This document shows positions 1-64,000 of a DNA stretch of 64,000 bases, piece by piece; the stretch's first letter is position 1; every line of letters starts with the position of its first letter. A program made the position numbers and the translations under genes. The DNA is from Clostridia bacterium (GTDB lineage Bacteria > Bacillota > Clostridia > Oscillospirales > Acutalibacteraceae), in contig JAFTWW010000002.1 of assembly GCA_017465085.1 (NCBI GenBank), positions 19,064-83,063 on the forward strand, written 5' to 3'. The notes under the pieces are model-generated. The model was not told the origin of the DNA. It worked only from the letters and a program-made list of their open reading frames with translations, and ran no database searches.

Positions 1-1134
1 AGCGCGGGTATATTTTCCTATGGCTTTGCAACAGCGTTGGTGCTGTTTTGCCTTGCAAACTATATAACAAGGCCCTATCAGGTTACCGATATCTCAGGGA
101 GATACAGCGATACGGATTATATCTTTGTCCGCATATTTACCTGCGCTGTTTCTGCGGCGGCAGGAATAGTTTTCTGCATTATAAGGCAATATGATATTTA
201 TAAATCGGCTATAATAATTCTGCTTTGCATTTACAGAATAGTCGAGGCGCTTATCGAAACCTATTACGCCGTTATTCAAAAACGGGATCTGCTTTATAAG
301 GTGGGAATTTCCCTAACGGTAAGAGCAGTTCTCGGCGTTGCGGTATTCTTTGCGGTGGATATAATAACCGAGAATCTTGTTGCTTCCTCGGCGGCTTTGG
401 TTGCCGTAAATATTCTCTGCTTTTTGTGTCTTGACTTGCCAAACACAGTTAAATGCGGCATAGAAAAAAGCAGATTTTCCCTTAAGGCCTCCCGTTCTCT
501 CTTAGTTGCAGGATTTTTCAATTTTATTCTTACAGTTCTTAATACCCTTGTTATAAATATTTCCCGATATGCCATTGATGAGTATGAATCCAATATCACT
601 CAGGCAATATTCGGCTATATAATTATCCCCGCAACCTTTATGAATTTGTTCGGGCAGTATGTGATTCAGCCCGTGCTCACCTCCATTTCGGCAGGTGTTA
701 AGGAACGAAATCATAAAAAAATTGCAGGGGAAATAAAAAAAGTTTTGCTTATAATAGCCTTAGGCGGCGTAGCCGTAACCGTAGTGGCATTCTTCCTTGA
801 GGCGCCCGTGTTATCTCTGCTTTTCGGTATGGATTTTGCTCCTTATAAGTGGGAGATGATGATTATTATCATCGGCTCGGTTATGTATGCTTTGGAGGTT
901 GTGCTCTCCTTTGTTCTTGTAGCCTTCAGGGTTACGGGCGTTCAGGCGGCAATCTACGGCGTTATAACAGTCTTATCTGCTACCCTCTCCTTCGCGGCAG
1001 TAAAGCAGAGCGGCCTTATGGGAGCCGCAGTTACCTATGCCGCATCAATGATGGCGTTGGCAGTTTGTCTTGGCATTGTTCTTATATGTAGGCTTATAAA
1101 ATTCAAAAAGGATTGGAAAGGGGAAAAGCTATGA
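1..1134 (+). CDS. Polysaccharide flippase (Wzx/MATE-like), 5' end cut by window
   Basis: The frame is open from base 1, so the start lies upstream and about 377 codons are visible. The product is almost entirely hydrophobic helices (about 10 visible) separated by short charged loops, the pattern of the polysaccharide biosynthesis/flippase family that moves lipid-linked glycans across the membrane. A normal member has 450-500 residues, so roughly 100 N-terminal residues are missing. Its stop overlaps the start of the following glycosyltransferase by ATGA, which supports a shared surface-polysaccharide operon. The substrate cannot be read from the sequence. Confidence 0.8.
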   Translation, partial: SAGIFSYGFATALVLFCLANYITRPYQVTDISGRYSDTDYIFVRIFTCAVSAAAGIVFCIIRQYDIYKSAIIILLCIYRIVEALIETYYAVIQKRDLLYKVGISLTVRAVLGVAVFFAVDIITENLVASSAALVAVNILCFLCLDLPNTVKCGIEKSRFSLKASRSLLVAGFFNFILTVLNTLVINISRYAIDEYESNITQAIFGYIIIPATFMNLFGQYVIQPVLTSISAGVKERNHKKIAGEIKKVLLIIALGGVAVTVVAFFLEAPVLSLLFGMDFAPYKWEMMIIIIGSVMYALEVVLSFVLVAFRVTGVQAAIYGVITVLSATLSFAAVKQSGLMGAAVTYAASMMALAVCLGIVLICRLIKFKKDWKGEKL

Positions 1135-1838
1135 AAACTCTTATAATTATTCCCGCCTATAATGAAAGGGAAAATATTAAAAGGGTAATCACCAATCTTA
1201 CCGAAAATTATCCCAAGTATGATTATGTTATCATAAATGATTGCTCCACCGATGATACCGAAAAAATCTGCAAGGAGAACGGGTTTAACTATGTTTCCCT
1301 CCCCGCAAATTTAGGTATAGGCGGCGGCGTTCAGACAGGGTATAAATACGCCCTTAAAAACGGATATGATATAGCAGTTCAGATGGATGGGGACGGCCAG
1401 CACGATCCCGCTTTTCTGGACGAGCTTACCTCCGTAATAGAAAGGGATGAGGCCGATATAGTTATAGGATCAAGGTTTATAACTAAGGAAGGCTTTCAGT
1501 CAAGCGGTATGAGAAGATTCGGCATCAAATTTTTAAGCCTTCTGATAAAGCTTTGCAGCGGCGCCGATATTAAGGATGTAACCAGCGGATACCGCGCGGT
1601 AAACCGCAGGTTTATCGAGATATATTCTAAGGATTACGCTGATGATTACCCCGAGCCCGAGGCAATAGTAGCGGCAAGAATGTATGGGGGAAGACTTGCG
1701 GAGGTACCCGTTATTATGAACGAGCGTATGGGTGGCGTTTCCTCCATAAATCCCATCAAATCGGTTTATTATATGATTAAGGTTTCCCTATCTATCCTGT
1801 TCTTCAGAATAACCTTCAAAGGAGGAAACAGAAAATGA
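1131..1838 (+). CDS. Family 2 glycosyltransferase (dolichyl-phosphate mannosyltransferase-like)
   Basis: A 235-residue GT-A fold enzyme. The N-terminus IIIPAYNERENI is the nucleotide-sugar binding start typical of GT2. MDGDGQHDP near residue 90 carries the DxD metal site, and GSRF and TSGYRAVNR follow as in DPM1-like enzymes. No C-terminal membrane helices are present, so it is likely a soluble or peripheral enzyme that loads a sugar onto a lipid carrier. ATG at 1131 is preferred over the earlier in-frame start because GGAAAGGGG lies just upstream and it overlaps the flippase stop. The stop overlaps the next gene by ATGA. Confidence 0.85.
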   Translation: MKTLIIIPAYNERENIKRVITNLTENYPKYDYVIINDCSTDDTEKICKENGFNYVSLPANLGIGGGVQTGYKYALKNGYDIAVQMDGDGQHDPAFLDELTSVIERDEADIVIGSRFITKEGFQSSGMRRFGIKFLSLLIKLCSGADIKDVTSGYRAVNRRFIEIYSKDYADDYPEPEAIVAARMYGGRLAEVPVIMNERMGGVSSINPIKSVYYMIKVSLSILFFRITFKGGNRK

Positions 1839-2185
1839 GTATAGTTTTAAGAATATCGCTTCTCATAGGCATTTTGATATATGTTATCTTTATTTTTTCC
1901 CTTTTGCGCAAAAAGAATTTCACCCTTAAATACTCGCTTTTATGGTTTTTCTCTGCCCTTGTACTCTTCGTGTTTGTAATATTCCCTGATGTTGCAATAT
2001 GGATTTCAAAAATATTAGGCATTGAAAGCGTTGTAAATGCGGTATTCCTTATGTTCCTCTTTGTGATGCTGCTTATTCTTGTATCCCTTACCTCCATCGT
2101 TTCAAAACAACATAATTCCATCAAGGTTTTGATTCAGGAACTTGCCATGGCAAAAAAAGAAATTGAGGAAATGAAGAAAAAATAA
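1835..2185 (+). CDS. DUF2304 family small membrane protein
   Basis: 116 residues with three hydrophobic helices (about 5-23, 33-52 and 66-88) and a charged, coiled-coil-like C-terminus ending in repeated Lys/Glu. This is the DUF2304 arrangement, and such genes usually follow a DPM1-like GT2, as here. It may be an accessory or anchoring subunit for the upstream glycosyltransferase (inference). The start overlaps the GT2 stop as ATGA behind a GGAGG ribosome site at 1821. A strong terminator follows. Confidence 0.8.
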   Translation: MSIVLRISLLIGILIYVIFIFSLLRKKNFTLKYSLLWFFSALVLFVFVIFPDVAIWISKILGIESVVNAVFLMFLFVMLLILVSLTSIVSKQHNSIKVLIQELAMAKKEIEEMKKK

Positions 2186-2203
2186 CTTAAAAACCCGAGC
2201 TTA

Positions 2204-2230
2204 GCCCAACTTCTCATAAGGAAGTTGGGC
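2204..2230 (+). terminator. Intrinsic terminator after DUF2304 gene
   Basis: GCCCAACTTC pairs perfectly with GAAGTTGGGC around a 7-nt loop and is followed by AGTTTTATT. It lies 19 bp after the polysaccharide operon's last stop. Confidence 0.8.
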
Positions 2231-2232
2231 AG

Positions 2233-2397
2233 TTTTATTCGCCTTGCGGCGAGTTCTATTGCTTCGCAGTTATATTTGTCTTACGGCAAGTTTTATTGCC
2301 TTCGGCAGTTTTAAGGCGAATAAAATATCACTGAAACCGAAAGGTTTCAATAACACTATTGCCTTATGGCAATAATAACACTCCGACAAAGTCGGAA
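2233..2397. repeat. Array of tiny palindromes inside a 13-bp inverted repeat
   Basis: This gene-free stretch holds short hairpins one after another, including TGAAACC/GGTTTCA, ATTGCC/GGCAAT and TCCGAC/GTCGGA with 3-4 nt loops, plus several xGCCTTCGGCx-type units. TTTTATTCGCCTT at 2233-2245 and its exact reverse complement at 2313-2325 frame the first half. No reading frame is convincing. It resembles the array at 5339-5503 in style. Confidence 0.65.
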
Positions 2398-2472
2398 TAT
2401 AACTTGAAAGACTTTCTCCTTTAAAGAAAAAGATATATCGAAATATGATTGGCTATAGAAAAACAAGATAAC

Positions 2473-2511
2473 AAAAATTCCAGACAGAATATTTCTGTCT
2501 GGAATTTTTTA
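2473..2511. terminator. Bidirectional terminator between convergent genes
   Basis: AAAATTCCAGACAGAAA pairs with its reverse complement and has A-runs and T-runs on either side, so it can stop transcription from both directions. It lies between the DUF2304 operon (+) and the sugar isomerase-like gene (-). Confidence 0.8.
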
Positions 2512-2554
2512 TGAACATCCTTACGAGAAGTCTCGCTTGGCCGGTAGTCATGAT

Positions 2555-3361
2555 TTAGAATCTTTTTTCAATTATATCCTTTGAAGCCTCATAAGCCATT
2601 TTGAAAAAGGCGTTACGGGTGGGTACGCTATACTCTAAGGGAGGCTTAATTTCAAGGTTAAAGGTGCCCTTGTAGCCGCCCTCCACCAAAATATCGTAAA
2701 ATTCTTTCCACCTTATCGTTTCATGGTATTTTATGGAGTAGGGGATGGAGTGCATATCGGCAACCGTAAGGGTGGTGTGCAGGTGTAAAGCGGTGATATG
2801 ACCTGATAACTTTTTAAGCATTTCTAAAACATTTTGCCGAAGCAAAATGGCGTGGCCCGTATCAAAGCAGATACCAACATATTTGCTGTTAAAATGCTCG
2901 GTTATATAGAGCATATCCTCGGCGGTGGCAAAGCCCACGGAGGAGTAATTTTCGCCGTAAACATTTTCTACCGAGAGAATAACGCCCGTTTTCTGAAGGG
3001 TGGGCAAAAGCTTTTCTATTAAAAGTACGGTGCCCTTTTTAGCTAAATCAAAATCAGCGTTTCCGTAAGGGTGCATAACTGCGGTGTGGCAGCCCATTTT
3101 TGCAGTCGCCTCTATCTGCCGCTTGTAAATCGGAAATACCGCTTCCACAAAACCCTCGTAATCATCCTTTTCTCCGCTGAAATGGGGAGGCCAAAGATGA
3201 GTCTGGCAGATTTTAAGTCCCAAATCCAAAGCCTTCTCCGCCTGAGAAAGCATTTCTTCGGGGGCTTTTTTGTTATCAAAGCTCAAATCAATGCCAACAA
3301 ACCCGATTTCCTTAAGAGCAGGAAAACATTCCTCTTTCAAACAATGAACGGAAATATCCAT
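2555..3361 (-). CDS. Sugar phosphate isomerase/epimerase-like TIM-barrel protein
   Basis: 268 residues of the xylose-isomerase-like TIM-barrel (AP endonuclease 2) superfamily. The metal-binding type residues visible are His/Glu in CQTHLWPPHF, HPYG, LSVENV, CFDTGHA and the C-terminal NLEIKPP. The family catalyses aldose-ketose isomerisation or epimerisation with a divalent metal. The exact sugar cannot be told, and no transporter or kinase is adjacent. The start has AGGGGGAT upstream and follows a perfect 16-bp palindrome at 3378-3411. Confidence 0.75.
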   Translation of the reverse strand: MDISVHCLKEECFPALKEIGFVGIDLSFDNKKAPEEMLSQAEKALDLGLKICQTHLWPPHFSGEKDDYEGFVEAVFPIYKRQIEATAKMGCHTAVMHPYGNADFDLAKKGTVLLIEKLLPTLQKTGVILSVENVYGENYSSVGFATAEDMLYITEHFNSKYVGICFDTGHAILLRQNVLEMLKKLSGHITALHLHTTLTVADMHSIPYSIKYHETIRWKEFYDILVEGGYKGTFNLEIKPPLEYSVPTRNAFFKMAYEASKDIIEKRF

Positions 3362-3377
3362 AAAATCCCCCTAAAAT

Positions 3378-3411
3378 AAAACTATGGTATGATCTATCAT
3401 ACCATAGTTTT
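3378..3411. promoter_or_regulatory. Perfect 16-bp-arm palindrome before the TIM-barrel gene
   Basis: Two exact 16-bp arms (AAAACTATGGTATGAT and its reverse complement) are separated by only CT. On the minus strand it follows the 3436-3873 gene and is followed by TTTTATTTTA, so it may terminate that gene. The 2-nt centre is too tight for a comfortable hairpin loop, so an operator role for the downstream isomerase gene is also possible. Confidence 0.7.
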
Positions 3412-3435
3412 AAAGGATATACAAGCAATAAGGAA

Positions 3436-3873
3436 TTATTTAATAACAAAGTTCAAATAATAACCGTCAACCGATATAAACAGCGTTCGGTTGAATCGGG
3501 AGCTTATATTTGCCGTGCCTTTTTTACCTTCAATAACCACCTCGTAGCGTTGAAGTGAAAATATATTTCGGGATTTAACCTCATAGGCGCCGCTATAGGT
3601 TTTATTATTTGTTTTATCGGTTATTGTAAGTTTCCCGTTTTTTGCAACGCAGGTTAGTTCTATGGGCTTTGAAGCTACAAAAAGGGGGTCATCATCAAAG
3701 GTATAATTATGATGATGCGCGATCGTAAGCATTGGCTCTGCCTGTTGAGCCGTAAAAAGCTCCCAGGTGTGTGTTTCGATAGCAGGCTTGGTAAGAAAGG
3801 CATAGAGAGCTATGCACAATACTATAATTACGGGAGCCCCAATAATCATTTTATTTTTTGAAAACAGCTTCAT
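3436..3873 (-). CDS. Hypothetical membrane-anchored protein
   Basis: 145 residues not assigned to a family. Residues about 9-27 form one hydrophobic helix after a Lys-rich start, which fits an uncleaved signal anchor. The remaining extracytoplasmic part is rich in beta-type segments (KLTITDKTNNKTYSGAYEV and similar) and looks like a small beta-sandwich. Its start lies three bases after the stop of a 41-codon membrane ORF, which suggests coupling. AGAGGGA about 12 bp upstream is the likely ribosome site. Confidence 0.6.
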   Translation of the reverse strand: MKLFSKNKMIIGAPVIIVLCIALYAFLTKPAIETHTWELFTAQQAEPMLTIAHHHNYTFDDDPLFVASKPIELTCVAKNGKLTITDKTNNKTYSGAYEVKSRNIFSLQRYEVVIEGKKGTANISSRFNRTLFISVDGYYLNFVIK

Positions 3874-3876
3874 TTT

Positions 3877-4002
3877 TTAAGAATCCCTCTTTTCTATGGC
3901 AAATAAAGTATTAGCTATAATATTTGCGAACGAAATCACAATATATAAAATCTGCGAGCGCTCTATAAACGGTATTTTATGAAATCTAATATCAGTTTCC
4001 AT
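3877..4002 (-). CDS. Possible 41-residue membrane peptide
   Basis: A short open frame encodes a charged start (METDIRFHKIPF), one hydrophobic helix (ILYIVISFANIIANTLFAI) and a charged tail, then stops three bases before the next gene's ATG. The ribosome site is weak (GTAGAA). It could be a real small protein or a fortuitous frame in AT-rich DNA. The rest of 4003-4118 shows nothing else I can support. Confidence 0.35.
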   Translation of the reverse strand: METDIRFHKIPFIERSQILYIVISFANIIANTLFAIEKRDS

Positions 4003-4118
4003 TTTAATTCTACTATATATAAACTGCTAAGACAACATAAAATGTTTATCCCAAATCAAATTGTTTTTATCTGAAATTAAATTTTGAAAAAACGTTTGTG
4101 ATTAGATACTTATAAAAT

Positions 4119-4154
4119 AAAACAGCGGCATGACCTAAGCACACCGCTGTTTTA
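4119..4154 (-). terminator. Terminator of the XRE gene
   Basis: AAAACAGCGG and CCGCTGTTTT pair around a 15-nt loop. On the minus strand it is followed by TTTTATTTTAT, downstream of the XRE regulator stop. Confidence 0.7.
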
Positions 4155-4204
4155 GTGGATATACAAATTTTAGGGGATAAGGAATCCAAACGATGTGTTA
4201 AAAT

Positions 4205-4417
4205 TTATTTTGATATGCTTGGATTATCGGTGCGGCACAGGATATAATCAATGCTTACATTGTAAAAATCGGCCAACTTAATAAGCGTTTCTGTGGGTGG
4301 GATGCGTTCACCGTTTTCGAATTTTGAAAGCAATGATTGCTCAATTCCCGTTTTCATTTGCAGTGCGATTTGTGTATATCCTTTCTTTTGGCGCAAGAGT
4401 TTCAAGTTTGTTTTCAT
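4205..4417 (-). CDS. XRE-family HTH regulator
   Basis: 70 residues forming a single Cro/CI-type helix-turn-helix: LRQKKGYTQIALQMKTGIEQ then LLSKFENGERIPPTETL and the closing LADFYNVSIDYIL, the full XRE domain with no extra domain. It likely acts as a dimeric repressor. It diverges from a small RHH gene across a region that holds two near-identical palindromes, one inside the opposite promoter, so it probably controls both genes (inference). The ribosome site is GAAGGT. Confidence 0.9.
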   Translation of the reverse strand: MKTNLKLLRQKKGYTQIALQMKTGIEQSLLSKFENGERIPPTETLIKLADFYNVSIDYILCRTDNPSISK

Positions 4418-4430
4418 ACCTTCTCACCCA

Positions 4431-4445
4431 ATGACATTATGTCAT
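4431..4445. promoter_or_regulatory. Operator palindrome O1
   Basis: ATGACATTATGTCAT is a perfect palindrome of 15 bp located 14 bp upstream of the XRE start codon. The near-identical O2 starts 33 bp away, about three helical turns, so both sites face the same side of the DNA. Confidence 0.75.
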
Positions 4446-4454
4446 AATTTTAAC

Positions 4455-4483
4455 TTGACAAATATGACAATGTGTCATATAAT
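4455..4483 (+). promoter_or_regulatory. Consensus promoter for RHH gene with operator O2 in its spacer
   Basis: TTGACA at 4455-4460 and TATAAT at 4478-4483 are separated by 17 bp, a perfect sigma-A promoter. ATGACAATGTGTCAT at 4464-4478 (O2) fills the spacer, so a bound repressor would block polymerase. Confidence 0.85.
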
Positions 4484-4583
4484 AAATTTGCATAAGATAT
4501 TGGTTAATAATATGGTATGTAGCAGAGGAATAATTATCTGATAAAACAGTAAATTTCCATAAACTATTAAGGGGATATAATAT

Positions 4584-4769
4584 ATGCCGGATAAGAAAAG
4601 AAGAATATCGGTAGAGATTGATGCTGAAATGGAAGCGCTTATAAAGGAGAGAATAGACTATCTCCAATCAAAGCGACCGGGAACTAAGGTAACCATTTCG
4701 GATGCCGTTCGTCAGGCGCTTTATAGCCAGTCCTATAAAAGAGGGAAGAAAAGTAATGAGGAGTGTTAG
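4584..4769 (+). CDS. Ribbon-helix-helix (CopG-like) small protein
   Basis: 61 residues. The N-terminal strand RRISVEIDAEME is followed by two helices (ALIKERIDYLQSKR and TISDAVRQALYSQ), matching the RHH fold used by plasmid and antitoxin-type DNA-binding proteins. No toxin gene follows, so it is not a visible toxin-antitoxin pair. The gene is driven by the consensus promoter at 4455-4483 and read from ATG behind AAGGGGA. It may form a two-regulator switch with the divergent XRE gene (inference). Confidence 0.7.
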   Translation: MPDKKRRISVEIDAEMEALIKERIDYLQSKRPGTKVTISDAVRQALYSQSYKRGKKSNEEC

Positions 4770-4825
4770 GGCTGAAATAAATTCTCACTCCTTGATTATT
4801 TTACCATAGCATATATAAAAACTAA

Positions 4826-4852
4826 GTTTGCCCATCGGCGAAGTGGGCAAAC
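4826..4852. repeat. 9-bp stem palindrome on the left flank of the four-helix-bundle gene
   Basis: GTTTGCCCA and TGGGCAAAC pair perfectly around a 9-nt loop and lie next to AAGTTCAC-type sequence that resembles the GTGAAGTT units beyond the gene's other end. Confidence 0.5.
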
Positions 4853-4889
4853 ACAAGTTCACTTTCGCATTAGAGAAAACTTTGCGGAT

Positions 4890-4938
4890 ATAAAAAGAGA
4901 GAACATTTCGGGTATAAACCGATTTGTTCTCTTTTTCT
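4890..4938. terminator. Bidirectional terminator
   Basis: GAGAACA and TGTTCTC pair, with A-rich sequence before and CTTTTTC after, between the RHH gene (+) and the four-helix-bundle gene (-). Confidence 0.6.
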
Positions 4939-4950
4939 GTTTAGGTAAAT

Positions 4951-5316
4951 CTATTTTGTATTATCTACATTTTTCTTTGCGGTGGTGATAGATTTAACTA
5001 ATATTCTTCTTATAATTCCACACTCCTGTAGGAGCTCTTTGGCGCTTTTTTCATCTATTGTTCTTGAACCCAAAAGCATTTCAATCCAATATTCCGTTTC
5101 ACTACATTCTTTTAATGCAATATGAAATTTATTTATGAAATCAGCTCTGCTCACAGCATAATTAGCCTCGTGAATATTGGCGCCGATAGATGTGGAACTG
5201 CGCACAATTTGATTTACCAGCACACTTCTGCCCTTGCGGGTATCCACATTATCACAAACGGATATTATATGCAAAGCTAAAGCTTTTGCTCGGTTGCGCA
5301 ATTCTGAATCTTTCAT
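4951..5316 (-). CDS. Four-helix-bundle protein (S23 / 23S rRNA intervening-sequence family)
   Basis: 121 residues, predicted all-helical. LHIISVCDN, VRSSTSIGANIHEANYA and HIALKECSETEYWIEML are the family's hallmark segments. Members were first seen inside 23S rRNA intervening sequences and are related to the Avd proteins of diversity-generating retroelements, but neither rRNA nor a reverse transcriptase is present here. The gene stands alone with arrays of small palindromes on both sides, which suggests it travels as a cassette (inference). Its molecular role is unknown. Confidence 0.85.
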   Translation of the reverse strand: MKDSELRNRAKALALHIISVCDNVDTRKGRSVLVNQIVRSSTSIGANIHEANYAVSRADFINKFHIALKECSETEYWIEMLLGSRTIDEKSAKELLQECGIIRRILVKSITTAKKNVDNTK

Positions 5317-5338
5317 AAATTAGCTCCTTTATATAATG

Positions 5339-5503
5339 GTGAAGTTGTTCGCTAAGCTCACAGTGAAGTTACTCCCTCTGCTCGTAGTGAAGTTTTGGTC
5401 GTTTCGTCCAAAGTGAAGTTAAGTTTGTCCACTTCGCCGCTAGGCGAAACTTCACTCACATAGTGAACTTCACTGCTAAAGGCAACTTCACTTGCCGTCA
5501 GGC
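5339..5503. repeat. Array of GTGAAGTT units and inverted copies
   Basis: GTGAAGTT occurs at 5339, 5363, 5387 and 5413, spaced 24-26 bp, and its reverse complement AACTTCAC at 5448, 5467 and 5484. Between the units lie small palindromes such as TTCGCCGCTAGGCGAA and TTGCCGTCAGGCAA. The right end runs into rlmD and supplies its stop codon. Spacers are too short and too variable for CRISPR. Confidence 0.75.
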
Positions 5504-6849
5504 AAACTTAGTTTTAGAAACAACGCTACCGTTTCTACATGCGCTGTTCTTGGAAACAGGTCCACAGGAGTATATTCTATCAGCCTATAGCCTAAAGTTT
5601 CCAAAATCTTCGCATCTCTTGAGAGGGTTGCTACGTCACAGGAAACATAGACTATTCTTTCGGGGCAAAAGTCCCTTGCAACCGTGTTGAGCAGGGCTTC
5701 CTCGCAGCCTTTTCTTGGGGGGTCAACGATAACCGCGTGGGGCTTTATACCCCTCTTCTTTAATTGCAGAGCCGCCTTTGCCGCATCACCGCAGATAAAC
5801 TCGGCGTTTTCTATGCCGTTTTCCTTAGCATTTACTATGGCATCCTTTACAGCATCAGGTATTATCTCAACGCCTATTATGCTGTTTGCATCTTTAGCCA
5901 TAGAAAGACCTATGGTACCCGCTCCGCAATAAAGGTCAAGGATATTCTTGCCTTGGGGCTCGGCGTATTCCTGTGCCTTATTATAAAGATGCTCTGCCAT
6001 AGTTCTATTAACCTGATAAAAGGAAAGGGGAGAGATCCTCACCTTAACTCCGCAGAGGATATCTTCAATATACTCCTTGCCGTAAAGGAGTATATTTTTT
6101 TCGCCTAAAATAACATTGGAGTTCTTTTTATTTATATTAAGCTGAACGCTTTTAAGGTTTTCGCCTGCCGCCTCTCTTAAAAGGGATATAAGCAGTTCCC
6201 TGTGGGGTATATTATCCCCGTTTATTATAAGAACCGCCATAAGCTCACCCGTGGCATCGGCGTTTCTCAGATAAAAATGCTTTACAAGGCCTGAGTTTGT
6301 TTCTTCGTTATAAACGGTAACACCCGTTTTATTTATCCACTCTTTAAGGGCAGAAGATAGAGATGAAAAAACCTGTGGCTGTAAACGGCAATCGGGGGTG
6401 GGGATAACCCTATGTGAATGGGTGGCATAAAAGCCAACTGAGCCATCCTCTGAGATGGGGAATTGGGCTTTGTTGCGGTAGCGCTCGGTATCCGATGCCC
6501 TTATTAAAGGCTGAGGCTTCATATCAATTCCGCCTATACGGCGCATAGCCTCATAAACCTTGTTTTCTTTAATCTCGCACTCGGCATCATAACTTATATG
6601 GCGCCATACACAGCCGCCGCACTTTGAAAAGCTCTCGCAATCGGGCTCACACCGATTGGCAGAGGGGGTTATCAGCTCCTCAAGTTTTCCGAAGGCAAGA
6701 TTCTTTTTATCCCTTAAAATGCGAATCTTCGCCCTATCTCCGATGGCGGTAAGAGGAACGAAGATTGCCTTATTTTCATATCTGCCGATACCTGCCCCCT
6801 CGGAAGAGGCGGCAGTAATATCAAGCTCTATAATATCGTTTTTTCTCAT
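5488..6849 (-). CDS. rlmD: 23S rRNA (uracil-C5)-methyltransferase, RumA/TrmA family
   Basis: 453 residues. An N-terminal TRAM domain is followed by a 4Fe-4S cluster motif (CEPDCESFSKCGGC), a SAM-binding segment (LDLYCGAGTIGL) and the catalytic region DPPRKGCEE then VYVSCDVATLSRD, whose Cys forms the covalent uracil adduct. It methylates U1939, and in Firmicutes the RlmCD type also U747, of 23S rRNA; which applies here cannot be told. The start overlaps the DUF5412-like stop. The last codons and TGA lie in the repeat array, so the 3' end was rewritten by it. Confidence 0.93.
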   Translation of the reverse strand: MRKNDIIELDITAASSEGAGIGRYENKAIFVPLTAIGDRAKIRILRDKKNLAFGKLEELITPSANRCEPDCESFSKCGGCVWRHISYDAECEIKENKVYEAMRRIGGIDMKPQPLIRASDTERYRNKAQFPISEDGSVGFYATHSHRVIPTPDCRLQPQVFSSLSSALKEWINKTGVTVYNEETNSGLVKHFYLRNADATGELMAVLIINGDNIPHRELLISLLREAAGENLKSVQLNINKKNSNVILGEKNILLYGKEYIEDILCGVKVRISPLSFYQVNRTMAEHLYNKAQEYAEPQGKNILDLYCGAGTIGLSMAKDANSIIGVEIIPDAVKDAIVNAKENGIENAEFICGDAAKAALQLKKRGIKPHAVIVDPPRKGCEEALLNTVARDFCPERIVYVSCDVATLSRDAKILETLGYRLIEYTPVDLFPRTAHVETVALFLKLSLPDGK

Positions 6850-7283
6850 TGATTTTCCTGCAAATTGTTGATTATTTCGGGTGCTGCCAGACCGCCTAAA
6901 TTACCCTCCTGGAACAGCGAGGTACCTCTGCGGCAATCATAAACTGCGCCCTGCGCAATATTTATGCTAAGCTCATTAACATTAACAACATCGTTGTTTT
7001 CCCAATAGGAAGCAACGGCGGCAGTATCGGTCTGCCAGAAAACATTCTTAGCAACTCCGCCCGATACGATTTCCCCGCGAACTGCAGCGCCTAAGGAGTT
7101 TTCAACCACATAAATATTGAGCACCTTATCCCCCGTTGGTGAGGCTACGCTATAAGAGTAATTGCCTTGGGGCAGGCTGTTTATATCGAAGAAAAGGTTA
7201 TCCTTAATGGTAATAGCCACATTCACGGCGGATATTATAAGGGTAAGGGCATAAACGATGATAAAAAATATGTTTTTCTTCAT
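6846..7283 (-). CDS. DUF5412-like membrane-anchored protein
   Basis: 145 residues. One N-terminal helix (about 5-25) is followed by an exported domain with SPTGDKVLNIYVV, AAVRGEIV and NVFWQT. This matches DUF5412, a small Firmicutes family of unknown function, and I make the family call from memory of its motifs. It overlaps rlmD by ATGA and lies at the end of the long murD-to-rlmD run. Nothing visible gives a substrate. Confidence 0.6.
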   Translation of the reverse strand: MKKNIFFIIVYALTLIISAVNVAITIKDNLFFDINSLPQGNYSYSVASPTGDKVLNIYVVENSLGAAVRGEIVSGGVAKNVFWQTDTAAVASYWENNDVVNVNELSINIAQGAVYDCRRGTSLFQEGNLGGLAAPEIINNLQENQ

Positions 7284-7300
7284 TTTCTCACCTCATCAGC

Positions 7301-8104
7301 CTAATTTTCGGATGAATAGAACGGAACATCATTTCTGTTAGCGGAATCTGCCAATTTATTGTAATGGGCCACCGAAAATCTGCAGTGGACCATATAGGCA
7401 GTGATTATATAGGGCAGGGTAAAGGGCAGGGGGATTACAAAAAATGAAATTATCACCCAGAAGGAAAGGGAGCAGAATAATCCCACGAAATCTATGGCCG
7501 ATTTTTTTGAGATAACTCTTGACATATGCAGAGCTTCGCCCACATCCATATCCTCATCCGCCACAAGTAAAAAGGGAGTAAGATAAAATCTTACGGCAAC
7601 GATAATAAATACAGCAAAGCTGATAACATTGAATGCGGTCAGCGCTCCCCCTAAAGAGATTATAAATGGGGGCATGGTTATTCCTAAGAGGTCATAGAGC
7701 TCGGGCCTTGTGAGTATTGAGATGATAATGCTGGGAAGATATACTGCAACACCTATAAGCAGTAGCCTTAAAGCATAGGCAAGGCCTGATAAAACCGCCT
7801 TTTTATAAAGCGTGAAACTGCCGAAATAATGGAAAACAACAAGGATATCATCCTTCTGCTCCCACATAAGCCGCTTAAAGAATCTTAAAAGACCTAAAAA
7901 GCAGGGAACAAGCAGAAAGATATCCATCGCTATCATAAAGATATAGGATAACGTGCCTCCTATTGCCATACCCGCAATAGCTGTGGTAAAGCTTATGGAA
8001 AGGGAAATGAAGATGGGTATAAGACAAGCGCATACGCATCTGTAAAAATTCCCTTTTAAGATGGCCTTTGCGGTGGATTTAACCGCAACAGAGGGAGGGG
8101 TCAT
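7301..8104 (-). CDS. Integral membrane protein, DUF975-like
   Basis: 267 residues with about six hydrophobic helices. The N-terminal SVAVKSTAKAILKGNFYRC and the later RFYLTPFLLVADEDMDVGEA followed by SRVISK resemble the DUF975 pattern. Function unknown. ATG at 8104 is chosen over the GTG nine bases earlier because AAGGAG lies 8 bp before it. Gaps of 17 and 27 bp to its neighbours suggest co-transcription with pcrA. Confidence 0.6.
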   Translation of the reverse strand: MTPPSVAVKSTAKAILKGNFYRCVCACLIPIFISLSISFTTAIAGMAIGGTLSYIFMIAMDIFLLVPCFLGLLRFFKRLMWEQKDDILVVFHYFGSFTLYKKAVLSGLAYALRLLLIGVAVYLPSIIISILTRPELYDLLGITMPPFIISLGGALTAFNVISFAVFIIVAVRFYLTPFLLVADEDMDVGEALHMSRVISKKSAIDFVGLFCSLSFWVIISFFVIPLPFTLPYIITAYMVHCRFSVAHYNKLADSANRNDVPFYSSEN

Positions 8105-8131
8105 AAAAAACACTCCTTTGTGTTAGGAAAA

Positions 8132-10549
8132 TTATAAAACCGTAAGCTTGGCAAAGCCTGCCATAATTTTTTTGGTGCCAACGGTATCAAAAGCGATTTC
8201 AAGCAGGGTATCGTTACCCATGGGCGTAACCTTTAGTATCATACCCTTGCCGAAGGTTTTATGTTCAACCTGCATACCCGCGGTATAGCCCACAGTAGAC
8301 TTGGGCTCCTGCTTTTTAACATAGGCAGAGCCATAAGAAGAGGTGGATTTCTGCGGATTGTATCCGTAAGCCGCGGTACGCTTTCTCGGATATGAAAAAT
8401 CATCATCAAAGGAGCCTCCGCCAAAGCCTCTGCCTGCAAAACTCCTGTTATCGCTAAAGGAGGAGGAGGGGGTGATATCGGCGGTACACTCGCAATACTC
8501 CTCGGGTATTTCCCGTAAAAATCTGGAGGGTAAATTGCGGTTTGTAGAGCCATAGAGCATACGGGTGGAGGCGTGGGTTACGGTAAGGTGTTTTTTAGCT
8601 CTCGTTATGGCAACGTAAGCTAAGCGCCTTTCCTCTTCAATTTCAACCTCTCCGCCGTAAATCGATTGTGTTCCGGGGAAGATGTTCTCTTCCATACCAA
8701 CCAGAAAAACATTGTCAAATTCAAGTCCCTTAGCGGAATGCACCGTCATCAAAACAACGCGGTTTTCATCGCTCTCAAGGGAATCTATATCACTTACAAG
8801 GGCGATTTCCTCTAAGAACGCAGAGAGGGAGGGTTCATCGTTTTCCTGCTCGTAAAGCTTAACGGTGGTAACAAACTCCTTAACGTTATCGATTCTATCC
8901 TCAGCCTCGGGGGTACCCTCAAGCCGCAGGGCGTTAAGGTAGCCTACCTTTTCAAGCATTTCTTCAACAAGCTCGCTTAAAGCCATATCCTCGGCCCTTT
9001 CGCGAAGTGAGTTTATTATGTTGCAAAAATCTTTAAGTCGGTTAGCACAGCGGTTAATATCGGCAAATTGGTCTGCCTGCTCTAAAACCTCGAATAGATG
9101 AAGCCCCGTGCTTGCGGCTATATCTGCGGCGCGGCCTATGGTGGTATCTCCTATGCCACGCTTAGGCTCGTTGATTATTCTGCGAAGACGCAGGTCATCA
9201 TCTATATTATTTATAACATTAAGGTATGCCAAAACATCCTTAATTTCTTTTCTTTCATAAAATCGCATACCGCCTATAACCTTATAGGCAATACCGCTTC
9301 GGGCAAAAACATTTTCCACAGCCGCCGATTGAGCATTCATTCGGTAGAGCACGGCGTGGGCAGAAAAGCTGTTGCCATCCATTACGCTTTCTAAAATTTT
9401 ATCGGCAACAAATTTAGCCTCGGCTCGTTCATCGGCGCAGGTGTGTACGCTGATGGGCTCACCCTCGCCCTTATCGGTCCAAAGAGTTTTGCCCTTTCTG
9501 CCTCGGTTATTCTTAATAACCTCATTGGCGGCATTAAGGATATTACCTGTTGAGCGGTAGTTCTGCTCAAGGCGTATGGTCCTCGCATTTTCATTTTCAT
9601 CCTCAAAGTTAAGGATGTTTTCAATGGTTGCGCCTCTGAATCGGTAGATGCTCTGGTCATCATCACCCACAACGCAGAGATTGTGGTGGATGCTTGATAG
9701 CAGGCTGATAAGCCTATACTGCGCGTGGTTGGTATCCTGATACTCATCCACCATTATATACTTAAAGCGACTGCCTAAAAATTCCAACACATCGGGATTT
9801 TCTTCGAGAAGTGTTACGGTATGGAATATCATATCATCGAAATCCATAGCATTGGCGGCTTTAAGCCTCTTTTGATATTCCCGATAAAGTCCCGCTATCA
9901 TTTTCTGCCTTAAATCACTACCAACGCTTTTTTCAAATTCATCGGGGTCAATAAGGCTATCCTTAGCGGAGGATATAGCCGATAAAGCGGCCTTGGGAGG
10001 CATAATCTTATCATCAATATTGTTTTCTTTAAGAATAAGCTTCATCAGTCGCTTCTGGTCATCGCCATCGTAGATGGTAAAATCAGAGTTAAAGCCTATT
10101 CTATCGGCGTTGCGGCGCAAGAATTTACCGCAAACCGAGTGGAAGGTACCCGCCCATATATCGTTACCTTTATCGCCGAGCTTAGCCACTATTCGCTCCT
10201 TTAATTCTCCCGCCGCCTTATTGGTAAAGGTGATGGCAAGAATCTCCCAAGGTCTTGGCGCGTTAACCGAGAAGGTTCCCTCGGGGAGCGTGGCAACACT
10301 GCCGTCAAGATAACCCTCGGCGGCTTTTATATCTTCTTCGGTAGCAAAACCCTTGTCACAGCTTAGGTATGCGTTTCCGTATTTTATAAGATTGGCAATA
10401 CGGTTAACAAGCACGGTGGTTTTACCGCTTCCCGCGCCCGCTAAAACGAGCAGAGGACCGTTAACGGTGGTAACGGCTTCAAATTGGCGCTCGTTCATAC
10501 TGCCGAAATCTTTTTCTATAAGTTTTTTTCTAAGGGAAATCAGGTCCAT
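8132..10549 (-). CDS. pcrA: ATP-dependent DNA helicase PcrA/UvrD
   Basis: 805 residues of superfamily 1A. Motifs in order: Q-motif NERQFEAV, Walker A LAGAGSGKTTVL, AITFTNKAAGELKER, GTFHSVC, DEYQDTN, VVGDDDQSIYRFRGA, LEQNYRS, LMTVHSAKGLEFD and YVAITRAKKHL. The C-terminal EHKTFGKGMI domain is the Tudor-like RNA-polymerase-binding tail of PcrA. It unwinds DNA 3'-5' in repair and removes stalled complexes. An insertion near residue 55-100 is longer than usual. Only 3 bp separate it from the upstream HPr-like gene. Confidence 0.95.
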   Translation of the reverse strand: MDLISLRKKLIEKDFGSMNERQFEAVTTVNGPLLVLAGAGSGKTTVLVNRIANLIKYGNAYLSCDKGFATEEDIKAAEGYLDGSVATLPEGTFSVNAPRPWEILAITFTNKAAGELKERIVAKLGDKGNDIWAGTFHSVCGKFLRRNADRIGFNSDFTIYDGDDQKRLMKLILKENNIDDKIMPPKAALSAISSAKDSLIDPDEFEKSVGSDLRQKMIAGLYREYQKRLKAANAMDFDDMIFHTVTLLEENPDVLEFLGSRFKYIMVDEYQDTNHAQYRLISLLSSIHHNLCVVGDDDQSIYRFRGATIENILNFEDENENARTIRLEQNYRSTGNILNAANEVIKNNRGRKGKTLWTDKGEGEPISVHTCADERAEAKFVADKILESVMDGNSFSAHAVLYRMNAQSAAVENVFARSGIAYKVIGGMRFYERKEIKDVLAYLNVINNIDDDLRLRRIINEPKRGIGDTTIGRAADIAASTGLHLFEVLEQADQFADINRCANRLKDFCNIINSLRERAEDMALSELVEEMLEKVGYLNALRLEGTPEAEDRIDNVKEFVTTVKLYEQENDEPSLSAFLEEIALVSDIDSLESDENRVVLMTVHSAKGLEFDNVFLVGMEENIFPGTQSIYGGEVEIEEERRLAYVAITRAKKHLTVTHASTRMLYGSTNRNLPSRFLREIPEEYCECTADITPSSSFSDNRSFAGRGFGGGSFDDDFSYPRKRTAAYGYNPQKSTSSYGSAYVKKQEPKSTVGYTAGMQVEHKTFGKGMILKVTPMGNDTLLEIAFDTVGTKKIMAGFAKLTVL

Positions 10550-10552
10550 AAA

Positions 10553-10789
10553 TTATTCGAGTCCTTTAGTGAAGGGAGCTACCTGACGGGATAGCTCGGC
10601 TATATTTTCGCAGTGGGCAACCATTGTTACGGGCTTGGTAAGGTCAAGACTGAAAATACCCATAATGGATTTTGCATTTACAATATATTTGCCTGAAAGC
10701 AGTTCAATGGGATAATCCTTAGCGGAGGTTATCTCAACAAATTTTTTAACATCTTCAAAGCTTTGAAGCATAAGCGTTTTTTCTAACAT
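10553..10789 (-). CDS. HPr-fold protein lacking the phosphorylatable histidine
   Basis: 78 residues with the HPr fold. YIVNAKSIMGIFSL matches the Ser46 region of HPr, the equivalent serine being residue 40, but the GLHARPA loop is absent and position 15 is Lys. It therefore cannot pass phosphate in the PTS. It could still be a HPr-kinase substrate or partner like Crh (inference). A full HPr is present at 47126. The gene is sandwiched between an esterase and pcrA in the long minus-strand run. Confidence 0.75.
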   Translation of the reverse strand: MLEKTLMLQSFEDVKKFVEITSAKDYPIELLSGKYIVNAKSIMGIFSLDLTKPVTMVAHCENIAELSRQVAPFTKGLE

Positions 10790-10808
10790 CTTAAAAAGTC
10801 CCCTTTAA

Positions 10809-11657
10809 TCAGAGAATAAGTTCAAACCATTTTTTAAGTTCATAAAACCAGCAGTTAACATCGGCAACCCTTTTATATTTTTCTACCGTTTCAAAGGCGG
10901 GAGCATCAAGGGTTTGAGCATCTGCCGTTGCAAGACCGTGGGCCCCAAAGGGATAAATATGAAGAGTATAGGGAATTTTCTTCCTTGAAAGCGCGGCGGC
11001 ATAGCGAAGACTGTTCTCCACAGGAACAACATTATCCTCTGCTGTGTGCCAGATAAAAGCAGGGGGAGTGGTATCGCTTACCAGCTTATCGCAGGAGAAT
11101 TTATCGTTTTCCTCGCCTTCGGGGAAGGTGCCTAAAAGGTTTACTATAGTGCCCTTGTGGGTAATCTCAGGGTCGGCAGAGATTACGGGATAGCAAAGCA
11201 CACTCGAATAGGGGCGGTATGTAGCGCCGTAAAGCTCTTCTATTTCGGGCAGTTTATAGGCGTTCGAATAGTGCGCCGCAAGGTGACCGCCTGCCGAAAA
11301 GCCCATAATGGATATTCTTTCGGTATCGCAGTTCCATTTATCTGAATTTTTATTGATAAGGTCAAAGAGGGCCGCAACCTCGGTAAGCTGGGTGGGATAT
11401 CTGTGGGGCGCTACCGAATAGAAAATAACGAAAACATTAAAGCCGAGATTAAGAAGATTAAGGGCTATGGGCTCTGCCTCTCTCTGAGAGCAACCGCCGT
11501 AGCCGCCTCCGGGGCATACTACCATACACGGCCTTTTCTGATTTTCTCTGTGCATCTCGGTCATATTAAAAGGAAGATAGGTATCCACATAGGGATTACA
11601 GTTATCCTTTGCTAAATGGGGATATAAGTCTTTAAGATAAATTCTTTCACTAACCAT
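10809..11657 (-). CDS. Alpha/beta hydrolase, BD-FAE-like esterase
   Basis: 282 residues. The oxyanion loop CPGGGYGGCS, nucleophile GFSAGGHLA, acid in TAEDNVVPVEN and catalytic His in FGAHGLA give a complete Ser-Asp-His triad. The overall pattern fits acetyl-xylan or feruloyl-type esterases of the BD-FAE group. No signal peptide is seen, so it acts inside the cell. ATG at 11657 follows AAGGAG at good spacing and clears the upstream stop, so the longer frame to 11714 is rejected. Confidence 0.8.
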   Translation of the reverse strand: MVSERIYLKDLYPHLAKDNCNPYVDTYLPFNMTEMHRENQKRPCMVVCPGGGYGGCSQREAEPIALNLLNLGFNVFVIFYSVAPHRYPTQLTEVAALFDLINKNSDKWNCDTERISIMGFSAGGHLAAHYSNAYKLPEIEELYGATYRPYSSVLCYPVISADPEITHKGTIVNLLGTFPEGEENDKFSCDKLVSDTTPPAFIWHTAEDNVVPVENSLRYAAALSRKKIPYTLHIYPFGAHGLATADAQTLDAPAFETVEKYKRVADVNCWFYELKKWFELIL

Positions 11658-11673
11658 AATAATTCTCCTTTTA

Positions 11674-12342
11674 CTAGAGCAGGTATAGTCCCGAATCGGC
11701 AATACCGAGTTCAAAGTTTTTAACCTTTACAAATTTGGTAATGGGCTCCTCAAATTCCTTGTAATCACTCACAGCATATGAGTTAAGGTCTATTTTAACA
11801 AGCTTGCTGTTGCCCGTTGATGTAATAATCGCCGTATCACCATCAATGAAAATTCCCGTGGGAGCGTTTAAAGGGGAAACCTTTCCGCCTATCCTCAGCT
11901 CCTCTCGCATAGTGGCGATATTGATGCGCAAAATCACATTGGATTCCTTGAAACAAGCCCAAAGGGAGTTTTTGTGTATAGCAATACCCGATGGAGCCTT
12001 GCCCTTATATTTAAGCTCACCCGACCACAGAAGCTTACCTTCATCATCAAGAAGATAGGCTTCGCCCTCGGTAGAGGAGATAAACACCTTACCGTTTTGT
12101 AAGGTCAGGGCGTGGGCAGTAATATGGTTATCGGTAAATTCGGCAGCCTGATGATAGTTACTGCCGAATTTAGAAAGAAGATAAATATTCTTTGCAACAT
12201 CGGTAACAACACCGCCCTCAAAGCTTACCATCTTATAGAAAACCGCTACCTTATCCTCGGTTTTGGCCTTGGCATAAGCAAACACAAAGCCGTTTGCCAT
12301 GGGTACAACATCATATACCTCGCCTTTGAAAATTGTTTTCAC
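11674..12342 (-). CDS. Beta-propeller-like hypothetical protein
   Basis: 222 residues made of repeated short beta segments (GKVFISSTEGEAYLLDDEG, IAIHKNSLWACF, IFIDGDTAIITSTGNSKLV) similar to NHL/SMP-30-type blades, about four or five of them. No signal peptide and no catalytic residues that I can name. It sits between a methionine gamma-lyase-family gene and an esterase with gaps of 36 and 16 bp. Binding or scaffold role possible; function unknown. Confidence 0.55.
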   Translation of the reverse strand: MKTIFKGEVYDVVPMANGFVFAYAKAKTEDKVAVFYKMVSFEGGVVTDVAKNIYLLSKFGSNYHQAAEFTDNHITAHALTLQNGKVFISSTEGEAYLLDDEGKLLWSGELKYKGKAPSGIAIHKNSLWACFKESNVILRINIATMREELRIGGKVSPLNAPTGIFIDGDTAIITSTGNSKLVKIDLNSYAVSDYKEFEEPITKFVKVKNFELGIADSGLYLL

Positions 12343-12378
12343 TCAAAATCACTCTCTGTGCAATTTAATTCTTAGCAA

Positions 12379-13647
12379 TTATATTCTTAAAACGCCTTTA
12401 TCTATCATACTCTGAACGGCGCACAAAACTCCCGTTTTTCCGCTGTGGAAATTAAGTCCGCCCTGAAGCCAGGCGGCGTAAGGGGGGCGAAGAGGGGCAT
12501 CCGCCGAAAGCTCAATTGATGAGCCAAGGGTAAAGGCGCCTGCCGCCATAATTACCTTATCGGTATAGCCGGGCATATCCCAGGGCTCAGGGATAACGAA
12601 GGAATCAACGGGAGCGCCCGATTGCATTCCCTGACAGAAGGCTACAAGCCGTTCGCTGTTGCCTAAAATTATACTCTCTATTATATCGGCTCTCTTTTCA
12701 TCGAACTTAGGAGTAGCCTCAAAGCCTAAAAGCTCAAAAAGCTTGGCTGAATAGATGGCGGTTTTAAGCGCCTCGCCAACAACGTGGGGAGCAGAGAAGA
12801 GTCCCATATAAAGCTCTCGGTTGTGGCCGAGTGTTGCTCCTACCTCTCTGCCTACGCCTGCGCAGGTCATACGGTTAGCGCACATCTCGATATACTTTTT
12901 CTTACCTGCTATATATCCGCCCGTGGGGGCAATTCCGCCTCCTGGGTTTTTAATGAGGGAGCCTGCAATAATATCGGCGCCTACCTGACAGGGCTCTTCC
13001 TTTTCTACAAACTCACCGTAGCAGTTATCTACCATAATTACAGTATCGGGTGAAACGCTTTTAACCGCTTCGCAAAGCTCTTTGATTTTGCCTATGGTGA
13101 GACTTGGTCTAAGACTGTATCCGCGGGAACGCTGAATATATGCCATTTTGTATTTTCCCCAGGAAAGCTCCGATTTTATAGAGTTAATATCGGGGGTGCC
13201 ATCGGAAAGCAGAGGAATTTCATTATATTCAATGCCAAAATCTCTTAAAGAGCCATCGCTCTCTCCATCGATACCGAAAACTCCAACAATGGTATCATAG
13301 GGCCTGCCCGTAAGGCAGAGCACCTTATCTCCGGGCCTTAAAATGCCGAAAAGAGCAACGGTGAGGGTATGGGTGCCCGAAGCAAAGCTGTGGCGGATAA
13401 GCGCATCCTCCGCTCCCATACAAGCCGCCATAATGCTATCGAGCTTGTCCCTGCCTGAATCTCCGTAGCCGTAGCCTGTGGAAATTCCAAGGTCAGCTTC
13501 GCTCACTCGGTTATCGATAAAGGCCTTTAATACCTTTTGCTGATTGTATTCGGTAATACCCTCCACATATTCAAAAATGGGGGCAACCTCACTTAAGGCC
13601 TTTTTATCAAGAGCCTCAAGCCGTTCATCAAAGTTAAAGAAACTCAT
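12379..13647 (-). CDS. Methionine gamma-lyase family protein (aluminium-resistance type)
   Basis: 422 residues, a PLP fold-type I enzyme of the Met_gamma_lyase (PF06838) family. Visible are STGYGYGDSGRDKLD, RHSFASGTHTL, MVDNCYGEF and IAGSLIKNPGGGIAPTGGY, whose Lys is the likely Schiff-base lysine. The family is often labelled aluminium resistance but its physiological substrate is unsettled. ATG at 13647 overlaps the GNAT stop (ATGA), and its ribosome site GGGTGA lies inside the last GNAT codons. Confidence 0.88.
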   Translation of the reverse strand: MSFFNFDERLEALDKKALSEVAPIFEYVEGITEYNQQKVLKAFIDNRVSEADLGISTGYGYGDSGRDKLDSIMAACMGAEDALIRHSFASGTHTLTVALFGILRPGDKVLCLTGRPYDTIVGVFGIDGESDGSLRDFGIEYNEIPLLSDGTPDINSIKSELSWGKYKMAYIQRSRGYSLRPSLTIGKIKELCEAVKSVSPDTVIMVDNCYGEFVEKEEPCQVGADIIAGSLIKNPGGGIAPTGGYIAGKKKYIEMCANRMTCAGVGREVGATLGHNRELYMGLFSAPHVVGEALKTAIYSAKLFELLGFEATPKFDEKRADIIESIILGNSERLVAFCQGMQSGAPVDSFVIPEPWDMPGYTDKVIMAAGAFTLGSSIELSADAPLRPPYAAWLQGGLNFHSGKTGVLCAVQSMIDKGVLRI

Positions 13648-14318
13648 TTTTTCACCCAATATCCTGATTTATATTTGAAACAAAAGCCGTTTTTCTCATA
13701 GAAGGGTTTAAGGGAGTCCTCGCAAACGGCAAAAACTGTTTTGCCGCAGTTCTTGGAAAGAATCCCCGTAAGGCAACGGCTACCCATACCCTTTTTATTA
13801 CTTGCAATGCCGTTTATAACGGCGTATTCTCCGCTGTTTACCGAAAATGCGGCGGCGCAATCCTTTATGTAGAAGCAGTTTGCCCTGCCCCTGTTTATCC
13901 TCTTGCAGAAATCCACCGCAAAGTGAGGGTAATCGGGTAGGGTAAGCCCCGCTTCCTTAAATAACTTATATATTATACCGCTTGAAAACTCATCGCCTTT
14001 TTGTTTCTCTTTGGCTGATGGCTTGATGGAGTAAACATTGGTTTCGTTAAAATCTTCACCGAAAAGGAAATTCAAGGTATCTGCATCGGAAAAAACGGAG
14101 GATGGAGCTAAAACCTTCAAAAACTCGGAAAGCTCCTCAAGATTACCGCTGTTATTAAAGATGGTCATATTCCCGTCAAGCATGGCGATATATAGCCTGT
14201 CCCCATCCTGAATCCAGAAAAGAGCCTCCAAGGAATATAATTCGTTTATGCAGTTTATCCGCACACATTCTGCCCTTTCAAAATCGAGAAAGGGCAGGCT
14301 TTTTTCAAGCTTGATCAT
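13644..14318 (-). CDS. GNAT-family acetyltransferase-like protein
   Basis: 224 residues. The C-terminal third (AVINGIASNKKGMGSRCLTG then FYEKNGF) is the acetyl-CoA binding part of a GNAT fold. The N-terminal 110 residues resemble a second, degenerate GNAT half, as in Eis-like double-domain proteins (inference). Substrate unknown. It overlaps both neighbours by four bases, so it is translated with the M42 peptidase and the PLP enzyme. Confidence 0.7.
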   Translation of the reverse strand: MIKLEKSLPFLDFERAECVRINCINELYSLEALFWIQDGDRLYIAMLDGNMTIFNNSGNLEELSEFLKVLAPSSVFSDADTLNFLFGEDFNETNVYSIKPSAKEKQKGDEFSSGIIYKLFKEAGLTLPDYPHFAVDFCKRINRGRANCFYIKDCAAAFSVNSGEYAVINGIASNKKGMGSRCLTGILSKNCGKTVFAVCEDSLKPFYEKNGFCFKYKSGYWVKK

Positions 14319-15322
14319 ACCTTTTTCTCGGCGATACTTAAAATAAGATATTTAGCAAGCTTGTAAGCCGAATCAATATCCTTTATATCGGCAACCGAGG
14401 AGGCGGAATGAATATATCGACAGGGTACCGATACTGCCACAGTGCGAACACCCTCGCGGCTTAAATGAACGGCGCCTGCATTGTTTCCACCCGAAACAAA
14501 TCTCTTGCTCTGGCAGGGAATACCGCTTGAAAGGGCTAGGTTATAAAGCCCCTTATCATAAAGGGTGGATCTATCCATAAAGGAAACGGCGGCGCCGTTT
14601 CCCAGATTGCAAACCTGTTTTTCTTCTGCTACATCTGCAATATCGGCGGCGGTGGTGCCCTCAAGAATTATTGCAAAATCGGGAGCAACCGCAAAGGTGG
14701 CGACCTTTGCGCCGCGAAGACCTACCTCCTCTTGAACAGAGAAGGTGGCGTAAAAATCATATTCACTCTCTTCTTTAAGAAGGGAAATGAGTATAGCGCA
14801 ACCGATACGGTCATCAAGGGCTTTGGAGAGAATTTTATCTCCCGAGCGGACATAGTCCCCGCAGATAACGGCGGTATCGCCAAGGGAAACGAGGCTCAGC
14901 GCCTCCTCCTTACTCTTAACACCGATATCAATATAAAGACTATCTGCCTTAGGCAGTTTTTTGCCCTCGTCACCGTGGCAAAGGTGAACGGGCTTAAGCC
15001 CTATAACACCCGTTACATTACCGTTTATGATAACCCTTCTCGAAATCATAACGGCGGTATCGATTCCACCTACGGTTGCAAACTTCAAAAAGCCTTCCGA
15101 TGTTACCGAGGTGATAATGAGTCCCACCTCATCCATATGGGCATCAAGAAGAATTTTTGCATTGGGGGTATTTTTACCCTTCTTAAAGGCAATGATATTG
15201 CCTAAATTATCAATTCTGTATTGGCAGAAATCCTTGATTTCGCCGATTATAAAATCCCTTACGGCGCCTTCATCACCGCTGGGGGAATTGAGAAGGCAGA
15301 GCTTTTCCAAAGTTTTAAGCAT
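14315..15322 (-). CDS. M42-family metallo-aminopeptidase
   Basis: 335 residues. LLDAHMDEVGL gives the first metal His/Asp, KALDDRIGCA the bridging Asp, FSVQEEVGLRGA the catalytic Glu pair and YIHSASSVAD the late metal His. The family forms large tetrahedral cytosolic aminopeptidases. ATG at 15322 is chosen because AAGGAGGAG lies 8-9 bp upstream; an 18-codon longer frame has no comparable site. It overlaps a paralogous M42 gene by 8 bp. Confidence 0.9.
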   Translation of the reverse strand: MLKTLEKLCLLNSPSGDEGAVRDFIIGEIKDFCQYRIDNLGNIIAFKKGKNTPNAKILLDAHMDEVGLIITSVTSEGFLKFATVGGIDTAVMISRRVIINGNVTGVIGLKPVHLCHGDEGKKLPKADSLYIDIGVKSKEEALSLVSLGDTAVICGDYVRSGDKILSKALDDRIGCAILISLLKEESEYDFYATFSVQEEVGLRGAKVATFAVAPDFAIILEGTTAADIADVAEEKQVCNLGNGAAVSFMDRSTLYDKGLYNLALSSGIPCQSKRFVSGGNNAGAVHLSREGVRTVAVSVPCRYIHSASSVADIKDIDSAYKLAKYLILSIAEKKV

Positions 15323-16331
15323 TGAGAACTCCTCCTTCAAGAATATACTTTTTAAGCAGCTCGCAAACGCTTTCAATATCGGTTATGTCGAGAATCTCGG
15401 TATCGGTATGCATATTTCTGAGGGGTATGGAAACTACTCCCGTTCTAACACCCTCGCGGCTTACCGAGAGAGCATCGGCATCGGTGCCCGTTCTGCCTCC
15501 CATAACCTCTTTCTGACAAAGGATGCTGTTTTCCCTTGCGATTTTATCAAGCTTCTTAGAGATAGCCTTATCAAGCACGGGGGCAAAGCCTATCATAGCG
15601 CCCTCGCCTAATTTACCGCACTCCTCGGGGCTCACATCGGGAGCGTTGCCGAAGCTTACGTCAATGGCTATCGCTTCATCGGGATTTACCTTAAAGCAGG
15701 AGGTTACGGCGCCTCGCACACCTAACTCCTCCATATCGGTAAGAACTATTTTTACGGTTATGGGAAGCCTTTCACCCTTTAATTCCTCGGCCAATTTCAA
15801 AAGGGTTACAACACCTGCGCGGTCATCAAAGGATTTGCCGCAAACAAGGCTTCCTTGAAGCAAACAGGGCGCACCCTCAAAGGTAACAAAATCGCCAACG
15901 GCGATAATATCCGTAGCCTTTTCACCTAAAAGGGTATCTATCTTGAATTTGCCTATATCCTCAAAACTGCCTTCACCCTCGGCAAGATGGGGAGGGGTGC
16001 TGCAAAACACACCCGCAACCTTTTCCTTGCCGTGAACGGTAACACGCTTAGCGGGTAGGGTTCTAAGGTCTATTCCGCCACATTTTGCAACGGTTAAAAA
16101 GCCCTTATCATCAATATCGGTTACGGTAAATCCGATTTCATCAATATGGGCGGCAAGCATAAGGGTGTAATCGCTTTCGCCCTTTATGGTGCCGATAACG
16201 GTGAGATTATCGGTCTTTTCACATTCATCGGTAAAATCCTTTAAGATATCAAAGGCTAAATCTCTCGCCTCGGTTATATTACCAAGGGAGCAGGCAGCCG
16301 ATAAATCGAATAACGTGTTTTTTATATCCAT
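15315..16331 (-). CDS. M42-family metallo-aminopeptidase, second copy
   Basis: 338 residues, paralogous to the next gene. LAAHIDEIGFTV, KSFDDRAGVV, LTDMEELGVRGA and NMHTDTEILD carry the metal and catalytic residues. The divergence between the two copies suggests different peptide preferences or a mixed-subunit particle (inference). The start overlaps the murD stop by one base (TAATG). Confidence 0.9.
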   Translation of the reverse strand: MDIKNTLFDLSAACSLGNITEARDLAFDILKDFTDECEKTDNLTVIGTIKGESDYTLMLAAHIDEIGFTVTDIDDKGFLTVAKCGGIDLRTLPAKRVTVHGKEKVAGVFCSTPPHLAEGEGSFEDIGKFKIDTLLGEKATDIIAVGDFVTFEGAPCLLQGSLVCGKSFDDRAGVVTLLKLAEELKGERLPITVKIVLTDMEELGVRGAVTSCFKVNPDEAIAIDVSFGNAPDVSPEECGKLGEGAMIGFAPVLDKAISKKLDKIARENSILCQKEVMGGRTGTDADALSVSREGVRTGVVSIPLRNMHTDTEILDITDIESVCELLKKYILEGGVLNA

Positions 16332-17710
16332 TAAAGCTTATTCACTACTTCCTTAAAATGTTTTCCGCGAGCGGCAAAGTTTGGGTATGCATCAAAGCTT
16401 GCGCAGGCAGGGCTAAGGGTTACAATATCACCGCTCACAGCCCTTTCCTTAGCGGATTTTACCGCCTCTTCAATATTTGCTACCCTTACAATCTCGGGAT
16501 GACCGTTATAGCCCTCATAAGCCTTAAGGCAGTTTTCTATTTTATCGGCGGTGGCGCCGCAGAGATAGAGAAGCTTAACCTTTTCTACAAGATGGGGCAT
16601 CAGCGGCTCAAAGGGGATATGCTTATCGTAGCCGCCTGCAATTAAGATAACCTCTCTGTCAAAGGAGTTAAGTCCCGCGATAGTTCTTGTGGGGCTGGAG
16701 GCTATGGAATCGTTATAGTATTTAACTCCACCAAGCTCCCTTACCAATTCATTTCGGTGTTCAACACCGCCGAACTCCTTAGCCACCTTAACAATACTAT
16801 CCACGCCAACATAGCCCCAAACCGCAGTTATGGCGGCAAGGTAGTTGGCAACATTGTGGTCGCCTATAATGGCAATATCCTTACGGTCAATAACGGGAAC
16901 ATCAATGCCCCTGTATGCCATATGGAGAACACCCTTTGTATCGAGCCAGGCTCCGTTATTAAGTCTTCTTTCCATACTAAAGCCTAGGGATTGGCCTCTT
17001 ACATATTTTCTGAAATCCTCGGTTATATCGTTATCCCGATTAAGCACCGTTCTTGAAAAGGCGTTCTGGTGAAGCAGAACATTTTTCTTTGCCTCAACAT
17101 ATTCATCCATATCCTTATGAACATCAAGATGATTGGGGGCTACATTCGTAACTACTGCAACATCGGGACTCTTCCTCATAGAGATGAGCTGGAAGGAGGA
17201 AAGCTCAACCACCACATAATCCTCCGCCTTGATATTTTCAATCTCGGGAAGCAGGGGCTTGCCTATATTGCCGCCTATATGAACGGTTTTTCCATCTGCC
17301 TCAAGCATTTTGGCAATAAGAGTGGTGGTGGTGGTTTTACCGTCAGACCCTGTTACCGCAAAAACGGTGGCAGGGCAAAGGTCAAAGAAAACCTCCATCT
17401 CACTTGTAACGGCAATGCCCTTCTTTCGCGCATCCTCAAGCTCAGGGAGATTAAAGCTCATACCTGGGGTGCGGAATATAACATCAACCTCTAAATCCTC
17501 AAGATAGCCTTCGCCAAGCTTAAGCTCGCCGCCTGCCGCCTCGATCATATCGGCGTTTTCGCCTATCTGCTCCCTTGTTCTGCGATCGCAGGCGATAACG
17601 CGGGCGCCCTTTTCAAGAAATCTCAAAATAAGGGGGGTGTTGCTGATGCCGATGCCGCACATCGCTATTTTCTTTCCGTTAAGACTTTCAAAAAACTGTT
17701 TGCAATCCAA
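16331..17710 (-). CDS. murD: UDP-N-acetylmuramoyl-L-alanine--D-glutamate ligase
   Basis: 459 residues, normal for MurD. The Rossmann start MCGIGISNTPLI is followed by RTPGM, the ATP loop VTGSDGKTTTT, VVELSSFQL, TNVAPNHLDVH and YYNDSIASSPTRT. It adds D-Glu to UDP-MurNAc-L-Ala in cytosolic peptidoglycan synthesis. It is the first gene of the minus-strand run that reaches rlmD. The DNA just upstream is a MITE-like element at 17736-17897, so the promoter may lie in or beyond it. Confidence 0.95.
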   Translation of the reverse strand: MDCKQFFESLNGKKIAMCGIGISNTPLILRFLEKGARVIACDRRTREQIGENADMIEAAGGELKLGEGYLEDLEVDVIFRTPGMSFNLPELEDARKKGIAVTSEMEVFFDLCPATVFAVTGSDGKTTTTTLIAKMLEADGKTVHIGGNIGKPLLPEIENIKAEDYVVVELSSFQLISMRKSPDVAVVTNVAPNHLDVHKDMDEYVEAKKNVLLHQNAFSRTVLNRDNDITEDFRKYVRGQSLGFSMERRLNNGAWLDTKGVLHMAYRGIDVPVIDRKDIAIIGDHNVANYLAAITAVWGYVGVDSIVKVAKEFGGVEHRNELVRELGGVKYYNDSIASSPTRTIAGLNSFDREVILIAGGYDKHIPFEPLMPHLVEKVKLLYLCGATADKIENCLKAYEGYNGHPEIVRVANIEEAVKSAKERAVSGDIVTLSPACASFDAYPNFAARGKHFKEVVNKL

Positions 17711-17735
17711 TTTCTACTCCTCCAAACAAGTAACT

Positions 17736-17897
17736 GTTAGCCAAAGCATTAGAACCCGAATCAGATTTTGGGATAAGGATTTTACGCTGTGGCTTCGTTA
17801 AAATACTCGTTAATTGACGCCTATGTGCGCCAAAGAGCCAAAAGACGCCTTAAAACCGCCCTTTTAGGCTGGTTCGGGTCCCAATGTTTTGGCTAAT
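17736..17897. mobile_element. MITE-like element with 27-bp imperfect inverted ends
   Basis: The left arm (17736-17764, TTAGCCAAAGCATTAGAACC then CGAATCAG) matches the reverse complement of the right arm (17867-17896) at about 22 of 26 positions. Two of the mismatches would be G-U pairs in RNA. The 100-bp core has no gene. The right arm overlaps the last codons of the carboxypeptidase gene. It may be a miniature inverted-repeat element or a structured RNA. Confidence 0.55.
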
Positions 17898-18696
17898 TGC
17901 TTTTTGCCATATATTCTTCAAAGGTAACGCCAAGCTCTTTTATTTCCTTGGCCGCATCAATACCAACAAATCTGTAATGCCAGGGCTCGTAAATAACCTT
18001 GGTTATATCGGTTTTGTTTTCGGGGTAACGGAGAATGAATCCAAAGTCCTGAGCGTTTGCTTTAAGCCAATCGGACATCTCGGTTCCCTCGAAGCTTATA
18101 TCGGCTATGTTGAAATCCACCGCAAGACCTGTGTGGTGCTCACTGGTGCCCGGGCGGGCAACAATGGTTGCCGCCTTTATATAGGCTTCACCCTCTTCAA
18201 CACCTAAATTAAGTTGCTTGTTAACCTGATTGTTATAAAGCATCTGCTGTGTGGAATAGGAGCGGTAGGGCGAGCGAACGTAAAGCCTCACGCCATCTTC
18301 TAAAGCCTTATCCATCATAGCCTTAAGATAGGGCCAAATATCCTTATCAATCTGATTTAAGGAGCCGTTGATATATTCGGCAGGAATCTCGGTAAGGTTA
18401 CCCTCGTAATCGAAATCCTCGGGAAGAGGATTATCGGGATTAACAAGAATAAGCCGCTCGTATTTGGTATCAAGACCGTATTCATTGATAGAAACGGTAT
18501 CCTCATAGGGAATGGTATCCTCGGCTTTATCTGTGGGGGCCGCGGGAGCGCTTGTATCGGCGGGGTCGGAATTTACCGCCTTTGATATTGCCGAAATAAC
18601 AACACCGATAAGGGCAGAAGCCATAACTATTACCGCTATACAAACACAGATAAAAATTCTTCTTCTGATAATTGCCTGTTTTCTTTTAGAGGTCAT
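17893..18696 (-). CDS. D-Ala-D-Ala carboxypeptidase, VanY/M15B family
   Basis: 267 residues. One N-terminal membrane helix (about 13-36), an acidic linker rich in Pro/Ala/Thr and a C-terminal M15B domain: SPYRSYSTQQ, SEHHTGLAVDF with the zinc His/Asp, and EPWHYRFVG with the catalytic Glu and the last zinc His. It trims terminal D-Ala from peptidoglycan stem peptides outside the membrane. No vancomycin-resistance genes are nearby, so it is a housekeeping type. The stop lies in the inverted-repeat element. Confidence 0.9.
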   Translation of the reverse strand: MTSKRKQAIIRRRIFICVCIAVIVMASALIGVVISAISKAVNSDPADTSAPAAPTDKAEDTIPYEDTVSINEYGLDTKYERLILVNPDNPLPEDFDYEGNLTEIPAEYINGSLNQIDKDIWPYLKAMMDKALEDGVRLYVRSPYRSYSTQQMLYNNQVNKQLNLGVEEGEAYIKAATIVARPGTSEHHTGLAVDFNIADISFEGTEMSDWLKANAQDFGFILRYPENKTDITKVIYEPWHYRFVGIDAAKEIKELGVTFEEYMAKSN

Positions 18697-18707
18697 AAAA
18701 ATTCCTT

Positions 18708-20513
18708 CTATTCATCAAGTTTAAGAACTGCCATAAATGCGTCCTTCGGTACTTCAACAGAGCCTAAGCGGCGCATCTTCTTTTTGCCTTCCTTCTGTTT
18801 TTCAAGAAGCTTTTTCTTTCTCGTTATATCACCGCCGTAGCACTTGGCAAGAACGTCCTTCCTCATAGCCTTAACGGTTTCTCTTGCGATTATCTTGCCG
18901 CCAACGGCTACCTGAATGGGCACCTCAAAGAGCTGACGTGGTATATAATCCTTTAGCTTTTCTGCTATTCTTCGGGCTCTCGCGTAGGCGTTATCCGAGT
19001 GAACGATAAAGGATAGGGCATCCACAGTATCACCCGCTAACATAACATCAAGCTTAACAAGCTTTGATTTCTCATAGCCCGAGGTTTCGTAATCGTAGCT
19101 GGCGTAGCCTTTGGTACGGGATTTAAGGGCATCGAAGAAATCGTAAACTATTTCACCCATGGGAAGAATATAGTGAATATCAACGCGGTTGCCCATATAT
19201 TTCATATCGATATAGGTGCCGCGCCTCTCTTCGCAAAGCTGCATAATGGTTCCCACATAATCGTTAGGGGAATATATATGCACATTTGCTACGGGTTCCA
19301 ACGCCTCTGCAATGGTAGCAGGGTCGGGATAGTTTGTGGGGTTATCCACCATAACCGAGCTTCCATCGGTTAAACGGAACTCATACTCAACGCTGGGAGC
19401 GGTGGTTATGATATCAAGGTTATATTCTCTCTCAAGCCTTTCCTCGATAATCTCCATATGAAGAAGACCTAAAAATCCGCAACGGAAGCCAAAGCCCAGG
19501 GCTGTGGAGGTCTCAGCCTCAAAAAGCAGGGAGGCATCGTTAAGCTGAAGCTTTTCGAGGGCTTCTCTAAGGTCAGGGTACTTTGCGCCATCGGCGGGGT
19601 AAATACCGCAGAAAACAACAGGCTTAACGTTCTTGTATCCGGGTAATGCCTCATCGGCAGGGGAATCGGCAAGAGTGATGGTATCGCCGACTCTTGCCTC
19701 TGAAACGGTTTTGATGGAAGCGGCAAGATAGCCTACCTCACCAGCCTCGAGGCAATCGCAGGGCTCCATACTGGTGGCCCTCTTTCTGCCGATTTCAACC
19801 ACATCAAAATCGGCGCCCGTTGCCATCATACGAACAGTATCACCCGTTTTAATTTTTCCGCTTACAACGCGGAAATATACGATAACGCCTTTATAGGCAT
19901 CGTAGTATGAATCAAAAATCAAAGCCTTGAGGGGCTCGTTTCTATGGCCCACGGGGGCGGGAACACCGTTTACTATAAGCTCTAAAACCTCTTCCACATT
20001 AAGCCCCGTTTTAGCCGAAACCAAGGGAGCATCCTCGGCGGGAATACCCACAACATCCTCGATTTCCGCCTTTATTCTCTCGGGGTCGGCAGAGGGAAGG
20101 TCAATCTTATTAACAACGGGCAAAATTTCAAGGCCGTGGTCTACCGCAAGGTAGGTGTTTGCAAGGGTTTGAGCCTCAATTCCCTGAGAGGCATCCACCA
20201 CGAGTATTGCTCCCTCGCAGGCGGCAAGAGAGCGGGAAACCTCATAGTTAAAGTCAACATGACCTGGGGTATCAATAAGGTTGAGCTCGTATTCTTTGCC
20301 ATCCTTAGCGGTGTAATAAAGGGTTACGGCGTGGGCTTTAATGGTAATACCGCGTTCACGCTCTAAATCCATACTATCAAGTATCTGCTCCTCCATATCA
20401 CGCTGAGCAACCGATTGGGTAAGCTCAAGAAGACGGTCGGCAAGGGTAGATTTGCCGTGGTCAATGTGAGCCACGATACAGAAATTTCTTATATTTTCAA
20501 GGGGGTACGACAA
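18708..20513 (-). CDS. lepA: Elongation factor 4 (LepA)
   Basis: 601 residues. The G-domain motifs [32 protein letters not shown] and NKIDLP are followed by the LepA signature [13 protein letters not shown] and the C-terminal [18 protein letters not shown]. It is a ribosome-bound GTPase that back-translocates or assists initiation. The start is TTG at 20513 with AAGGAG 9 bp upstream; the closer ATG and GTG are out of frame. Confidence 0.96.
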
Positions 20514-20547
20514 GGCACATTTCTCCTTATACTATTATTATTTATAT

Positions 20548-20576
20548 ATAATAACATAAATTGCGCTGTATTACAA
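20548..20576 (-). promoter_or_regulatory. Promoter for lepA
   Basis: On the minus strand TTGTAA and TATTAT are separated by 17 bp, 35 bp before the lepA start. Confidence 0.6.
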
Positions 20577-20691
20577 GAAGCAACCTTGCAAAATAGATTA
20601 TAAAATTTAACTGTTGCGAAGATATTTACAAACTGTTAAAATAAAAGGGAAATGTGTCAGGTAAAATAAGGGCGAAAGGTGGGAAAGGTTT

Positions 20692-21360
20692 ATGGAGAAA
20701 AAGAGAATACTTATAGCCGATGATGAAGAAAGAATTGTTGCTTTGGTAAGCGATTTTCTAACCGCCGCAGGCTTTGAAACCGAAAAGGCTTTCGATGGAG
20801 AAACAGCATTAAACAAGGCAAAAGAAGGTAATATAGACCTTGCAATTCTCGATATTATGATGCCCGCTCTCAACGGCTGGGAGGTAACAAAGAAGATAAG
20901 AGAATTTTCCGATATGCCCATAATTATTCTTTCCGCACGTTCGGAAGAGTTTGATTTGCTTGAGGGTTTTTCGGTGGGCGCGGATGAGTATGTTACCAAG
21001 CCCTTTTCGCCCGCAGTGCTTGTAAAGCGGGTGGAGGCTCTGCTTAAAAGGAGCGGAAAAATCGATGAAAAGGCGGCTAAAAAGGGCCTTGTGGTTGATA
21101 AGGAATCCTTCACGGCTTTTCTTGATGGAAAGGAGCTTGAGCTCACCTTAAAGGAGTTTGGCCTTTTAAGCATTCTTTATGAAAATAAGGGTATGGTGCT
21201 ATCCCGTGATCAGCTGCTTGATAGTGTTTGGAGCTATGATTACGATGGGGATTTAAGAACTGTGGATTCCCATATAGCAAGGCTGAGAACAAAGCTGGGA
21301 GATTTCGGCTCCTCACACCTTAAAACCATATACGGAATGGGGTATAAGCTTGAACCTTAA
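20692..21360 (+). CDS. OmpR/PhoB-family response regulator
   Basis: 222 residues. A receiver domain (phospho-acceptor Asp54 in LAILDIMMP, acidic pair Asp10-Asp11, switch residues in IIILSARS and Lys in YVTKPF) is joined to a winged-helix domain (ELTLKEFGLLSILYENKG, VDSHIARLRTKLG). It binds DNA when phosphorylated by the kinase encoded next, with which it overlaps by 11 bp. Target genes cannot be read from the sequence. Confidence 0.93.
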   Translation: MEKKRILIADDEERIVALVSDFLTAAGFETEKAFDGETALNKAKEGNIDLAILDIMMPALNGWEVTKKIREFSDMPIIILSARSEEFDLLEGFSVGADEYVTKPFSPAVLVKRVEALLKRSGKIDEKAAKKGLVVDKESFTAFLDGKELELTLKEFGLLSILYENKGMVLSRDQLLDSVWSYDYDGDLRTVDSHIARLRTKLGDFGSSHLKTIYGMGYKLEP

Positions 21361-22840
21361 GGAGAAAATTTGCGGCATAAAGGGGCTTAAAAACAAGCTC
21401 TGGTTTAATATATTCCTGCGCGTCAGCGCAATATTTGCCGTTTTTGTATTGGTGTTAACCGCGGCAAACAGCACCCTGCTTACCTCCTTTTTTTCCTATA
21501 AGCAGAAAAATCAGCTGCTTACCCAGATAAGAAGGCTTGGCGGAGTTAACATAAGCGATAGCAGGCAGGTAAGCAACACACTTACCGAGCTTAGCGATAA
21601 ATATAGCTTCGATACCGAAATTTATTCATCAAACGGCACCGTGCTTTATACCACAAGGGGTAATCAGATGATGGATTATCTGATTATAGGCCGCGATGAT
21701 TTTATTATGTCCCACGAAGAGCTGATACCGAGCAGAAGGCAGATTTTTGCTGATGGCACCGTATTTGAAAGGGCATATAGGATGGGCGATAAGGAAAGCT
21801 ATATGCTCTGCCGCAAGGAAATTTCAGATGGAATTTTCGCAGAAATCAGGGTTAAAATGGAGCTTATAACCTCCTCTGCAAAAATAGCGGGTGAGTTTGT
21901 AAGTATTGTGGCGGTAGTCTGCTTTATACTCTCGGTTGTGTGGATTTATTTTTATGCAAGGCGCTTTTCAAAGCCCCTCACACTTATGAGCGAAACCACA
22001 AGCCGTATGGCAAAGCTTCAGTTTGATAAGCATCTGTCTGTGGAGGGCGAGGATGAAATAGCCCACCTTGCAAAATCCATAAATACTATGTCTCGGTCCC
22101 TTGATTCAGCCCTTTCGGAGCTTAAGGAATCCAACGAAAAGCTCAGGGATGAAATCGAGCTTGAAAGGCAGCTCGATGTTATGCGAAAGGCTTTTGTTGC
22201 CAATGTTTCTCATGAGCTTAAAACCCCCCTTGCCATTATAAAGGGCTATGCCGAGGGACTTAAGCTTAATGTTAATTCGGGCTCTAAGGATGAATACTGC
22301 GAAACCATTATGGATGAAACCGATAGAATGAATGCACTGGTGCTCAGCATTTTAGAGCTTTCCCGTTACGAATCGGGTCAGATGCCCATAACCCCCACCG
22401 CCTTTGATATGAGCAATTTGGCAGGGGAGAGCCTTAAGCGGATTTTCAAAAATTCCAATATAAATACCGAGAATAAAATACCCGAAGGCACCTTTGCTTT
22501 TGCCGATAAACAGCAGATTGAGCAGGTGCTTAAATCCTACCTTGAAAATGCACGTTCCCATACAGATGAGGGCGGCGCAGTAACCCTCGCTTCAGAGGAA
22601 AAAGGGGATAAAATCAGGGTTTCGGTGTTTAACACGGGTAGCCACATAAGCCCCGAAATAATGCCTCAGATATGGCAGAGCTTTTATAGGGGAGATACCT
22701 CTCATAAGAGGGAGGAAAACCGCTTCGGCCTTGGACTTTCAATCGTTTCGGCGATTATGAAAATGCACCAAACCGACTGCGGAGTATATAACACAGAGGA
22801 TGGCGTCTGCTTCTGGTTTGAGGTTAATAAAAATAAATAA
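21350..22840 (+). CDS. Sensor histidine kinase
   Basis: 496 residues. Two membrane helices (about 18-42 and 183-203) enclose an extracytoplasmic sensor of about 140 residues, then HAMP (205-257), HisKA with His288 in VANVSHELKTPLAII, and a HATPase with N, G1 (RFGLGLSIV) boxes. It starts at TTG 21350 inside the regulator gene, with GGGG seven bases ahead. The signal is unknown. Confidence 0.92.
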   Translation: MNLKEKICGIKGLKNKLWFNIFLRVSAIFAVFVLVLTAANSTLLTSFFSYKQKNQLLTQIRRLGGVNISDSRQVSNTLTELSDKYSFDTEIYSSNGTVLYTTRGNQMMDYLIIGRDDFIMSHEELIPSRRQIFADGTVFERAYRMGDKESYMLCRKEISDGIFAEIRVKMELITSSAKIAGEFVSIVAVVCFILSVVWIYFYARRFSKPLTLMSETTSRMAKLQFDKHLSVEGEDEIAHLAKSINTMSRSLDSALSELKESNEKLRDEIELERQLDVMRKAFVANVSHELKTPLAIIKGYAEGLKLNVNSGSKDEYCETIMDETDRMNALVLSILELSRYESGQMPITPTAFDMSNLAGESLKRIFKNSNINTENKIPEGTFAFADKQQIEQVLKSYLENARSHTDEGGAVTLASEEKGDKIRVSVFNTGSHISPEIMPQIWQSFYRGDTSHKREENRFGLGLSIVSAIMKMHQTDCGVYNTEDGVCFWFEVNKNK

Positions 22841-22841
22841 C

Positions 22842-22880
22842 AAATAAATCCCAAGTTTACCACTCGGGATTTATTTTTTT
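22842..22880 (+). terminator. Terminator of the two-component operon
   Basis: AAATAAATCCC pairs with GGGATTTATTT and is followed by TTTT, just after the kinase stop. Confidence 0.8.
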
Positions 22881-22951
22881 CAAAAAAGTATATGCAAAAT
22901 TTGTTTTATATGGTAGAATAATAGCAAATACTGTAAAAGGATAATCTGAAA

Positions 22952-23311
22952 GTGGAAAAATTCAAAAAATTCCTTAAAAAAGCGGTGCTCTTTATCACTA
23001 ATCCCCGTTTGCTTCTGTGCCTTGGAATAGGCTGGATAATAACTAACGGCTGGTCCTATGTGATGTTGGCGCTTGGTACATATTTTGATATTAAATGGAT
23101 GAAGGTGGTTAGCGGAGGCTATGTCACTTTTCTGTGGCTACCCATATCCCCCGAGAAGCTGCTTACCGTTGCCATAGCCATCGGTCTTTTGCGGCTTTTA
23201 TTCCCTAACGATACCAAAACTCTCGGTATATTAAAGGAGCTGTATAAGAAGGCAAAAGAAGAATTTAAGAAGATAAAGGATAAGCTTAAACTTAAGAAAA
23301 ATAAAGATTAA
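22952..23311 (+). CDS. Hypothetical membrane protein with Lys-rich tail
   Basis: 119 residues. Two or three hydrophobic segments (about 19-45, 53-80) are followed by a strongly basic C-terminal helix (KKAKEEFKKIKDKLKLKKN), likely cytoplasmic. Not assigned to a family. It starts at GTG 22952 with AAAGGA about 10 bp upstream. It ends head-on against the FAD-Rieske gene, overlapping its stop by four bases. Confidence 0.55.
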   Translation: MEKFKKFLKKAVLFITNPRLLLCLGIGWIITNGWSYVMLALGTYFDIKWMKVVSGGYVTFLWLPISPEKLLTVAIAIGLLRLLFPNDTKTLGILKELYKKAKEEFKKIKDKLKLKKNKD

Positions 23312-24606
23312 ATTTTAAGATCATCGGTGGCAGGGTTGTTTAATACCCTGCCTTTTTCATCAAAACGGGAGCCGTGGCAGGAGCAATCCCAGCTTCTTTC
23401 CTCCTTGTTCCATTTAAGAGCGCATCCAAGATGGGGGCATCTGGGAGTGGTGGGGGTTAAAAGATTTGTAACCGTCTCAAAGGCATTTACCGCAAGCTGA
23501 GGCCTAAAAATGCTTCTTCGCGGTGAGAAAATCTCCTCGTAAGGATTCCTTTTGCCGCATAGCATATCGCATAAAAGCTCCGCTCCTAAAAGAGCCGTGG
23601 TCATACCCCATTTGTTAAAGCCCGTGGTAACAAAAAGGTCGGGAGTGGCAGGTGAGTATCTGCCGATGTATGCCACATCATCTAAGGTCATACAGTCCTG
23701 AGTAGCAAAGCGGTATTTGATTTTAGCATTGGGGTAATTTTTTCGGGCAAAAGCCTCAAGCTCTTTATATCCTCCGCCCTTTTTACCCGTTCGGTGAGAG
23801 CCGCCGCCCAAGAGCAATAAATCGCCGTAATTTCTAAAGGATAATCCCGTTTTCTGCTCATCAATATAAATGCCATCTACCTGCTGAGCATTTTCCAAGC
23901 CTAAAACATAAGAGCGGTGCTGAAACATTTTAAGAAAATATGCACCGTGCTTATTAAGAAAGGGGAAATGGGTTGCTATTATCACCCGTTTGGCGTTTAT
24001 TTTGCCCTTGCTTGTTAAGGCAACGTTTTTCTTCATCTCCAACACCTTTGTGTGCTCATATATATTAAGTCCCCTTGAAATTTCACCCAAAAATTTTAAG
24101 GGGTTAAATTGAGCCTGACCTAAAAAGCATACTGCCCCCGCCGTCTTTACGGGCAAGGGTAAGGTCGGCTTAAATTTAGCATCAAAGCCTATATATTTAA
24201 GGGCGTTTATTTCGTCTTTTATCTTTTTTTGGTCAAGGATGGAATAAACAAAGGAGTTTTCGTTTTCAAAATCACAGTCGATATTTTTACATAAGCTGCG
24301 GTAATCTTCAACGGCTTTAAGGTTGGCTTCAAGATAGAGCTTAGTATATTCCTTGCCAAAGCGGCGCAGTAAATCAGTATAGATAAGACCGTGCTGCGCT
24401 GTGATTTTTGCGGTGGTGTTTTCCGTAACACCCGAGCAGATTTCACCCTTTTCCACAAGCACATAATCTGCGCCCTGCTGATGTAATTTGTAGGCGCACA
24501 AAAGCCCTGCGATTCCCCCGCCGATGATTAAAATATCGGTGTTTATATCCCCGCTTAACTCATTGAATTTACCAAAATTTCTTTTTTTCTCCCAAACACT
24601 GCTCAT
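23308..24606 (-). CDS. FAD-dependent oxidoreductase with C-terminal Rieske domain
   Basis: 432 residues. The N-terminus ILIIGGGIAGLLCAYKL is a Rossmann FAD site of the DAO family. The C-terminus carries a complete Rieske 2Fe-2S site, CPHLGC then CSCHGSRFD. This fused form is common in Clostridia and Bacilli and is often annotated as a glycine oxidase-like or iron-sulfur dehydrogenase, but the substrate is unknown. ATG at 24606 is preferred over GTG at 24615 because AAGGGTGAT precedes it. Confidence 0.88.
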   Translation of the reverse strand: MSSVWEKKRNFGKFNELSGDINTDILIIGGGIAGLLCAYKLHQQGADYVLVEKGEICSGVTENTTAKITAQHGLIYTDLLRRFGKEYTKLYLEANLKAVEDYRSLCKNIDCDFENENSFVYSILDQKKIKDEINALKYIGFDAKFKPTLPLPVKTAGAVCFLGQAQFNPLKFLGEISRGLNIYEHTKVLEMKKNVALTSKGKINAKRVIIATHFPFLNKHGAYFLKMFQHRSYVLGLENAQQVDGIYIDEQKTGLSFRNYGDLLLLGGGSHRTGKKGGGYKELEAFARKNYPNAKIKYRFATQDCMTLDDVAYIGRYSPATPDLFVTTGFNKWGMTTALLGAELLCDMLCGKRNPYEEIFSPRRSIFRPQLAVNAFETVTNLLTPTTPRCPHLGCALKWNKEERSWDCSCHGSRFDEKGRVLNNPATDDLKI

Positions 24607-24721
24607 AAATATCACCCTTACTGTTTTTTCTTATTTTACCCGCAAAAAGTATTTATATTGTTTTTTATCAAAATCCGTAATATGATTGCGCTACGATAGG
24701 GACAATTTTTTTAACAAATAC

Positions 24722-24750
24722 TTGTAAAAACTCGAAAAGTGTGATATACT
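24722..24750 (+). promoter_or_regulatory. Promoter of the long-hairpin leader
   Basis: TTGTAA and TATACT separated by 17 bp. The expected transcription start near 24757 coincides with the first base of a perfect long stem. Confidence 0.75.
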
Positions 24751-24756
24751 AATTTT

Positions 24757-24918
24757 GCCAAACGAACTTAATATTTTTCCGCATAAACTAAGTGTGTATT
24801 TTTATTTTGGTAAAAATGCATACTCTATTTTGCATACTTGGTGTTATGTGGAATAAGTTTGTTTGGCGACAACTCGGAGTTATGCATTTTTCGGTGTGTG
24901 TAGCTTCGGTTGCACACA
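24757..24918 (+). ncRNA. Structured leader RNA: 112-nt hairpin plus terminator
   Basis: The RNA starts with GCCAAACGAACTTA, which pairs along all 14 positions (one G-U) with TAAGTTTGTTTGGC at 24855-24868. Inside, TTCCGCATAA pairs with TTATGTGGAA, then ACTAAG with CTTGGT, then TGTGTATTTTTA with TAAAAATGCATA. A second TGCATA copy offers an alternative partner for TGTGTA, so two folds compete. A terminator hairpin (GTGTGTG/CACACAC with UUCG-type loop, then TTTTTTA) ends at about 24927, 17 bp before the next start codon. It matches no riboswitch consensus I know. Confidence 0.65.
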
Positions 24919-24943
24919 CTTTTTTATTTTAGGAGATGTTTTA

Positions 24944-25240
24944 ATGTTTAAGGAATTGTTAAAAAGGGCGGATTGTGCAAATATCGTAGAATTTATTATG
25001 AACGGCGGTGAATTAGTAGAATTGCCCAAAGAACAAACCAATGAAGAAAGAATAAAGGAAGCGTACGCTGAAATATATAATTTTATAGAATCTAATTTCA
25101 AAGAAGAAAGTCGTGATGAAAAAACAGATAATTTAACATCTGCTATATGCGTCTTGGAATCCTCGTATTTTGAATTGGGTTTACTTTCGGGCATAAAATT
25201 CGGAACTCAACTTCAAAAGAAAATGCTGGAAATACTATAA
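24944..25240 (+). CDS. DUF6809-like small protein
   Basis: 98 residues, acidic and helical. The C-terminal SSYFELGLLSGIKFGTQLQ resembles the closing motif of DUF6809, a Firmicutes family common in prophage and mobile regions, with unknown function. ATG at 24944 follows AGGAGATG; a longer frame runs through the terminator hairpin and is rejected. Its expression probably depends on readthrough of the leader's terminator. Confidence 0.55.
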   Translation: MFKELLKRADCANIVEFIMNGGELVELPKEQTNEERIKEAYAEIYNFIESNFKEESRDEKTDNLTSAICVLESSYFELGLLSGIKFGTQLQKKMLEIL

Positions 25241-25345
25241 TTTCTTTATACTTAGTTTGGTGAAAAAAGAAATTCAAAAAATAATAGCGCGTATTCAGAA
25301 TTTTAATCAAGGCAGGAATAACCGCCATACTTTTGCCATACCAAA

Positions 25346-25380
25346 AATAGAGTTATCCCGTATTTTCGGGATAACTCTAT
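25346..25380. terminator. Intrinsic terminator
   Basis: TAGAGTTATCCCG pairs perfectly with CGGGATAACTCTA around TATTTT, about 105 bp beyond the DUF6809-like stop. Confidence 0.65.
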
Positions 25381-25450
25381 TCTCATATATAACTTGAAAA
25401 AATTGAAAGTAACTGTTATATTAAAATTAGTAGTTTTATCTTAAACAAAG

Positions 25451-25965
25451 CCTCCCTCTGACGAGGGAGGGGGACCGCTTGCGGTGGAGGGAGAGAAAAT
25501 GAAAGAATATAATAAAGCTAATATCCCTCTTGCAAAAACTTTAAGGAAAAATATGACACCCTGGGAACGAAAACTTTGGTATGAGTTTTTAAGAAATTAT
25601 CCTATAAGGTTTCAAAGACAAAAAGCCATTGGAAATTACATAGCGGATTTTTATTGTGCAAAGGCAAGACTTGTTGTTGAGCTTGACGGTGGCGGTCACT
25701 ATACCGCAGAGCAAACCGATAAGGACATAGTTCGTACAAAAGAGTTAGAGAGTATGAATTTAACCGTTTTAAGAATTTGCAATTTAGATGTTGAGCGTAA
25801 TTTCAGCGGAGTATGTGAATACATAGATTTAGCTGTTAAAAAATCTCTCCCTCAGTCTTTTGCTTCGCAAAATCCAGCCGCTGACGGCGGCGGTCTCCCT
25901 TTGTCACTTCGTGACATTTCCCTCACACCGTGAGGGAATCTACCCTCGTCAGAGGGAGCCGAGGA
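25451..25965. mobile_element. DUF559 cassette with 16-bp perfect inverted ends
   Basis: CTCCCTCTGACGAGGG at 25452-25467 is repeated exactly in reverse complement at 25943-25958. Just inside lie more small palindromes (ACCGCTTGCGGT on the left; TTTTGCTTCGCAAAA, CCGCTGACGGCGG, GTCACTTCGTGAC and CCCTCACACCGTGAGGG on the right). The only gene inside is a DUF559 nuclease-like protein, whose C-terminus runs into the palindromes. It looks like a small transposable or repeat-borne unit. Confidence 0.65.
25499..25933 (+). CDS. DUF559 (Vsr-like) endonuclease-domain protein
   Basis: 144 residues. LRKNMTPWERKLWYEFL, RFQRQKAIGNYIADFYC and VVELDGGGHY form the DUF559 core, a PD-(D/E)xK-like fold related to Vsr mismatch endonucleases; Asp in IADFYC and Glu in VELDG are the expected metal ligands. 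The last 25 residues are encoded by palindromic repeats. ATG at 25499 follows GGAGGGAGAG. The family's biological role is not established; association with repeats suggests it acts on or mobilises them (inference). Confidence 0.85.
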   Translation: MKEYNKANIPLAKTLRKNMTPWERKLWYEFLRNYPIRFQRQKAIGNYIADFYCAKARLVVELDGGGHYTAEQTDKDIVRTKELESMNLTVLRICNLDVERNFSGVCEYIDLAVKKSLPQSFASQNPAADGGGLPLSLRDISLTP

Positions 25966-26015
25966 CTAATTTGTCCCCAATTTAACACAAGCATATAAAG
26001 AAAAAAGGTGATGTT

Positions 26016-26801
26016 ATGCTTTATAGGATAAGCGAGGATATTTTTAAGTTAGAGGTGCCTTTTTATAATATTTATACCGCGGTGTTTTTTGTAAAAACCC
26101 AAAAGGGTTTTGCCATAATCGATGCGGCGGATAGTGAGGCGGATGCCGAAAACTATATTCTACCTGCTTTAAGAGAACTCGGTATCAGCGAGGATAGGGT
26201 TACGGCAATTTTGTTAACTCACACCCACGGTGATCATGTGGGCGGCACCCCGCAGCTTGCAAAACAGTGCAAAAATGCGTATATTTACGGCTTTGCAAGG
26301 CCCTGTGTTCCCTTTGATGTGAGCAGATTTGTGGCTCTTTGCGATGGGGATATTATTGATGAAAGCATTAAAGCGGTAGCCTTAGAGGGTCACGATTTGT
26401 CCTGCGGCGGATTTCTGCATATTCCCTCAAAAACCCTTTTATCAGGGGATTCTTTGCAGCTTTACGGTCTTGATGTTTATGCCCTTGGCGTAAGAAGCCC
26501 GAAGCTTTATTTTGAGTCCTTGAATAAGCTTAAAAATATGGAGATAAATAATATTTTAGCCTCCCACGATTTTGTGCCCTTGGGCTCGGTTGCCGCGGGA
26601 AAAGAGGAGGTAAAGAAATATATAAAATGCGCCGAAGAGTGCCTTAATGATATGATATCTTTCGTTAAGGCGAAAAACAAGGAGGGTGTTACCAACATCT
26701 TCAAAATCCAAGAAATGTTCATAAGCAGCAGGCAGAATACTTATGAAAATTTCCCCACTGCAAACTTTCACAATATAATAGAAAAGATAAAAAATATGTA
26801 A
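26016..26801 (+). CDS. MBL-fold metallo-hydrolase
   Basis: 261 residues. HTHGDHVGG is the first metal motif, with later ligands in ALEGHDLSCG, LSGDSL and SHDFVP. The family includes thioesterases, glyoxalase II and lactonases; the exact substrate is not shown. The C-terminal 70 residues form a helical extension. It has a GGTGATGTT ribosome site and a bidirectional terminator behind it. Confidence 0.85.
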   Translation: MLYRISEDIFKLEVPFYNIYTAVFFVKTQKGFAIIDAADSEADAENYILPALRELGISEDRVTAILLTHTHGDHVGGTPQLAKQCKNAYIYGFARPCVPFDVSRFVALCDGDIIDESIKAVALEGHDLSCGGFLHIPSKTLLSGDSLQLYGLDVYALGVRSPKLYFESLNKLKNMEINNILASHDFVPLGSVAAGKEEVKKYIKCAEECLNDMISFVKAKNKEGVTNIFKIQEMFISSRQNTYENFPTANFHNIIEKIKNM

Positions 26802-26803
26802 AA

Positions 26804-26833
26804 AAACACCACCCAAAATTTTGGGTGGTGTTT
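26804..26833. terminator. Bidirectional terminator
   Basis: AAACACCACCCAAAA and its complement TTTTGGGTGGTGTTT form a perfect stem between the MBL gene (+) and proS (-). Confidence 0.85.
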
Positions 26834-26867
26834 GCGATATATTGCTGTATTGTGTTTTGTAATGCAA

Positions 26868-28304
26868 TCAATACGCTTTGCCCCAATAAAGCATTTTATC
26901 TGCCTTTTTGCCACAGCAAACACAGGTATCGCTTAAATGTTCCTGCTCTAAGGGGATGCATCTTGAGGTAACGCCTGCAACCTCTTTAAGCTTATCCTCG
27001 CACTCGCGGTCGCCGCACCACATAGCCCTTATAAAGCCGGGCTTTGTATCGGCGATTTCTTTCATTTCATCGAGGTTATGGGCATCATAGGTCATATTCT
27101 CACGGCGCTCGAGGGCTTTATTGTACATATCGGTATGAACAGCGCTGAGCAACTGGGGAATCTTCTCCTCAAGCTCATCAAGGGATACGGTAATCTTTTC
27201 ATAGGTATCTCTTCTTGCGATAACACAGCAGTTGTTCTCGATATCACGGGGACCGATTTCAAGGCGGAGGGGAACACCCTTCATCTCATATTCGGCAAAT
27301 TTCCAACCGGGAGTCTGGTCGGTGGTATCAAGCTTAACGCGGCATACCTTTTTAAGCCTATCGTAAATCTCGGTTGCCTTTTCGGTAACGCCCTCCTTAT
27401 GAGAGGCAATAGGAATAACAACGGTCTGAATAGGGGCAACAGCAGGGGGGAGAACAAGGCCGTTATCGTCGCCGTGGGTCATAATAATTGCGCCGATAAG
27501 TCTTGTAGTAACACCCCAGGATGCCTGAAAGGGATGAACGGGCTTGTTTTCCTTATCGGTATAAACAACATCAAATGCCCTTGAGAAGCCATCGCCGAAA
27601 TAGTGGGAGGTGCCGCTCTGCAAAGCCTTGCCATCGTGCATTAAAGCTTCGATGGTATAGGTGGCTTCCGCACCTGCAAAACGCTCCTTAGCAGTCTTTT
27701 CACCCTTAACAACGGGCATAGCAAGAGCCTCTTCGGCAAATTTCGCATAGATATTAAGCATCTGCTCGGTCTCTGCCTTTGCCTCCTCGGCTGTGGCGTG
27801 AAGGGTGTGGCCCTCCTGCCATAAGAACTCTCTTGAACGAAGGAAGGGCCTTGTGGTCTTCTCCCAACGAACAACGCTACACCACTGGTTATAAAGCTTG
27901 GGCAGGTCGCGGTAAGAGTGAACTATATTTTTGAAATGGTCACAGAAAAGAGTTTCGGAGGTAGGTCTAACACAAAGCCTTTCCTCTAATTTTTCCTCGC
28001 CGCCGTGGGTTACCCAAGCAACCTCGGGGGCAAAGCCTTCAACGTGATCCTTTTCCTTTTGTAAAAGACTTTCAGGAATAAACAGAGGCATATAAATATT
28101 TTCGTGGCCTGTTTCCTTAAAGAAACCATCTAAAATCCTCTGAATATTTTCCCAGATGGCGTAGCCATAGGGCCTTATTATCATACAGCCCTTTACAGAG
28201 GCGTAATCAATAAGCTCTGCCTTGATACAAACATCGGTGTACCACTTGGCAAAATCCTCCTCCATAGAGGTTATTTCCTTTACCATCTTTTCATTTTTAG
28301 CCAT
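26868..28304 (-). CDS. proS: Prolyl-tRNA synthetase, archaeal/eukaryotic type
   Basis: 478 residues. Class II motifs are visible as [33 protein letters not shown] and the Gly-rich motif 3 near RLEIGPRD. It lacks the bacterial editing insertion and has the C-terminal zinc-type domain ([20 protein letters not shown]) and the terminal Tyr in WGKAY, all hallmarks of the archaeal-like form found in some Firmicutes. ATG at 28304 follows CAGGTGATT. Promoter at 28338-28366. Confidence 0.95.
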
Positions 28305-28337
28305 AATAATCACCTGATAAAAAAGTTATACTTAATC

Positions 28338-28366
28338 ATTATAAAATAAAACAAAAAAATTTGCAA
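28338..28366 (-). promoter_or_regulatory. Promoter for proS
   Basis: On the minus strand TTGCAA and TATAAT are separated by 17 bp, 34 bp before the start codon. No T-box leader fits in this space. Confidence 0.7.
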
Positions 28367-28404
28367 TAGTTTAATTGTCTCGGCGGCAAAATTAAAAAAA
28401 TATA

Positions 28405-28433
28405 TTGACAAATGGGGAAAATAAACATATTAT
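28405..28433 (+). promoter_or_regulatory. Promoter for acpP
   Basis: TTGACA-17-TATTAT. The expected transcript opens directly with a hairpin (AGGTTG 28442-28447 with CAACCT 28473-28478), which may stabilise the 5' end. Confidence 0.8.
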
Positions 28434-28506
28434 TTGAGTATAGGTTGTCAGGCCGATGGACTCGACTTTTGCCAACCTAAACATTTTTATTTCTGGAGGC
28501 AAATTT

Positions 28507-28737
28507 ATGGTATTTGAAAAAATTGCGCAAATTTTAGCAGAACAGCTTGATGCTGATGTAGAGAGTATAACACTTGAAACGAAAATCGCCGAAGATTTAG
28601 GCGCTGATAGCCTTGATGTTGTAGAATTACTTATGTCCATCGAAGATGAGTTTGATGTTGAGGTTCCCGATGAGGAAATCGAAAATGTTAAAACCGTTGG
28701 CGATGTAGTTGAGTATATTCAGGCTAATATGGACTAA
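28507..28737 (+). CDS. acpP: Acyl carrier protein
   Basis: 76 residues, acidic. The 4'-phosphopantetheine site is Ser35 in [11 protein letters not shown]. It carries acyl chains for fatty-acid synthesis. It stands alone here with its own promoter and terminator instead of sitting in a fab operon. It starts at ATG 28507 after GGAGGCAAATTT. Confidence 0.96.
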
Positions 28738-28749
28738 ACTAAGCTTCAA

Positions 28750-28775
28750 CCCCGAGGTTTCCTCGGGGTTTATTT
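28750..28775 (+). terminator. Terminator of acpP
   Basis: CCCCGAGG and CCTCGGGG pair around TTT and are followed by TTTATTTT. Confidence 0.9.
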
Positions 28776-28824
28776 TATGTGTTTTTACTAAATAAGGCCC
28801 ACTATATATTTGTTAATATTGCCT

Positions 28825-28854
28825 ATGACAAAAAGAAAGAAAAAATGGTATAAT
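28825..28854 (+). promoter_or_regulatory. Promoter for the CarD-family gene
   Basis: ATGACA and TATAAT separated by 18 bp, 33 bp before the start codon. Confidence 0.6.
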
Positions 28855-28886
28855 TAAAGGCATAAACAGCAAATTCGGAGGTTGAA

Positions 28887-29399
28887 ATGTTTAAGGTAGG
28901 GCAGACCATTTCCTATGGCTCGCAGGGTGTTTGCGAAATATTGGAAATAACCGAGAAGGAGATAGGCGGCAGGAGCTTGAAATATTATGTCTTAAAGCCG
29001 GTTTATAGGGAGAATAACACCATTTTCGTTCCTGTGGATAATGAGCAGTTAACGGGTAAAATGCGCAAGGTTTTATCCCGCAAAGAGATAGATGAGCTTA
29101 TCCGCTCAATGCCCGATGAAAAGGCGGAGTGGATAGATGATGATGCTCGCCGTCGCGAGAAATACAGAGAGATACTTTCTTCGGGTGATATCAAGGCAAC
29201 GGTGGGGGTTATTAAAAATCTTCACAACGAGCAGCAAAGAAGAAAGCAGGTTGGCAAAAAGCTTAATCAGCAGGATGAAATTCTATTTAACCGCGCTGAA
29301 ACCCTGCTTTACGATGAGTTAGCATTAGTGCTGGATATAAAACCCGAGCAGGTGCTCCCCTTTATAATCGAGCATATAAAAATAGAAGAAATTGAATAA
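28887..29399 (+). CDS. CarD/CdnL-family transcriptional regulator
   Basis: 170 residues. The N-terminal 60 residues (FKVGQTISYGSQGVCEI, YYVLKPVY, IFVPVDN) form the RNA-polymerase-interacting Tudor-like domain shared with Mfd. The remainder is helical and charged, as in CarD, and contacts promoter DNA. Such proteins stabilise open complexes, mainly at rRNA promoters. It has its own promoter and a terminator at 29406. Confidence 0.88.
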   Translation: MFKVGQTISYGSQGVCEILEITEKEIGGRSLKYYVLKPVYRENNTIFVPVDNEQLTGKMRKVLSRKEIDELIRSMPDEKAEWIDDDARRREKYREILSSGDIKATVGVIKNLHNEQQRRKQVGKKLNQQDEILFNRAETLLYDELALVLDIKPEQVLPFIIEHIKIEEIE

Positions 29400-29405
29400 A
29401 AATGC

Positions 29406-29434
29406 GGGAGTTTTGCAAAAAACTCCCTTTTTTT
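29406..29434 (+). terminator. Terminator of the CarD-family gene
   Basis: GGGAGTTTT pairs with AAAACTCCC and is followed by seven T. Confidence 0.9.
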
Positions 29435-29446
29435 GATGATAAAACC

Positions 29447-29475
29447 TTGACAAATTCTATGAAGAATAGTAATAT
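29447..29475 (+). promoter_or_regulatory. Promoter of the aromatic amino-acid operon
   Basis: TTGACA-17-TAATAT. It lies about 35 bp before the leader peptide's start, giving a transcribed leader of about 200 nt before the first enzyme gene. Confidence 0.85.
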
Positions 29476-29513
29476 ATATAATAAATTTCGAAGAGGAAAG
29501 GGGTTTAGCAATA

Positions 29514-29588
29514 ATGTTTAAGTTTTATGCTTATTTTTATTACTTTAATTCGGGCTGCCCAAACTCTTCAGAATTATCCGCAAGATAA
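29514..29588 (+). CDS. Phe/Tyr-rich leader peptide of the aromatic operon
   Basis: A 24-codon frame reads MFKFYAYFYYFNSGCPNSSE and ends LSAR then TAA. Eight of residues 2-11 are Phe (4) or Tyr (4), which matches exactly the end products of the operon that follows. AGGAAAGGGG lies about 11 bp upstream. Its 3' half overlaps one arm of an antiterminator, so stalling at Phe or Tyr codons would free that arm. It is therefore very likely a regulatory leader peptide like PheL or TrpL. Confidence 0.8.
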   Translation: MFKFYAYFYYFNSGCPNSSELSAR

Positions 29589-29663
29589 CGGATTTATGAG
29601 CGATGGGATAGCCTGCAACAGTTTGTGCATATTTTGCATAAAGTTGCGGCTTTTTTATTTTTT
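29551..29663 (+). promoter_or_regulatory. Transcription attenuator with competing hairpins
   Basis: Terminator: 29611-29650, with arms GCC/GCAAC/TTTGTGCA against TGCATAAA/GTTGC/GGC (16 pairs, two small bulges), followed by TTTTTTATTTTTT. Antiterminator: CGGGCTGCCC at 29551-29560 pairs with GGGATAGCCTG at 29605-29615 (10 pairs, one bulge). The two share 29611-29615, so only one can form. A small hairpin ATCCG/CGGAT surrounds the leader stop codon. Confidence 0.75.
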
Positions 29664-29686
29664 GAAGAATAAAAGGAGGAAAAGCT

Positions 29687-30883
29687 ATGATTTCACGCGA
29701 AATGCTATTGCTCGGCAAAGAGCCTTCGGTTATAAGGCAGATTTTTGAATATTCCCGCAAGCGCAAGGATGAGATAGGCGCGGATAAGGTTTTTGATTTT
29801 AGCCTCGGCAATCCAAGTATCCCTGCCCCAAAAGCCGTTAACGAAACAATAACAAGGCTTGTATCCTCCCTTCCTTCAACCTATCTTCACGGTTACACCT
29901 CGGCTCAGGGCGATATGGGCGTGAGAACAAAAATCGCGCATAATATAGAAAACCGTTTTAACTGTGAGTGCAAAGCAGAAAATATCTATATGACCTGCGG
30001 TGCCGCCGCGTCCCTTACCATAACCTTAAAGGCAATGGTAAGCGGAAACGAGGATGAGATAATAATCTTAGCCCCGTATTTTCCCGAATATAAGGTGTTC
30101 ATCGCAAATGCAGGCGCTAAAGCGGTTGAGGTTAAGTGCAAAGCAGATACCTTCTCCCTAGATATTGCCGCTATAGAAAAGGCAATAAATAAAAACACCA
30201 AAGGAATAATTATAAATTCTCCCAACAACCCTTCGGGCGTTGTGTTTAGCAAAGAAGAATTAGAAGAACTCGCAGGGCTTCTCGAAGCTAAGCAAAACGA
30301 ATATGGAACGGAGATTTATATTATCAGCGATGAGCCCTACCGAGAGCTTGTTTACGGCGATAAAACACCTACCTTTATTCCAAAACTCTATAACAATACG
30401 GTGGTTTGCTATTCCTACAGCAAATCACTATCTCTGCCCGGCGAGCGTATTGGTTATATATTCGTAAGTCCGCTGCTAAAGGATAGCGAAGATTTCTTTG
30501 CCGCCGTTTGCGGCGCAGGCAGAAGCTTAGGCTTTGTGTGCGCGCCAAGTCTGCTGCAAAGGGTGGTAGCTGAGTGTGATGGTACCGCTTCCGATATAGG
30601 TGAGTATGATAAAAACCGAAGGCTTTTATATAACTCCCTTACGGCTATGGGTTACGAAGCCGCTTCGCCCGATGGCGCATTTTATCTGTTTGTAAAATCC
30701 TTAGAGGCTGATGCCGCCGCCTTTTGCGAGAGAGCAAAAAAATATGAGCTTTTATTAGTGCCAAGCGATAGCTTTGGCGTTGAGGGATATGTGCGGATAG
30801 CCTACTGCGTATCCTATGAGCAGACAGAAAATTCGCTTCCCGCCTTTAAGGCGCTTTACCAAGAATACAAGGGAGAAAAATAA
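29687..30883 (+). CDS. PLP-dependent aminotransferase (aromatic/aspartate type)
   Basis: 398 residues, fold-type I class I/II aminotransferase. MTCGAAASLTITL is the PLP phosphate region, SPNNPSGVV the substrate and cofactor loop, ISDEPYREL the PLP Asp/Tyr and YSYSKSLSLPGERIGY contains the Schiff-base Lys. Its place as the first gene of a Phe/Tyr operon suggests it transaminates phenylpyruvate and 4-hydroxyphenylpyruvate (inference). It starts at ATG 29687 after AGGAGG. It abuts pheA. Confidence 0.88.
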   Translation: MISREMLLLGKEPSVIRQIFEYSRKRKDEIGADKVFDFSLGNPSIPAPKAVNETITRLVSSLPSTYLHGYTSAQGDMGVRTKIAHNIENRFNCECKAENIYMTCGAAASLTITLKAMVSGNEDEIIILAPYFPEYKVFIANAGAKAVEVKCKADTFSLDIAAIEKAINKNTKGIIINSPNNPSGVVFSKEELEELAGLLEAKQNEYGTEIYIISDEPYRELVYGDKTPTFIPKLYNNTVVCYSYSKSLSLPGERIGYIFVSPLLKDSEDFFAAVCGAGRSLGFVCAPSLLQRVVAECDGTASDIGEYDKNRRLLYNSLTAMGYEAASPDGAFYLFVKSLEADAAAFCERAKKYELLLVPSDSFGVEGYVRIAYCVSYEQTENSLPAFKALYQEYKGEK

Positions 30884-31971
30884 TGAACGACCTTTTGAAA
30901 GCAAGAGAAATAATAAATAAGACCGATGCCGAGATGGCAAAGCTCTTCGAAAAAAGGATGGATGCCGCAAGGCTTGTGGCCTCTTATAAAAAAGAGCATG
31001 GTATTCCCATAGATGATTTCACCCGTGAGGATGAGATTATCCGTAAAAATGTTGAGGACCTCAAAAATGAGGAGTATAAATCCTACTACACCTCATTTTT
31101 AAGAAACAATATTGATTTATCTAAGGCTTTACAGCATAGATTGCTTGATGGTATGCGCGTAGCCTACAGCGGCGTTAAGGGCGCCTTTGCTTCTATTGCG
31201 GCAAGGCGTATTTTCCCCGATGCCAATATAGTGCCCTTTGCCGATTTTAAGGCGGCCTACAATGCGGTTGACAGCGGAGAGTGCGATTGCGCTCTTCTCC
31301 CCATTGAGAACAGCTTTAACGGCGATGTTGGTAAGGTTATGGATTTAGCATTCTTCGGAAATCTTTACATAAACGGAATTTACGATGCCGAAATAGCCCA
31401 GAATCTTCTTGCTGTTAAGGGCGCGGCTTTAACCGATATCAAAACCGTTACAAGTCATCCCCAAGCCCTTGGCCAATGCGCCGCTTACATAGAAAGCAAG
31501 GGCTTTGAAACCGTGGAGGCGGTAAACACCGCCGTTGCCGCAAAGGAGGTTGCCGAAAAGGGTGACGTAAGCCTCGCCGCCATAGGCAGCGTGGAGGCGG
31601 CGGAGGAATTCGGCCTTAAGGTGATAGAAGCCAATATAAATCAAAGTAATGTCAATACCACCCGCTTTGCCGTGTTCTCAAAGGCTCAAAAGGCGGCAAG
31701 TAAGAACGATAACCATTTCGTAATGCTCTTTACCGTTAAAAATGCCGCAGGCTCACTCGGTAGAGCCGTTTCGGTTATAGGTGACCACGGCTTCAACCTT
31801 AAAGCCCTCAAGAGCAGGCCCACAAAGGAGCTTATCTGGGATTATTATTTCTACGCCGAGGGCGAGGGAAATATAAACAGCGATGAAGGCAAGGCAATGC
31901 TTAAAGAGCTTAATGAGTGTTGCAACAATATAAAAATCGTAGGAAGCTTTGAGAAAGAAATTAAGATTTAG
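30883..31971 (+). CDS. pheA: Bifunctional chorismate mutase/prephenate dehydratase
   Basis: 362 residues. Residues about 1-85 form an AroQ-type chorismate mutase helix bundle, 90-270 the prephenate dehydratase (VAYSGVKGAFASIAA, LPIENSFNG and NTTRFAVF with the catalytic Thr), and 280-360 an ACT domain (NAAGSLGRAVSVIGDHGFNL, LKSRPTK) for feedback inhibition by Phe. It turns chorismate into phenylpyruvate. It starts one base before the aminotransferase stop ends. Confidence 0.95.
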   Translation: MNDLLKAREIINKTDAEMAKLFEKRMDAARLVASYKKEHGIPIDDFTREDEIIRKNVEDLKNEEYKSYYTSFLRNNIDLSKALQHRLLDGMRVAYSGVKGAFASIAARRIFPDANIVPFADFKAAYNAVDSGECDCALLPIENSFNGDVGKVMDLAFFGNLYINGIYDAEIAQNLLAVKGAALTDIKTVTSHPQALGQCAAYIESKGFETVEAVNTAVAAKEVAEKGDVSLAAIGSVEAAEEFGLKVIEANINQSNVNTTRFAVFSKAQKAASKNDNHFVMLFTVKNAAGSLGRAVSVIGDHGFNLKALKSRPTKELIWDYYFYAEGEGNINSDEGKAMLKELNECCNNIKIVGSFEKEIKI

Positions 31972-31979
31972 GTGAAAGT

Positions 31980-32987
31980 ATGATAATACCTGTAAAAACA
32001 TCCGCATCAGGTTACAACATAATACTTGAAAAGGGTGCGATTTCTAAGGCGGGCGAATATCTTAACCTTGATAGGAAGACGCTGATAGTTACCGATAGCG
32101 GCGTACCGAAGGAGTATTCTAAAACGGTGGCCGCCGCGTGCAAAGAGGCCTTTATATTTACCTTCCCCGAGGGTGAGGCTTCTAAGAATTTCGATACCTT
32201 TAAGGAAATTTTAGAGGCTCTTGTTAAAAATGGCTTCACCCGTACCGATTGCATTGTAGCGGTAGGTGGAGGTGTAGCGGGCGATATGGCGGGATTTGCC
32301 GCCGCCTGCTTTATGAGGGGTATTGATTTTTATAATATCCCCACAACCGTGTTATCTCAGGTGGATTCCTCCATAGGCGGTAAAACCGCAATAGATTTCT
32401 GCTCGGTTAAGAATATTGTGGGCGCGTTTTATCCCCCTAAATGTGTAATAATCGATACCGAAACCTTAAGCACCCTCCCTAAAAGGCAGATTTCCAACGG
32501 CCTTGCCGAGAGTGTTAAGATGGCGCTCACCTTTGATGAGGGGCTGTTTTCTCTCTTTGAGGATGGTATAACCGAGGATGACCTTGATACCGTTATTGAG
32601 CGTTCGCTATACATAAAGAAGAGGGTAGTAGAGGAGGATGAAAAGGAATCAGGCCTTCGCAAAACCCTTAATTTCGGTCACACAGTGGGCCACGCTATTG
32701 AGGTAAATTCCCCCGAGCTTTATCACGGGGAATGTGTAGCCCTTGGTATGCTTCCTATGTGCTCTGATAACGTTCGGGAAAGGCTTATTCCTGTGCTTGA
32801 AAGTCTTAATCTGCCCATAAGCCATAATGTTCCCGCAAGCAAGATAGTTGATGCTATGAGCCACGATAAGAAAAAATCGGGGGAAAGTATCACGGCAGTC
32901 AGGGTTGAAAAGGCAGGAAGCTTTATTTTAAGCGAAATAACCTTCAGCGAATTGGAAAAAGAAATAAGAAAGGCGGAGAAGCTATGA
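31980..32987 (+). CDS. aroB: 3-dehydroquinate synthase
   Basis: 335 residues. VAVGGGVAGDMAGFAA is the NAD-binding Gly-rich loop, PTTVLSQVDSSIGGKTA the substrate loop, and LNFGHTVGHAIE and YHGECVALGM carry the zinc His residues. It cyclises DAHP to 3-dehydroquinate. A GGTGAAAGT ribosome site precedes ATG 31980, and it overlaps aroC by ATGA. Confidence 0.95.
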   Translation: MIIPVKTSASGYNIILEKGAISKAGEYLNLDRKTLIVTDSGVPKEYSKTVAAACKEAFIFTFPEGEASKNFDTFKEILEALVKNGFTRTDCIVAVGGGVAGDMAGFAAACFMRGIDFYNIPTTVLSQVDSSIGGKTAIDFCSVKNIVGAFYPPKCVIIDTETLSTLPKRQISNGLAESVKMALTFDEGLFSLFEDGITEDDLDTVIERSLYIKKRVVEEDEKESGLRKTLNFGHTVGHAIEVNSPELYHGECVALGMLPMCSDNVRERLIPVLESLNLPISHNVPASKIVDAMSHDKKKSGESITAVRVEKAGSFILSEITFSELEKEIRKAEKL

Positions 32988-34075
32988 AAAACACCTTTGG
33001 AAATCAGGTTGCCATAACCCTTTTCGGCGAAAGCCATGGAGAAGCCATCGGTGCGGTTATAGATGGCTTGGCCCCTGGTATTAAGATTGATGAAGAGTTT
33101 ATAAAGGCTCAGCTTTCTCTTCGTAGGCCCAGCGGCAAAATATCCACCTCCCGCAAAGAGCAGGATGAGTTTAAGATTGTAAGCGGCGCCTTTAAGGGCT
33201 TTACTACGGGTTCACCCCTTTGCATAATTATTCCAAACAGCGATACCCGTTCTGCCGATTACGGCGAGGGTATGGTGATACCCCGCCCCTCCCACGCGGA
33301 TTTTGCCGCCAATGTTAAATACCGCGGCTTTGAAAACTACTGCGGCGGAGGTCATTTCAGCGGCAGAATAACGGCGGCAATAGTGGCGGCAGGCGCCATA
33401 GTTATGGGCGCGCTTAAGGCAAAGGGTATAAATATAGGCACCCATATTTCAAGATGCGCAGGTGTGGATGATAGAGGCTTTGAAAATTATGATGAGGATA
33501 TAAAGGTCCTGAGCACCCTCACATTCTCTGCCCTTGATGAATGCAAGGGTGAAGAAATGAAGGCGAAAATTGAGGCGGCAAAGGCGCAGGGAGATAGCGT
33601 TGGCGGTGTTCTTGAAACAGCCGTTACAGGTCTTCCTGCAGGCGTAGGCGAGCCTTGGTTTGATTCTCTTGAAGGCGTATTATCCCACGCTTTATTTTCT
33701 ATCCCCGGTGTTAAGGGTGTTGAGTTTGGCGCAGGCTTCGGTATAAGCGATATGCTCGGCAGCGAGGCTAACGATACCTTTTATATGGATAAGGACACCG
33801 TTAAAACCAAAACTAACAATAGCGGCGGTATAAACGGTGGCATTTCCAACGGAAGCCCCGTAATCTTTCGTTGCGCGTTACGCCCCACTCCCACCATTTC
33901 AAAGGAGCAGGATAGCGTAAATCTTATAGATAAAACCGATACGGTTTTAAGCGCAAAGGGCAGGCACGACCCCTGCATAGTTCACAGAGCAAGGGTTGTG
34001 GTGGATAGTATTACTGCGCTCACCATTGCAGATATGTTGGTACAGAAATACAGCACAGATTGGTTAAGCAAATAA
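32984..34075 (+). CDS. aroC: Chorismate synthase
   Basis: 363 residues. Signatures GESHGEAIGAVIDGLAPG, RPSHADFAANVKYRGF, GGGHFSGRITAA and GRHDPCIVHRARVV are all present, with the FMN-binding residues intact. It converts EPSP to chorismate. It sits in the middle of the aromatic operon and overlaps aroB by four bases. Confidence 0.96.
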   Translation: MKNTFGNQVAITLFGESHGEAIGAVIDGLAPGIKIDEEFIKAQLSLRRPSGKISTSRKEQDEFKIVSGAFKGFTTGSPLCIIIPNSDTRSADYGEGMVIPRPSHADFAANVKYRGFENYCGGGHFSGRITAAIVAAGAIVMGALKAKGINIGTHISRCAGVDDRGFENYDEDIKVLSTLTFSALDECKGEEMKAKIEAAKAQGDSVGGVLETAVTGLPAGVGEPWFDSLEGVLSHALFSIPGVKGVEFGAGFGISDMLGSEANDTFYMDKDTVKTKTNNSGGINGGISNGSPVIFRCALRPTPTISKEQDSVNLIDKTDTVLSAKGRHDPCIVHRARVVVDSITALTIADMLVQKYSTDWLSK

Positions 34076-34094
34076 AAAACAGGGTAGGTAAACA

Positions 34095-35333
34095 ATGGAA
34101 TACGGTTGTATAGGCGAAAGGCTTATTCATAGCTTTTCCGCTCAGATTCACCCCAAGCTTTTCGATTATAAATATGAGCTTAAAGAGATAGCTGAGGAAG
34201 ATTTAGATGCCTTTATGAAGGCAAAGGATTTTAAGGCTATCAATGTTACCATACCATATAAGCAGGCTGTGATTCCCTATCTTGATTACATAGATGATAC
34301 GGCAAAAAAGATAGGCGCGGTAAATACCATCGTTAATAAGGATGGAAAGCTTCACGGGTATAATACCGATTTTTCGGGACTCAAGGCCCTTATTAAAAAG
34401 GCGGGTATTGAGATAAAGGATAAAAAGGTTCTTATCTTAGGCTCAGGCGGCACCTCTAAAACCGCAAGGGAGGTAGCAGAGAATTTGGGCGCAAAATCGA
34501 TCTTCCGCCTTTCAAGAGGAAAATCTGAGGATTGCATAACCTATGATGAGGCCTATGAAAAGCATACCGATGCGCAGATTATCATCAATACCACACCCAA
34601 GGGAATGTTCCCCGAAATTAAGGGGACGGCCATTGATATAGATAAATTCCCCTGCCTTTTGGGAGTTATTGATGCAGTTTATAATCCCTTAAGAAGCGAA
34701 CTTGTTCTGAAGGCAAGAGAAAAGGGTATAAAGGCAGAAGGCGGTCTTTATATGCTTATTTCTCAGGCGGCCTTTGCGGCAGAAAAGTTTGTAGGCAGCA
34801 AGGTATCCGAAGAGAAAATCAATCGGATATTTAAGGATATGCTTAAGGATAAGGAGAATATCGTTCTTATCGGTATGCCATCCAGCGGTAAAACAACGGT
34901 TGGAAAGCTTCTCGCCCAAAGGCTCGGCAGGGAGTTTATAGATACCGATAGTGAGATAGTAAATGTGGTGGGTAGATCCATCCCTGAGATTTTCAGCTTT
35001 ATGGGTGAGAAAACCTTCCGCGATATAGAAAGTAATGCCATAGGCGTTATTGCAGGTAGGCAGGGCACCGTTATTGCCACAGGCGGCGGCGCCATATTGA
35101 GAAAAGAGAATGTGGAAAACCTAAGGAAAAACGGTAGGCTTTATTTTATTGACCGTCCTTTAGATAAGCTCATAACAACCTCTGATCGTCCCCTCTCAAG
35201 TAACAGGGTAGACCTTCAAAGAAGATATAACGAGCGGTACAGTATTTATAAAAGCAGTTGCGATTTTTCAGTTTCAGGGGATAGAACACCCGATGAATTT
35301 GCAAATATGATAGAAGAGGAATTCACAAAATGA
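34095..35333 (+). CDS. aroE-aroK: Shikimate dehydrogenase-shikimate kinase fusion
   Basis: 412 residues. The N-terminal 250 residues are AroE (NVTIPYKQAVIPYLD with the catalytic Lys, GAVNTIV, GYNTDFSG, LGSGGTSKTAREV). From about 255 to the end it is AroK (IGMPSSGKTTVGKLLA P-loop, DTDSEIV, RDIES, TGGGAI). One polypeptide thus makes shikimate and phosphorylates it. Such fusions occur sporadically in Clostridia. The AroE part starts at MEYGCIGE, slightly shorter than usual. It overlaps aroQ by ATGA. Confidence 0.93.
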   Translation: MEYGCIGERLIHSFSAQIHPKLFDYKYELKEIAEEDLDAFMKAKDFKAINVTIPYKQAVIPYLDYIDDTAKKIGAVNTIVNKDGKLHGYNTDFSGLKALIKKAGIEIKDKKVLILGSGGTSKTAREVAENLGAKSIFRLSRGKSEDCITYDEAYEKHTDAQIIINTTPKGMFPEIKGTAIDIDKFPCLLGVIDAVYNPLRSELVLKAREKGIKAEGGLYMLISQAAFAAEKFVGSKVSEEKINRIFKDMLKDKENIVLIGMPSSGKTTVGKLLAQRLGREFIDTDSEIVNVVGRSIPEIFSFMGEKTFRDIESNAIGVIAGRQGTVIATGGGAILRKENVENLRKNGRLYFIDRPLDKLITTSDRPLSSNRVDLQRRYNERYSIYKSSCDFSVSGDRTPDEFANMIEEEFTK

Positions 35334-35770
35334 AAATTCTTGTAATCAACGGTCCTAACATAAATATGTTAGGCGTGCGTGAGCCCGAAATTTACGGGGA
35401 TAAATCCTATAAAGCCCTTACCGAGAAGATAAAGTGTTACGCCAAGGCGAAGGGTGTGAAGGTAAAGCTCTTTCAGTCAAACTATGAGGGTGATATTGTA
35501 ACCGAAATTCAAAGAGCCCTTAATATATTTGATGGAATTGTGATAAATCCCGCGGCTTATACACATACAAGCGTTGCTATACTCGATGCCTTAAAATCGG
35601 TTAATATCCCCGCGGTTGAGGTGCATATTTCCGATGTTCCCGCAAGGGAGGAATTCAGGCAGATAAGCTATGTTAAGCAATATTGCTTCAAAACCATAAC
35701 GGGCCACGGTCTTGAAGGCTATATTGAAGCCATTGATAGCCTTATCGAAAGGGCGGAGGGTAAGGTATGA
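35330..35770 (+). CDS. aroQ: Type II 3-dehydroquinate dehydratase
   Basis: 146 residues, usual length. VINGPNINMLGVREPEIYG holds the catalytic loop with Arg and Tyr, FQSNYEGDIV follows, and INPAAYTHTSVAI with VEVHISDV contain the catalytic His and Asn-binding loop. It forms a dodecamer that dehydrates 3-dehydroquinate. It overlaps both neighbours by four bases. Confidence 0.95.
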   Translation: MKILVINGPNINMLGVREPEIYGDKSYKALTEKIKCYAKAKGVKVKLFQSNYEGDIVTEIQRALNIFDGIVINPAAYTHTSVAILDALKSVNIPAVEVHISDVPAREEFRQISYVKQYCFKTITGHGLEGYIEAIDSLIERAEGKV

Positions 35771-36978
35771 CCGTAACAGTCAATAAATCCTTGGCCTTTG
35801 GCACGGTTTCCGCTCCCCCCTCTAAATCAGATGCCCACAGATGCCTTATTGCCGCGGCGATGAGCCAAGGCAGTAGAATAAAAAACGTAGCCGAAAGCGA
35901 GGATATTAAGGCAACCCTTAATTGCCTTAAGAATCTTGGCGCAAAGGTAGAAATAAAGGGAGATACAGTATATCTCGGCGGGCTTAATCCCTTTGATATA
36001 CCCGAAAACACCCTTATAGATTGCGGGGAATCGGGTAGCACCCTTAGATTTTTGCTTCCTCTTTGTTGGCTCTCGGATAAATCCGTTACCCTTACGGGCA
36101 GAGGAAGGCTTATGGAAAGGCCTCTCGATGTATATGAGGAGATATGCGAAAACAGGGGTGTTTCGTTTACCCGAGCAGATAATAAAATCACCGTTTGCGG
36201 TAGGCTTACGGGCGGCGAATTCAGGGTGAGAGGAGATATATCAAGCCAATTTATAACAGGCCTTCTTTTCACCCTGCCTCTTCTTGCTGAGGATAGTAAA
36301 ATAGTTATAGTGGGCAATCTTGAGAGTGAGCCCTATATCAATATGACTCTTAGCACCTTAGCTTTCTTCGGTATAAAAATCGAGAAAACCGATTACGGCT
36401 ATTATATAAAGGGCAATCAGCGTTACGTAGCCCGCGATTTAACCGTTGAGGGAGATTATTCAAACGCCGCATTTTTAGATGCCTTTAATCTTTTAGGCGG
36501 AAAAGTGGATGTAACGGGACTAAAGGATGATAGCCTTCAGGGTGATAAGATTTACCGCCTGATGTTTGAGCAGTTAAAAAGCGGAATTAAAAGCTTTGAT
36601 CTTGCAAACTGCCCCGATTTAGCCCCTGTTATGTTTGCCTTGTCGGCAGCTTTGGGCGGCGCTAAGTTTACGGGCACAAAAAGGCTTAAAATCAAGGAAA
36701 GCGACCGCGCCGAAGCTATGAAGCAGGAGCTTCACAAGTTTGGTATAAATGTGGAGGTTTCCGAAAACTCGGTGGAGGTTAAGGCAGGCGAGCTTAAAGC
36801 CCCCGAGGAAATACTCTGCGGTCATAACGATCACCGAATAGTTATGTCCCTTGTGCTGTTACTTACCCTTACGGGCGGCAGTATTGAGGGCGCTGAAGCA
36901 GTAAGCAAAAGCTTCCCCGATTTTTTTGAGAAAATTAAAACCTTAAATATAGGATTTGTTACGGATGAAACTCGATAA
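35767..36978 (+). CDS. aroA: EPSP synthase
   Basis: 403 residues. PPSKSDAHRCLIAAA, GESGSTLRFLLPL, VRGDISSQFITGL, CPDLAPVMFALSA and RLKIKESDRAEA match the shikimate-3-phosphate and PEP sites. The LLCGHNDHRIVMS segment is also intact. The residue after GESGSTLRF is consistent with neither a clear class I nor II assignment from inspection. Its end overlaps tyrA by 14 bp. Confidence 0.95.
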   Translation: MTVTVNKSLAFGTVSAPPSKSDAHRCLIAAAMSQGSRIKNVAESEDIKATLNCLKNLGAKVEIKGDTVYLGGLNPFDIPENTLIDCGESGSTLRFLLPLCWLSDKSVTLTGRGRLMERPLDVYEEICENRGVSFTRADNKITVCGRLTGGEFRVRGDISSQFITGLLFTLPLLAEDSKIVIVGNLESEPYINMTLSTLAFFGIKIEKTDYGYYIKGNQRYVARDLTVEGDYSNAAFLDAFNLLGGKVDVTGLKDDSLQGDKIYRLMFEQLKSGIKSFDLANCPDLAPVMFALSAALGGAKFTGTKRLKIKESDRAEAMKQELHKFGINVEVSENSVEVKAGELKAPEEILCGHNDHRIVMSLVLLLTLTGGSIEGAEAVSKSFPDFFEKIKTLNIGFVTDETR

Positions 36979-37825
36979 AAACTTAAACATTTTAATAATA
37001 GGCTTAGGTCTTCTTGGCGGAAGCTATGCCAAAGCCCTTAAATCGCAGGGCTTTAAGGTGAGCGCCATAACCAAGGATAAGGGCGATATTGAATATGCCC
37101 TTAAGGAAAATATGATAGATTACGGCACTACCGAGGTAGATAAAACCTTAATAGAAAGCGCCGACCTTATAATCTTCGCCCTCTATCCCAAGGTGTTTCT
37201 CGATTGGATAGAAAGCTACGGTAATCTCATAAAAGAAGATACCGTTGTAACCGATGTTACTGGTGTTAAGGGCAGTATTGTTTATAAGGTGCAGGAGAGC
37301 ATCTCGGCCGAATTTATCTCGGCTCACCCTATGGCAGGTAGAGAGGTTTGCGGCGTGAAAAACAGCAACCCCGAAATCTTCAAGGGCGCAAACTATATTG
37401 TTGTTCCCACCGATAAAAACACCGAAAAGGGCGTAGAAATGTGCAAGGCCTTAGGTGATACTCTCGGCTTTGCCGATGTTTCGGTATTAGGTCCTGAGGA
37501 CCACGATAAAATGATAGCCTTCCTATCCCAGCTTACCCACTGTATAGCCGTTTCCCTTATGTGCGCAAACGACCACCCCGACCTTGTAAGATACACGGGT
37601 GACTCTTTTAGGGACCTTACAAGAATCGCGGATATTAACGATGAGATGTGGAGTGAGCTGTTTCTGGAAAACAAAAAAGCCCTCCTTGATGAAATGGATT
37701 CATATAGGGAGGCTTTCGATAAGCTTTATAACCATATTAAAAACGGCGAGCGAGAGGATATGCGCCAGATGATGCAACTTTCCTCGGCAAGAAGAAAATT
37801 ATTCGGAAAGAGGAAAACATCATGA
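36965..37825 (+). CDS. tyrA: Prephenate dehydrogenase
   Basis: 286 residues. LIIGLGLLGGSYAKAL binds NAD(P), SAHPMAGRE holds the catalytic His and ICG-type loop, and FLSQLTHCIAVSL follows. It oxidatively decarboxylates prephenate to 4-hydroxyphenylpyruvate. No ACT domain is present, so feedback control by Tyr must work elsewhere. ATG at 36965 is chosen over the TTG nine bases earlier because AGGATTT lies at a better distance. Confidence 0.93.
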   Translation: MKLDKNLNILIIGLGLLGGSYAKALKSQGFKVSAITKDKGDIEYALKENMIDYGTTEVDKTLIESADLIIFALYPKVFLDWIESYGNLIKEDTVVTDVTGVKGSIVYKVQESISAEFISAHPMAGREVCGVKNSNPEIFKGANYIVVPTDKNTEKGVEMCKALGDTLGFADVSVLGPEDHDKMIAFLSQLTHCIAVSLMCANDHPDLVRYTGDSFRDLTRIADINDEMWSELFLENKKALLDEMDSYREAFDKLYNHIKNGEREDMRQMMQLSSARRKLFGKRKTS

Positions 37826-38853
37826 ATTTAGAGTTTGAGAGAAAATTACCCATACCAAAACAGGTTAAAAACCGTTATGCTATCAATGATAAGCTTGCCC
37901 TTATCAAGAAGCAGAGAGATGAGGAGATAAAGGATATTTTTGAGGGTAAATCCGATAAGCTAATCCTTGTTATCGGCCCCTGCTCTGCGGATAACAGCGA
38001 ATCGGTGCTTGATTATATCGGAAGACTCCGTAAGGTTTCCGATGAGGTTAAGGATAAGATTTTCATAATCCCGAGAATTTATACCAATAAGCCCCGTACC
38101 ACAGGAGAGGGTTATAAGGGTATGCTCCATCAGCCCAATCCCGATGAGCGCCCCGATATGCTAAAGGGCATTGTAGCCATAAGAGAGCTTCATATGACCG
38201 CTCTGAAAGATTATGGCTTTACCTGCGCCGATGAGATGCTTTATCCCGAAAATCACCGTTATTTATCTGACCTTTTAGCCTATGTTGCGGTGGGCGCAAG
38301 GTCGGTTGAAAATCAGCAACACCGCCTTACCGCCAGCGGCCTTAACGTTCCCGTTGGTATGAAAAACCCCACGGGTGGCGATAACAGCGTTATGATGAAC
38401 GCCATTAAGGCGGCTCAGAGCTCCCACACCTTCATATACAGAGGCTGGGAGGTACACTCAAAGGGCAACCCCTTGGCTCACGCTATTCTAAGAGGCTATA
38501 TTGATGGAAGCGGCAGATGCGTTTCCAACTATCATTATGAGGATCTTGTAAGGCTTTATGAGGATTATGAGAAATCAGGCCTTTCTAACCCTGCGGCAAT
38601 AGTTGACGCCAACCACGCAAACTCGGGCAAAAAGTATCTTGAGCAGATTAGAATTGCCAAGGATGTTATCTATAGCCGTAATCATAATAACGATATCAAA
38701 AAGCTTGTTAAGGGTATTATGATAGAAAGCTATATTGAGGATGGCGCTCAGAAGATTGGCGAGCACATCTACGGTAAATCCATAACCGACCCCTGTCTTG
38801 GTTGGGAGAAAACCGAAAAGCTAATATTAAAATTGGCAGATGAAATAGAGTAA
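37822..38853 (+). CDS. aroF: DAHP synthase, class I AroF/G/H type
   Basis: 343 residues. VIGPCSADNSESVLDY, RIYTNKPRTTGEGYKG, ARSVENQQHR, GMKNPTGGDN and VDANHANSGKK cover the PEP, erythrose-4-phosphate and metal sites. It makes the first committed step of the pathway although it is the last gene of the operon. It overlaps tyrA by ATGA and is followed by a strong terminator. Confidence 0.95.
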   Translation: MNLEFERKLPIPKQVKNRYAINDKLALIKKQRDEEIKDIFEGKSDKLILVIGPCSADNSESVLDYIGRLRKVSDEVKDKIFIIPRIYTNKPRTTGEGYKGMLHQPNPDERPDMLKGIVAIRELHMTALKDYGFTCADEMLYPENHRYLSDLLAYVAVGARSVENQQHRLTASGLNVPVGMKNPTGGDNSVMMNAIKAAQSSHTFIYRGWEVHSKGNPLAHAILRGYIDGSGRCVSNYHYEDLVRLYEDYEKSGLSNPAAIVDANHANSGKKYLEQIRIAKDVIYSRNHNNDIKKLVKGIMIESYIEDGAQKIGEHIYGKSITDPCLGWEKTEKLILKLADEIE

Positions 38854-38892
38854 AAAATTCCCCAGATGCAGTTTGCATCTGGGGAATTTTTT
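38852..38892. terminator. Bidirectional terminator
   Basis: AATTCCCCAGATGCA pairs with TGCATCTGGGGAATT, with A-run and T-run flanks, between aroF (+) and proC (-). Confidence 0.9.
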
Positions 38893-39679
38893 AATTCTTA
38901 CCAAGTTCTTTATTTCTCTTATATGCCGCCTCTATACAAGCGGTTATTGTTTCGTAAAATCCATTTTCCTCCAAAACCTTAACGCCCTCTATGGTGCTGC
39001 CACCCTTTGAGCAAACATTATTTTTAAGAGTTTCGGGGGTATCGGGGCTGCTTAGTACCATCTGCGCCGCGCCAAGCATAGTGTTTGCGGCATATTTAAT
39101 GGCATCCTCACGATTAACGCCGCATTTCTCGGCTCCTCGGGCAAGACCCTCAATCATCATATAAAAGTATGCGGGGCCACAGCCCGATACGGTGCCTGCC
39201 GCATCAAAAAGCTCTTCGGGCACAGCCTCAAAGCTTCCTGCAAACTCCATATCCATAAGAAAATCTTTTATATCCTCTTCGTTTACAAGACCATTGGAGC
39301 AGTATAAAACGGTACCCTTATTAACGGCAACGGGGGTATTCGGCATAATGCGGATTATCGGAAGGGTAATGCCTGCCATTTCGCATATTCTGCGGGTGCT
39401 AAGCCCTGCCGCCATGGTGATGATAAGGGGCTTTTTTTCTTTAAGGGCGGGGGAGAGCTCTGATAAAACCTGCTCCATCATCTGCGGCTTAACGCCTAAG
39501 AAAAGCCTATCGGAAACAAGAGCTACCTTCTTAGGCTCCAAATAGCAAAGACCTAATTTTTCGGCAAACTCTTTTGCCTTTGGGGCGGGGTCGCCGATAC
39601 AAATATCGGTAGTTTTCTTAGAAAGGGCTAACGCTAGCGCTCCGCCCATATTTCCGCAACCGATAAAACCGTATTTCAT
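38891..39679 (-). CDS. proC: Pyrroline-5-carboxylate reductase
   Basis: 262 residues. GFIGCGNMGGALALAL binds NADPH; RIMPNTPVAVNKG and SGCGPAYFYMMIEGLARG with CSKGGSTIEG are the P5CR signature. It makes proline from P5C. ATG at 39679 follows AGGAGT at 8 bp; the longer frame overlapping proA is rejected. It is last in proB-proA-proC. Confidence 0.94.
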   Translation of the reverse strand: MKYGFIGCGNMGGALALALSKKTTDICIGDPAPKAKEFAEKLGLCYLEPKKVALVSDRLFLGVKPQMMEQVLSELSPALKEKKPLIITMAAGLSTRRICEMAGITLPIIRIMPNTPVAVNKGTVLYCSNGLVNEEDIKDFLMDMEFAGSFEAVPEELFDAAGTVSGCGPAYFYMMIEGLARGAEKCGVNREDAIKYAANTMLGAAQMVLSSPDTPETLKNNVCSKGGSTIEGVKVLEENGFYETITACIEAAYKRNKELGKN

Positions 39680-39689
39680 AAAATTACTC

Positions 39690-40940
39690 CTATCTGATGT
39701 GTCCGTCACCGGTTATAAGATACTTATATGTATTAAGCTCCTTAAGTCCCATAGGGCCTCTCGCGTGGAGCTTCTGTGTGGAAATACCCATCTCACAGCC
39801 AAGACCGAATTCACCGCCATCGGTAAAGCGGGTGGAGGCGTTAATATATACCGCCGCGCTATCTATGCGCTTGGCAAAATAATCCTTTGAAAATCGGTCG
39901 TTTGAAATGATGGCCTCGCTGTGTCCCGTAGAGTGAGCGGAAATATGATTAACCGCCTCCTTAACATCCTCAACACATTTAACGGCTAAAATAAAGTCGA
40001 GAAATTCAGTATCAAAATCCGCATCGGTAGCGGGTGTGCCCGAAATGATTTTCTGAGCGTTTTCGCAAAGGCGAAGTTCTACGGGGGTAAGCCCCAAAGC
40101 AATCCTCTTATCAACTAAAACATCTTTAAGGCGGGGCAGAAAATCTTTTGCAATAGCCTTATCAACAAGCAAGACCTCCTCGGCGTTGCAAACGCTGGGC
40201 CTGCTTGTTTTGGCATTTTCTATTATTTTAAGAGCCTTATGGGTATCGGCGGTTTTTTCAACATAAATATGGCATATTCCCGTGCCCGTAGCAATGCAAG
40301 GAACGGTAGCCTCCTTGACACAGGTATTTATAAGTCCTGCTCCTCCGCGCGGAATAAGCAGGTCAACAAAGCCGTTGGCGGTCATAAGCGCCTTGGCGCT
40401 TTCCCTTGAAGTATCGGTAACGAGATTAACGGCGTTTTCGGTGATATTTACGCTTTTAAGTCCCTCCTTAAGCGCATCAACAATGGCGCTTGCCGAGGAG
40501 AATGCCTCTTTGCCGCCTCGGAGGATACAAACATTTCCGCTCTTAATGGCGAGAGCGGCGGCATCGCTGGTAACATTAGGACGGCTCTCATAAATAATGG
40601 CAATAACTCCCATAGGAGCCGAAACCTTCTGTATCTTAAGCCCATCCTCGCGAATTGCTTCCTCCAATACCTCGCCTACGGGGTCGGGAAGAAGGGCCAC
40701 CTGCCTTATACCCTCTGCCATACCTTTGATTCGGTCGGCAGTAAGCAGTAGCCTATCTATCATAACATCGGAGATAACGCCCCGCGCTTTTTCTATATCC
40801 AGGCTGTTTGCGGCAAGGATTTTATCGGTGTTTTTTATAAGATAATCTGCCATTGCGTAAAGGGCATCGTTCTTCTGCTCGGTGGTAAGTCCCGAAACCT
40901 CGCTAACAGCCCCTTTGGCAGCAGTGAACATATCTTTCAT
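39690..40940 (-). CDS. proA: Glutamate-5-semialdehyde dehydrogenase
   Basis: 416 residues, usual length. [55 protein letters not shown] with the catalytic Cys, and [20 protein letters not shown] are present. It reduces glutamyl-5-phosphate. It overlaps proB by ATGA. Confidence 0.95.
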
Positions 40941-41707
40941 TTCTTTCCTCCGGAAAATGTGGTGCCTATATCCTTACCATCAAGAATATCGTAAAGGTTC
41001 GTGGGGCGGTTGCCGTTGGCGATAATCATATCACAGCCCGATTCCATACAAATCTTGGCGGCTTCAAGCTTGGTTGCCATTCCGCCCGTGCCCTGACCTA
41101 AAACACTTCCGCCGCCGAGGGATAAAATCTTATCATCAATCTCGGTTATGCGGGAGATAAGGGTGGCATTTTCATCCTTGTGGGGATCGGCGGTAAAGAG
41201 CCCATCAATATCCGAAAGGAGAATAAGCTTCTCGGCGCCGATGCTCTTTGCCACAATGGCGGCGAGGGTATCGTTATCGCCGATGCCGAGCTCTTCGGTG
41301 GCAACGGTATCGTTCTCATTTATAATGGGGATAACGCCCAACTCTAAAAGGCGGTTAAGGGTATTTTTGAAATTGAGATGCCTCTTTTCAGAAGCAATAT
41401 CCTCACCCGTTATAAGAAGCTGAGCAACGGTTAAGTTATATTCGCTGAATATCTTATCGTATGTATACATCAGTTCGCACTGACCTACCGCGGCGGCCGC
41501 CTGCTTGGTGGGTATATCGTTAGGCCTCTTCATAAGACCTAATTTACCAACGCCCATACCGATAGCGCCCGAGGAAACGATGGTCATATCGTTGCCCGCA
41601 TTTTTAATATCGCTTATTATTTTGCAAAGCTCCTCAACAAGTCTTATATTAAGATGTCCCGTAGGATGCGCCAAGGTGCTCGTTCCTATTTTTACTACAA
41701 TACGCAT
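40937..41707 (-). CDS. proB: Glutamate 5-kinase, PUA-less
   Basis: 256 residues. VVKIGTSTL and [14 protein letters not shown] start the amino-acid kinase domain, followed by [27 protein letters not shown] and [12 protein letters not shown]. The C-terminal PUA domain of many ProB proteins is absent, as in other short Firmicutes forms. It phosphorylates glutamate and is usually the proline-inhibited step. A -10-like TATAAT lies about 40 bp upstream without a clear -35. Confidence 0.94.
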
Positions 41708-41779
41708 AAATCTATCCCCTAAAAGAGTAAATATGTATATATTATAATACAGTTGTTGCGGAAATTAAAGTTATTTTTT

Positions 41780-41806
41780 GAAAAAAGGTCCCGAAAAATC
41801 GGGACC
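41780..41806 (-). terminator. Terminator of the solute-binding protein gene
   Basis: GGTCCCGA and TCGGGACC pair around AAAAA. On the minus strand it is followed by TTTTTTC. It touches the stop codon of the upstream minus-strand gene. Confidence 0.85.
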
Positions 41807-43287
41807 TAATCCTCTTTTATGATAAAGGCGAAATCGATGTACCCGTTTTCGCACTCGGTAGAAATCTCCTTTATAGAGTTGGTAGTAACAATATTTGTGT
41901 TTTCGAAGGCGATGGGAATAAGGTTTTTACCCTCAAGAAGAGTGGTTTGAATACCTTCAAGTTCACCCGCCTCGGTTACGCCGAAATTTGATAAATACTC
42001 CATCTCACTTGCGCTTTTGCAGGTGATAGGGAATACGGCAAAGGGTAAATTCTTTGTATTTAATTGGCTTTGAAGCACCGAAAGAGAATCGGAGGCTTCA
42101 ATATTTATAAAGGTGCTTAAGTTCTGTTGCCAATGGCCAACAATAGCGGTTACCACAGGCTTGATGTTCTCATCGCCGTAATAATATAGGGTGGTTTTGG
42201 GGAATTTTTTATCAGCCGTTTCCTTAACTGCCGCCGAAATAAGACTTTTTGCCCTGTTAAGATTATAAGAGGTAAAACCCGCTCTGCAAACAAATTTATT
42301 GGGCGCTAGAATTTCGGGGAAGAGGGAATCCGCCGCCACAAATCCGCTTTTGAGGGAGGGGGCGAAAATCTCCTCACTTGTTGCGCTTAAAAAAGCGTTT
42401 TTAATTTCGGGGGTGAGCTCATCACCAAGGGTCATAACCCAACAGATATTCTGAAAAGAAATAATATTAAGTCCGCTATCCTGCGCTTCATCAATAAGAG
42501 AATTATTGATAAAGGCTATATCGGTGGTTCCCTTTTTCATAAGCTCCAAAGGAGTTTCCTCTCTTATAGAGAAGAATACCGCGTGGTTATTGGGGGTGAA
42601 GCTACCCGTATATTCCTCGTTGTTATAAAGCCTTATGCCAAAGTTTTCTATACTCCACTTACCCACATAATATGAGCCGTTGGTGAGCAGTTGGCTTCTT
42701 TCAAGACCGTATTTGCCCACAGTGCCCTCGAAAAATTCCTCATTGCAGGGCATACAGATAGATGTGGTGAGGGTGTTCAGGAATTCCTTATCATCGTATA
42801 TGAGGTCGATGGTGAGGGTGTATTCATCAGGAGCGTTAACACCGAGGGAGGATATACCCTTCTCGCCTGCATATATTTCTTTTGCATTTGCAACAGAAAA
42901 AAGTCGGCTCACAAAGGGCGCCTTGGTATCGGGGTTAACCGCCCTTTCAAATGCAAAAAGAAAATCATAGGAGGAAATGGGGGAGCCATCACTCCATTTA
43001 GCATCCTTTCTTATTTTGAAGGTGTAGGTAAGCCCGTCTTTTTCGTAGGCTTCGCAAACGCCGTTTTCTATGTAACCATCCTTGTTCTTGCGCAGTAGTC
43101 CTTCAAAAATATTGCGAACTACCATAAGCTCAATATCGCTTGAGGCAACCTGAGGGTCAAGGGTTACGGGGGCGTTATCCACCTCAAAATATATGGTAGC
43201 ATCAAGATAACTCTTGCCGCAACCCGAAAGGCAGGGGAGCAGCATTATAATACTAAGTATAAGTGCCGTAAGTTTTAATAATCTCAT
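41806..43287 (-). CDS. Oligopeptide-type ABC solute-binding lipoprotein
   Basis: 493 residues, SBP family 5. The signal sequence ends in a lipobox (LPCLSGCGKS, lipidated Cys23). The mature protein has TLDPQVASSDIELMVVRNIF, YTFKIRKDAKWSDGSPIS and DFLFAFERAV, the usual family start. It would bind peptides or similar ligands outside the membrane. No permease or ATPase gene is adjacent, so it is an orphan that must share a transporter. It has its own promoter and terminator. Confidence 0.9.
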   Translation of the reverse strand: MRLLKLTALILSIIMLLPCLSGCGKSYLDATIYFEVDNAPVTLDPQVASSDIELMVVRNIFEGLLRKNKDGYIENGVCEAYEKDGLTYTFKIRKDAKWSDGSPISSYDFLFAFERAVNPDTKAPFVSRLFSVANAKEIYAGEKGISSLGVNAPDEYTLTIDLIYDDKEFLNTLTTSICMPCNEEFFEGTVGKYGLERSQLLTNGSYYVGKWSIENFGIRLYNNEEYTGSFTPNNHAVFFSIREETPLELMKKGTTDIAFINNSLIDEAQDSGLNIISFQNICWVMTLGDELTPEIKNAFLSATSEEIFAPSLKSGFVAADSLFPEILAPNKFVCRAGFTSYNLNRAKSLISAAVKETADKKFPKTTLYYYGDENIKPVVTAIVGHWQQNLSTFINIEASDSLSVLQSQLNTKNLPFAVFPITCKSASEMEYLSNFGVTEAGELEGIQTTLLEGKNLIPIAFENTNIVTTNSIKEISTECENGYIDFAFIIKED

Positions 43288-43319
43288 ATATAACTCTCCG
43301 AAACGCTTAATTCCCCCTT

Positions 43320-43348
43320 ATTATATTCTAATTTGCGACTTTTTTCAA
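43320..43348 (-). promoter_or_regulatory. Promoter of the solute-binding protein gene
   Basis: On the minus strand TTGAAA and TATAAT are separated by 17 bp, 33 bp before the start codon. Confidence 0.75.
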
Positions 43349-43360
43349 CATTTAATATGG

Positions 43361-43434
43361 CTGTAAAGAAAAATACTTGACAGCGGTAGATATATATGCT
43401 ATAATCCTTAACTGTAAAGAAAAATACTTGACAG
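43361..43434 (+). repeat. 23-bp direct repeat around the ylxM promoter
   Basis: CTGTAAAGAAAAATACTTGACAG-type sequence (23 bp) occurs exactly at 43361-43383 and 43412-43434, 51 bp apart. The first copy supplies the -35 box; the second ends in the ribosome site. Confidence 0.85.
43377..43405 (+). promoter_or_regulatory. Consensus promoter of the ylxM-ffh operon
   Basis: TTGACA-17-TATAAT, a perfect match. It starts the SRP/ribosome operon. Confidence 0.85.
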
Positions 43435-43444
43435 GAGGGCTCTT

Positions 43445-43753
43445 ATGCCGAAAGATTTATATATAAGCGCCCTGCTTGATGTTTACGGCTTCTTTTTAAG
43501 CGAAAAGCAAAGAACCCTTGCGGAGTATTATTTTAATGATGATTTATCCCTCGGTGAGATAGCTGAGAACGAGGGTATCACCCGTCAGGGAGTAAGCGAT
43601 TTTATAAAAAGGGCTCAGCAACAGCTATATAAAATGGAGGCCGATTGCGGCTACTGTGAAAAGTTTGCAAAGCTGAGAGAACTTGCCGATAATCTTAAAG
43701 CGGGGGATAACTCCGCCAAAGAAGAGCTGATAGAGATAATAGAAAATATTTAA
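43445..43753 (+). CDS. ylxM: YlxM-family HTH protein (SRP-associated)
   Basis: 102 residues of the UPF0122 family. A sigma-70 region 4-like HTH (LSLGEIAENEGITRQGVSDF) makes up the middle, with a helical C-terminus. It is found before ffh in Firmicutes and is thought to modulate SRP. It is the first gene of the operon and 15 bp before ffh. Confidence 0.9.
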   Translation: MPKDLYISALLDVYGFFLSEKQRTLAEYYFNDDLSLGEIAENEGITRQGVSDFIKRAQQQLYKMEADCGYCEKFAKLRELADNLKAGDNSAKEELIEIIENI

Positions 43754-43768
43754 CAAAGGAGGGGCAAT

Positions 43769-45124
43769 ATGGGTTTCGATAGTCTTACCGATAAATTAGG
43801 CGGCGTATTCAAAAAACTGCGGAATAAGGGCAAGCTTTATGAAAGCGATGTTAAAGAGGCTATGCGTGAAGTCCGCCTTGCCCTTCTTGAAGCCGATGTT
43901 AACTATAAGGTTGCAAAGGAGTTTACCAATACCGTAACCGAAAAGTGCATAGGCGCGGGTGTTTTAGAGAGCCTTACCGCCGCTCAGATGGTGGTGAAGA
44001 TAGTAAAGGATGAGCTTACCGCTCTGATGGGTAGTGAGCAAGCCCGCCTTAAAACCGCCTCCAAGATACCTACGGTTATTATGATGTGCGGTCTTCAGGG
44101 CTCGGGTAAAACCACCCATTCGGCAAAGCTTGCAAGGCTTCTCAAATCTCAGGGACACAGACCTATGCTTGTTGCCTGTGATATATACCGTCCCGCCGCT
44201 ATCGAGCAGTTAAAGGTGGTAGGTAAAGCGGTAGAAGCGCCCGTTTTTGAAATGGGTACCGAAAAGCCTGAAAAAATTGCCGTAGAGGCTATTAAATATG
44301 CAAGGGATTACGGCCACGATTATGTTATTTTGGATACGGCGGGCCGTCTTCATATAGATACCGAGCTTATGGATGAACTCATTCGCATAACAAAGGCAGT
44401 TGAGGTTAACAATATCCTGCTTGTTATCGATTCAATGGTAGGTCAGGATGCGGTTAATATCGCTAAGGCCTTTAACGATATCCTTGAGATTGATGGCGTA
44501 ATTCTTACCAAGCTTGATGGTGATACCCGCGGAGGTGCCGCCCTTTCGGTAAAGGCAGTAACGGGCAAGCCCATTATGTTTGCAGGTGTGGGCGAAAAGC
44601 TTCACGAGCTTGAGGAGTTCCACCCCGATAGAATGGCAACCAGAATTCTCGGTATGGGCGATGTGCTCTCCCTTATCGAAAAGGTTGAAAGTGAAATAGA
44701 TGAGAAAAAGGCAGAGGAAACTGCTAAAAGGCTGCAGGAAAATAAGTTTGATATGAACGACCTGCTTGATCAGTTCCAGCAGATAAAGAAGATGGGCAGT
44801 CTTAAAAGCGTTCTTTCTATGATTCCCGGTATGGAAAAGCAGGTAAGAGATGCGGATATTGATGACCGTCAGATGCTGAGGGTTGAAGCAATAATCAAGT
44901 CTATGACCAAAAAGGAAAGGGCCAAGCCCGAAATTATAAATGCTTCAAGAAAGAGAAGAATTGCGGCAGGCTGCGGTCTTACGGTTGAAGAGGTAAACAG
45001 GCTTCTCCGTCAGTATGAGCAGATGAAAAAGATGTTTAAGCAGATGAACTCTAAGGGCGCAAAAAGAAAAATGATGCGTGGCTTAGGTCCTAATAACTTT
45101 GGCTCAGGTAACTTTGGTTTATAA
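43769..45124 (+). CDS. ffh: Signal recognition particle protein Ffh
   Basis: 451 residues. An N-domain, the SRP GTPase G-domain (GLQGSGKTTHSAKLA, DIYRPAAIEQL, DTAGRLHID, TKLDGDTRGGAAL) and a Met-rich M-domain with SRKRRIAAGCG that binds 4.5S RNA. It targets nascent membrane proteins. A GGAGG ribosome site precedes ATG 43769. Confidence 0.97.
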   Translation: MGFDSLTDKLGGVFKKLRNKGKLYESDVKEAMREVRLALLEADVNYKVAKEFTNTVTEKCIGAGVLESLTAAQMVVKIVKDELTALMGSEQARLKTASKIPTVIMMCGLQGSGKTTHSAKLARLLKSQGHRPMLVACDIYRPAAIEQLKVVGKAVEAPVFEMGTEKPEKIAVEAIKYARDYGHDYVILDTAGRLHIDTELMDELIRITKAVEVNNILLVIDSMVGQDAVNIAKAFNDILEIDGVILTKLDGDTRGGAALSVKAVTGKPIMFAGVGEKLHELEEFHPDRMATRILGMGDVLSLIEKVESEIDEKKAEETAKRLQENKFDMNDLLDQFQQIKKMGSLKSVLSMIPGMEKQVRDADIDDRQMLRVEAIIKSMTKKERAKPEIINASRKRRIAAGCGLTVEEVNRLLRQYEQMKKMFKQMNSKGAKRKMMRGLGPNNFGSGNFGL

Positions 45125-45177
45125 GGAAAATCCTTATTAAATAATTATTATATATTCTTTTATGGAGGTGCAGTAAA

Positions 45178-45420
45178 ATGGCAGTTAAAATCAGACTTCG
45201 CAGAATGGGCGCTAAGAAGGCTCCTTTCTACCGTGTAGTTGTAGCTGATTCCAGATTCCCCCGCGATGGTCGTTTCATCGAGGAAATCGGTCACTACGAT
45301 CCCACCAAGGATCCCGCTATCGTTCAGATTGATGCTGAGAAGGCTAAGAAGTGGATCGCTAACGGCGCTCAGCCCACCGATACCGTTAAGGCTTTACTCA
45401 AGAAGAACGGCGTTCTTTAA
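45178..45420 (+). CDS. rpsP: 30S ribosomal protein S16
   Basis: 80 residues. [20 protein letters not shown] is the S16 signature, and length is normal. It has strong translation-optimised codons and a GGAGG site. It follows ffh after 53 bp. Confidence 0.97.
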
Positions 45421-45433
45421 TTAGGAGAAAATT

Positions 45434-45667
45434 ATGAAAGAGCTTCTTATTGCTATTGCAGCAGGCCTCGTTGAACAGCCTGATGCAGTAACCGTAACAG
45501 TTGATGAGCCCAACGAAGAGGGCGTTATCGTATATCACCTTAAGGTTGCTGAGGGTGATATGGGCAGAGTTATCGGCAAGCAGGGCAGAATAGCTAAGGC
45601 TATCCGCACCGTTATGCGCTCTGCCGCTATCCGTAACGACCAGAAAATCGCTGTGGAGATTGACTAA
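45434..45667 (+). CDS. khpA: KH-domain RNA-binding protein KhpA
   Basis: 77 residues. The single KH domain shows the loop GRVIGKQGRIAKAIRTVM. KhpA usually pairs with KhpB/Jag and affects RNA fate and cell elongation; no partner is encoded here. It lies 13 bp after rpsP. Confidence 0.93.
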   Translation: MKELLIAIAAGLVEQPDAVTVTVDEPNEEGVIVYHLKVAEGDMGRVIGKQGRIAKAIRTVMRSAAIRNDQKIAVEID

Positions 45668-45672
45668 TTTTT

Positions 45673-45726
45673 ACGGGGTAGCAATACCCCGTTAAAAGAA
45701 AAAATTACCCCAGAGCATCTGGGGTA
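45673..45726 (+). promoter_or_regulatory. Two tandem hairpins before rimM that can swap partners
   Basis: ACGGGGTA/TACCCCGT (45673-45692) and TACCCCAGA/TCTGGGGTA (45706-45726). Because both contain GGGGTA and TACCCC, each arm can also pair with the other hairpin. There is no T-run behind either, so simple termination is unlikely. Confidence 0.6.
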
Positions 45727-45748
45727 TTAACATATAAGGAGAAATCCT

Positions 45749-46261
45749 ATGAAAAAAGATTTTTTAGAGGTAGGTCAGGTTGTAGGCACCCACGGAGTGC
45801 GTGGCACCATGCGGGTAAAGCCTTGGTCGGATGACGGCGATTTTTTAGGCGGCTTTAAGAGATTTTATCTTAAAAACAGCGATGCCGCTTTGAAGGTCAA
45901 ATCGGTTAAAACCCACGGCGCCGTTGTTTTGCTTGATATCGAAGGAATAGATACTATCGAAAAGGCAGAGGCTATGCGCGGCAAGGTGCTTCTTATCAGC
46001 CGCGAGGATGCAAAGCTTCCCGAAGGCAGATATTTTGTGGATGAGCTTATAGGTTGTAAGGCGATTGATAACGATAACGGCGACCTGCTCGGCATAATAA
46101 CCGATGTTTCCAAAACAGGCGCTAACGATGTGTGGCATATAACAAGGGATGATAAGGAATACCTTGTTCCCGCAATCCCCGATGTAATTATAAGCGTTGA
46201 TGTTGAGAAGGAAATTGCAATTCTGAAGGTGCTTAAAGGAATTTTTGATGATGAGAATTGA
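45749..46261 (+). CDS. rimM: Ribosome maturation factor RimM
   Basis: 170 residues. The N-terminal barrel starts VGQVVGTHGVRGTMRVKPWS and the C-terminal PRC-barrel has DVWHITRDDKEYLVPAIPDVI. It helps 30S head assembly together with S19. GGAGAAA precedes ATG 45749, and it overlaps trmD. Confidence 0.95.
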   Translation: MKKDFLEVGQVVGTHGVRGTMRVKPWSDDGDFLGGFKRFYLKNSDAALKVKSVKTHGAVVLLDIEGIDTIEKAEAMRGKVLLISREDAKLPEGRYFVDELIGCKAIDNDNGDLLGIITDVSKTGANDVWHITRDDKEYLVPAIPDVIISVDVEKEIAILKVLKGIFDDEN

Positions 46262-46973
46262 TATTATGACCCTCTTTCCCGAAATGTGCAAAACCGTTTT
46301 AGGCGAGAGCATTATCGGCAGAGCGCAGAAGGCCGAAAAGGTAGAGCTTAACTGCGTGGATATCCGAGATTTTTCGGGAAACAAGCATAATAAGGTTGAT
46401 GATATGCCCTACGGAGGCGGTATGGGTATGGTTATGGCGGCGGCTCCGATTTATGATTGCTATAAAAGCCTTTATAATGAGGATGAGCCCAAGCCCCATT
46501 TAATCTACCTTTCCCCCAAGGGTAAAACCCTTACTCAGCAAAGGGTTGTTGAGCTTTCAAAGCTAGATAGAATAGTTCTTCTTTGCGGTCATTATGAGGG
46601 CGTTGACCAAAGGGTTATCGATGAGATTGTTGATGAGGAGATTTCGGTCGGCGATTATGTGGTAACGGGTGGGGAGCTACCCGCGCTTATTGTAGCAGAT
46701 GCGGTATGCCGTATGCTTCCGGGCGTTCTTTCAGATGACCTGTGTTTCGAGGATGAAAGCCATTTTTCCAACGTTCTTGAATATCCTCAATATACAAGGC
46801 CAGCCGAGTGGATGGGAAAAGCAGTTCCCGATGTTTTGCTTTCGGGCAATCACGCCGAAATCGCCAAGTGGCGCAGAAAGCAGCAGCTGATTATAACCCG
46901 TGAACGCCGCCCCGATATGTATGAAAAAATCGAACTTTCAAAACAGGATAAGAAAATATTGGAAAAAGACTGA
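46248..46973 (+). CDS. trmD: tRNA (guanine37-N1)-methyltransferase
   Basis: 241 residues, SPOUT fold. TLFPEMCKTVLGESIIGRAQ, DMPYGGGMGMVM, YLSPKGKTLTQ, LLCGHYEGVDQRVI and GDYVVTGGELPAL form the trefoil-knot SAM site. It methylates G37 next to the anticodon. ATG at 46248 follows AAAGGA; TTG at 46245 is less likely. Confidence 0.96.
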   Translation: MMRIDIMTLFPEMCKTVLGESIIGRAQKAEKVELNCVDIRDFSGNKHNKVDDMPYGGGMGMVMAAAPIYDCYKSLYNEDEPKPHLIYLSPKGKTLTQQRVVELSKLDRIVLLCGHYEGVDQRVIDEIVDEEISVGDYVVTGGELPALIVADAVCRMLPGVLSDDLCFEDESHFSNVLEYPQYTRPAEWMGKAVPDVLLSGNHAEIAKWRRKQQLIITRERRPDMYEKIELSKQDKKILEKD

Positions 46974-47053
46974 TAGTAGGGTAAAAATTCAACAAATATC
47001 AGGGCAAAACCCACCGAAATATTGGAAAAATATTAGAACTTAGTAACAAATTA

Positions 47054-47081
47054 TTGACTATTTCATTAAATGTGGTATAAT
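47054..47081 (+). promoter_or_regulatory. Promoter of ptsH
   Basis: TTGACT-16-TATAAT, 45 bp before the start. Confidence 0.75.
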
Positions 47082-47125
47082 AATATCAACTTTGAACGCG
47101 AATTTTCTAAAAAGGAGATTTCATC

Positions 47126-47389
47126 ATGTGTGTTAAAGATGTTGTTATTAAGAATCAGGTAGGCTTACATGCACGTCCTGCTACCTTCTTTATTCAGAAA
47201 GCAAATGAATATAAATCTTCTATTTGGGTAGAGAAGGATGAGCGCAAGGTTAACGCAAAGAGTCTTTTAGGTGTTCTTTCCCTTGGTATCATCGGCGGCG
47301 CAACCATTAAGATTATCGTTGATGGCAGTGATGAGAAGGAAGCCCTCGAAGGTTTAGTAGCCCTCGTTGAATCAGGCTTTGCAGATTAA
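47126..47389 (+). CDS. ptsH: Phosphocarrier protein HPr
   Basis: 87 residues. His15 in QVGLHARPATFF is the EI phosphorylation site, and Ser46 in VNAKSLLGVLSL is the HPr-kinase site. It carries phosphate in the PTS and acts in carbon catabolite control with CcpA. It stands alone, without ptsI. Compare the degenerate copy at 10553. Confidence 0.95.
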   Translation: MCVKDVVIKNQVGLHARPATFFIQKANEYKSSIWVEKDERKVNAKSLLGVLSLGIIGGATIKIIVDGSDEKEALEGLVALVESGFAD

Positions 47390-47397
47390 ATAAAAGG

Positions 47398-47431
47398 AAT
47401 CAGCCGAAACTATTACGGCTTCGGCTGATTA
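47398..47431 (+). terminator. Hairpin after ptsH
   Basis: AATCAGCCGAA and TTCGGCTGATT pair around an 11-nt loop, 8 bp before the tRNA gene. The T-run is weak, so the tRNA may partly be read through from ptsH. Confidence 0.6.
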
Positions 47432-47438
47432 CATATAT

Positions 47439-47514
47439 CCGGGTGTGGCGCAGCTGGTAGCGCGCTTGACTGGGGGTCAAGAGGCCGCAGGTTCAAGTCC
47501 TGTCACTCGGACCA
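47439..47514 (+). tRNA. tRNA-Pro (GGG)
   Basis: A full cloverleaf can be drawn: acceptor CCGGGTG/CACTCGG (one G-U), D-arm GCGC/GCGC, anticodon arm CTTGA/TCAAG with loop CTGGGGG giving anticodon GGG, T-arm GCAGG/CCTGT with TTCAAGT loop, discriminator A and encoded CCA. Confidence 0.95.
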
Positions 47515-47520
47515 GTATGG

Positions 47521-47561
47521 GTGTTCTTACAGGATTTCAATCTCCTGTAAGAACACTTTTT
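47521..47561. terminator. Strong terminator between tRNA-Pro and the recombinase
   Basis: GTGTTCTTACAGGA and TCCTGTAAGAACAC form a perfect 14-bp stem, followed by TTTTTC. Confidence 0.85.
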
Positions 47562-47582
47562 CTTTTTTATTTATTTTTGTTT

Positions 47583-49292
47583 TTAAATTGTTGCTAATCC
47601 GCCGTAACTTGTTGTTACCCCCTTTCTCGTTTGTAAATGTATGTCGGGTGTCGGCGGAGCTGAGTCTTCGGGTAAATAAATCGAACCGATGCAGTTGTAA
47701 TAGATTACAAGCTTTTGTTCTTTGCCGTGCTCAGTCTTTTCTGCCTGATGCACTTCAATACGGTCAATCAGTTCATTAAGTATATTCGGAGTAAGTTTCT
47801 TGATTCGGGTATACTTTTTTAATGCCTGTCTGAACATATCGGCGTTAGCAAATTTTGCTTGGGCTTCCTCAAATGCTGATTTGAGTTCATCTATTTGCTT
47901 GGATATATTCCTTTGGTCCTCTTCGTATTTCGCAGAAAGTTTAACAAATCGTTCATCGGAAATCTTACCCATAGCGTTATCCTCATACACCTTTTCATAA
48001 AGGAAATCCAAATCTTTATGCCGTGCAATCAGGCTTTTAAGTTCATTTTGCCGTGCTTTCTGCTCGTTTTCGATAGATTTCTTGGAGTATTCTATCAAGG
48101 TTGATATAAACCTATCTTCGTCCTGTGAAGCAAATTTAATTAACCTTTTAATTTCACCAAGGACTACCTGTTCAAGAAAATCTACCCGTATGTAATGAGT
48201 GGAGTTGCATATCTTTCGTTTCCCTCGGTTGTAACCGTAGCAGTTAAAATATTTAATATCGGGATTTTTCTGATTAAAATGATATTGCATATTACTGCCA
48301 CAATCGGCACAAACGAGAATACCCGAAAACATATTACGCTCGCCATCCATTGTTTTGCGCTTTCGTGTGTTGTTCCGTTTTCGTTGCATAGCCTCAAATA
48401 CTTCTCTTTCGATAATCGGTTCGTGCACACCCTCAAACACCATCATATTTTCAGGTAAATTAGGTATACGCTTTTTGTTTTTATATGATTTGGAATAGGT
48501 TTTAAAGTTAATAACATCGCCACAGTATTCCTGCTGATTTAGTATCTTTGTTATAGTTGAAGAATTCCAGTGATACGGATCGGGATTTGTACGGTTGGTT
48601 GGCTTTTTGAAACCCTTGCTTACCGCATAAGCCATTGGTGTTAAGACCTTATGCTCTGTAAGATATACAGCGATTTGCTCTGTACCCATACCGTTTTTTG
48701 CGAAATCGTATATTTGGCGAACAATGTTCGCAGCGGCATCATCAATAATCCACCGTTTTGGATTTTCGGGATCCTTCATATATCCATATGGAGCAAAGCC
48801 TAACGGCTCTCCCGAGCTTCCCCGAATCTTATTACTGATGCGTCGCTTTTTGCTGATATCTCTTGAGTACCACTCATTGAACAGATTCCTTATAGGAGCC
48901 ATCTCGTTTTCGCCCTCGGCTGTATCAATGTTATCCGATATAGCGACCAAACGGATATCGTTGTCAGGAAAGAATTCTTCCGTAAGCTTTCCGACTGCTA
49001 TATAGTTTCTGCCAAGTCGGGATAAGTCCTTAACAAATACCGCCGAAGCTTTACCGAGTTCTAATTGCTTTATCATCTCATTAAACTGCGGTCGGTTCAT
49101 TGTGACACCCGAAACACCGTCATCACAGAAATGTACTACTTTGGTATATCCCATTTCATTTGCTGTTTTTGTGAGCAGTTTTCTCTGATTGGCAATGCTG
49201 TAGCTTTCACCCTCCAAATCATCATCGCGGGATAATCGCTCGTATAAAAACGCTGTGATATCCCTTATATTTTTATTACTTGACTGTAACAT
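47583..49292 (-). CDS. Large serine recombinase, TnpX-like
   Basis: 569 residues. The resolvase domain has catalytic Ser21 in YERLSRDDD and the arginines in KDLSRLGRNY and RDISKKRR. A recombinase domain (GFAPYGYMKD to about 270), a zinc ribbon (CADCGSNMQYHF and the later Cys pair) and a long coiled coil follow. This order is that of TnpX/TndX-type transposases of Clostridia. It ends about 70 bp from tRNA-Pro, so the element boundary probably lies in that gap. No att core can be proven from this window. Confidence 0.92.
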   Translation of the reverse strand: MLQSSNKNIRDITAFLYERLSRDDDLEGESYSIANQRKLLTKTANEMGYTKVVHFCDDGVSGVTMNRPQFNEMIKQLELGKASAVFVKDLSRLGRNYIAVGKLTEEFFPDNDIRLVAISDNIDTAEGENEMAPIRNLFNEWYSRDISKKRRISNKIRGSSGEPLGFAPYGYMKDPENPKRWIIDDAAANIVRQIYDFAKNGMGTEQIAVYLTEHKVLTPMAYAVSKGFKKPTNRTNPDPYHWNSSTITKILNQQEYCGDVINFKTYSKSYKNKKRIPNLPENMMVFEGVHEPIIEREVFEAMQRKRNNTRKRKTMDGERNMFSGILVCADCGSNMQYHFNQKNPDIKYFNCYGYNRGKRKICNSTHYIRVDFLEQVVLGEIKRLIKFASQDEDRFISTLIEYSKKSIENEQKARQNELKSLIARHKDLDFLYEKVYEDNAMGKISDERFVKLSAKYEEDQRNISKQIDELKSAFEEAQAKFANADMFRQALKKYTRIKKLTPNILNELIDRIEVHQAEKTEHGKEQKLVIYYNCIGSIYLPEDSAPPTPDIHLQTRKGVTTSYGGLATI

Positions 49293-49379
49293 CTATCCTC
49301 CTTTCTGCAGTCAAATAAACAGTACCTTTCAGTTAAAATAAAAATTCAGTTGTTAAAAAATACGGCACCTCCGCTGCGG

Positions 49380-49559
49380 TTAAAAATTTGAAGACAAGTC
49401 TTCTTTTTGCAATAATCTTGCAAGTACGGAGACAAGCGTATTATTGCCGCTATCATTAAATCTTGCCTCTACAATAAAGCTTATTCTCCCGAACTCATAT
49501 GTCTGTTGCTTTTTCAGTTCTTTAATATCTTTGTTATACGTTCTTGTTTCCGTACCCAT
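49380..49559 (-). CDS. TnpW-like transposon-encoded small protein
   Basis: 59 residues reading MGTETRTYNK at the start, YEFGRISFIVEARFNDSG in the middle and VLARLLQKED near the end. The middle segment resembles the TYIVES core of TnpW-type proteins that accompany TnpX in Tn4451-like elements (family call from memory). GGGAGGTGATGAG directly before ATG 49559 is a strong ribosome site, and a promoter lies at 49625-49652. It lies upstream of, and in line with, the recombinase. Function unknown. Confidence 0.65.
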   Translation of the reverse strand: MGTETRTYNKDIKELKKQQTYEFGRISFIVEARFNDSGNNTLVSVLARLLQKEDLSSNF

Positions 49560-49624
49560 CTCATCACCTCCCGTGCGGCTATACTGACAGCACAGGCAGA
49601 GAGATGTTTTCGCTTTGTGCTTTC

Positions 49625-49652
49625 AGTATATAAACCGCTAAAATTTTGTCAA
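49625..49652 (-). promoter_or_regulatory. Promoter of the tnpW-tnpX pair
   Basis: On the minus strand TTGACA and TATACT are separated by 16 bp, about 65 bp before the TnpW-like start. Confidence 0.7.
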
Positions 49653-49777
49653 GTTTCGTTTTGGGCTTTTGGGGACGTCAAATCCTAAAAGTCCTTTGTT
49701 TATGCGGGTTATGGCCGCATAAAATATTTTTTCATTTCATCACCGCCCTTGCTGAAAACCTCCAAATAAAGCAAAAA

Positions 49778-49960
49778 GCCGACCTTCAATCCTTCGATTG
49801 AAAGTCGGCAAAACGACACAATTTTTCAATTGTATCCCCGCTTCATCTGGGGTACATGGCAGGAAGAAAATTAGGCGAATTCCAACCATGCTTATCAAAC
49901 CCAACTCCCTTGCGGGAGTATACTCAAACCAAACTCCTTAACGGAGAATACACCTAACAA
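49778..49960 (-). ncRNA. Candidate structured RNA upstream of the tnpW-like gene
   Basis: A near-consensus minus-strand promoter (49966-49994) would start an RNA of about 185 nt with successive hairpins: TCTCCGTTAAGGAG, ACTCCCGCAAGGGAGT, TACCCCAGATGAAGCGGGGATA and a last stem GCCGACTTTCAATC/GATTGAAGGTCGGC followed by TTTTTGC. No protein of useful length is encoded. Just downstream an 8-codon frame (49709-49735, MKKYFMRP) has a GGTGATGAA site. It could be an sRNA or an attenuator for the transposon genes. From 50000 to 50163 I see nothing supportable. Confidence 0.55.
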
Positions 49961-49965
49961 TTATT

Positions 49966-49994
49966 ATATTACAGTAATACGGCGGTTTTGTCAA
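49966..49994 (-). promoter_or_regulatory. Promoter of the candidate structured RNA
   Basis: On the minus strand TTGACA-17-TAATAT. Confidence 0.7.
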
Positions 49995-50163
49995 GACGAA
50001 ACCCAATAATTGCTTCTCACGAACTTTTTCATACCGGTAATAATTATTTGTTCTTAAAGACTTCTTTTGGTTTCTCTATTAGGGCAGCGTTTTATACTAC
50101 ATAATTTCTCACAAGTCCAGCATAAAAAAGGAAACAGTATCACACAAGCGGTGCTGTCCAAAA

Positions 50164-50901
50164 TTAAATATTTTCGACTAAAATTATGCAATTAAATACA
50201 GTAGTTTCATTACACTTTCCTTCGATGTAAAATCCGTTATCAACTTTCTTTTTATAGATTTTTATTTCATCACCGTAAAAAGTCTGAGACAAAAAGTTGA
50301 TTTGAAATTCGTCCATTTTCATCAATTCAAATTCATCGGGTGAAAAGCAATTTAAAACCATTCTCAGATACGCAACATTATTTGTATGCTTGTTGGTATC
50401 AATATCCACAAAGGAAGAACGGTAGGTGTGATGCAGATCCGTATCACAAACGGCTTCTTTTGCTCTTAAAAATTCGCCTGCGCCGCTTCGGTCATCGCGA
50501 AACTGCATATCCTGCGGATAAGCAACGCTATCCACTCTGCGTAGCTTGTGAGAAGTGTAATCCAGAGTACACCACTCACTTGAACCCATCACCAAAGGCT
50601 TATCTGCGTTGCATAGACAAAAATCTCGGTCATAGCGAACACCTTTTGCTTTAAGTGGCCATGTTTCAACTGTAATTGTTTCGCCGGATCGAGGAAAATC
50701 TGCAATTTTCAGTTTCATCTTGGTTAATACCCAAAAAACATTAGACTTTTTAAGGAGTACTTCGCCGTCCGTTTTCATTTCCTTTGAATGCAGATCAGCG
50801 ATGTTCTCAAAATGCAAAAAAATATGATCCAACCGCAGTTTATAAAAGCTGTCTACCTCTGAATATTTTATCTCATAGTTAATTTTGTAGGTGTTGTTCA
50901 C
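50164..50901 (-). CDS. Acyl-ACP thioesterase
   Basis: 245 residues, a double hotdog fold of the FatA/FatB-like family. VDIDTNKHTNNVAYLRMVL is the conserved Asp-Asn-His type catalytic region, and WVLTKMKLKI with VETWPLKAKG marks the first hotdog. It would release free fatty acids from ACP. The GTG at 50901 is favoured, with GGAAAGG about 9 bp before it; an 11-codon longer start has no such site. It is the last gene of the lipid operon. Confidence 0.85.
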   Translation of the reverse strand: MNNTYKINYEIKYSEVDSFYKLRLDHIFLHFENIADLHSKEMKTDGEVLLKKSNVFWVLTKMKLKIADFPRSGETITVETWPLKAKGVRYDRDFCLCNADKPLVMGSSEWCTLDYTSHKLRRVDSVAYPQDMQFRDDRSGAGEFLRAKEAVCDTDLHHTYRSSFVDIDTNKHTNNVAYLRMVLNCFSPDEFELMKMDEFQINFLSQTFYGDEIKIYKKKVDNGFYIEGKCNETTVFNCIILVENI

Positions 50902-50938
50902 ATATATCACCCTTTCCGTATTATACTGCTGCACTATT

Positions 50939-52645
50939 CTATGCTTTTAGTTCTTCCTCTTCCAATACTCGATAAGCAACCTTTCCTACAAGTGTTTTAG
51001 GCATATCCTCCTTGAAAACAAGATCATAGGGCATAGCGTATTTGGCAATGTTGTCACGGCAGTAGTCCATAAGTATTTGTTTGGTTTCTTCGTTAGGCTG
51101 AGCATTCGGCACCAATTTCACAAAGGCTTTGACCTTTTGCATTTTGTAAGAATCGGGCACACCGATTACACAGCTCATCTGAACAAGCTCGTGAGCATCT
51201 AATATATTTTCAAGTTGTGCAGGATAAATATTATAGCCAGAGGATACTATCATTCGCTTTGCCCTGCCTTTGAAATAGACAAAGCCTTGCTCGTCCATTG
51301 TACCGAGGTCGCCGGTATAAACCCAGGTAAGACCGTCGGCATGGGTGCGAAGCGTTTTCGCCGTTTCTTCGGGGTGTCCCATATATTCCATCATAACCGT
51401 AGGACCTGCTAACAGAATTTCGCCCTCTTCACCGTACGGAAGCTCTTTGTCTGTATCTGGTTCGACAATTTTTATGTATGTATCGGGGAAAGGCAACCCG
51501 ATAGACCCCTCCTTAGCCATATGGCTCGGCGTTAAGCAGCAAGCGGTAACCGTTTCGGTCGTACCGTATCCCTCGCGCACCTGAATAGGAGCATTATGCT
51601 CTTGAAGAAATTTATCAAATTTCTTTTTAAGCTCTATGGAAAGTGAGTCTCCGCCCGAAAACACACCTTTCAGACAACTTAAATCAGCGCCGTCCATATC
51701 GGGAAGGCGCAGTAGAGCTTCGTAAAGCGTGGGAACGCCTGCGATAAAATTGCATTTGTTTTTCACCAGATCCTTAGCATAAGATTTCGGAGTAAAGCGC
51801 GGCACCAACACACAACGGCCACCTTGGCTGAGCATAGTATGAATACACACACCGAGTCCGAAGCCGTGAAAAATCGGCATAGCGGAAAGCATTTTATCTC
51901 CGGGATTAAACATTGGATTTGCGGCGATAACCTGCTGGCCCAATGCATTAAAGTTTTTATTTGTAAGCAGAATACCCTTTGTCGTACCGGTAGTGCCTCC
52001 CGAATAGAGAATTACTGCGGGATCATCTGATTTTTTCTCAACCTTATAATTGTAGAAGCAATGCTTGGAAAGCTTCATAAATTCATCCCAGCGAATAACG
52101 GGAGCATCCTCGGGAATCTTGGCTATCTTTCTGCCCGATGTAAGCATATATCCCGCTTTTATAGGTTGTGCCAGCTCGTCCTTAATCGACGCGATAATAA
52201 TATTTACAACCTTTGTATTTTGGCGGATATGCTCGAATTTATGATAGAATTGGTCTAGAGTTATAGCCGTTACCGACTGAGATTCATTCAGATAAAATTC
52301 TATCTCCTTTTCTGCGGAAAGCGGATGAATCATATTGGCAATACCGCCCACAAGATTTACTGCATAAAAAAGATAAATTGCCTGCGGACAGTTCGGCATG
52401 GCAATGGTAACCTTATCACCCTCACGAATACCGATAGTTTTCAGTGCCTTAGCGCAGGTTTCAATTTGCTCGATAAGTTTTCTGTAGGTTGTTGATTTTC
52501 CCATAAAATCAAAGGCTATGTAATCCGGATACTTTTCGGCAATGGCTGCAACGGCATCATACATTGTACCTTCAAAATAATCAAGGTGCATCGGAAGGTC
52601 GCCGAGATTGTCTTTCCACGGAGTTTTCGCTGTTACTGTATTCAT
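50939..52645 (-). CDS. AMP-forming acyl-CoA/ACP synthetase (FadD-like)
   Basis: 568 residues. LYSGGTTGTTKGILLTN is the AMP-binding P-loop motif, REGYGTTE and YTGDLGTMDEQGFVYFKGR are A5 and A7/A8, and TLVGKVAYR holds the catalytic Lys. It activates a fatty acid to acyl-AMP and then a thioester. Together with the thioesterase next door it could recycle acyl chains between ACP, free acid and CoA pools (inference). It abuts the E2-like gene with no gap. Confidence 0.9.
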   Translation of the reverse strand: MNTVTAKTPWKDNLGDLPMHLDYFEGTMYDAVAAIAEKYPDYIAFDFMGKSTTYRKLIEQIETCAKALKTIGIREGDKVTIAMPNCPQAIYLFYAVNLVGGIANMIHPLSAEKEIEFYLNESQSVTAITLDQFYHKFEHIRQNTKVVNIIIASIKDELAQPIKAGYMLTSGRKIAKIPEDAPVIRWDEFMKLSKHCFYNYKVEKKSDDPAVILYSGGTTGTTKGILLTNKNFNALGQQVIAANPMFNPGDKMLSAMPIFHGFGLGVCIHTMLSQGGRCVLVPRFTPKSYAKDLVKNKCNFIAGVPTLYEALLRLPDMDGADLSCLKGVFSGGDSLSIELKKKFDKFLQEHNAPIQVREGYGTTETVTACCLTPSHMAKEGSIGLPFPDTYIKIVEPDTDKELPYGEEGEILLAGPTVMMEYMGHPEETAKTLRTHADGLTWVYTGDLGTMDEQGFVYFKGRAKRMIVSSGYNIYPAQLENILDAHELVQMSCVIGVPDSYKMQKVKAFVKLVPNAQPNEETKQILMDYCRDNIAKYAMPYDLVFKEDMPKTLVGKVAYRVLEEEELKA

Positions 52646-53503
52646 TTAATAGCCAACCCTTTCATTTAGCGGTAATTCCAGCAGTTCCGGATTTTCCAGA
52701 AGGTGTTTTAGCAACCGAATTGTTTTTGCGTAGTAATAGCCATCTGCGATTCTTTCATCAATCGTGAGACTTAAATTTACGCTGTTGCGCATCGTTATAT
52801 TTCCTTCATCGTCATAAAACGGACGCTTCTTGATCATGCCGATAACACAAAACACCGAGTTAGTTCCCCAGTTTGTCATATGATGATAACCCGCGTCCAT
52901 TTTAAGAGAGCCGAGGTTTGTCAGAACAACCGAACAATAATAGGGATCGGTAGCGATAATAGAAGAAGGCATCCAGCCGTGTCGATCGAGAAAGCGAGCC
53001 ACTTTTCCAATTAAATGTTTGCCCGGAAGTTTCTGAATTGCATCCATACTGGCGGTGGACTGATCCTTTTCATCACTTCGGCAAAAGGATACCTGCCGAT
53101 ATATTTCATCGTGTATGGAATCGATCGTGTCGATTTCCTTGGCGTGTATTCTGGCAAGGGCCTCGCCCCCCTTATCAGAAAACACCTTTTTTACTGTAAA
53201 CGCTGCCGTGAGCTCATTTCGTTCATACATATTTCCGTTGGCAATAAAGTAGTTCATTTTCGGGCGCAGCATAATGGTTTTAAGTATGGCTGTCAGCACC
53301 AACTGAAACAGGTTGTACTTATACGCCGGATCATCGGCATTTTTCATCGCCAGATATTCGTCTGCTTTAGTAAGGTCGATTCTGAAATTCATACACGCCT
53401 CGTTGTCGCACCGATTTGGGTACATCAGCGGCATAATGTAGTGCATAGAATCGATCTTTCTGAGAAGCTTGCCGTCTTTACGGTCTCCTCGTTTTTTGGA
53501 CAT
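52646..53503 (-). CDS. CAT/E2-fold acyltransferase-like protein with His to Glu change
   Basis: 285 residues matching the catalytic domain of 2-oxo acid dehydrogenase E2 proteins, without lipoyl or subunit-binding domains. The terminal motif, normally DHRxxDG, reads DERIADGYY, so the general-base His is Glu. A trimeric CAT-like fold is expected. In an operon of lipid genes a function in acyl transfer or as a non-catalytic binding protein is possible (inference). No E1 or E3 genes are present. Confidence 0.75.
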   Translation of the reverse strand: MSKKRGDRKDGKLLRKIDSMHYIMPLMYPNRCDNEACMNFRIDLTKADEYLAMKNADDPAYKYNLFQLVLTAILKTIMLRPKMNYFIANGNMYERNELTAAFTVKKVFSDKGGEALARIHAKEIDTIDSIHDEIYRQVSFCRSDEKDQSTASMDAIQKLPGKHLIGKVARFLDRHGWMPSSIIATDPYYCSVVLTNLGSLKMDAGYHHMTNWGTNSVFCVIGMIKKRPFYDDEGNITMRNSVNLSLTIDERIADGYYYAKTIRLLKHLLENPELLELPLNERVGY

Positions 53504-53573
53504 TATAATTCCCCCTCATATTGTTTTGTGAACTAGGTGCACCAGCTTAACTCTCTGATGCAGGTTTTCCACT

Positions 53574-54257
53574 TTATGAATTCGATACTGTTTTTCTGTT
53601 CTTCCAATAGCTTTTTCCAAAGGCAATGTATTCTGCCAATAAACACACGGGGATCGCTGCAAAAATATCCACGACCGAATGTTGTTTTACAAAAGCGACC
53701 GATATACATACCAAAAGGCAGAAAATAACTATCAGCACCTTGCACCATTTTGACGCGGACCTTTCTTTAAGCCAGGTTGAGGCAATGCCGATAGAGTATG
53801 CCACGTGCAAGGAAGGACAAACATTCGTGCTTGTGTCGAAGGAGTATAACAGTCCGACAATATCCGTAAAAATATTATCTCTCGCAAATTCGGCAGGTCT
53901 TAAATCCTGACGGTTGGGGAAGATGATATAAATCGCCATCGCAACAATCTGCGTAACGATAATAAACTTCATCATATTCTTAAAGTTGTCAGGGTTATAG
54001 AGAGCAAAATATATAAGCGACCCAACGATCAGCAGATACCAGCCCACATACGGTATCACGAAATATTCGCAAAAAGGAATGACATCATCAAGTGCGCAGT
54101 GAACGGAGTAACACTTTTCATACGGAATTGAATTTTCGGTCAGAAAATAAAGAGCAAAATAGCCGAGCCAGCCAAGCAAAAATTTCAGATGCTCAAATTG
54201 CGGCTCATTGATCTTTGAAAGCCGAAAGGTTCGGTAATCAACCACAGGTTTTCTCAT
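53574..54257 (-). CDS. PAP2-family membrane phosphatase
   Basis: 227 residues with about six helices. The phosphatase motifs are NRQDLRP (motif 1 variant), CPSLHVAYS (motif 2, catalytic His) and KQHSVVDIFAAIP (motif 3, His/Asp). It resembles the PAP2 branch that includes inositol phosphorylceramide synthase-like proteins. Probable substrates are phosphatidate or prenyl diphosphates. It overlaps the LPLAT gene by ATGA. Confidence 0.85.
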   Translation of the reverse strand: MRKPVVDYRTFRLSKINEPQFEHLKFLLGWLGYFALYFLTENSIPYEKCYSVHCALDDVIPFCEYFVIPYVGWYLLIVGSLIYFALYNPDNFKNMMKFIIVTQIVAMAIYIIFPNRQDLRPAEFARDNIFTDIVGLLYSFDTSTNVCPSLHVAYSIGIASTWLKERSASKWCKVLIVIFCLLVCISVAFVKQHSVVDIFAAIPVCLLAEYIAFGKSYWKNRKTVSNS

Positions 54258-55027
54258 TGCGGCACCTCTGTAATGTCCTTGTTTGTCAAATAGTTTTTCT
54301 TGGGAATATTTCTGTAAGGAATTACAATATGCTCCGGTAAATTGCGTGCAATTTCTGTGATTTCATCAGCCAGATACTGAGCGATCTTTGTTCTCTCATC
54401 AGCAATATCGTTCTGGCTGTTGAATTTTATCCCTTTTCCGATATACATTTTTTTGAGTTTCGGAGCTATATACATCGGTACAAAGGTAAGTTCTGTTCCG
54501 GTTTTTTTATAATACAATCTTGCCACATCAATGAAATTCTGCTGAAATTTATAGAGGATGTTATTGTACGTTTCATCCTTTTCGGGAAAAATAAGAAGGT
54601 TTTTTCCTTCCTTTAGCATAGCTACAGATTCACGAAAGGTAGATAATACTCTGTTATCACGGTAAACGGCAATCGTTCTCGCATTATTAAAAAGGCAAGA
54701 TGCCAAAGGGGCGATTATGTATGATAAAGCCTTGAAAAAGGGGTGCATCCACTTCGGTTTTTGAGACCAGAAATCCGTAAAAGCGTACTGCGGAACCTCT
54801 TTCATATTCATCATTTGTCCTGCACACCAAATGTAACAGTTATCGGGCATAAAAAGCTCACCGACAATGGGGCCGTTCATTTGCGTGTGATTTGCAACAA
54901 TGACCGCGTCCTTCTTCGGGAGGTTTTCAATGCCGACAACATCCGTTTTACCGTAAAACAGCCTAACAAGCCATCGCACTATCTTAAAAATACATTTTGA
55001 AAACCACGCTGTTTTTTTCTCTTTCAT
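54254..55027 (-). CDS. Lysophospholipid acyltransferase (PlsC-like) with altered HX4D motif
   Basis: 257 residues. AVIVANHTQMNGPIVGELF stands where PlsC has NHxxxxD, so the Asp is Gly. Motif III FPEKDETYNN is a variant of FPEGTRS. A basic amphipathic N-terminus fits a membrane-peripheral enzyme. The family acylates lysophosphatidic acid or related lipids. The missing Asp makes the activity uncertain: it may use another base or a different acceptor. Confidence 0.75.
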   Translation of the reverse strand: MKEKKTAWFSKCIFKIVRWLVRLFYGKTDVVGIENLPKKDAVIVANHTQMNGPIVGELFMPDNCYIWCAGQMMNMKEVPQYAFTDFWSQKPKWMHPFFKALSYIIAPLASCLFNNARTIAVYRDNRVLSTFRESVAMLKEGKNLLIFPEKDETYNNILYKFQQNFIDVARLYYKKTGTELTFVPMYIAPKLKKMYIGKGIKFNSQNDIADERTKIAQYLADEITEIARNLPEHIVIPYRNIPKKNYLTNKDITEVPQ

Positions 55028-55057
55028 AAGACACCCACTATTGCTATATTCTTTAAG

Positions 55058-56029
55058 TTAATTGTTTTTAGTCCAGAAATCCATCACCGCATCCTCATAA
55101 CCGTTTTTATCGACAATATAACTCATACCGTGCTCGGCACCAGGCACAACGAACAAACGCTTTTCGGATACGCAGGCTTTATAGTTTTCATAGGTCATTT
55201 CAATGGGCACGAAGTTATCATCTGTGCCGTGAATGAATAATACGGGGATTTTGCAATTTGAAAGAGCTTCAACCGTAGAGTACGAATCGGAAGGCGCCTG
55301 AATTCGCTTTTCACAAATATCCCTTGCGGCACGGCTATATAAGCCAAACGGCAGCTTGAAATTATTTTCAACCACGTGCTTCCAAATGGCGTGCGGAGAG
55401 GTAAAGGCGCAATCGGCAACGATTCCTTTCACATTTTCGGGCAGTTCAAAGCCTGACGTCATAAGAATAGTAGTAGCACCCATCGACACACCGCCGAGGT
55501 AAATCGGCAGTTTTGCTTCGGTACGCTCGTTTACCCAATTGATCCAATCAAGGCAATCGTACCGTTCCAACAGTCCGAAGCCCATATATTCACCGCCACT
55601 ATTGCCCTGACCGCGCTGCTCAGCAAACAAAACAGCACAGTCATTATCAAACCAGAACGGCGCAATGGCACCAAAATCCTGCGACCAGGTCGAACGCCAG
55701 CCATGCATAGCAATAATGATTCTCTTTGCATTTTCGGGCCAAAACCAATGACCGACTAACAAAGTTCCATCCTGCGCGGCAATTTCCACCTTCTTATGCT
55801 CGGTATCTTCCAGCACCTTGGCAGCATCCATAATAGCTGCAACCGTTTCTGATAAGTCCCTCGAGGACATCAGCTTTTCCTTATCCTTGGCTGCACTTTT
55901 TGGACCTTCTCGATCAAGAGCAAGTTTCATCAAGTACTTAGTTGTGTAGTGGTGAGCGATTCCGACTGCAGCTATACCGGCTACAGCAATACCGGAACCT
56001 ATCAACATATTTCGCGTGCTTTTTTTCAT
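55058..56029 (-). CDS. Membrane-anchored alpha/beta hydrolase
   Basis: 323 residues. One N-terminal helix (about 9-27) is followed by an alpha/beta-hydrolase domain: AMHGWRSTWSQDFG, EQRGQGNSGG, GGVSMGATTIL with nucleophile Ser, HGTDDNFVP with the Asp and GAEHGMSY with the His. Similar to YqkD/Bem46-type hydrolases facing the outside. A lipid or ester substrate is plausible given the operon. Confidence 0.83.
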   Translation of the reverse strand: MKKSTRNMLIGSGIAVAGIAAVGIAHHYTTKYLMKLALDREGPKSAAKDKEKLMSSRDLSETVAAIMDAAKVLEDTEHKKVEIAAQDGTLLVGHWFWPENAKRIIIAMHGWRSTWSQDFGAIAPFWFDNDCAVLFAEQRGQGNSGGEYMGFGLLERYDCLDWINWVNERTEAKLPIYLGGVSMGATTILMTSGFELPENVKGIVADCAFTSPHAIWKHVVENNFKLPFGLYSRAARDICEKRIQAPSDSYSTVEALSNCKIPVLFIHGTDDNFVPIEMTYENYKACVSEKRLFVVPGAEHGMSYIVDKNGYEDAVMDFWTKNN

Positions 56030-56088
56030 ATAATCATAAACCTTTCCTTACTAATATTAAGCGCTTGCCATGCTGTGACCGCAAAAGC

Positions 56089-56967
56089 TTAGCTCGGTTT
56101 TACATTTTCCGTAATCGGTGAACGTGCTGTGTATGAGGTGACACCTAAAATCATCTCGCCGTCAATGTGAAGCGATGTCGGGCGATCATACTCGACCTTA
56201 ATTTCATGACCAGTCAATATTTCCACCATTTTTGTGTGCTTAATATGCTTTCCCTTGAAAATGGAAGGAAATACGCACAAAGTTTTCAATTTGCCCGAGC
56301 TGTGCAACACCATAACCGAAAGCGTTTTTTCTTTGCTTTTTCTGTCCTGGTTTGGTGTGGGCATCATTCCGCCGCCGTAGAATCTGCCGTTCATTGTCGG
56401 TGCCAGCCATACCTTTTCATATGTATAGGTCTTTCCGTCCACCGTCACCTTGGCATTGGTCGGCTTATAGTGAAACAGTAAACCTTTTATGGCAATAGAA
56501 ATATAATTGGCTCTCTTGTTGCGATTGCTCTTAAACTTGTCTCTCGCTTTGTAGCAGTAGCTGTCGAAACCGTAACCGACGCCATTGATAAAGCGATATT
56601 TTTTACCGTTAATAACAATGCTCGGAAGATTTTTAAGATAATCTGTTATGGGGAATGGATTGCATTCCTTTGAATACCCGAGATCGTGTGCAAAGTCATT
56701 GTCGGTTCCATTTGGGAAATACAGAACCTCATTGTCAAAATCAATGCCATCTGTGGCATTGGCAAAGCGATTTAATGTACCGTTACCACCCGCAAGTATG
56801 ATAAAATCTTTTTCTTCCAGCCCCGAAAGAAATACTCTGTAATTTTTGATATTAAGAACATCAATAAACTTGAGTTCCTCATCTATGACCACCTCAAGAA
56901 GTTTGACATCTTCAACATCATTTTTTGTGCCTGCCTTTGAGTTATAAAGGACATATCCGATACTCAT
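56089..56967 (-). CDS. Diacylglycerol/lipid kinase family protein
   Basis: 292 residues of the DAGK catalytic family. YNSKAGT, LAGGNGTLNRFAN (ATP-binding GGDGT variant with Asn), FPNGTDNDFAHDLG and LHIDGEMI are the family signatures. It phosphorylates diacylglycerol or a similar lipid to feed phosphatidate back into phospholipid synthesis. It follows the phosphatidyltransferase gene by 23 bp. Confidence 0.85.
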   Translation of the reverse strand: MSIGYVLYNSKAGTKNDVEDVKLLEVVIDEELKFIDVLNIKNYRVFLSGLEEKDFIILAGGNGTLNRFANATDGIDFDNEVLYFPNGTDNDFAHDLGYSKECNPFPITDYLKNLPSIVINGKKYRFINGVGYGFDSYCYKARDKFKSNRNKRANYISIAIKGLLFHYKPTNAKVTVDGKTYTYEKVWLAPTMNGRFYGGGMMPTPNQDRKSKEKTLSVMVLHSSGKLKTLCVFPSIFKGKHIKHTKMVEILTGHEIKVEYDRPTSLHIDGEMILGVTSYTARSPITENVKPS

Positions 56968-56990
56968 TTTTTCCTCCCCGAGCAGTACGC

Positions 56991-57563
56991 TTATTTTTCA
57001 AAACTACCCTTCTTTATAGCTTTAATGTTCTGAACCGAATACATAATAAAAGACATTAGCATAATGCCAATACACGTGCCTACCAAAATCAGCGATATCG
57101 TGTGGGGAATGTTATACCAAATCAGATGAATGGCCATCATCGCATATAGGGAAACCGTTGTCAGTTTTCCGTGCCACACTGCACCCTTGACTGTGCTTGT
57201 TCTCTTAATGGAGATGAGGGCGGTAATTCCCGTACATACCTCTTTTACCACAAGAAGAACAAGAGGTATCGCCATATAAGGAAAACGGGATACAAGGCAA
57301 AACAACATCGCCATCTGTGTCAGCTTATCGGCAATCGGATCAAACGCCTTCCCGAAATTGCTTATCATATTGAATTTTCGTGCAATAATACCGTCAACAA
57401 TATCCGTAATGCCGGATAAAGTCAGAATCAGCAGCGTCCAGAGATAATCCTGTTTTTCGATATACAGCCAAATAATAACCGGGATCAGACACAGTCTGAA
57501 AAAAGAGAGGATATTCGGTATAGTCAATATTTTATTTTGATATTTTTCGGCGACGTCGTTCAC
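56991..57563 (-). CDS. pgsA: CDP-alcohol phosphatidyltransferase (PgsA-like)
   Basis: 190 residues with five or six helices. The CDP-alcohol signature runs DIVDGIIARKFNMISNFGKA and continues FDPIADK with both Asp pairs intact. It would make phosphatidylglycerol-phosphate from CDP-diacylglycerol and glycerol-3-phosphate, though other alcohols cannot be excluded. It is the first gene of the eight-gene lipid operon, just behind the triple-repeat promoter. Confidence 0.85.
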   Translation of the reverse strand: MNDVAEKYQNKILTIPNILSFFRLCLIPVIIWLYIEKQDYLWTLLILTLSGITDIVDGIIARKFNMISNFGKAFDPIADKLTQMAMLFCLVSRFPYMAIPLVLLVVKEVCTGITALISIKRTSTVKGAVWHGKLTTVSLYAMMAIHLIWYNIPHTISLILVGTCIGIMLMSFIMYSVQNIKAIKKGSFEK

Positions 57564-57600
57564 TGTAAATCAACCCCTATTTTCCGTATTGTACTCACAA

Positions 57601-57644
57601 AGTATATAAAACAAGTTGCAACTCAAGTTCAACCCAACATCAAC
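57601..57644 (-). promoter_or_regulatory. Triple 11-bp repeat promoter of the lipid operon
   Basis: On the minus strand GTTGATGTTGG, GTTGAACTTGA and GTTGCAACTTG follow each other without gap, then TTTTATATACT with a TATACT -10 box. There is no good -35, so the promoter likely needs an activator of the OmpR/PhoB type. Confidence 0.75.
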
Positions 57645-57652
57645 ATTTGTTG

Positions 57653-57696
57653 AAAAAAGAGGTATTGGTGTTACACAGAACCAATACCTCTTTTAT
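57653..57696. terminator. Terminator of the second two-component operon
   Basis: AAAGAGGTATTGGT and ACCAATACCTCTTT pair around a 10-nt loop with A- and T-rich flanks, just beyond the kinase stop. Confidence 0.85.
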
Positions 57697-57705
57697 AAGA
57701 ACTAT

Positions 57706-58764
57706 TTACTTGTTTGAGTGAAGCGTTACAGTAAATCTACAGCCGCCACCCATTATATTTTCTGCAAAAACATCTCCGTCTGCCATCGTTAAAATCCGTT
57801 TTACCAAAGCCAAACCAAGTCCGTTTCCTTCCTGCTTGTGAGAGCTGTCTTCTTGATAGAATTTATCAAAAAGGTGTTTCTGTGCCTCAGCAGAAAGCCC
57901 CGGACCCCTATCGTCAACAACAAAGAAAATATTGCCTTCCTTTTTGTAGAGCCGAATTTTTATGATTTCGCCCTGCGGACTAAACTTTACGGCGTTTCCA
58001 ATGATGTTGGTCCACACATGGTACATCATTTGCTCGTTTCCGTAATACTCAAGGTCTTCCATATCAACATCAAAGTCAATATCCTTCGGTGCCCAGGCTG
58101 ATTCCAATGCAAGAAAAGCCTCACGGATCTGCTCATCAAGTCCATACCACTCCTTATGTGTCTGAATGGATTGGTTTTCAATTTTGGAAAGAAGCAGTAT
58201 GTTACTGACAAGGGTAGAAAGCCGCTTGGTGTTAAAAAGGATTTTCTCTACATATTCTTGCTGATCGGTGTCAAGATTATCGCCGCCCTGCAAAAGCGTG
58301 GAATATCCCTCTATAGCGTTAATCGGTGTCTTAAACTCGTGAGAAACGTTGGAAACAAAATCGGTCTGCAAAATTTCTGTAGAGCCAAGCTCCTGTGTCA
58401 TCATATTAAAGCCGGCAAATACTTCCTGTATTTCACTTGACGAAGATTTTGTTTCTAACCGCGTATCAAACTTGCCATCCGCAACCTTTTGCATTCCGAT
58501 TCGAAGTTCTTTTATCGGGTCAAAAAACATTTTAGATAAAAAGTATGTCGATATAACTGCAATGACAAGACTAAAAAGATTTAACTGTATCAAAAGCGGT
58601 ATGCTCGTGATGGGCGGGAGCAATAACTCAAGGAGTTTGGAGATACCAAAGGAAATTAGAGTACTAAAAAGAACCACAACACCGACAAGCGCAGTCAGTC
58701 GAGTTCTTAAACTGAACTTTGTTTCTTGTTTTCGTATTTCTTCAAACGTTTCTCTTGCTTTCAT
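57706..58764 (-). CDS. Sensor histidine kinase
   Basis: 352 residues. Two membrane helices (about 24-44 and 56-78) are separated by only about 12 residues, so it has almost no external sensor and probably reads the membrane itself, like intramembrane-sensing kinases of Firmicutes (inference). HAMP, HisKA with His142 (VSNVSHEFKTPINAI) and a HATPase (GNGLGLALVKRI) follow. It overlaps the regulator gene by ATGA. Confidence 0.92.
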   Translation of the reverse strand: MKARETFEEIRKQETKFSLRTRLTALVGVVVLFSTLISFGISKLLELLLPPITSIPLLIQLNLFSLVIAVISTYFLSKMFFDPIKELRIGMQKVADGKFDTRLETKSSSSEIQEVFAGFNMMTQELGSTEILQTDFVSNVSHEFKTPINAIEGYSTLLQGGDNLDTDQQEYVEKILFNTKRLSTLVSNILLLSKIENQSIQTHKEWYGLDEQIREAFLALESAWAPKDIDFDVDMEDLEYYGNEQMMYHVWTNIIGNAVKFSPQGEIIKIRLYKKEGNIFFVVDDRGPGLSAEAQKHLFDKFYQEDSSHKQEGNGLGLALVKRILTMADGDVFAENIMGGGCRFTVTLHSNK

Positions 58765-59432
58765 ACCTTGACCACCTTATATCCGACACCGCGCATCGTG
58801 ACAATCTTAAAGTCAGCGTTTTCTTTAAATTTGTCTCTAAGTCTGCCGATATGAACATCAACGGTATGGGTGTCGCTTTCGGAATCATAGCCCCACACAT
58901 CATCCATCAGTTGCTGACGGGTGAAGATGCGCCCCGGGTAAGATGCCATTTTATAAAGCAGCATGAACTCTTTCTGCGGAAGAATCATAACGCCCTTCTC
59001 CGAAGTGACAGTGAAGGTATCACATTCAAGCACCGTATTTCCAATAGTCTGCTTGCGCTCACTGATCATTTGTGCACGGCGAAGGAGCGCCTGCACACGC
59101 AGCACCATTTCATTGACATTGATCGGTTTTATCATATAGTCATCGGCGCCGGACAAAATTCCGAGCCGCATATCGTCAAAAGCATCCTTGGCAGTGATCA
59201 TCAGCACGGGTGTATTATTTCCGGCGTCCCTGAGCATACGGACAAGCTCATAACCGTCCATTACCGGCATCATAATATCGGTAATGATAAGGTCATAATA
59301 GTCCCCATCCATAGCATCCAGCGCCTCTTGGCCATTGGCAACTTCTTTTACGTTATATCCGTTCTTGATGAGCACATGAGCGAACAATCGCCTCAGCTCA
59401 CGGTCATCTTCTGCAATTAAAATCTTAAGCAT
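58761..59432 (-). CDS. OmpR/PhoB-family response regulator
   Basis: 223 residues. Receiver domain with Asp52 in LIITDIMMPVMDG and Lys in DYMIKPI, then a winged-helix domain (PQKEFMLLYKMASYPGRIF, VDVHIGRLRDKFKE). Such regulators bind tandem 11-bp repeats, which is what lies upstream of pgsA, the DUF1295 gene and mntP. It is cotranscribed with a small HTH gene and the kinase. Confidence 0.93.
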   Translation of the reverse strand: MLKILIAEDDRELRRLFAHVLIKNGYNVKEVANGQEALDAMDGDYYDLIITDIMMPVMDGYELVRMLRDAGNNTPVLMITAKDAFDDMRLGILSGADDYMIKPINVNEMVLRVQALLRRAQMISERKQTIGNTVLECDTFTVTSEKGVMILPQKEFMLLYKMASYPGRIFTRQQLMDDVWGYDSESDTHTVDVHIGRLRDKFKENADFKIVTMRGVGYKVVKV

Positions 59433-59434
59433 AA

Positions 59435-59629
59435 CTATTTACCCTCCGGTTTGTTTTCAGTTTCGCTTTTTCTTCTTAGATCACACGGCCGCTTAGCATC
59501 CTTGGGTATCATCCACGAACGTCCGAAACGCTGCACGTTCGGTATTCTGTTTTCAACGCAGAACTTTTGTACCCACCGTTCGGAAACACCCCAAAGCTCG
59601 GCCACCTCTTTTACTGAAATATAGTCCAT
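59435..59629 (-). CDS. Excisionase/MerR-like small HTH protein
   Basis: 64 residues. SVKEVAELWGVSERWVQKFC is a winged HTH of the excisionase/MerR type, then FGRSWMIPKDAKRP, which is typical of the DNA-binding-domain-only group. No effector domain. It lies 2 bp before the regulator gene; an inverted repeat CCGAATA/TATTCGG (59639-59669) spans its promoter -10 and ribosome site, so it may regulate itself (inference). Confidence 0.8.
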   Translation of the reverse strand: MDYISVKEVAELWGVSERWVQKFCVENRIPNVQRFGRSWMIPKDAKRPCDLRRKSETENKPEGK

Positions 59630-59658
59630 TGCTTCCCTCCGAATATATTATCACTTAT

Positions 59659-59687
59659 ATTGTATTCGGATAAACGAACACTGTCAA
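59659..59687 (-). promoter_or_regulatory. Promoter of the HTH-regulator-kinase operon with inverted repeat
   Basis: On the minus strand TTGACA-17-TACAAT; the -35 overlaps the stop of the preceding gene. CCGAATA at 59639-59645 and TATTCGG at 59663-59669 flank the transcription start. Confidence 0.7.
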
Positions 59688-61270
59688 GGCCATTTTTGTG
59701 AACTCTGCAGTATCTTTTCTTTCTTCTTGGCATACCATCGGTAGATCAATCCTCCGAGGATTGCCAGTACGATCGTTGCCGCAAAGATCAAGGCAGATGT
59801 CAGGTACTGCCGTTCTGCCAGTGCAGAGCCGCAAAGGGTTGATGAAAGCACAGACGGCATTCTGGCAATAAAGGTGATGACCATAAACGGAACGAATTTT
59901 ACAGGCAGCAAGCCCACGAAATAGGTAAAGCCATCTTTCGGTGAACCGGGAATCAGGTAAAGGAAGAACAACAGTGCATAGATCTTATCACTGCTTTGGA
60001 ACAGCTTTATGGACTTCATATTCTTGGTCGGCAGGAAAAGCTCGATAATTTTTTGTCCGAACTTCTTAGTTAAGGCAAAGATAATGACTGTTCCGATCAT
60101 ATTGCCGATCACACAATAAAGCATTCCGGGCACAACACCCCAGGCATAACCCGACCCAATCTCAAGTGGCTCGGCAGGGATAAATTTCACTACTGTTTGT
60201 GCCGCTCGTATCAGAATAAAGATAATTTCATCAAAGACACCAAACTTGTTCAGCCATTCACGGAAAACTGTCGGGTCCGAAACGATCTTTACAAGCTCTT
60301 TGCCGAAGAACATATAGGAAAAGATGCAGACAAGAATAAACACCAAACCGCCGAGCAGGACTATTGCTTGCTGTTTGGTGGGATGGGTTATACGGTAGAA
60401 AGATTTTATGTGTTTTTTCAAGACGCCTGATGGAGCATTTCCCAATTCTTTAATCTCCGGATAAAAGCAGTTCAGTACACCTTTGTATCCGTCGTTCCAG
60501 GGCTTATACTTGCCGTTATAGTGAACGATAGCCGTTTCACGCGCCACTGCATCCAAATCATATTGCTTACGCTTGCTAAAGTATTTGAAAGTCTTCTCGT
60601 CGAGATTATAAACACGCTCGTCAATAAATATCGTCTTTTCTCCGAACAGAATATTTGCCATATCCTGATCGCCGAGAAGGAGTCGCTGAGCGTTTGCCTC
60701 CAGACATTCAAGCACATACTCCAACGTAAAATCTCTGCGAATGGCAGATAAATTCATCAGCATAATGCCGGAGTTGAAATATCGTTCCTGCCCTTTGCAG
60801 CTAAGCCTTGCCTTATTGAAGGCGTTGCCGAAACCGTGCATATGACCAGCGGCCGCAAGATAGGAATCACCCAATTCCATATTGTAAAGAGACAGTATCG
60901 ATTTTCGGATGTAAATATCCGGGTCGAGATACAGACACCGTTCTACACTCTCAGGAAGATATCGGAACGCCAAAAGGCGATAAAAGGATTCTTCAGGCAG
61001 CCGTTCCAGTACGGGAGTATTACTGAAATATCTGTCGGTTATTTTGATATTATGTATTTGAATTTCGGCACCTTCGACCGCGTGCTCAAGACACTGAAAA
61101 TCCTCCGCTGTTAAGACTGAATGAGCCACAAAGACATCCGTTTTGATGCCCTTATGTGTTTCGGCATAAGAGCCGAGCATCGTCGCTAATGGAAAAAGGT
61201 AGTTGCGGTCAATTGTTACCAGTAAATTGATTGGTTCGTTATAAATGGCGTGATGTTCCGTATGTTTCAC
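59684..61270 (-). CDS. Fusion of GT8 glycosyltransferase and VTT/TVP38-type membrane protein
   Basis: 528 residues. Residues about 1-270 are a GT8 domain: NLLVTIDRNYLFPLATML, DxD in CLYLDPDIYI, FNSGIMLMNL, GDQDMAN and VHYNGKYKPW. A helix near 303-325 leads to a VTT (DedA/TVP38/TMEM64) domain at about 345-515 with FIPAEPLEIGSGYAWG and YLIPGSPKDG. The first half transfers a sugar from a nucleotide donor; VTT proteins are linked to lipid scrambling. The product may make and flip a glycolipid (inference). It is second in the operon with the DUF1295 gene. Confidence 0.85.
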   Translation of the reverse strand: MKHTEHHAIYNEPINLLVTIDRNYLFPLATMLGSYAETHKGIKTDVFVAHSVLTAEDFQCLEHAVEGAEIQIHNIKITDRYFSNTPVLERLPEESFYRLLAFRYLPESVERCLYLDPDIYIRKSILSLYNMELGDSYLAAAGHMHGFGNAFNKARLSCKGQERYFNSGIMLMNLSAIRRDFTLEYVLECLEANAQRLLLGDQDMANILFGEKTIFIDERVYNLDEKTFKYFSKRKQYDLDAVARETAIVHYNGKYKPWNDGYKGVLNCFYPEIKELGNAPSGVLKKHIKSFYRITHPTKQQAIVLLGGLVFILVCIFSYMFFGKELVKIVSDPTVFREWLNKFGVFDEIIFILIRAAQTVVKFIPAEPLEIGSGYAWGVVPGMLYCVIGNMIGTVIIFALTKKFGQKIIELFLPTKNMKSIKLFQSSDKIYALLFFLYLIPGSPKDGFTYFVGLLPVKFVPFMVITFIARMPSVLSSTLCGSALAERQYLTSALIFAATIVLAILGGLIYRWYAKKKEKILQSSQKWP

Positions 61271-61333
61271 CTCCCGAAAATATGATAGAGGAATACACCT
61301 TACCCCAAAGGCGTAGCTTACAAAAAGAAATCG

Positions 61334-62191
61334 TTACTTCTTAATCGGCAGTAGCATTCGTGTTTGCTTTTTATATTCATCAAAGCCCTGTCGCCGGGAC
61401 ATCCGATTATCCGCCATCGGTATGCTTACAAAAAGGAAAAGCAAGGTGTTGGCTGCTGCACCAACACAGAGATACCACGCTTCAGGGAACGCTGAAATAA
61501 CTGAAAGTGCCACACCCCACCACATCAGGATTTCTCCAAGATAGTTTGGGTGACGAGAATATTTCCAAAGGCCGCTGCGGATGAAACCTCCCGTCTTTTG
61601 CTTACGGAACCGTTGCATCTGCAGATCGGATACACCTTGCAGTATAGTTGCGCCGATAGACAAGCAGAAGAAAACAATACTTCCCACACGCAGTTCAGCA
61701 CTGTAAAGCATAGCGTAAACGGCAGGAAGCACACATCCATACACGATAAGTGTCGGCACAAGATGGATCCCAAGAAAATTTATAATCGGATAAAATACTC
61801 CTGTCTTTTCTTTGAGCATTGTGTAACGCCAATCCTGATGTTTAAGACCGTGAAATGTGTAGGCCCAATTTGCAGTTAAACGGACACCCCAAAAGCAAAC
61901 CGCAATAAGCAAGAGCAAACGAAACGGTGTCAGTTCGGCATTTAAAGCAAAGGCAATCAGAATTACAATCGGCTGAACGCTCCAGTACGGATCATAAACC
62001 GAGGCATTTCCAAAAATCAAACTAAAGATAAATGTGACAACAGTTGCCACAATATCTGCAATCAGCAAATTGAGCCACCAATCATAGGGCAGTGATTTAT
62101 AAACGACAATTCCTGTTAAAGCGGCAAGTATGTAAACTACTGTTATTACAACAAAGCTCAGTGTGCGGTTATCCTTCATTTTCTCAAACAT
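61334..62191 (-). CDS. DUF1295 / steroid 5-alpha-reductase-like membrane enzyme
   Basis: 285 residues, about seven helices. GLWKYSRHPNYLGEILMWWG is the NADPH- and substrate-site motif shared by DUF1295, steroid 5-alpha-reductases and isoprenylcysteine methyltransferases. In bacteria the substrate is unknown but is probably a membrane lipid. AAGGAG precedes ATG 62191. The promoter carries the same triple 11-bp repeat as pgsA. Confidence 0.85.
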   Translation of the reverse strand: MFEKMKDNRTLSFVVITVVYILAALTGIVVYKSLPYDWWLNLLIADIVATVVTFIFSLIFGNASVYDPYWSVQPIVILIAFALNAELTPFRLLLLIAVCFWGVRLTANWAYTFHGLKHQDWRYTMLKEKTGVFYPIINFLGIHLVPTLIVYGCVLPAVYAMLYSAELRVGSIVFFCLSIGATILQGVSDLQMQRFRKQKTGGFIRSGLWKYSRHPNYLGEILMWWGVALSVISAFPEAWYLCVGAAANTLLFLFVSIPMADNRMSRRQGFDEYKKQTRMLLPIKK

Positions 62192-62233
62192 AATTTAGCT
62201 CCTTGCAGACATAATAAACCTATTGTATAAGAA

Positions 62234-62277
62234 AGTATAAAGGTTTTATTTCAATTCAACTTCAACCAAAGTTCAAC
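62234..62277 (-). promoter_or_regulatory. Triple 11-bp repeat promoter of the DUF1295/GT8-VTT operon
   Basis: On the minus strand GTTGAACTTTG, GTTGAAGTTGA, ATTGAAATAAA, then ACCTTTATACT with TATACT in the same position as at pgsA. Confidence 0.75.
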
Positions 62278-62281
62278 AATT

Positions 62282-62325
62282 GTTGAAGTTGAGTTTACTT
62301 TGGGTTGAATTTTGTCGAATATACT
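62282..62325 (+). promoter_or_regulatory. Triple 11-bp repeat promoter of mntP
   Basis: GTTGAAGTTGA, GTTTACTTTGG, GTTGAATTTTG, then TCGAATATACT with TATACT at 62320-62325. It is back-to-back with the DUF1295 promoter, only 4 bp between the two repeat sets. Confidence 0.75.
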
Positions 62326-62334
62326 ATTGTTTGT

Positions 62335-62455
62335 TGTGAGGGAGTAGCAAGCGCATCCTAAGTGTAACAAGTCAACATACTGGTTTCGACCTGGCTTGTT
62401 TTAATTTGCGAGACTCACGTAGAGCTTCTGTAAAGCTCTACGTGGAGTCATTATA
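62335..62455 (+). promoter_or_regulatory. yybP-ykoY manganese riboswitch
   Basis: GAGGGAGTAGC near 62338 and GCGAGACTC near 62408 are the two conserved loops of the Mn-sensing aptamer, and a long stem CACGTAGAGCTT/AAGCTCTACGTG closes the second arm. It lies directly before mntP, its usual target. Mn binding should permit expression of the efflux pump. Confidence 0.88.
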
Positions 62456-62466
62456 TCTTGTTTTTG

Positions 62467-62505
62467 ACACCGAGTATGGTTTTTACCTTGCTCGGTATTT
62501 TTATT
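62467..62505 (+). terminator. Riboswitch expression-platform terminator
   Basis: ACCGAG pairs with CTCGGT, with an inner GGT/ACC stem, and is followed by ATTTTTATTG, 20 bp before the mntP ribosome site. Confidence 0.65.
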
Positions 62506-62526
62506 GTCAAAACGGAGGAAACAAAA

Positions 62527-63111
62527 ATGAACTTAGGATTTGATTTCTTTTTCACAAGCATTATGCTCGGTGTGGGACTGGCTATGGATGCCTTTTCGGT
62601 ATCTCTCGCAAACGGTCTCAACGAACCGAAAATGAAGAAAAGAAAAATGTCGGGTGTTGCCGGCATATTTGCAGTCTTTCAGTTTGCAATGCCCATGATC
62701 GGTTGGATTTGCGTGTCCACCATTGCACAGTATTTCAAAGTATTTGAGAAATGCATCCCGTGGATCGCTCTTGGCTTGCTTGGATTCATCGGCGGTAAGA
62801 TGCTCTATGAGGGCATCAAAAACAAGGATTATGACAAGGACAAGCCCGCTATGGTTTTCAAAGATCTTTTGGTACAGGGAGTTGCTACATCTATTGATGC
62901 ACTGTCTGTCGGTTTTACCATTTCCGATTATGACTGGCTACACGCTTTGCTTTCCTGCCTGCTGATTGGTATCGTTACCTTCTTTATCTGTTATGCCGGA
63001 CTTGCCATCGGCAAAAAGGCAGGAACCAAGCTCGCAGGAAAATCCGGTATCCTCGGCGGCGCTATTTTAATATTTATTGGTCTTGAAATCTTTATTACAA
63101 GTTTGTTTTGA
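62527..63111 (+). CDS. mntP: Manganese efflux pump MntP
   Basis: 194 residues, six helices. GLAMDAFSVSLANGL and later ATSIDALSVGFTIS are the paired Asp-containing metal motifs of MntP. It exports excess Mn. ATG at 62527 follows ACGGAGGAAA; a frame that opens earlier runs through the terminator hairpin and is rejected. The Mn riboswitch upstream confirms the assignment. Confidence 0.95.
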   Translation: MNLGFDFFFTSIMLGVGLAMDAFSVSLANGLNEPKMKKRKMSGVAGIFAVFQFAMPMIGWICVSTIAQYFKVFEKCIPWIALGLLGFIGGKMLYEGIKNKDYDKDKPAMVFKDLLVQGVATSIDALSVGFTISDYDWLHALLSCLLIGIVTFFICYAGLAIGKKAGTKLAGKSGILGGAILIFIGLEIFITSLF

Positions 63112-63232
63112 TTCAATATAAATGACTCGTTTAAGAACCACTTAAACCGACTTTCTCAAATTAAACTAATGAAATGATATAACAAACTGGCAATTAAAAC
63201 GCAAAACATATTGGATGAGTGAAAGAGATAAT

Positions 63233-63263
63233 AAAACGGCGTCGCTGTCAGCGGCGCCGTTTT
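63233..63263. terminator. Terminator between mntP and the trpB-like gene
   Basis: AAAACGGCGTCGCTG pairs with CAGCGGCGCCGTTTT around a single T (one mismatch), symmetrical for both strands. The rest of 63112-63232 shows nothing. Confidence 0.8.
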
Positions 63264-63280
63264 GTGTATGAATGAATTCT

Positions 63281-64000
63281 TTAATCTATTTTGAGGAGTT
63301 TCACACGATAGTTTTCGAGTTCCTCATCGGTGGGGATATAGTCGCTCATTTCGCCGGCGTGGAATTTCTCATAAGCCACCATATCAAAGTAACCGGTACC
63401 GGTAAGACCGAACACGATGGTCTTTTCCTCGCCAGTTTCTTTGCATTTAAGGGCTTCATCAATTGCTACACGAATAGCGTGAGAACTTTCGGGTGCAGGC
63501 AGGATGCCTTCGACTCTTGCAAAATATTCCGCCGCTTCAAATACATCGGTCTGTTTCACGCTTACTGCTTCCATAAGTCCCTGATCGTAAAGTTCGGAAA
63601 GGGTCGAGCTCATTCCGTGATAGCGCAAACCGCCTGCGTGGTTGGCGGAAGGAATGAAATCACAGCCGAGCGTGTACATTTTCGCCATCGGGCAAACCTT
63701 TCCGGTATCGCAGAAGTCGTAGGTATACACACCTCTTGTGAAGCTCGGACACGATGCAGGTTCAACGGCAATGATACGGTAATCAGCTTCTCCACGGAGT
63801 TTTTCGCCCATGAAAGGTGCGATAAGACCGCCAAGGTTAGAACCACCGCCTGCGCAGCCGATAATGATATCAGGTTTAATGCCGTATTTATCAAGGGCGG
63901 CTTTGGTTTCCAGACCGATTACCGACTGATGAAGCAGTACCTGATTGAGAACGCTGCCCAGCACATAGCGGTAGCCGTCGCTGGTAACCGCCTTTTCTAC
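63281..64000 (-). CDS. TrpB2-type tryptophan synthase beta subunit-like enzyme, 5' end cut by window
   Basis: The frame is open to base 64000, so about 240 C-terminal residues of roughly 450 are visible. LGSVLNQVLLHQSVIG, the PLP phosphate loop GCAGGGSNLGG, CPSFTRGVYTYDFCD and EGILPAPESSHAI are typical of TrpB2. It condenses indole and serine or acts on free serine/phosphoserine. No trpA is visible. Codons here include many GAC/CGC, unlike the aro genes. Confidence 0.85.
   Translation of the reverse strand, partial: VEKAVTSDGYRYVLGSVLNQVLLHQSVIGLETKAALDKYGIKPDIIIGCAGGGSNLGGLIAPFMGEKLRGEADYRIIAVEPASCPSFTRGVYTYDFCDTGKVCPMAKMYTLGCDFIPSANHAGGLRYHGMSSTLSELYDQGLMEAVSVKQTDVFEAAEYFARVEGILPAPESSHAIRVAIDEALKCKETGEEKTIVFGLTGTGYFDMVAYEKFHAGEMSDYIPTDEELENYRVKLLKID

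Follow-up and report, generated by a model that had tools for sequence, protein, structure and literature searches.

The Pho box, through which PhoB acts, consists of two repeats of the CTGTCAT type and serves phosphate genes; its 11-bp repeats replace the −35 element at a fixed distance from the −10 box. BceS-type kinases are not known to have a HAMP domain. To our knowledge, little is known about the adjustment of phospholipid synthesis in gut Clostridia, and targets have been assigned for few two-component systems of these bacteria. For C. difficile, this scarcity of assigned targets is stated in the abstract of PMC10601699. ArcA of E. coli binds arrays in which two to five direct repeats follow one another at 11 bp from centre to centre, and its three-repeat sites have been footprinted (PMC3798270, in part). 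PhoP of M. tuberculosis binds in tandem, head to tail, with an 11-bp period made of a 7-bp motif and a 4-bp spacer, and forms tandem trimers and tetramers (PMC4832192, in part). CmrR of C. difficile, an OmpR-family regulator, reads the inverted repeat ACAAT-N8-ATTGT, and a direct repeat was tested and judged not to be its site (PMC12548384, in part). HexRK and YrkPQ are two-component systems with small regulons for lipid or membrane biogenesis, and HexRK controls the hexSDF glycolipid genes (PMC10128005, in part). In the cited parts of these papers, all known sites of the OmpR/PhoB family are described as direct repeats (PMC4832192) and, in the later paper, as either direct or inverted (PMC12548384).

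The window analysed here is a stretch of 64,000 nucleotides from a Clostridia bacterium. It contains three promoter sites (Table 1), which we predict, with a probability of about 0.8, to be bound as operators by the response regulator of OmpR/PhoB type whose gene lies at 58761-59432; this regulator would activate −35-less sigma-A promoters of a regulon for glycerophospholipid supply and envelope upkeep. The receiver (PF00072, 98.5 bits) and winged-helix (PF00486, 81 bits) domains are both detected in the Pfam scan, in agreement with the first-pass annotation, which had placed a PhoB/OmpR-type regulator between the sites. The core pattern GTTGA-N6-GTTGA-N6-GTTGA-N11-TATACT is matched at 57601-57644 (−), 62234-62277 (−) and 62282-62325 (+), with one mismatch each (GTTGC, ATTGA and GTTTA respectively). 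The register of the repeats relative to TATACT is the same at all three sites, and a sigma-70-type promoter scan of 57500-62600 gives no promoter that overlaps any of them. No match with three or fewer mismatches is obtained when the window is shuffled 100 times with its dinucleotides preserved, as compared with three matches in the real window. These results confirm the original description of three promoters with a triple 11-bp repeat, in identical register at a fixed distance from TATACT and with no good −35 element. At each of the three sites, the first repeat is preceded at exactly 4 bp by the inverted half TCAAC, and the full unit is TCAAC-N4-GTTGA-N6-GTTGA-N6-GTTGA-N11-TATAAT. Sites 2 and 3 are arranged back to back and have the palindrome TCAACAATTGTTGA in common. 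When the whole genome is scanned with a shorter pattern, the number of mismatches jumps from 0-1 to 3 with none between, and a fourth site, with no mismatch, is found on another contig upstream of a HAD hydrolase gene (C52:92481-92533, −). Thus, the three direct repeats of the unit described initially stand, and the inverted half and the HAD target, both missed at that stage, had to be added.

Table 1. Positions of the sites and of the neighbouring features in the window
Feature	Positions	Strand	Sequence or basis
Site 1, pgsA promoter	57601..57653	−	TCAAC-N4-GTTGA-N6-GTTGA-N6-GTTGC; −10 TATACT 57601-57606
Site 2, DUF1295 promoter	62234..62286	−	TCAAC-N4-GTTGA-N6-GTTGA-N6-ATTGA; −10 TATACT 62234-62239
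Site 3, mntP promoter	62273..62325	+	TCAAC-N4-GTTGA-N6-GTTTA-N6-GTTGA; −10 TATACT 62320-62325
PAP2, co-directional lipid gene row 53574..56029	53574-54257	−	below Pfam cut-off
PlsC-type acyltransferase, co-directional lipid gene row	54254-55027	−	Pfam scan
Alpha/beta hydrolase, co-directional lipid gene row	55058-56029	−	Pfam scan
YegS/BmrU-type lipid (diacylglycerol) kinase, co-directional after pgsA	56089..56967	−	family search
pgsA-like CDP-alcohol phosphatidyltransferase, first gene 3' of site 1	56991..57563	−	family search
Histidine kinase (HAMP, HisKA, HATPase)	57706..58764	−	Pfam scan and hydropathy
Response regulator, OmpR/PhoB type (receiver and winged helix), proposed ligand of the sites	58761..59432	−	PF00072, PF00486
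64-aa excisionase-like HTH gene, directly 5' of the regulator gene	59435..59629	−	named by eye from translation
Sigma-A-like promoter TTGACA-N17-TACAAT of the HTH-regulator-kinase row	59659..59687	−	promoter scan
Glycosyltransferase family 8 fused to VTT (DedA-like) membrane domain	59684..61270	−	Pfam scan
DUF1295 membrane protein, first gene 3' of site 2	61334..62191	−	Pfam scan
mntP leader; core 62366-62400 resembles Mn2+ riboswitch (yybP-ykoY)	62337..62526	+	below Rfam cut-off
mntP-like manganese efflux pump, 3' of site 3	62527..63111	+	family search

The motif was also counted in 88 sources, which comprise the 80 best of 586 confirmed loci retrieved with the regulator, the window and seven motif-found stretches, two of which overlap. 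These sources give 103 matches at the 11-bp spacing, overlapping readings counted, as compared with 6 at a 10-bp spacing, 3 at a 12-bp spacing and 4 for the reversed orientation, and these other arrangements are rejected. In 86 stretches, 102 sites are found, and none for the reversed pattern. When 81 distinct sites are collected at two or fewer mismatches with a pattern from which the −10 box is absent, columns 48, 49 and 53 are T in 77, A in 79 and T in 78 of them. TATAAT is matched at five or more of its six positions 56 times at that single offset and at most seven times at any other. The GTTGA repeat is not a −35 element, because TTGA and the −10 box are separated by 9 or 20 bp, not 17 bp. 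It is hardly credible that the sites are aligned by chance, belong to a dispersed repeat or represent the promoter of a special sigma factor. The DNA is AT-rich and GTTGA is like part of a −35 element, but this explanation is contradicted by the shuffling and reversed-pattern controls, by the bases between the boxes, which vary across sites, by the absence of a repeat 17 bp from the −10 box, and by the TATAAT-like sequence of this box.

When sites are selected by the three repeats and TANNNT alone, 71 of the 86 obtained have an exact TCAAC at −9, and 82 have at least four of its five bases there. The corresponding numbers in the 67 stretches that were selected only for their regulator are 50 and 58 of 62 sites. 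The inverted half could be a mere by-product of divergent promoters with no role of its own, because one palindrome is common to sites 2 and 3 and divergent pairs are present in several relatives. However, this is unlikely, because a second inverted half at −20 is present at only 13 of the 86 sites and 10 of the 62, and because sites that face a single direction, such as that of pgsA, retain TCAAC. The inverted half probably contributes to the operator itself. Carriers of the motif include named isolates, for instance Blautia schinkii (L032) and the Lachnoclostridium sp. An76 (L053). When 39 regulator loci without the motif are scanned with a weight matrix, 34 give no score above 9 and five (L195, L043, L202, L056 and L119) contain degenerate sites; for reference, the reversed sequence scores 12.2 at best, and the sites used to build the matrix score 18.7 or more, with a median of 49. 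Two repeats and the −10 box are kept in the same register, as judged by eye, in five of 13 inspected regulator loci without a full site (L035, L046, L051, L119 and L217).

The motif follows this regulator. At three or fewer mismatches, it is present in all 21 genomes (own genome included) whose regulator is 73% identical or more, in 10 of the 23 with a regulator 56-64% identical, and in 31 of the remaining 350, 25 of these 31 having it at three mismatches (p=1.9e-20 for this comparison). At two or fewer mismatches, these numbers are 16, 7 and 6 respectively. Thus, the search of related genomes proposed in the first-pass annotation finds the motif in every sampled genome that keeps the regulator at 73% identity or more, and the outcome named there as a refutation, loss of the motif before the orthologous genes of such relatives, did not occur; 13 of the 23 genomes with the more distant regulator are without the motif even at three mismatches. 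Among the named loci retrieved with the regulator, a site is present on the fetched stretch of 18 out of 21 at 73% identity or more, 6 of 11 at 64.5-73%, 0 of 3 at 55-64.5% and 0 of 24 below 55%. Most of L206-L215 were chosen for holding the motif and are kept out of the association tests, which therefore rest on unselected genomes and regulator-chosen stretches. The rows of a regulator tree were labelled by whether the fetched stretch, which is short in some cases, holds a site with three or fewer mismatches at a distance of up to 12 kb. All 55 motif rows belong to one clade of 68 rows, and none of the 26 rows outside it has the motif. The fork of this clade has a support of 92/64 and the 69-row fork just below it 99/90. 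The label changes nine times on the tree, and at least seven of these changes are forced by well-supported branches. Only positions 136 and 189 of the DNA-binding domain passed the filter for residues that mark motif loci, neither of them cleanly.

Several genomes deviate from this pattern. A whole-genome scan of 14 genomes at two or fewer mismatches gives no site in L035, the regulator of which is 77% identical, L054 (Coprococcus comes) and L055 (Ruminococcus bromii). The L036 genome, which is out of sample, counts in favour of the proposed circuit: it has no full site at the regulator and one elsewhere, between the genes for a CDP-alcohol phosphatidyltransferase and a patatin. G281, G306, G357 and G405 each contain a 2-mismatch match and no regulator above 54% identity. 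Single 3-mismatch matches in the close relatives G009, G020 and G024, which have no regulator above 43%, are attributed to chance. G126 (97% complete) has two sites, upstream of pgsA and FtsH, and no regulator is found in it at E 1e-40. This genome would suit the explanation that the sites are read by another DNA-binding protein travelling with the operon, as would the small HTH gene upstream of the regulator gene in the window; moreover, association differs from binding, and most loci were found via the regulator, so that its presence there is by construction. We regard this explanation as very improbable, because motif and regulator go together in whole-genome samples in which the loci are unselected, because the small HTH gene is absent from that position in G033, G019 and L025, and because OmpR/PhoB regulators have this head-to-tail spacing of 11 bp in the cited parts of PMC3798270 and PMC4832192.

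In the proposed mechanism, the partner kinase would report a membrane condition and phosphorylate the regulator. Ahead of its HAMP domain, this kinase contains, according to a hydropathy plot, two hydrophobic segments with a very short loop between them, and the kinase seems to have no outside sensor domain. The regulator protomers would line up as a polar array, with a back-to-back pair on TCAAC-N4-GTTGA and further protomers head to tail on two more 11-bp repeats, in such a way that the last one is located just upstream of the sigma-A −10 box and stands in for the missing −35 element. A small regulon would then be switched on, namely pgsA-DAG kinase-acyltransferase, DUF1295-GT8/VTT, mntP and the HAD hydrolase gene. 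Alternatively, the regulator may bind the sites and mainly repress, or act with both signs, by covering the −35 region. The array occupies the place where a −35 element would be, and the cited part of PMC3798270 presents ArcA, a member of this family, as mainly a repressor. However, no −35 element is seen at the three window sites, so that the promoter should need help, and the −10 box is located at one fixed offset, as expected for contact with RNA polymerase; repression is therefore improbable, and activation is the preferred reading. The regulator's own gene is located directly behind a site in 19 relatives' loci. In the window, it lies behind the small HTH gene with its own sigma-A-like promoter and no site directly upstream, so that autoregulation would occur here only via read-through from the DUF1295 site.

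The first gene behind 101 distinct sites is that of the regulator in 19 cases and a lipid gene, as counted by the Pfam names of the references, in 44 (PgsA 13, acyltransferases 9, DegV 7, PlsY 5, DAG kinase 4, CrtO 3, CdsA 2 and patatin 1). Further targets are FtsH, MntP (homologues behind three sites in the fetched stretches), Ca-ATPase and unrelated genes, and the non-lipid targets include tRNA IPP transferase, beta-CASP, radical SAM, MatE and GNAT. The first ORF filter leaves 12 of the 101 sites without a gene, and a wider one leaves seven unassigned (four without an ORF and three with an ORF unlike the references); the reference families were drawn from genes behind sites, so that "assigned" is partly circular. 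Of the 22 PgsA homologues in the stretches, 13 are directly behind a site (p=6e-11, a rough value, the background being mechanical ORFs of at least 150 aa with overlaps included). A genome contains approximately one to five good sites. These results bear on the proposal that the lipid operon, the GT8-VTT operon and manganese efflux form one regulon. The pgsA and mntP parts of it recur across stretches, while DUF1295 is behind a site in the window alone (its single homologue in the stretches) and GT8-VTT in one relative (L026). Thus, the observation of the first-pass annotation is real, and the evidence supports its reading as largely right.

A broader interpretation, to which we give somewhat less than an even chance, is that the sites form a pathway-wide phosphatidylglycerol switch. 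Its polar four-box operator, with one box reversed and three forward, would be read by one regulator in two geometries: the symmetric back-to-back pair would nucleate binding, and the head-to-tail chain would point at the promoter. The cassette would be placed before different steps of one route across species, from fatty-acid binding (DegV, which we take to be a FakB-like fatty-acid binding protein) via PlsY, the PlsC-type acyltransferases and CdsA up to PgsA, and DAG kinase would serve recycling. Under this interpretation, such placement suggests that selection keeps control of flux, not control of one gene.

The sites resemble the Pho box in having 11-bp repeats in place of the −35 element and differ from it in that the latter has two CTGTCAT-type repeats and phosphate genes. 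The regulator scores 165.6 bits against the NCBIfam PhoB model TIGR02154, below the cut-off of 296.2, and no phosphate-uptake gene is present among the genes of the 94 of 101 sites that are assigned (one of unknown family). The kinase resembles BceS-type kinases in apparently lacking an extracytoplasmic sensor domain, with its two segments and very short loop, but has a HAMP domain, and no BceAB-type ABC transporter is present by the regulator-kinase pair among the Pfam-scanned neighbours at 53574-63111. ArcA shares the family and the 11-bp direct repeats; its sequence is different, its repeat number and spacing vary, whereas here both the unit and its distance to the −10 box hardly vary, and a fixed inverted half-site is not mentioned in the cited part of PMC3798270. 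PhoP of M. tuberculosis has direct repeats with another motif and another regulon (PMC4832192, in part). CmrR is, like the present protein, a clostridial OmpR-family regulator, and the inverted repeat that it reads has a counterpart in the inverted half of the predicted operator; the repeat of CmrR is however ACAAT-N8-ATTGT (PMC12548384, in part). HexRK and YrkPQ are similar by description, and the words motif and consensus are absent from PMC10128005. Among the open-licence literature matches listed, no paper describes the motif or the regulon, and this sensor-regulator pair of gut Clostridia is apparently unstudied. The promoter pattern would mark a conserved circuit for membrane-lipid control, its landing pad recurring before the regulator's own gene and before membrane-lipid and metal-export genes. 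A signal read from sequence alone gives regulator, operator, target genes and promoter geometry together, across many uncultured genomes as well as named isolates. Because a conserved back-to-back half-site and three direct repeats occur together in the unit, it also bears on the question of site architecture in the OmpR/PhoB family.

The mntP gene has a leader with a possible relation to manganese. When this leader is compared with Rfam, no match is obtained at the gathering cut-off. The yybP-ykoY model matches positions 47-85 of its 177 with 17.2 bits (cut-off 45, E 0.0087). This match is partial and below the cut-off, so that a full manganese riboswitch is not supported and the core at 62366-62400 is said only to resemble one. 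Strong hairpins are located 3' of this core.

The three promoters upstream of pgsA, the DUF1295 gene and mntP (sites 1 to 3) carry 11-bp direct repeats and a -10 at the positions given by the first-pass annotation, each with one mismatch to GTTGA-N6-GTTGA-N6-GTTGA-N11-TATACT. In 100 dinucleotide shuffles of the window (64 kb), the triple-repeat pattern never occurs at up to three mismatches. A sigma-70-type scan detects no promoter overlapping any of the three sites, in agreement with the earlier remark that a good -35 is missing. An inverted half-site, TCAAC, which that annotation overlooked, is located exactly 4 bases upstream of the first GTTGA at each window site, and a palindrome, TCAACAATTGTTGA, is common to sites 2 and 3. 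When sites are selected by the three repeats and TANNNT alone, TCAAC is exact at the fixed offset in 71 of 86 distinct sites and retains at least four of five letters in 82, whereas only 13 have an exact second inverted half one turn farther out. For the 62 sites on the 67 stretches that were selected through the regulator alone, these numbers are 50, 58 and 10. Because the first inverted half is so much more frequent than the second, the predicted unit is one reversed box with three forward boxes, TCAAC-N4-GTTGA-N6-GTTGA-N6-GTTGA-N11-TATAAT, and the inverted half is, on these counts, more than a mere by-product of divergent promoters.

Features of the regulator locus in the window
Feature	Position	Strand	Remark
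Site 1, repeats and -10	57601-57644	-	pgsA promoter
Kinase gene	57706-58764	-	histidine kinase
Regulator gene	58761-59432	-	OmpR/PhoB-type
HTH gene, 64 aa	59435-59687		excisionase-like, named by eye; directly upstream of regulator gene; range includes sigma-A-like promoter and accompanying inverted repeat CCGAATA...TATTCGG
GT8-VTT gene	59684-61270		family 8 glycosyltransferase joined to VTT/DedA-like membrane domain in one protein
Site 2, repeats and -10	62234-62277	-	DUF1295 promoter
Site 3, repeats and -10	62282-62325	+	mntP promoter
mntP leader	62337-62526		resembles divergent Mn2+ riboswitch

The spacing was compared over 88 sources (1.33 Mb), which comprise the best 80 of 586 confirmed loci from a regulator-protein scan of named genomes, the window and seven motif-found stretches. 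The full pattern gives 103 matches at up to four mismatches, overlapping readings counted, as compared with 4 for the reversed pattern, 6 at 10-bp spacing and 3 at 12-bp spacing. A subsequent collection of 86 stretches (1.25 Mb), to which the window and the own genome belong, yields 102 sites, 101 of them distinct, at up to three mismatches versus none for the reversed pattern. The fixed -10 spacing noted in the window recurs in this collection: the -10 letters T, A and T stand at one fixed place in 77, 79 and 78 of 81 distinct sites with up to two mismatches, obtained with a search pattern that did not contain the -10. The approximate half-site consensus is GTTGANNTTNA.

A survey of 394 genomes from the order, the own genome among them, shows the motif at up to three mismatches in every one of the 21 whose regulator is 73% or more identical (16 at up to two), so that it is not missing from relatives keeping the regulator at this identity. 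It is present in 10 of 23 genomes with a regulator 56-64% identical (7 at up to two) and in 31 of the remaining 350 (25 of these at exactly three; 6 at up to two). In a closer set of 60, the regulator is at least 76% identical in the own genome, G033, G019, G004 and G042 (next best, 59%). The pattern with -10 is found in all of these except G004, where the pattern that includes the inverted half finds two sites; G009, G020 and G024 give single three-mismatch matches. Named regulator-found loci hold a site in 18 of 21 cases at 73% identity or more and in 6 of 11 at 64.5-73%; none of the 3 at 55-64.5% or of the 24 below 55% does. In the regulator tree (n=94), all 55 rows with a site on their own stretch fall inside one 68-row clade (support 92/64; 69-row fork below, 99/90), within which the site label switches nine times, and none of the 26 rows outside has a site. 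Of 13 loci without a full site that were inspected by eye, 5 (L035, L046, L051, L119 and L217) retain two of the repeats upstream of the regulator, together with a -10, with the register unchanged. The L036 genome, whose regulator lacks a full site, has a divergent one elsewhere, between CDP-alcohol phosphatidyltransferase and patatin genes. Two observations count against the association: sites at up to two mismatches are absent from the genomes of L035, L054 and L055 (3 of 14 scanned whole), and G126, rated 97% complete, has sites and no regulator homologue at E 1e-40. Its 3.6-kb contig L207 (G126:C39:1-3566) carries two good sites, upstream of pgsA and FtsH. L054 and L055, whose records bear the names Coprococcus comes and Ruminococcus bromii, from two families, both lack the motif and share a near-identical regulator and DNA behind the kinase; the gene pair may have been transferred recently, or one record may be mixed.

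The whole own genome (draft assembly, 1.66 Mb, 52 contigs) contains one further clean copy, upstream of a HAD hydrolase gene on contig C52. Its regulon seems to consist of four promoters in this draft, because matches to the shorter pattern jump from 0-1 mismatch to 3. The fourth site can also be read divergently (L009 8510-8569, +; two mismatches); this reading faces no gene and is perhaps merely the reverse of the array upstream of the HAD gene. The proposal that the lipid operon, the GT8-VTT operon and mntP form one regulon is supported, since the motif follows the regulator, and is extended by the HAD site and the inverted half. The original finding holds and is stronger than stated; what it describes is a predicted regulon that is well supported and has an unusual operator.

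A first gene was assigned to the 101 distinct sites, with seven left over: regulator (19), PgsA (13), acyltransferases (9), DegV (7), PlsY and CmpB-type ABC proteins (5 each), DAG kinase and FtsH (4 each), MntP, Ca-type P-ATPase, radical SAM and CrtO (3 each), HAD, CdsA and VTT (2 each), and GT8-VTT, DUF1295, patatin, beta-CASP, ABC ATPase, GNAT, MatE, IPP transferase, DUF2238 and one unknown (1 each). Lipid genes are first behind 44 of the 101, and behind 33 of the 81 with up to two mismatches. Of the 22 PgsA homologues in these stretches, 13 lie directly behind a site; among the other mechanical ORFs the share is about 6% (p=6e-11, a rough value). The link to lipid genes goes beyond mere neighbourhood, because one follows 7 of the 14 sites whose stretch does not contain the regulator. 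DegV proteins, which we take to be fatty-acid-binding and FakB-like, together with PlsY, PlsC-type enzymes, CdsA, PgsA and DAG kinase, span the route to phosphatidylglycerol.

By its domains the regulator belongs to the OmpR/PhoB family, yet it falls below the NCBIfam cut-off for PhoB. Among proteins with solved structures, the closest to it in sequence are MtrA, RegX3, DrrD (our reading of 'response regulator D'), PrrA and PhoP. The last repeat begins 16 bp upstream of the -10 in the aligned sites, about the distance for PhoB. The regulator would activate these promoters, working as PhoB/ArcA-type regulators do, and lies directly behind a site in 19 of 55 loci with the motif. The kinase probably detects its signal within the membrane or at its surface, because it has two hydrophobic segments, a very short loop between them and a HAMP domain. 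Arrays of 11-bp direct repeats are described for ArcA (PMC3798270) and for PhoP bound in tandem (PMC4832192). CmrR reads an inverted repeat (PMC12548384) and RR_1586 a direct one (PMC6222199), and HexRK (PMC10128005) and enterococcal LiaFSR-SapRS-BsrRS (PMC13123819) are lipid-directed systems. The available excerpts of these papers and of PMC10858260 and PMC10601699 do not describe the present unit or regulon, and neither do the literature matches listed.

The window order is mntP, sites, DUF1295, GT8-VTT, HTH gene, regulator, kinase, site and pgsA row, and that of G033 is mntP, sites, regulator, kinase, site and pgsA. On the simplest reading, an insertion of DUF1295, GT8-VTT and the HTH gene separated the regulator from its former promoter, and in the window the regulator is now served by a sigma-A-like promoter of its own. 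The HTH gene is not in that position in G033, G019 or L025, and a GT8-VTT relative (58% identical) with its own site lies directly upstream of the regulator in L026. The mntP leader gives only a partial Rfam match to the Mn2+ riboswitch (17.2 bits versus a cut-off of 45), as does that of G033/L115. Because the leader resembles this riboswitch and folds strongly (z -4.7), mntP may be under the control of both the regulator and manganese.
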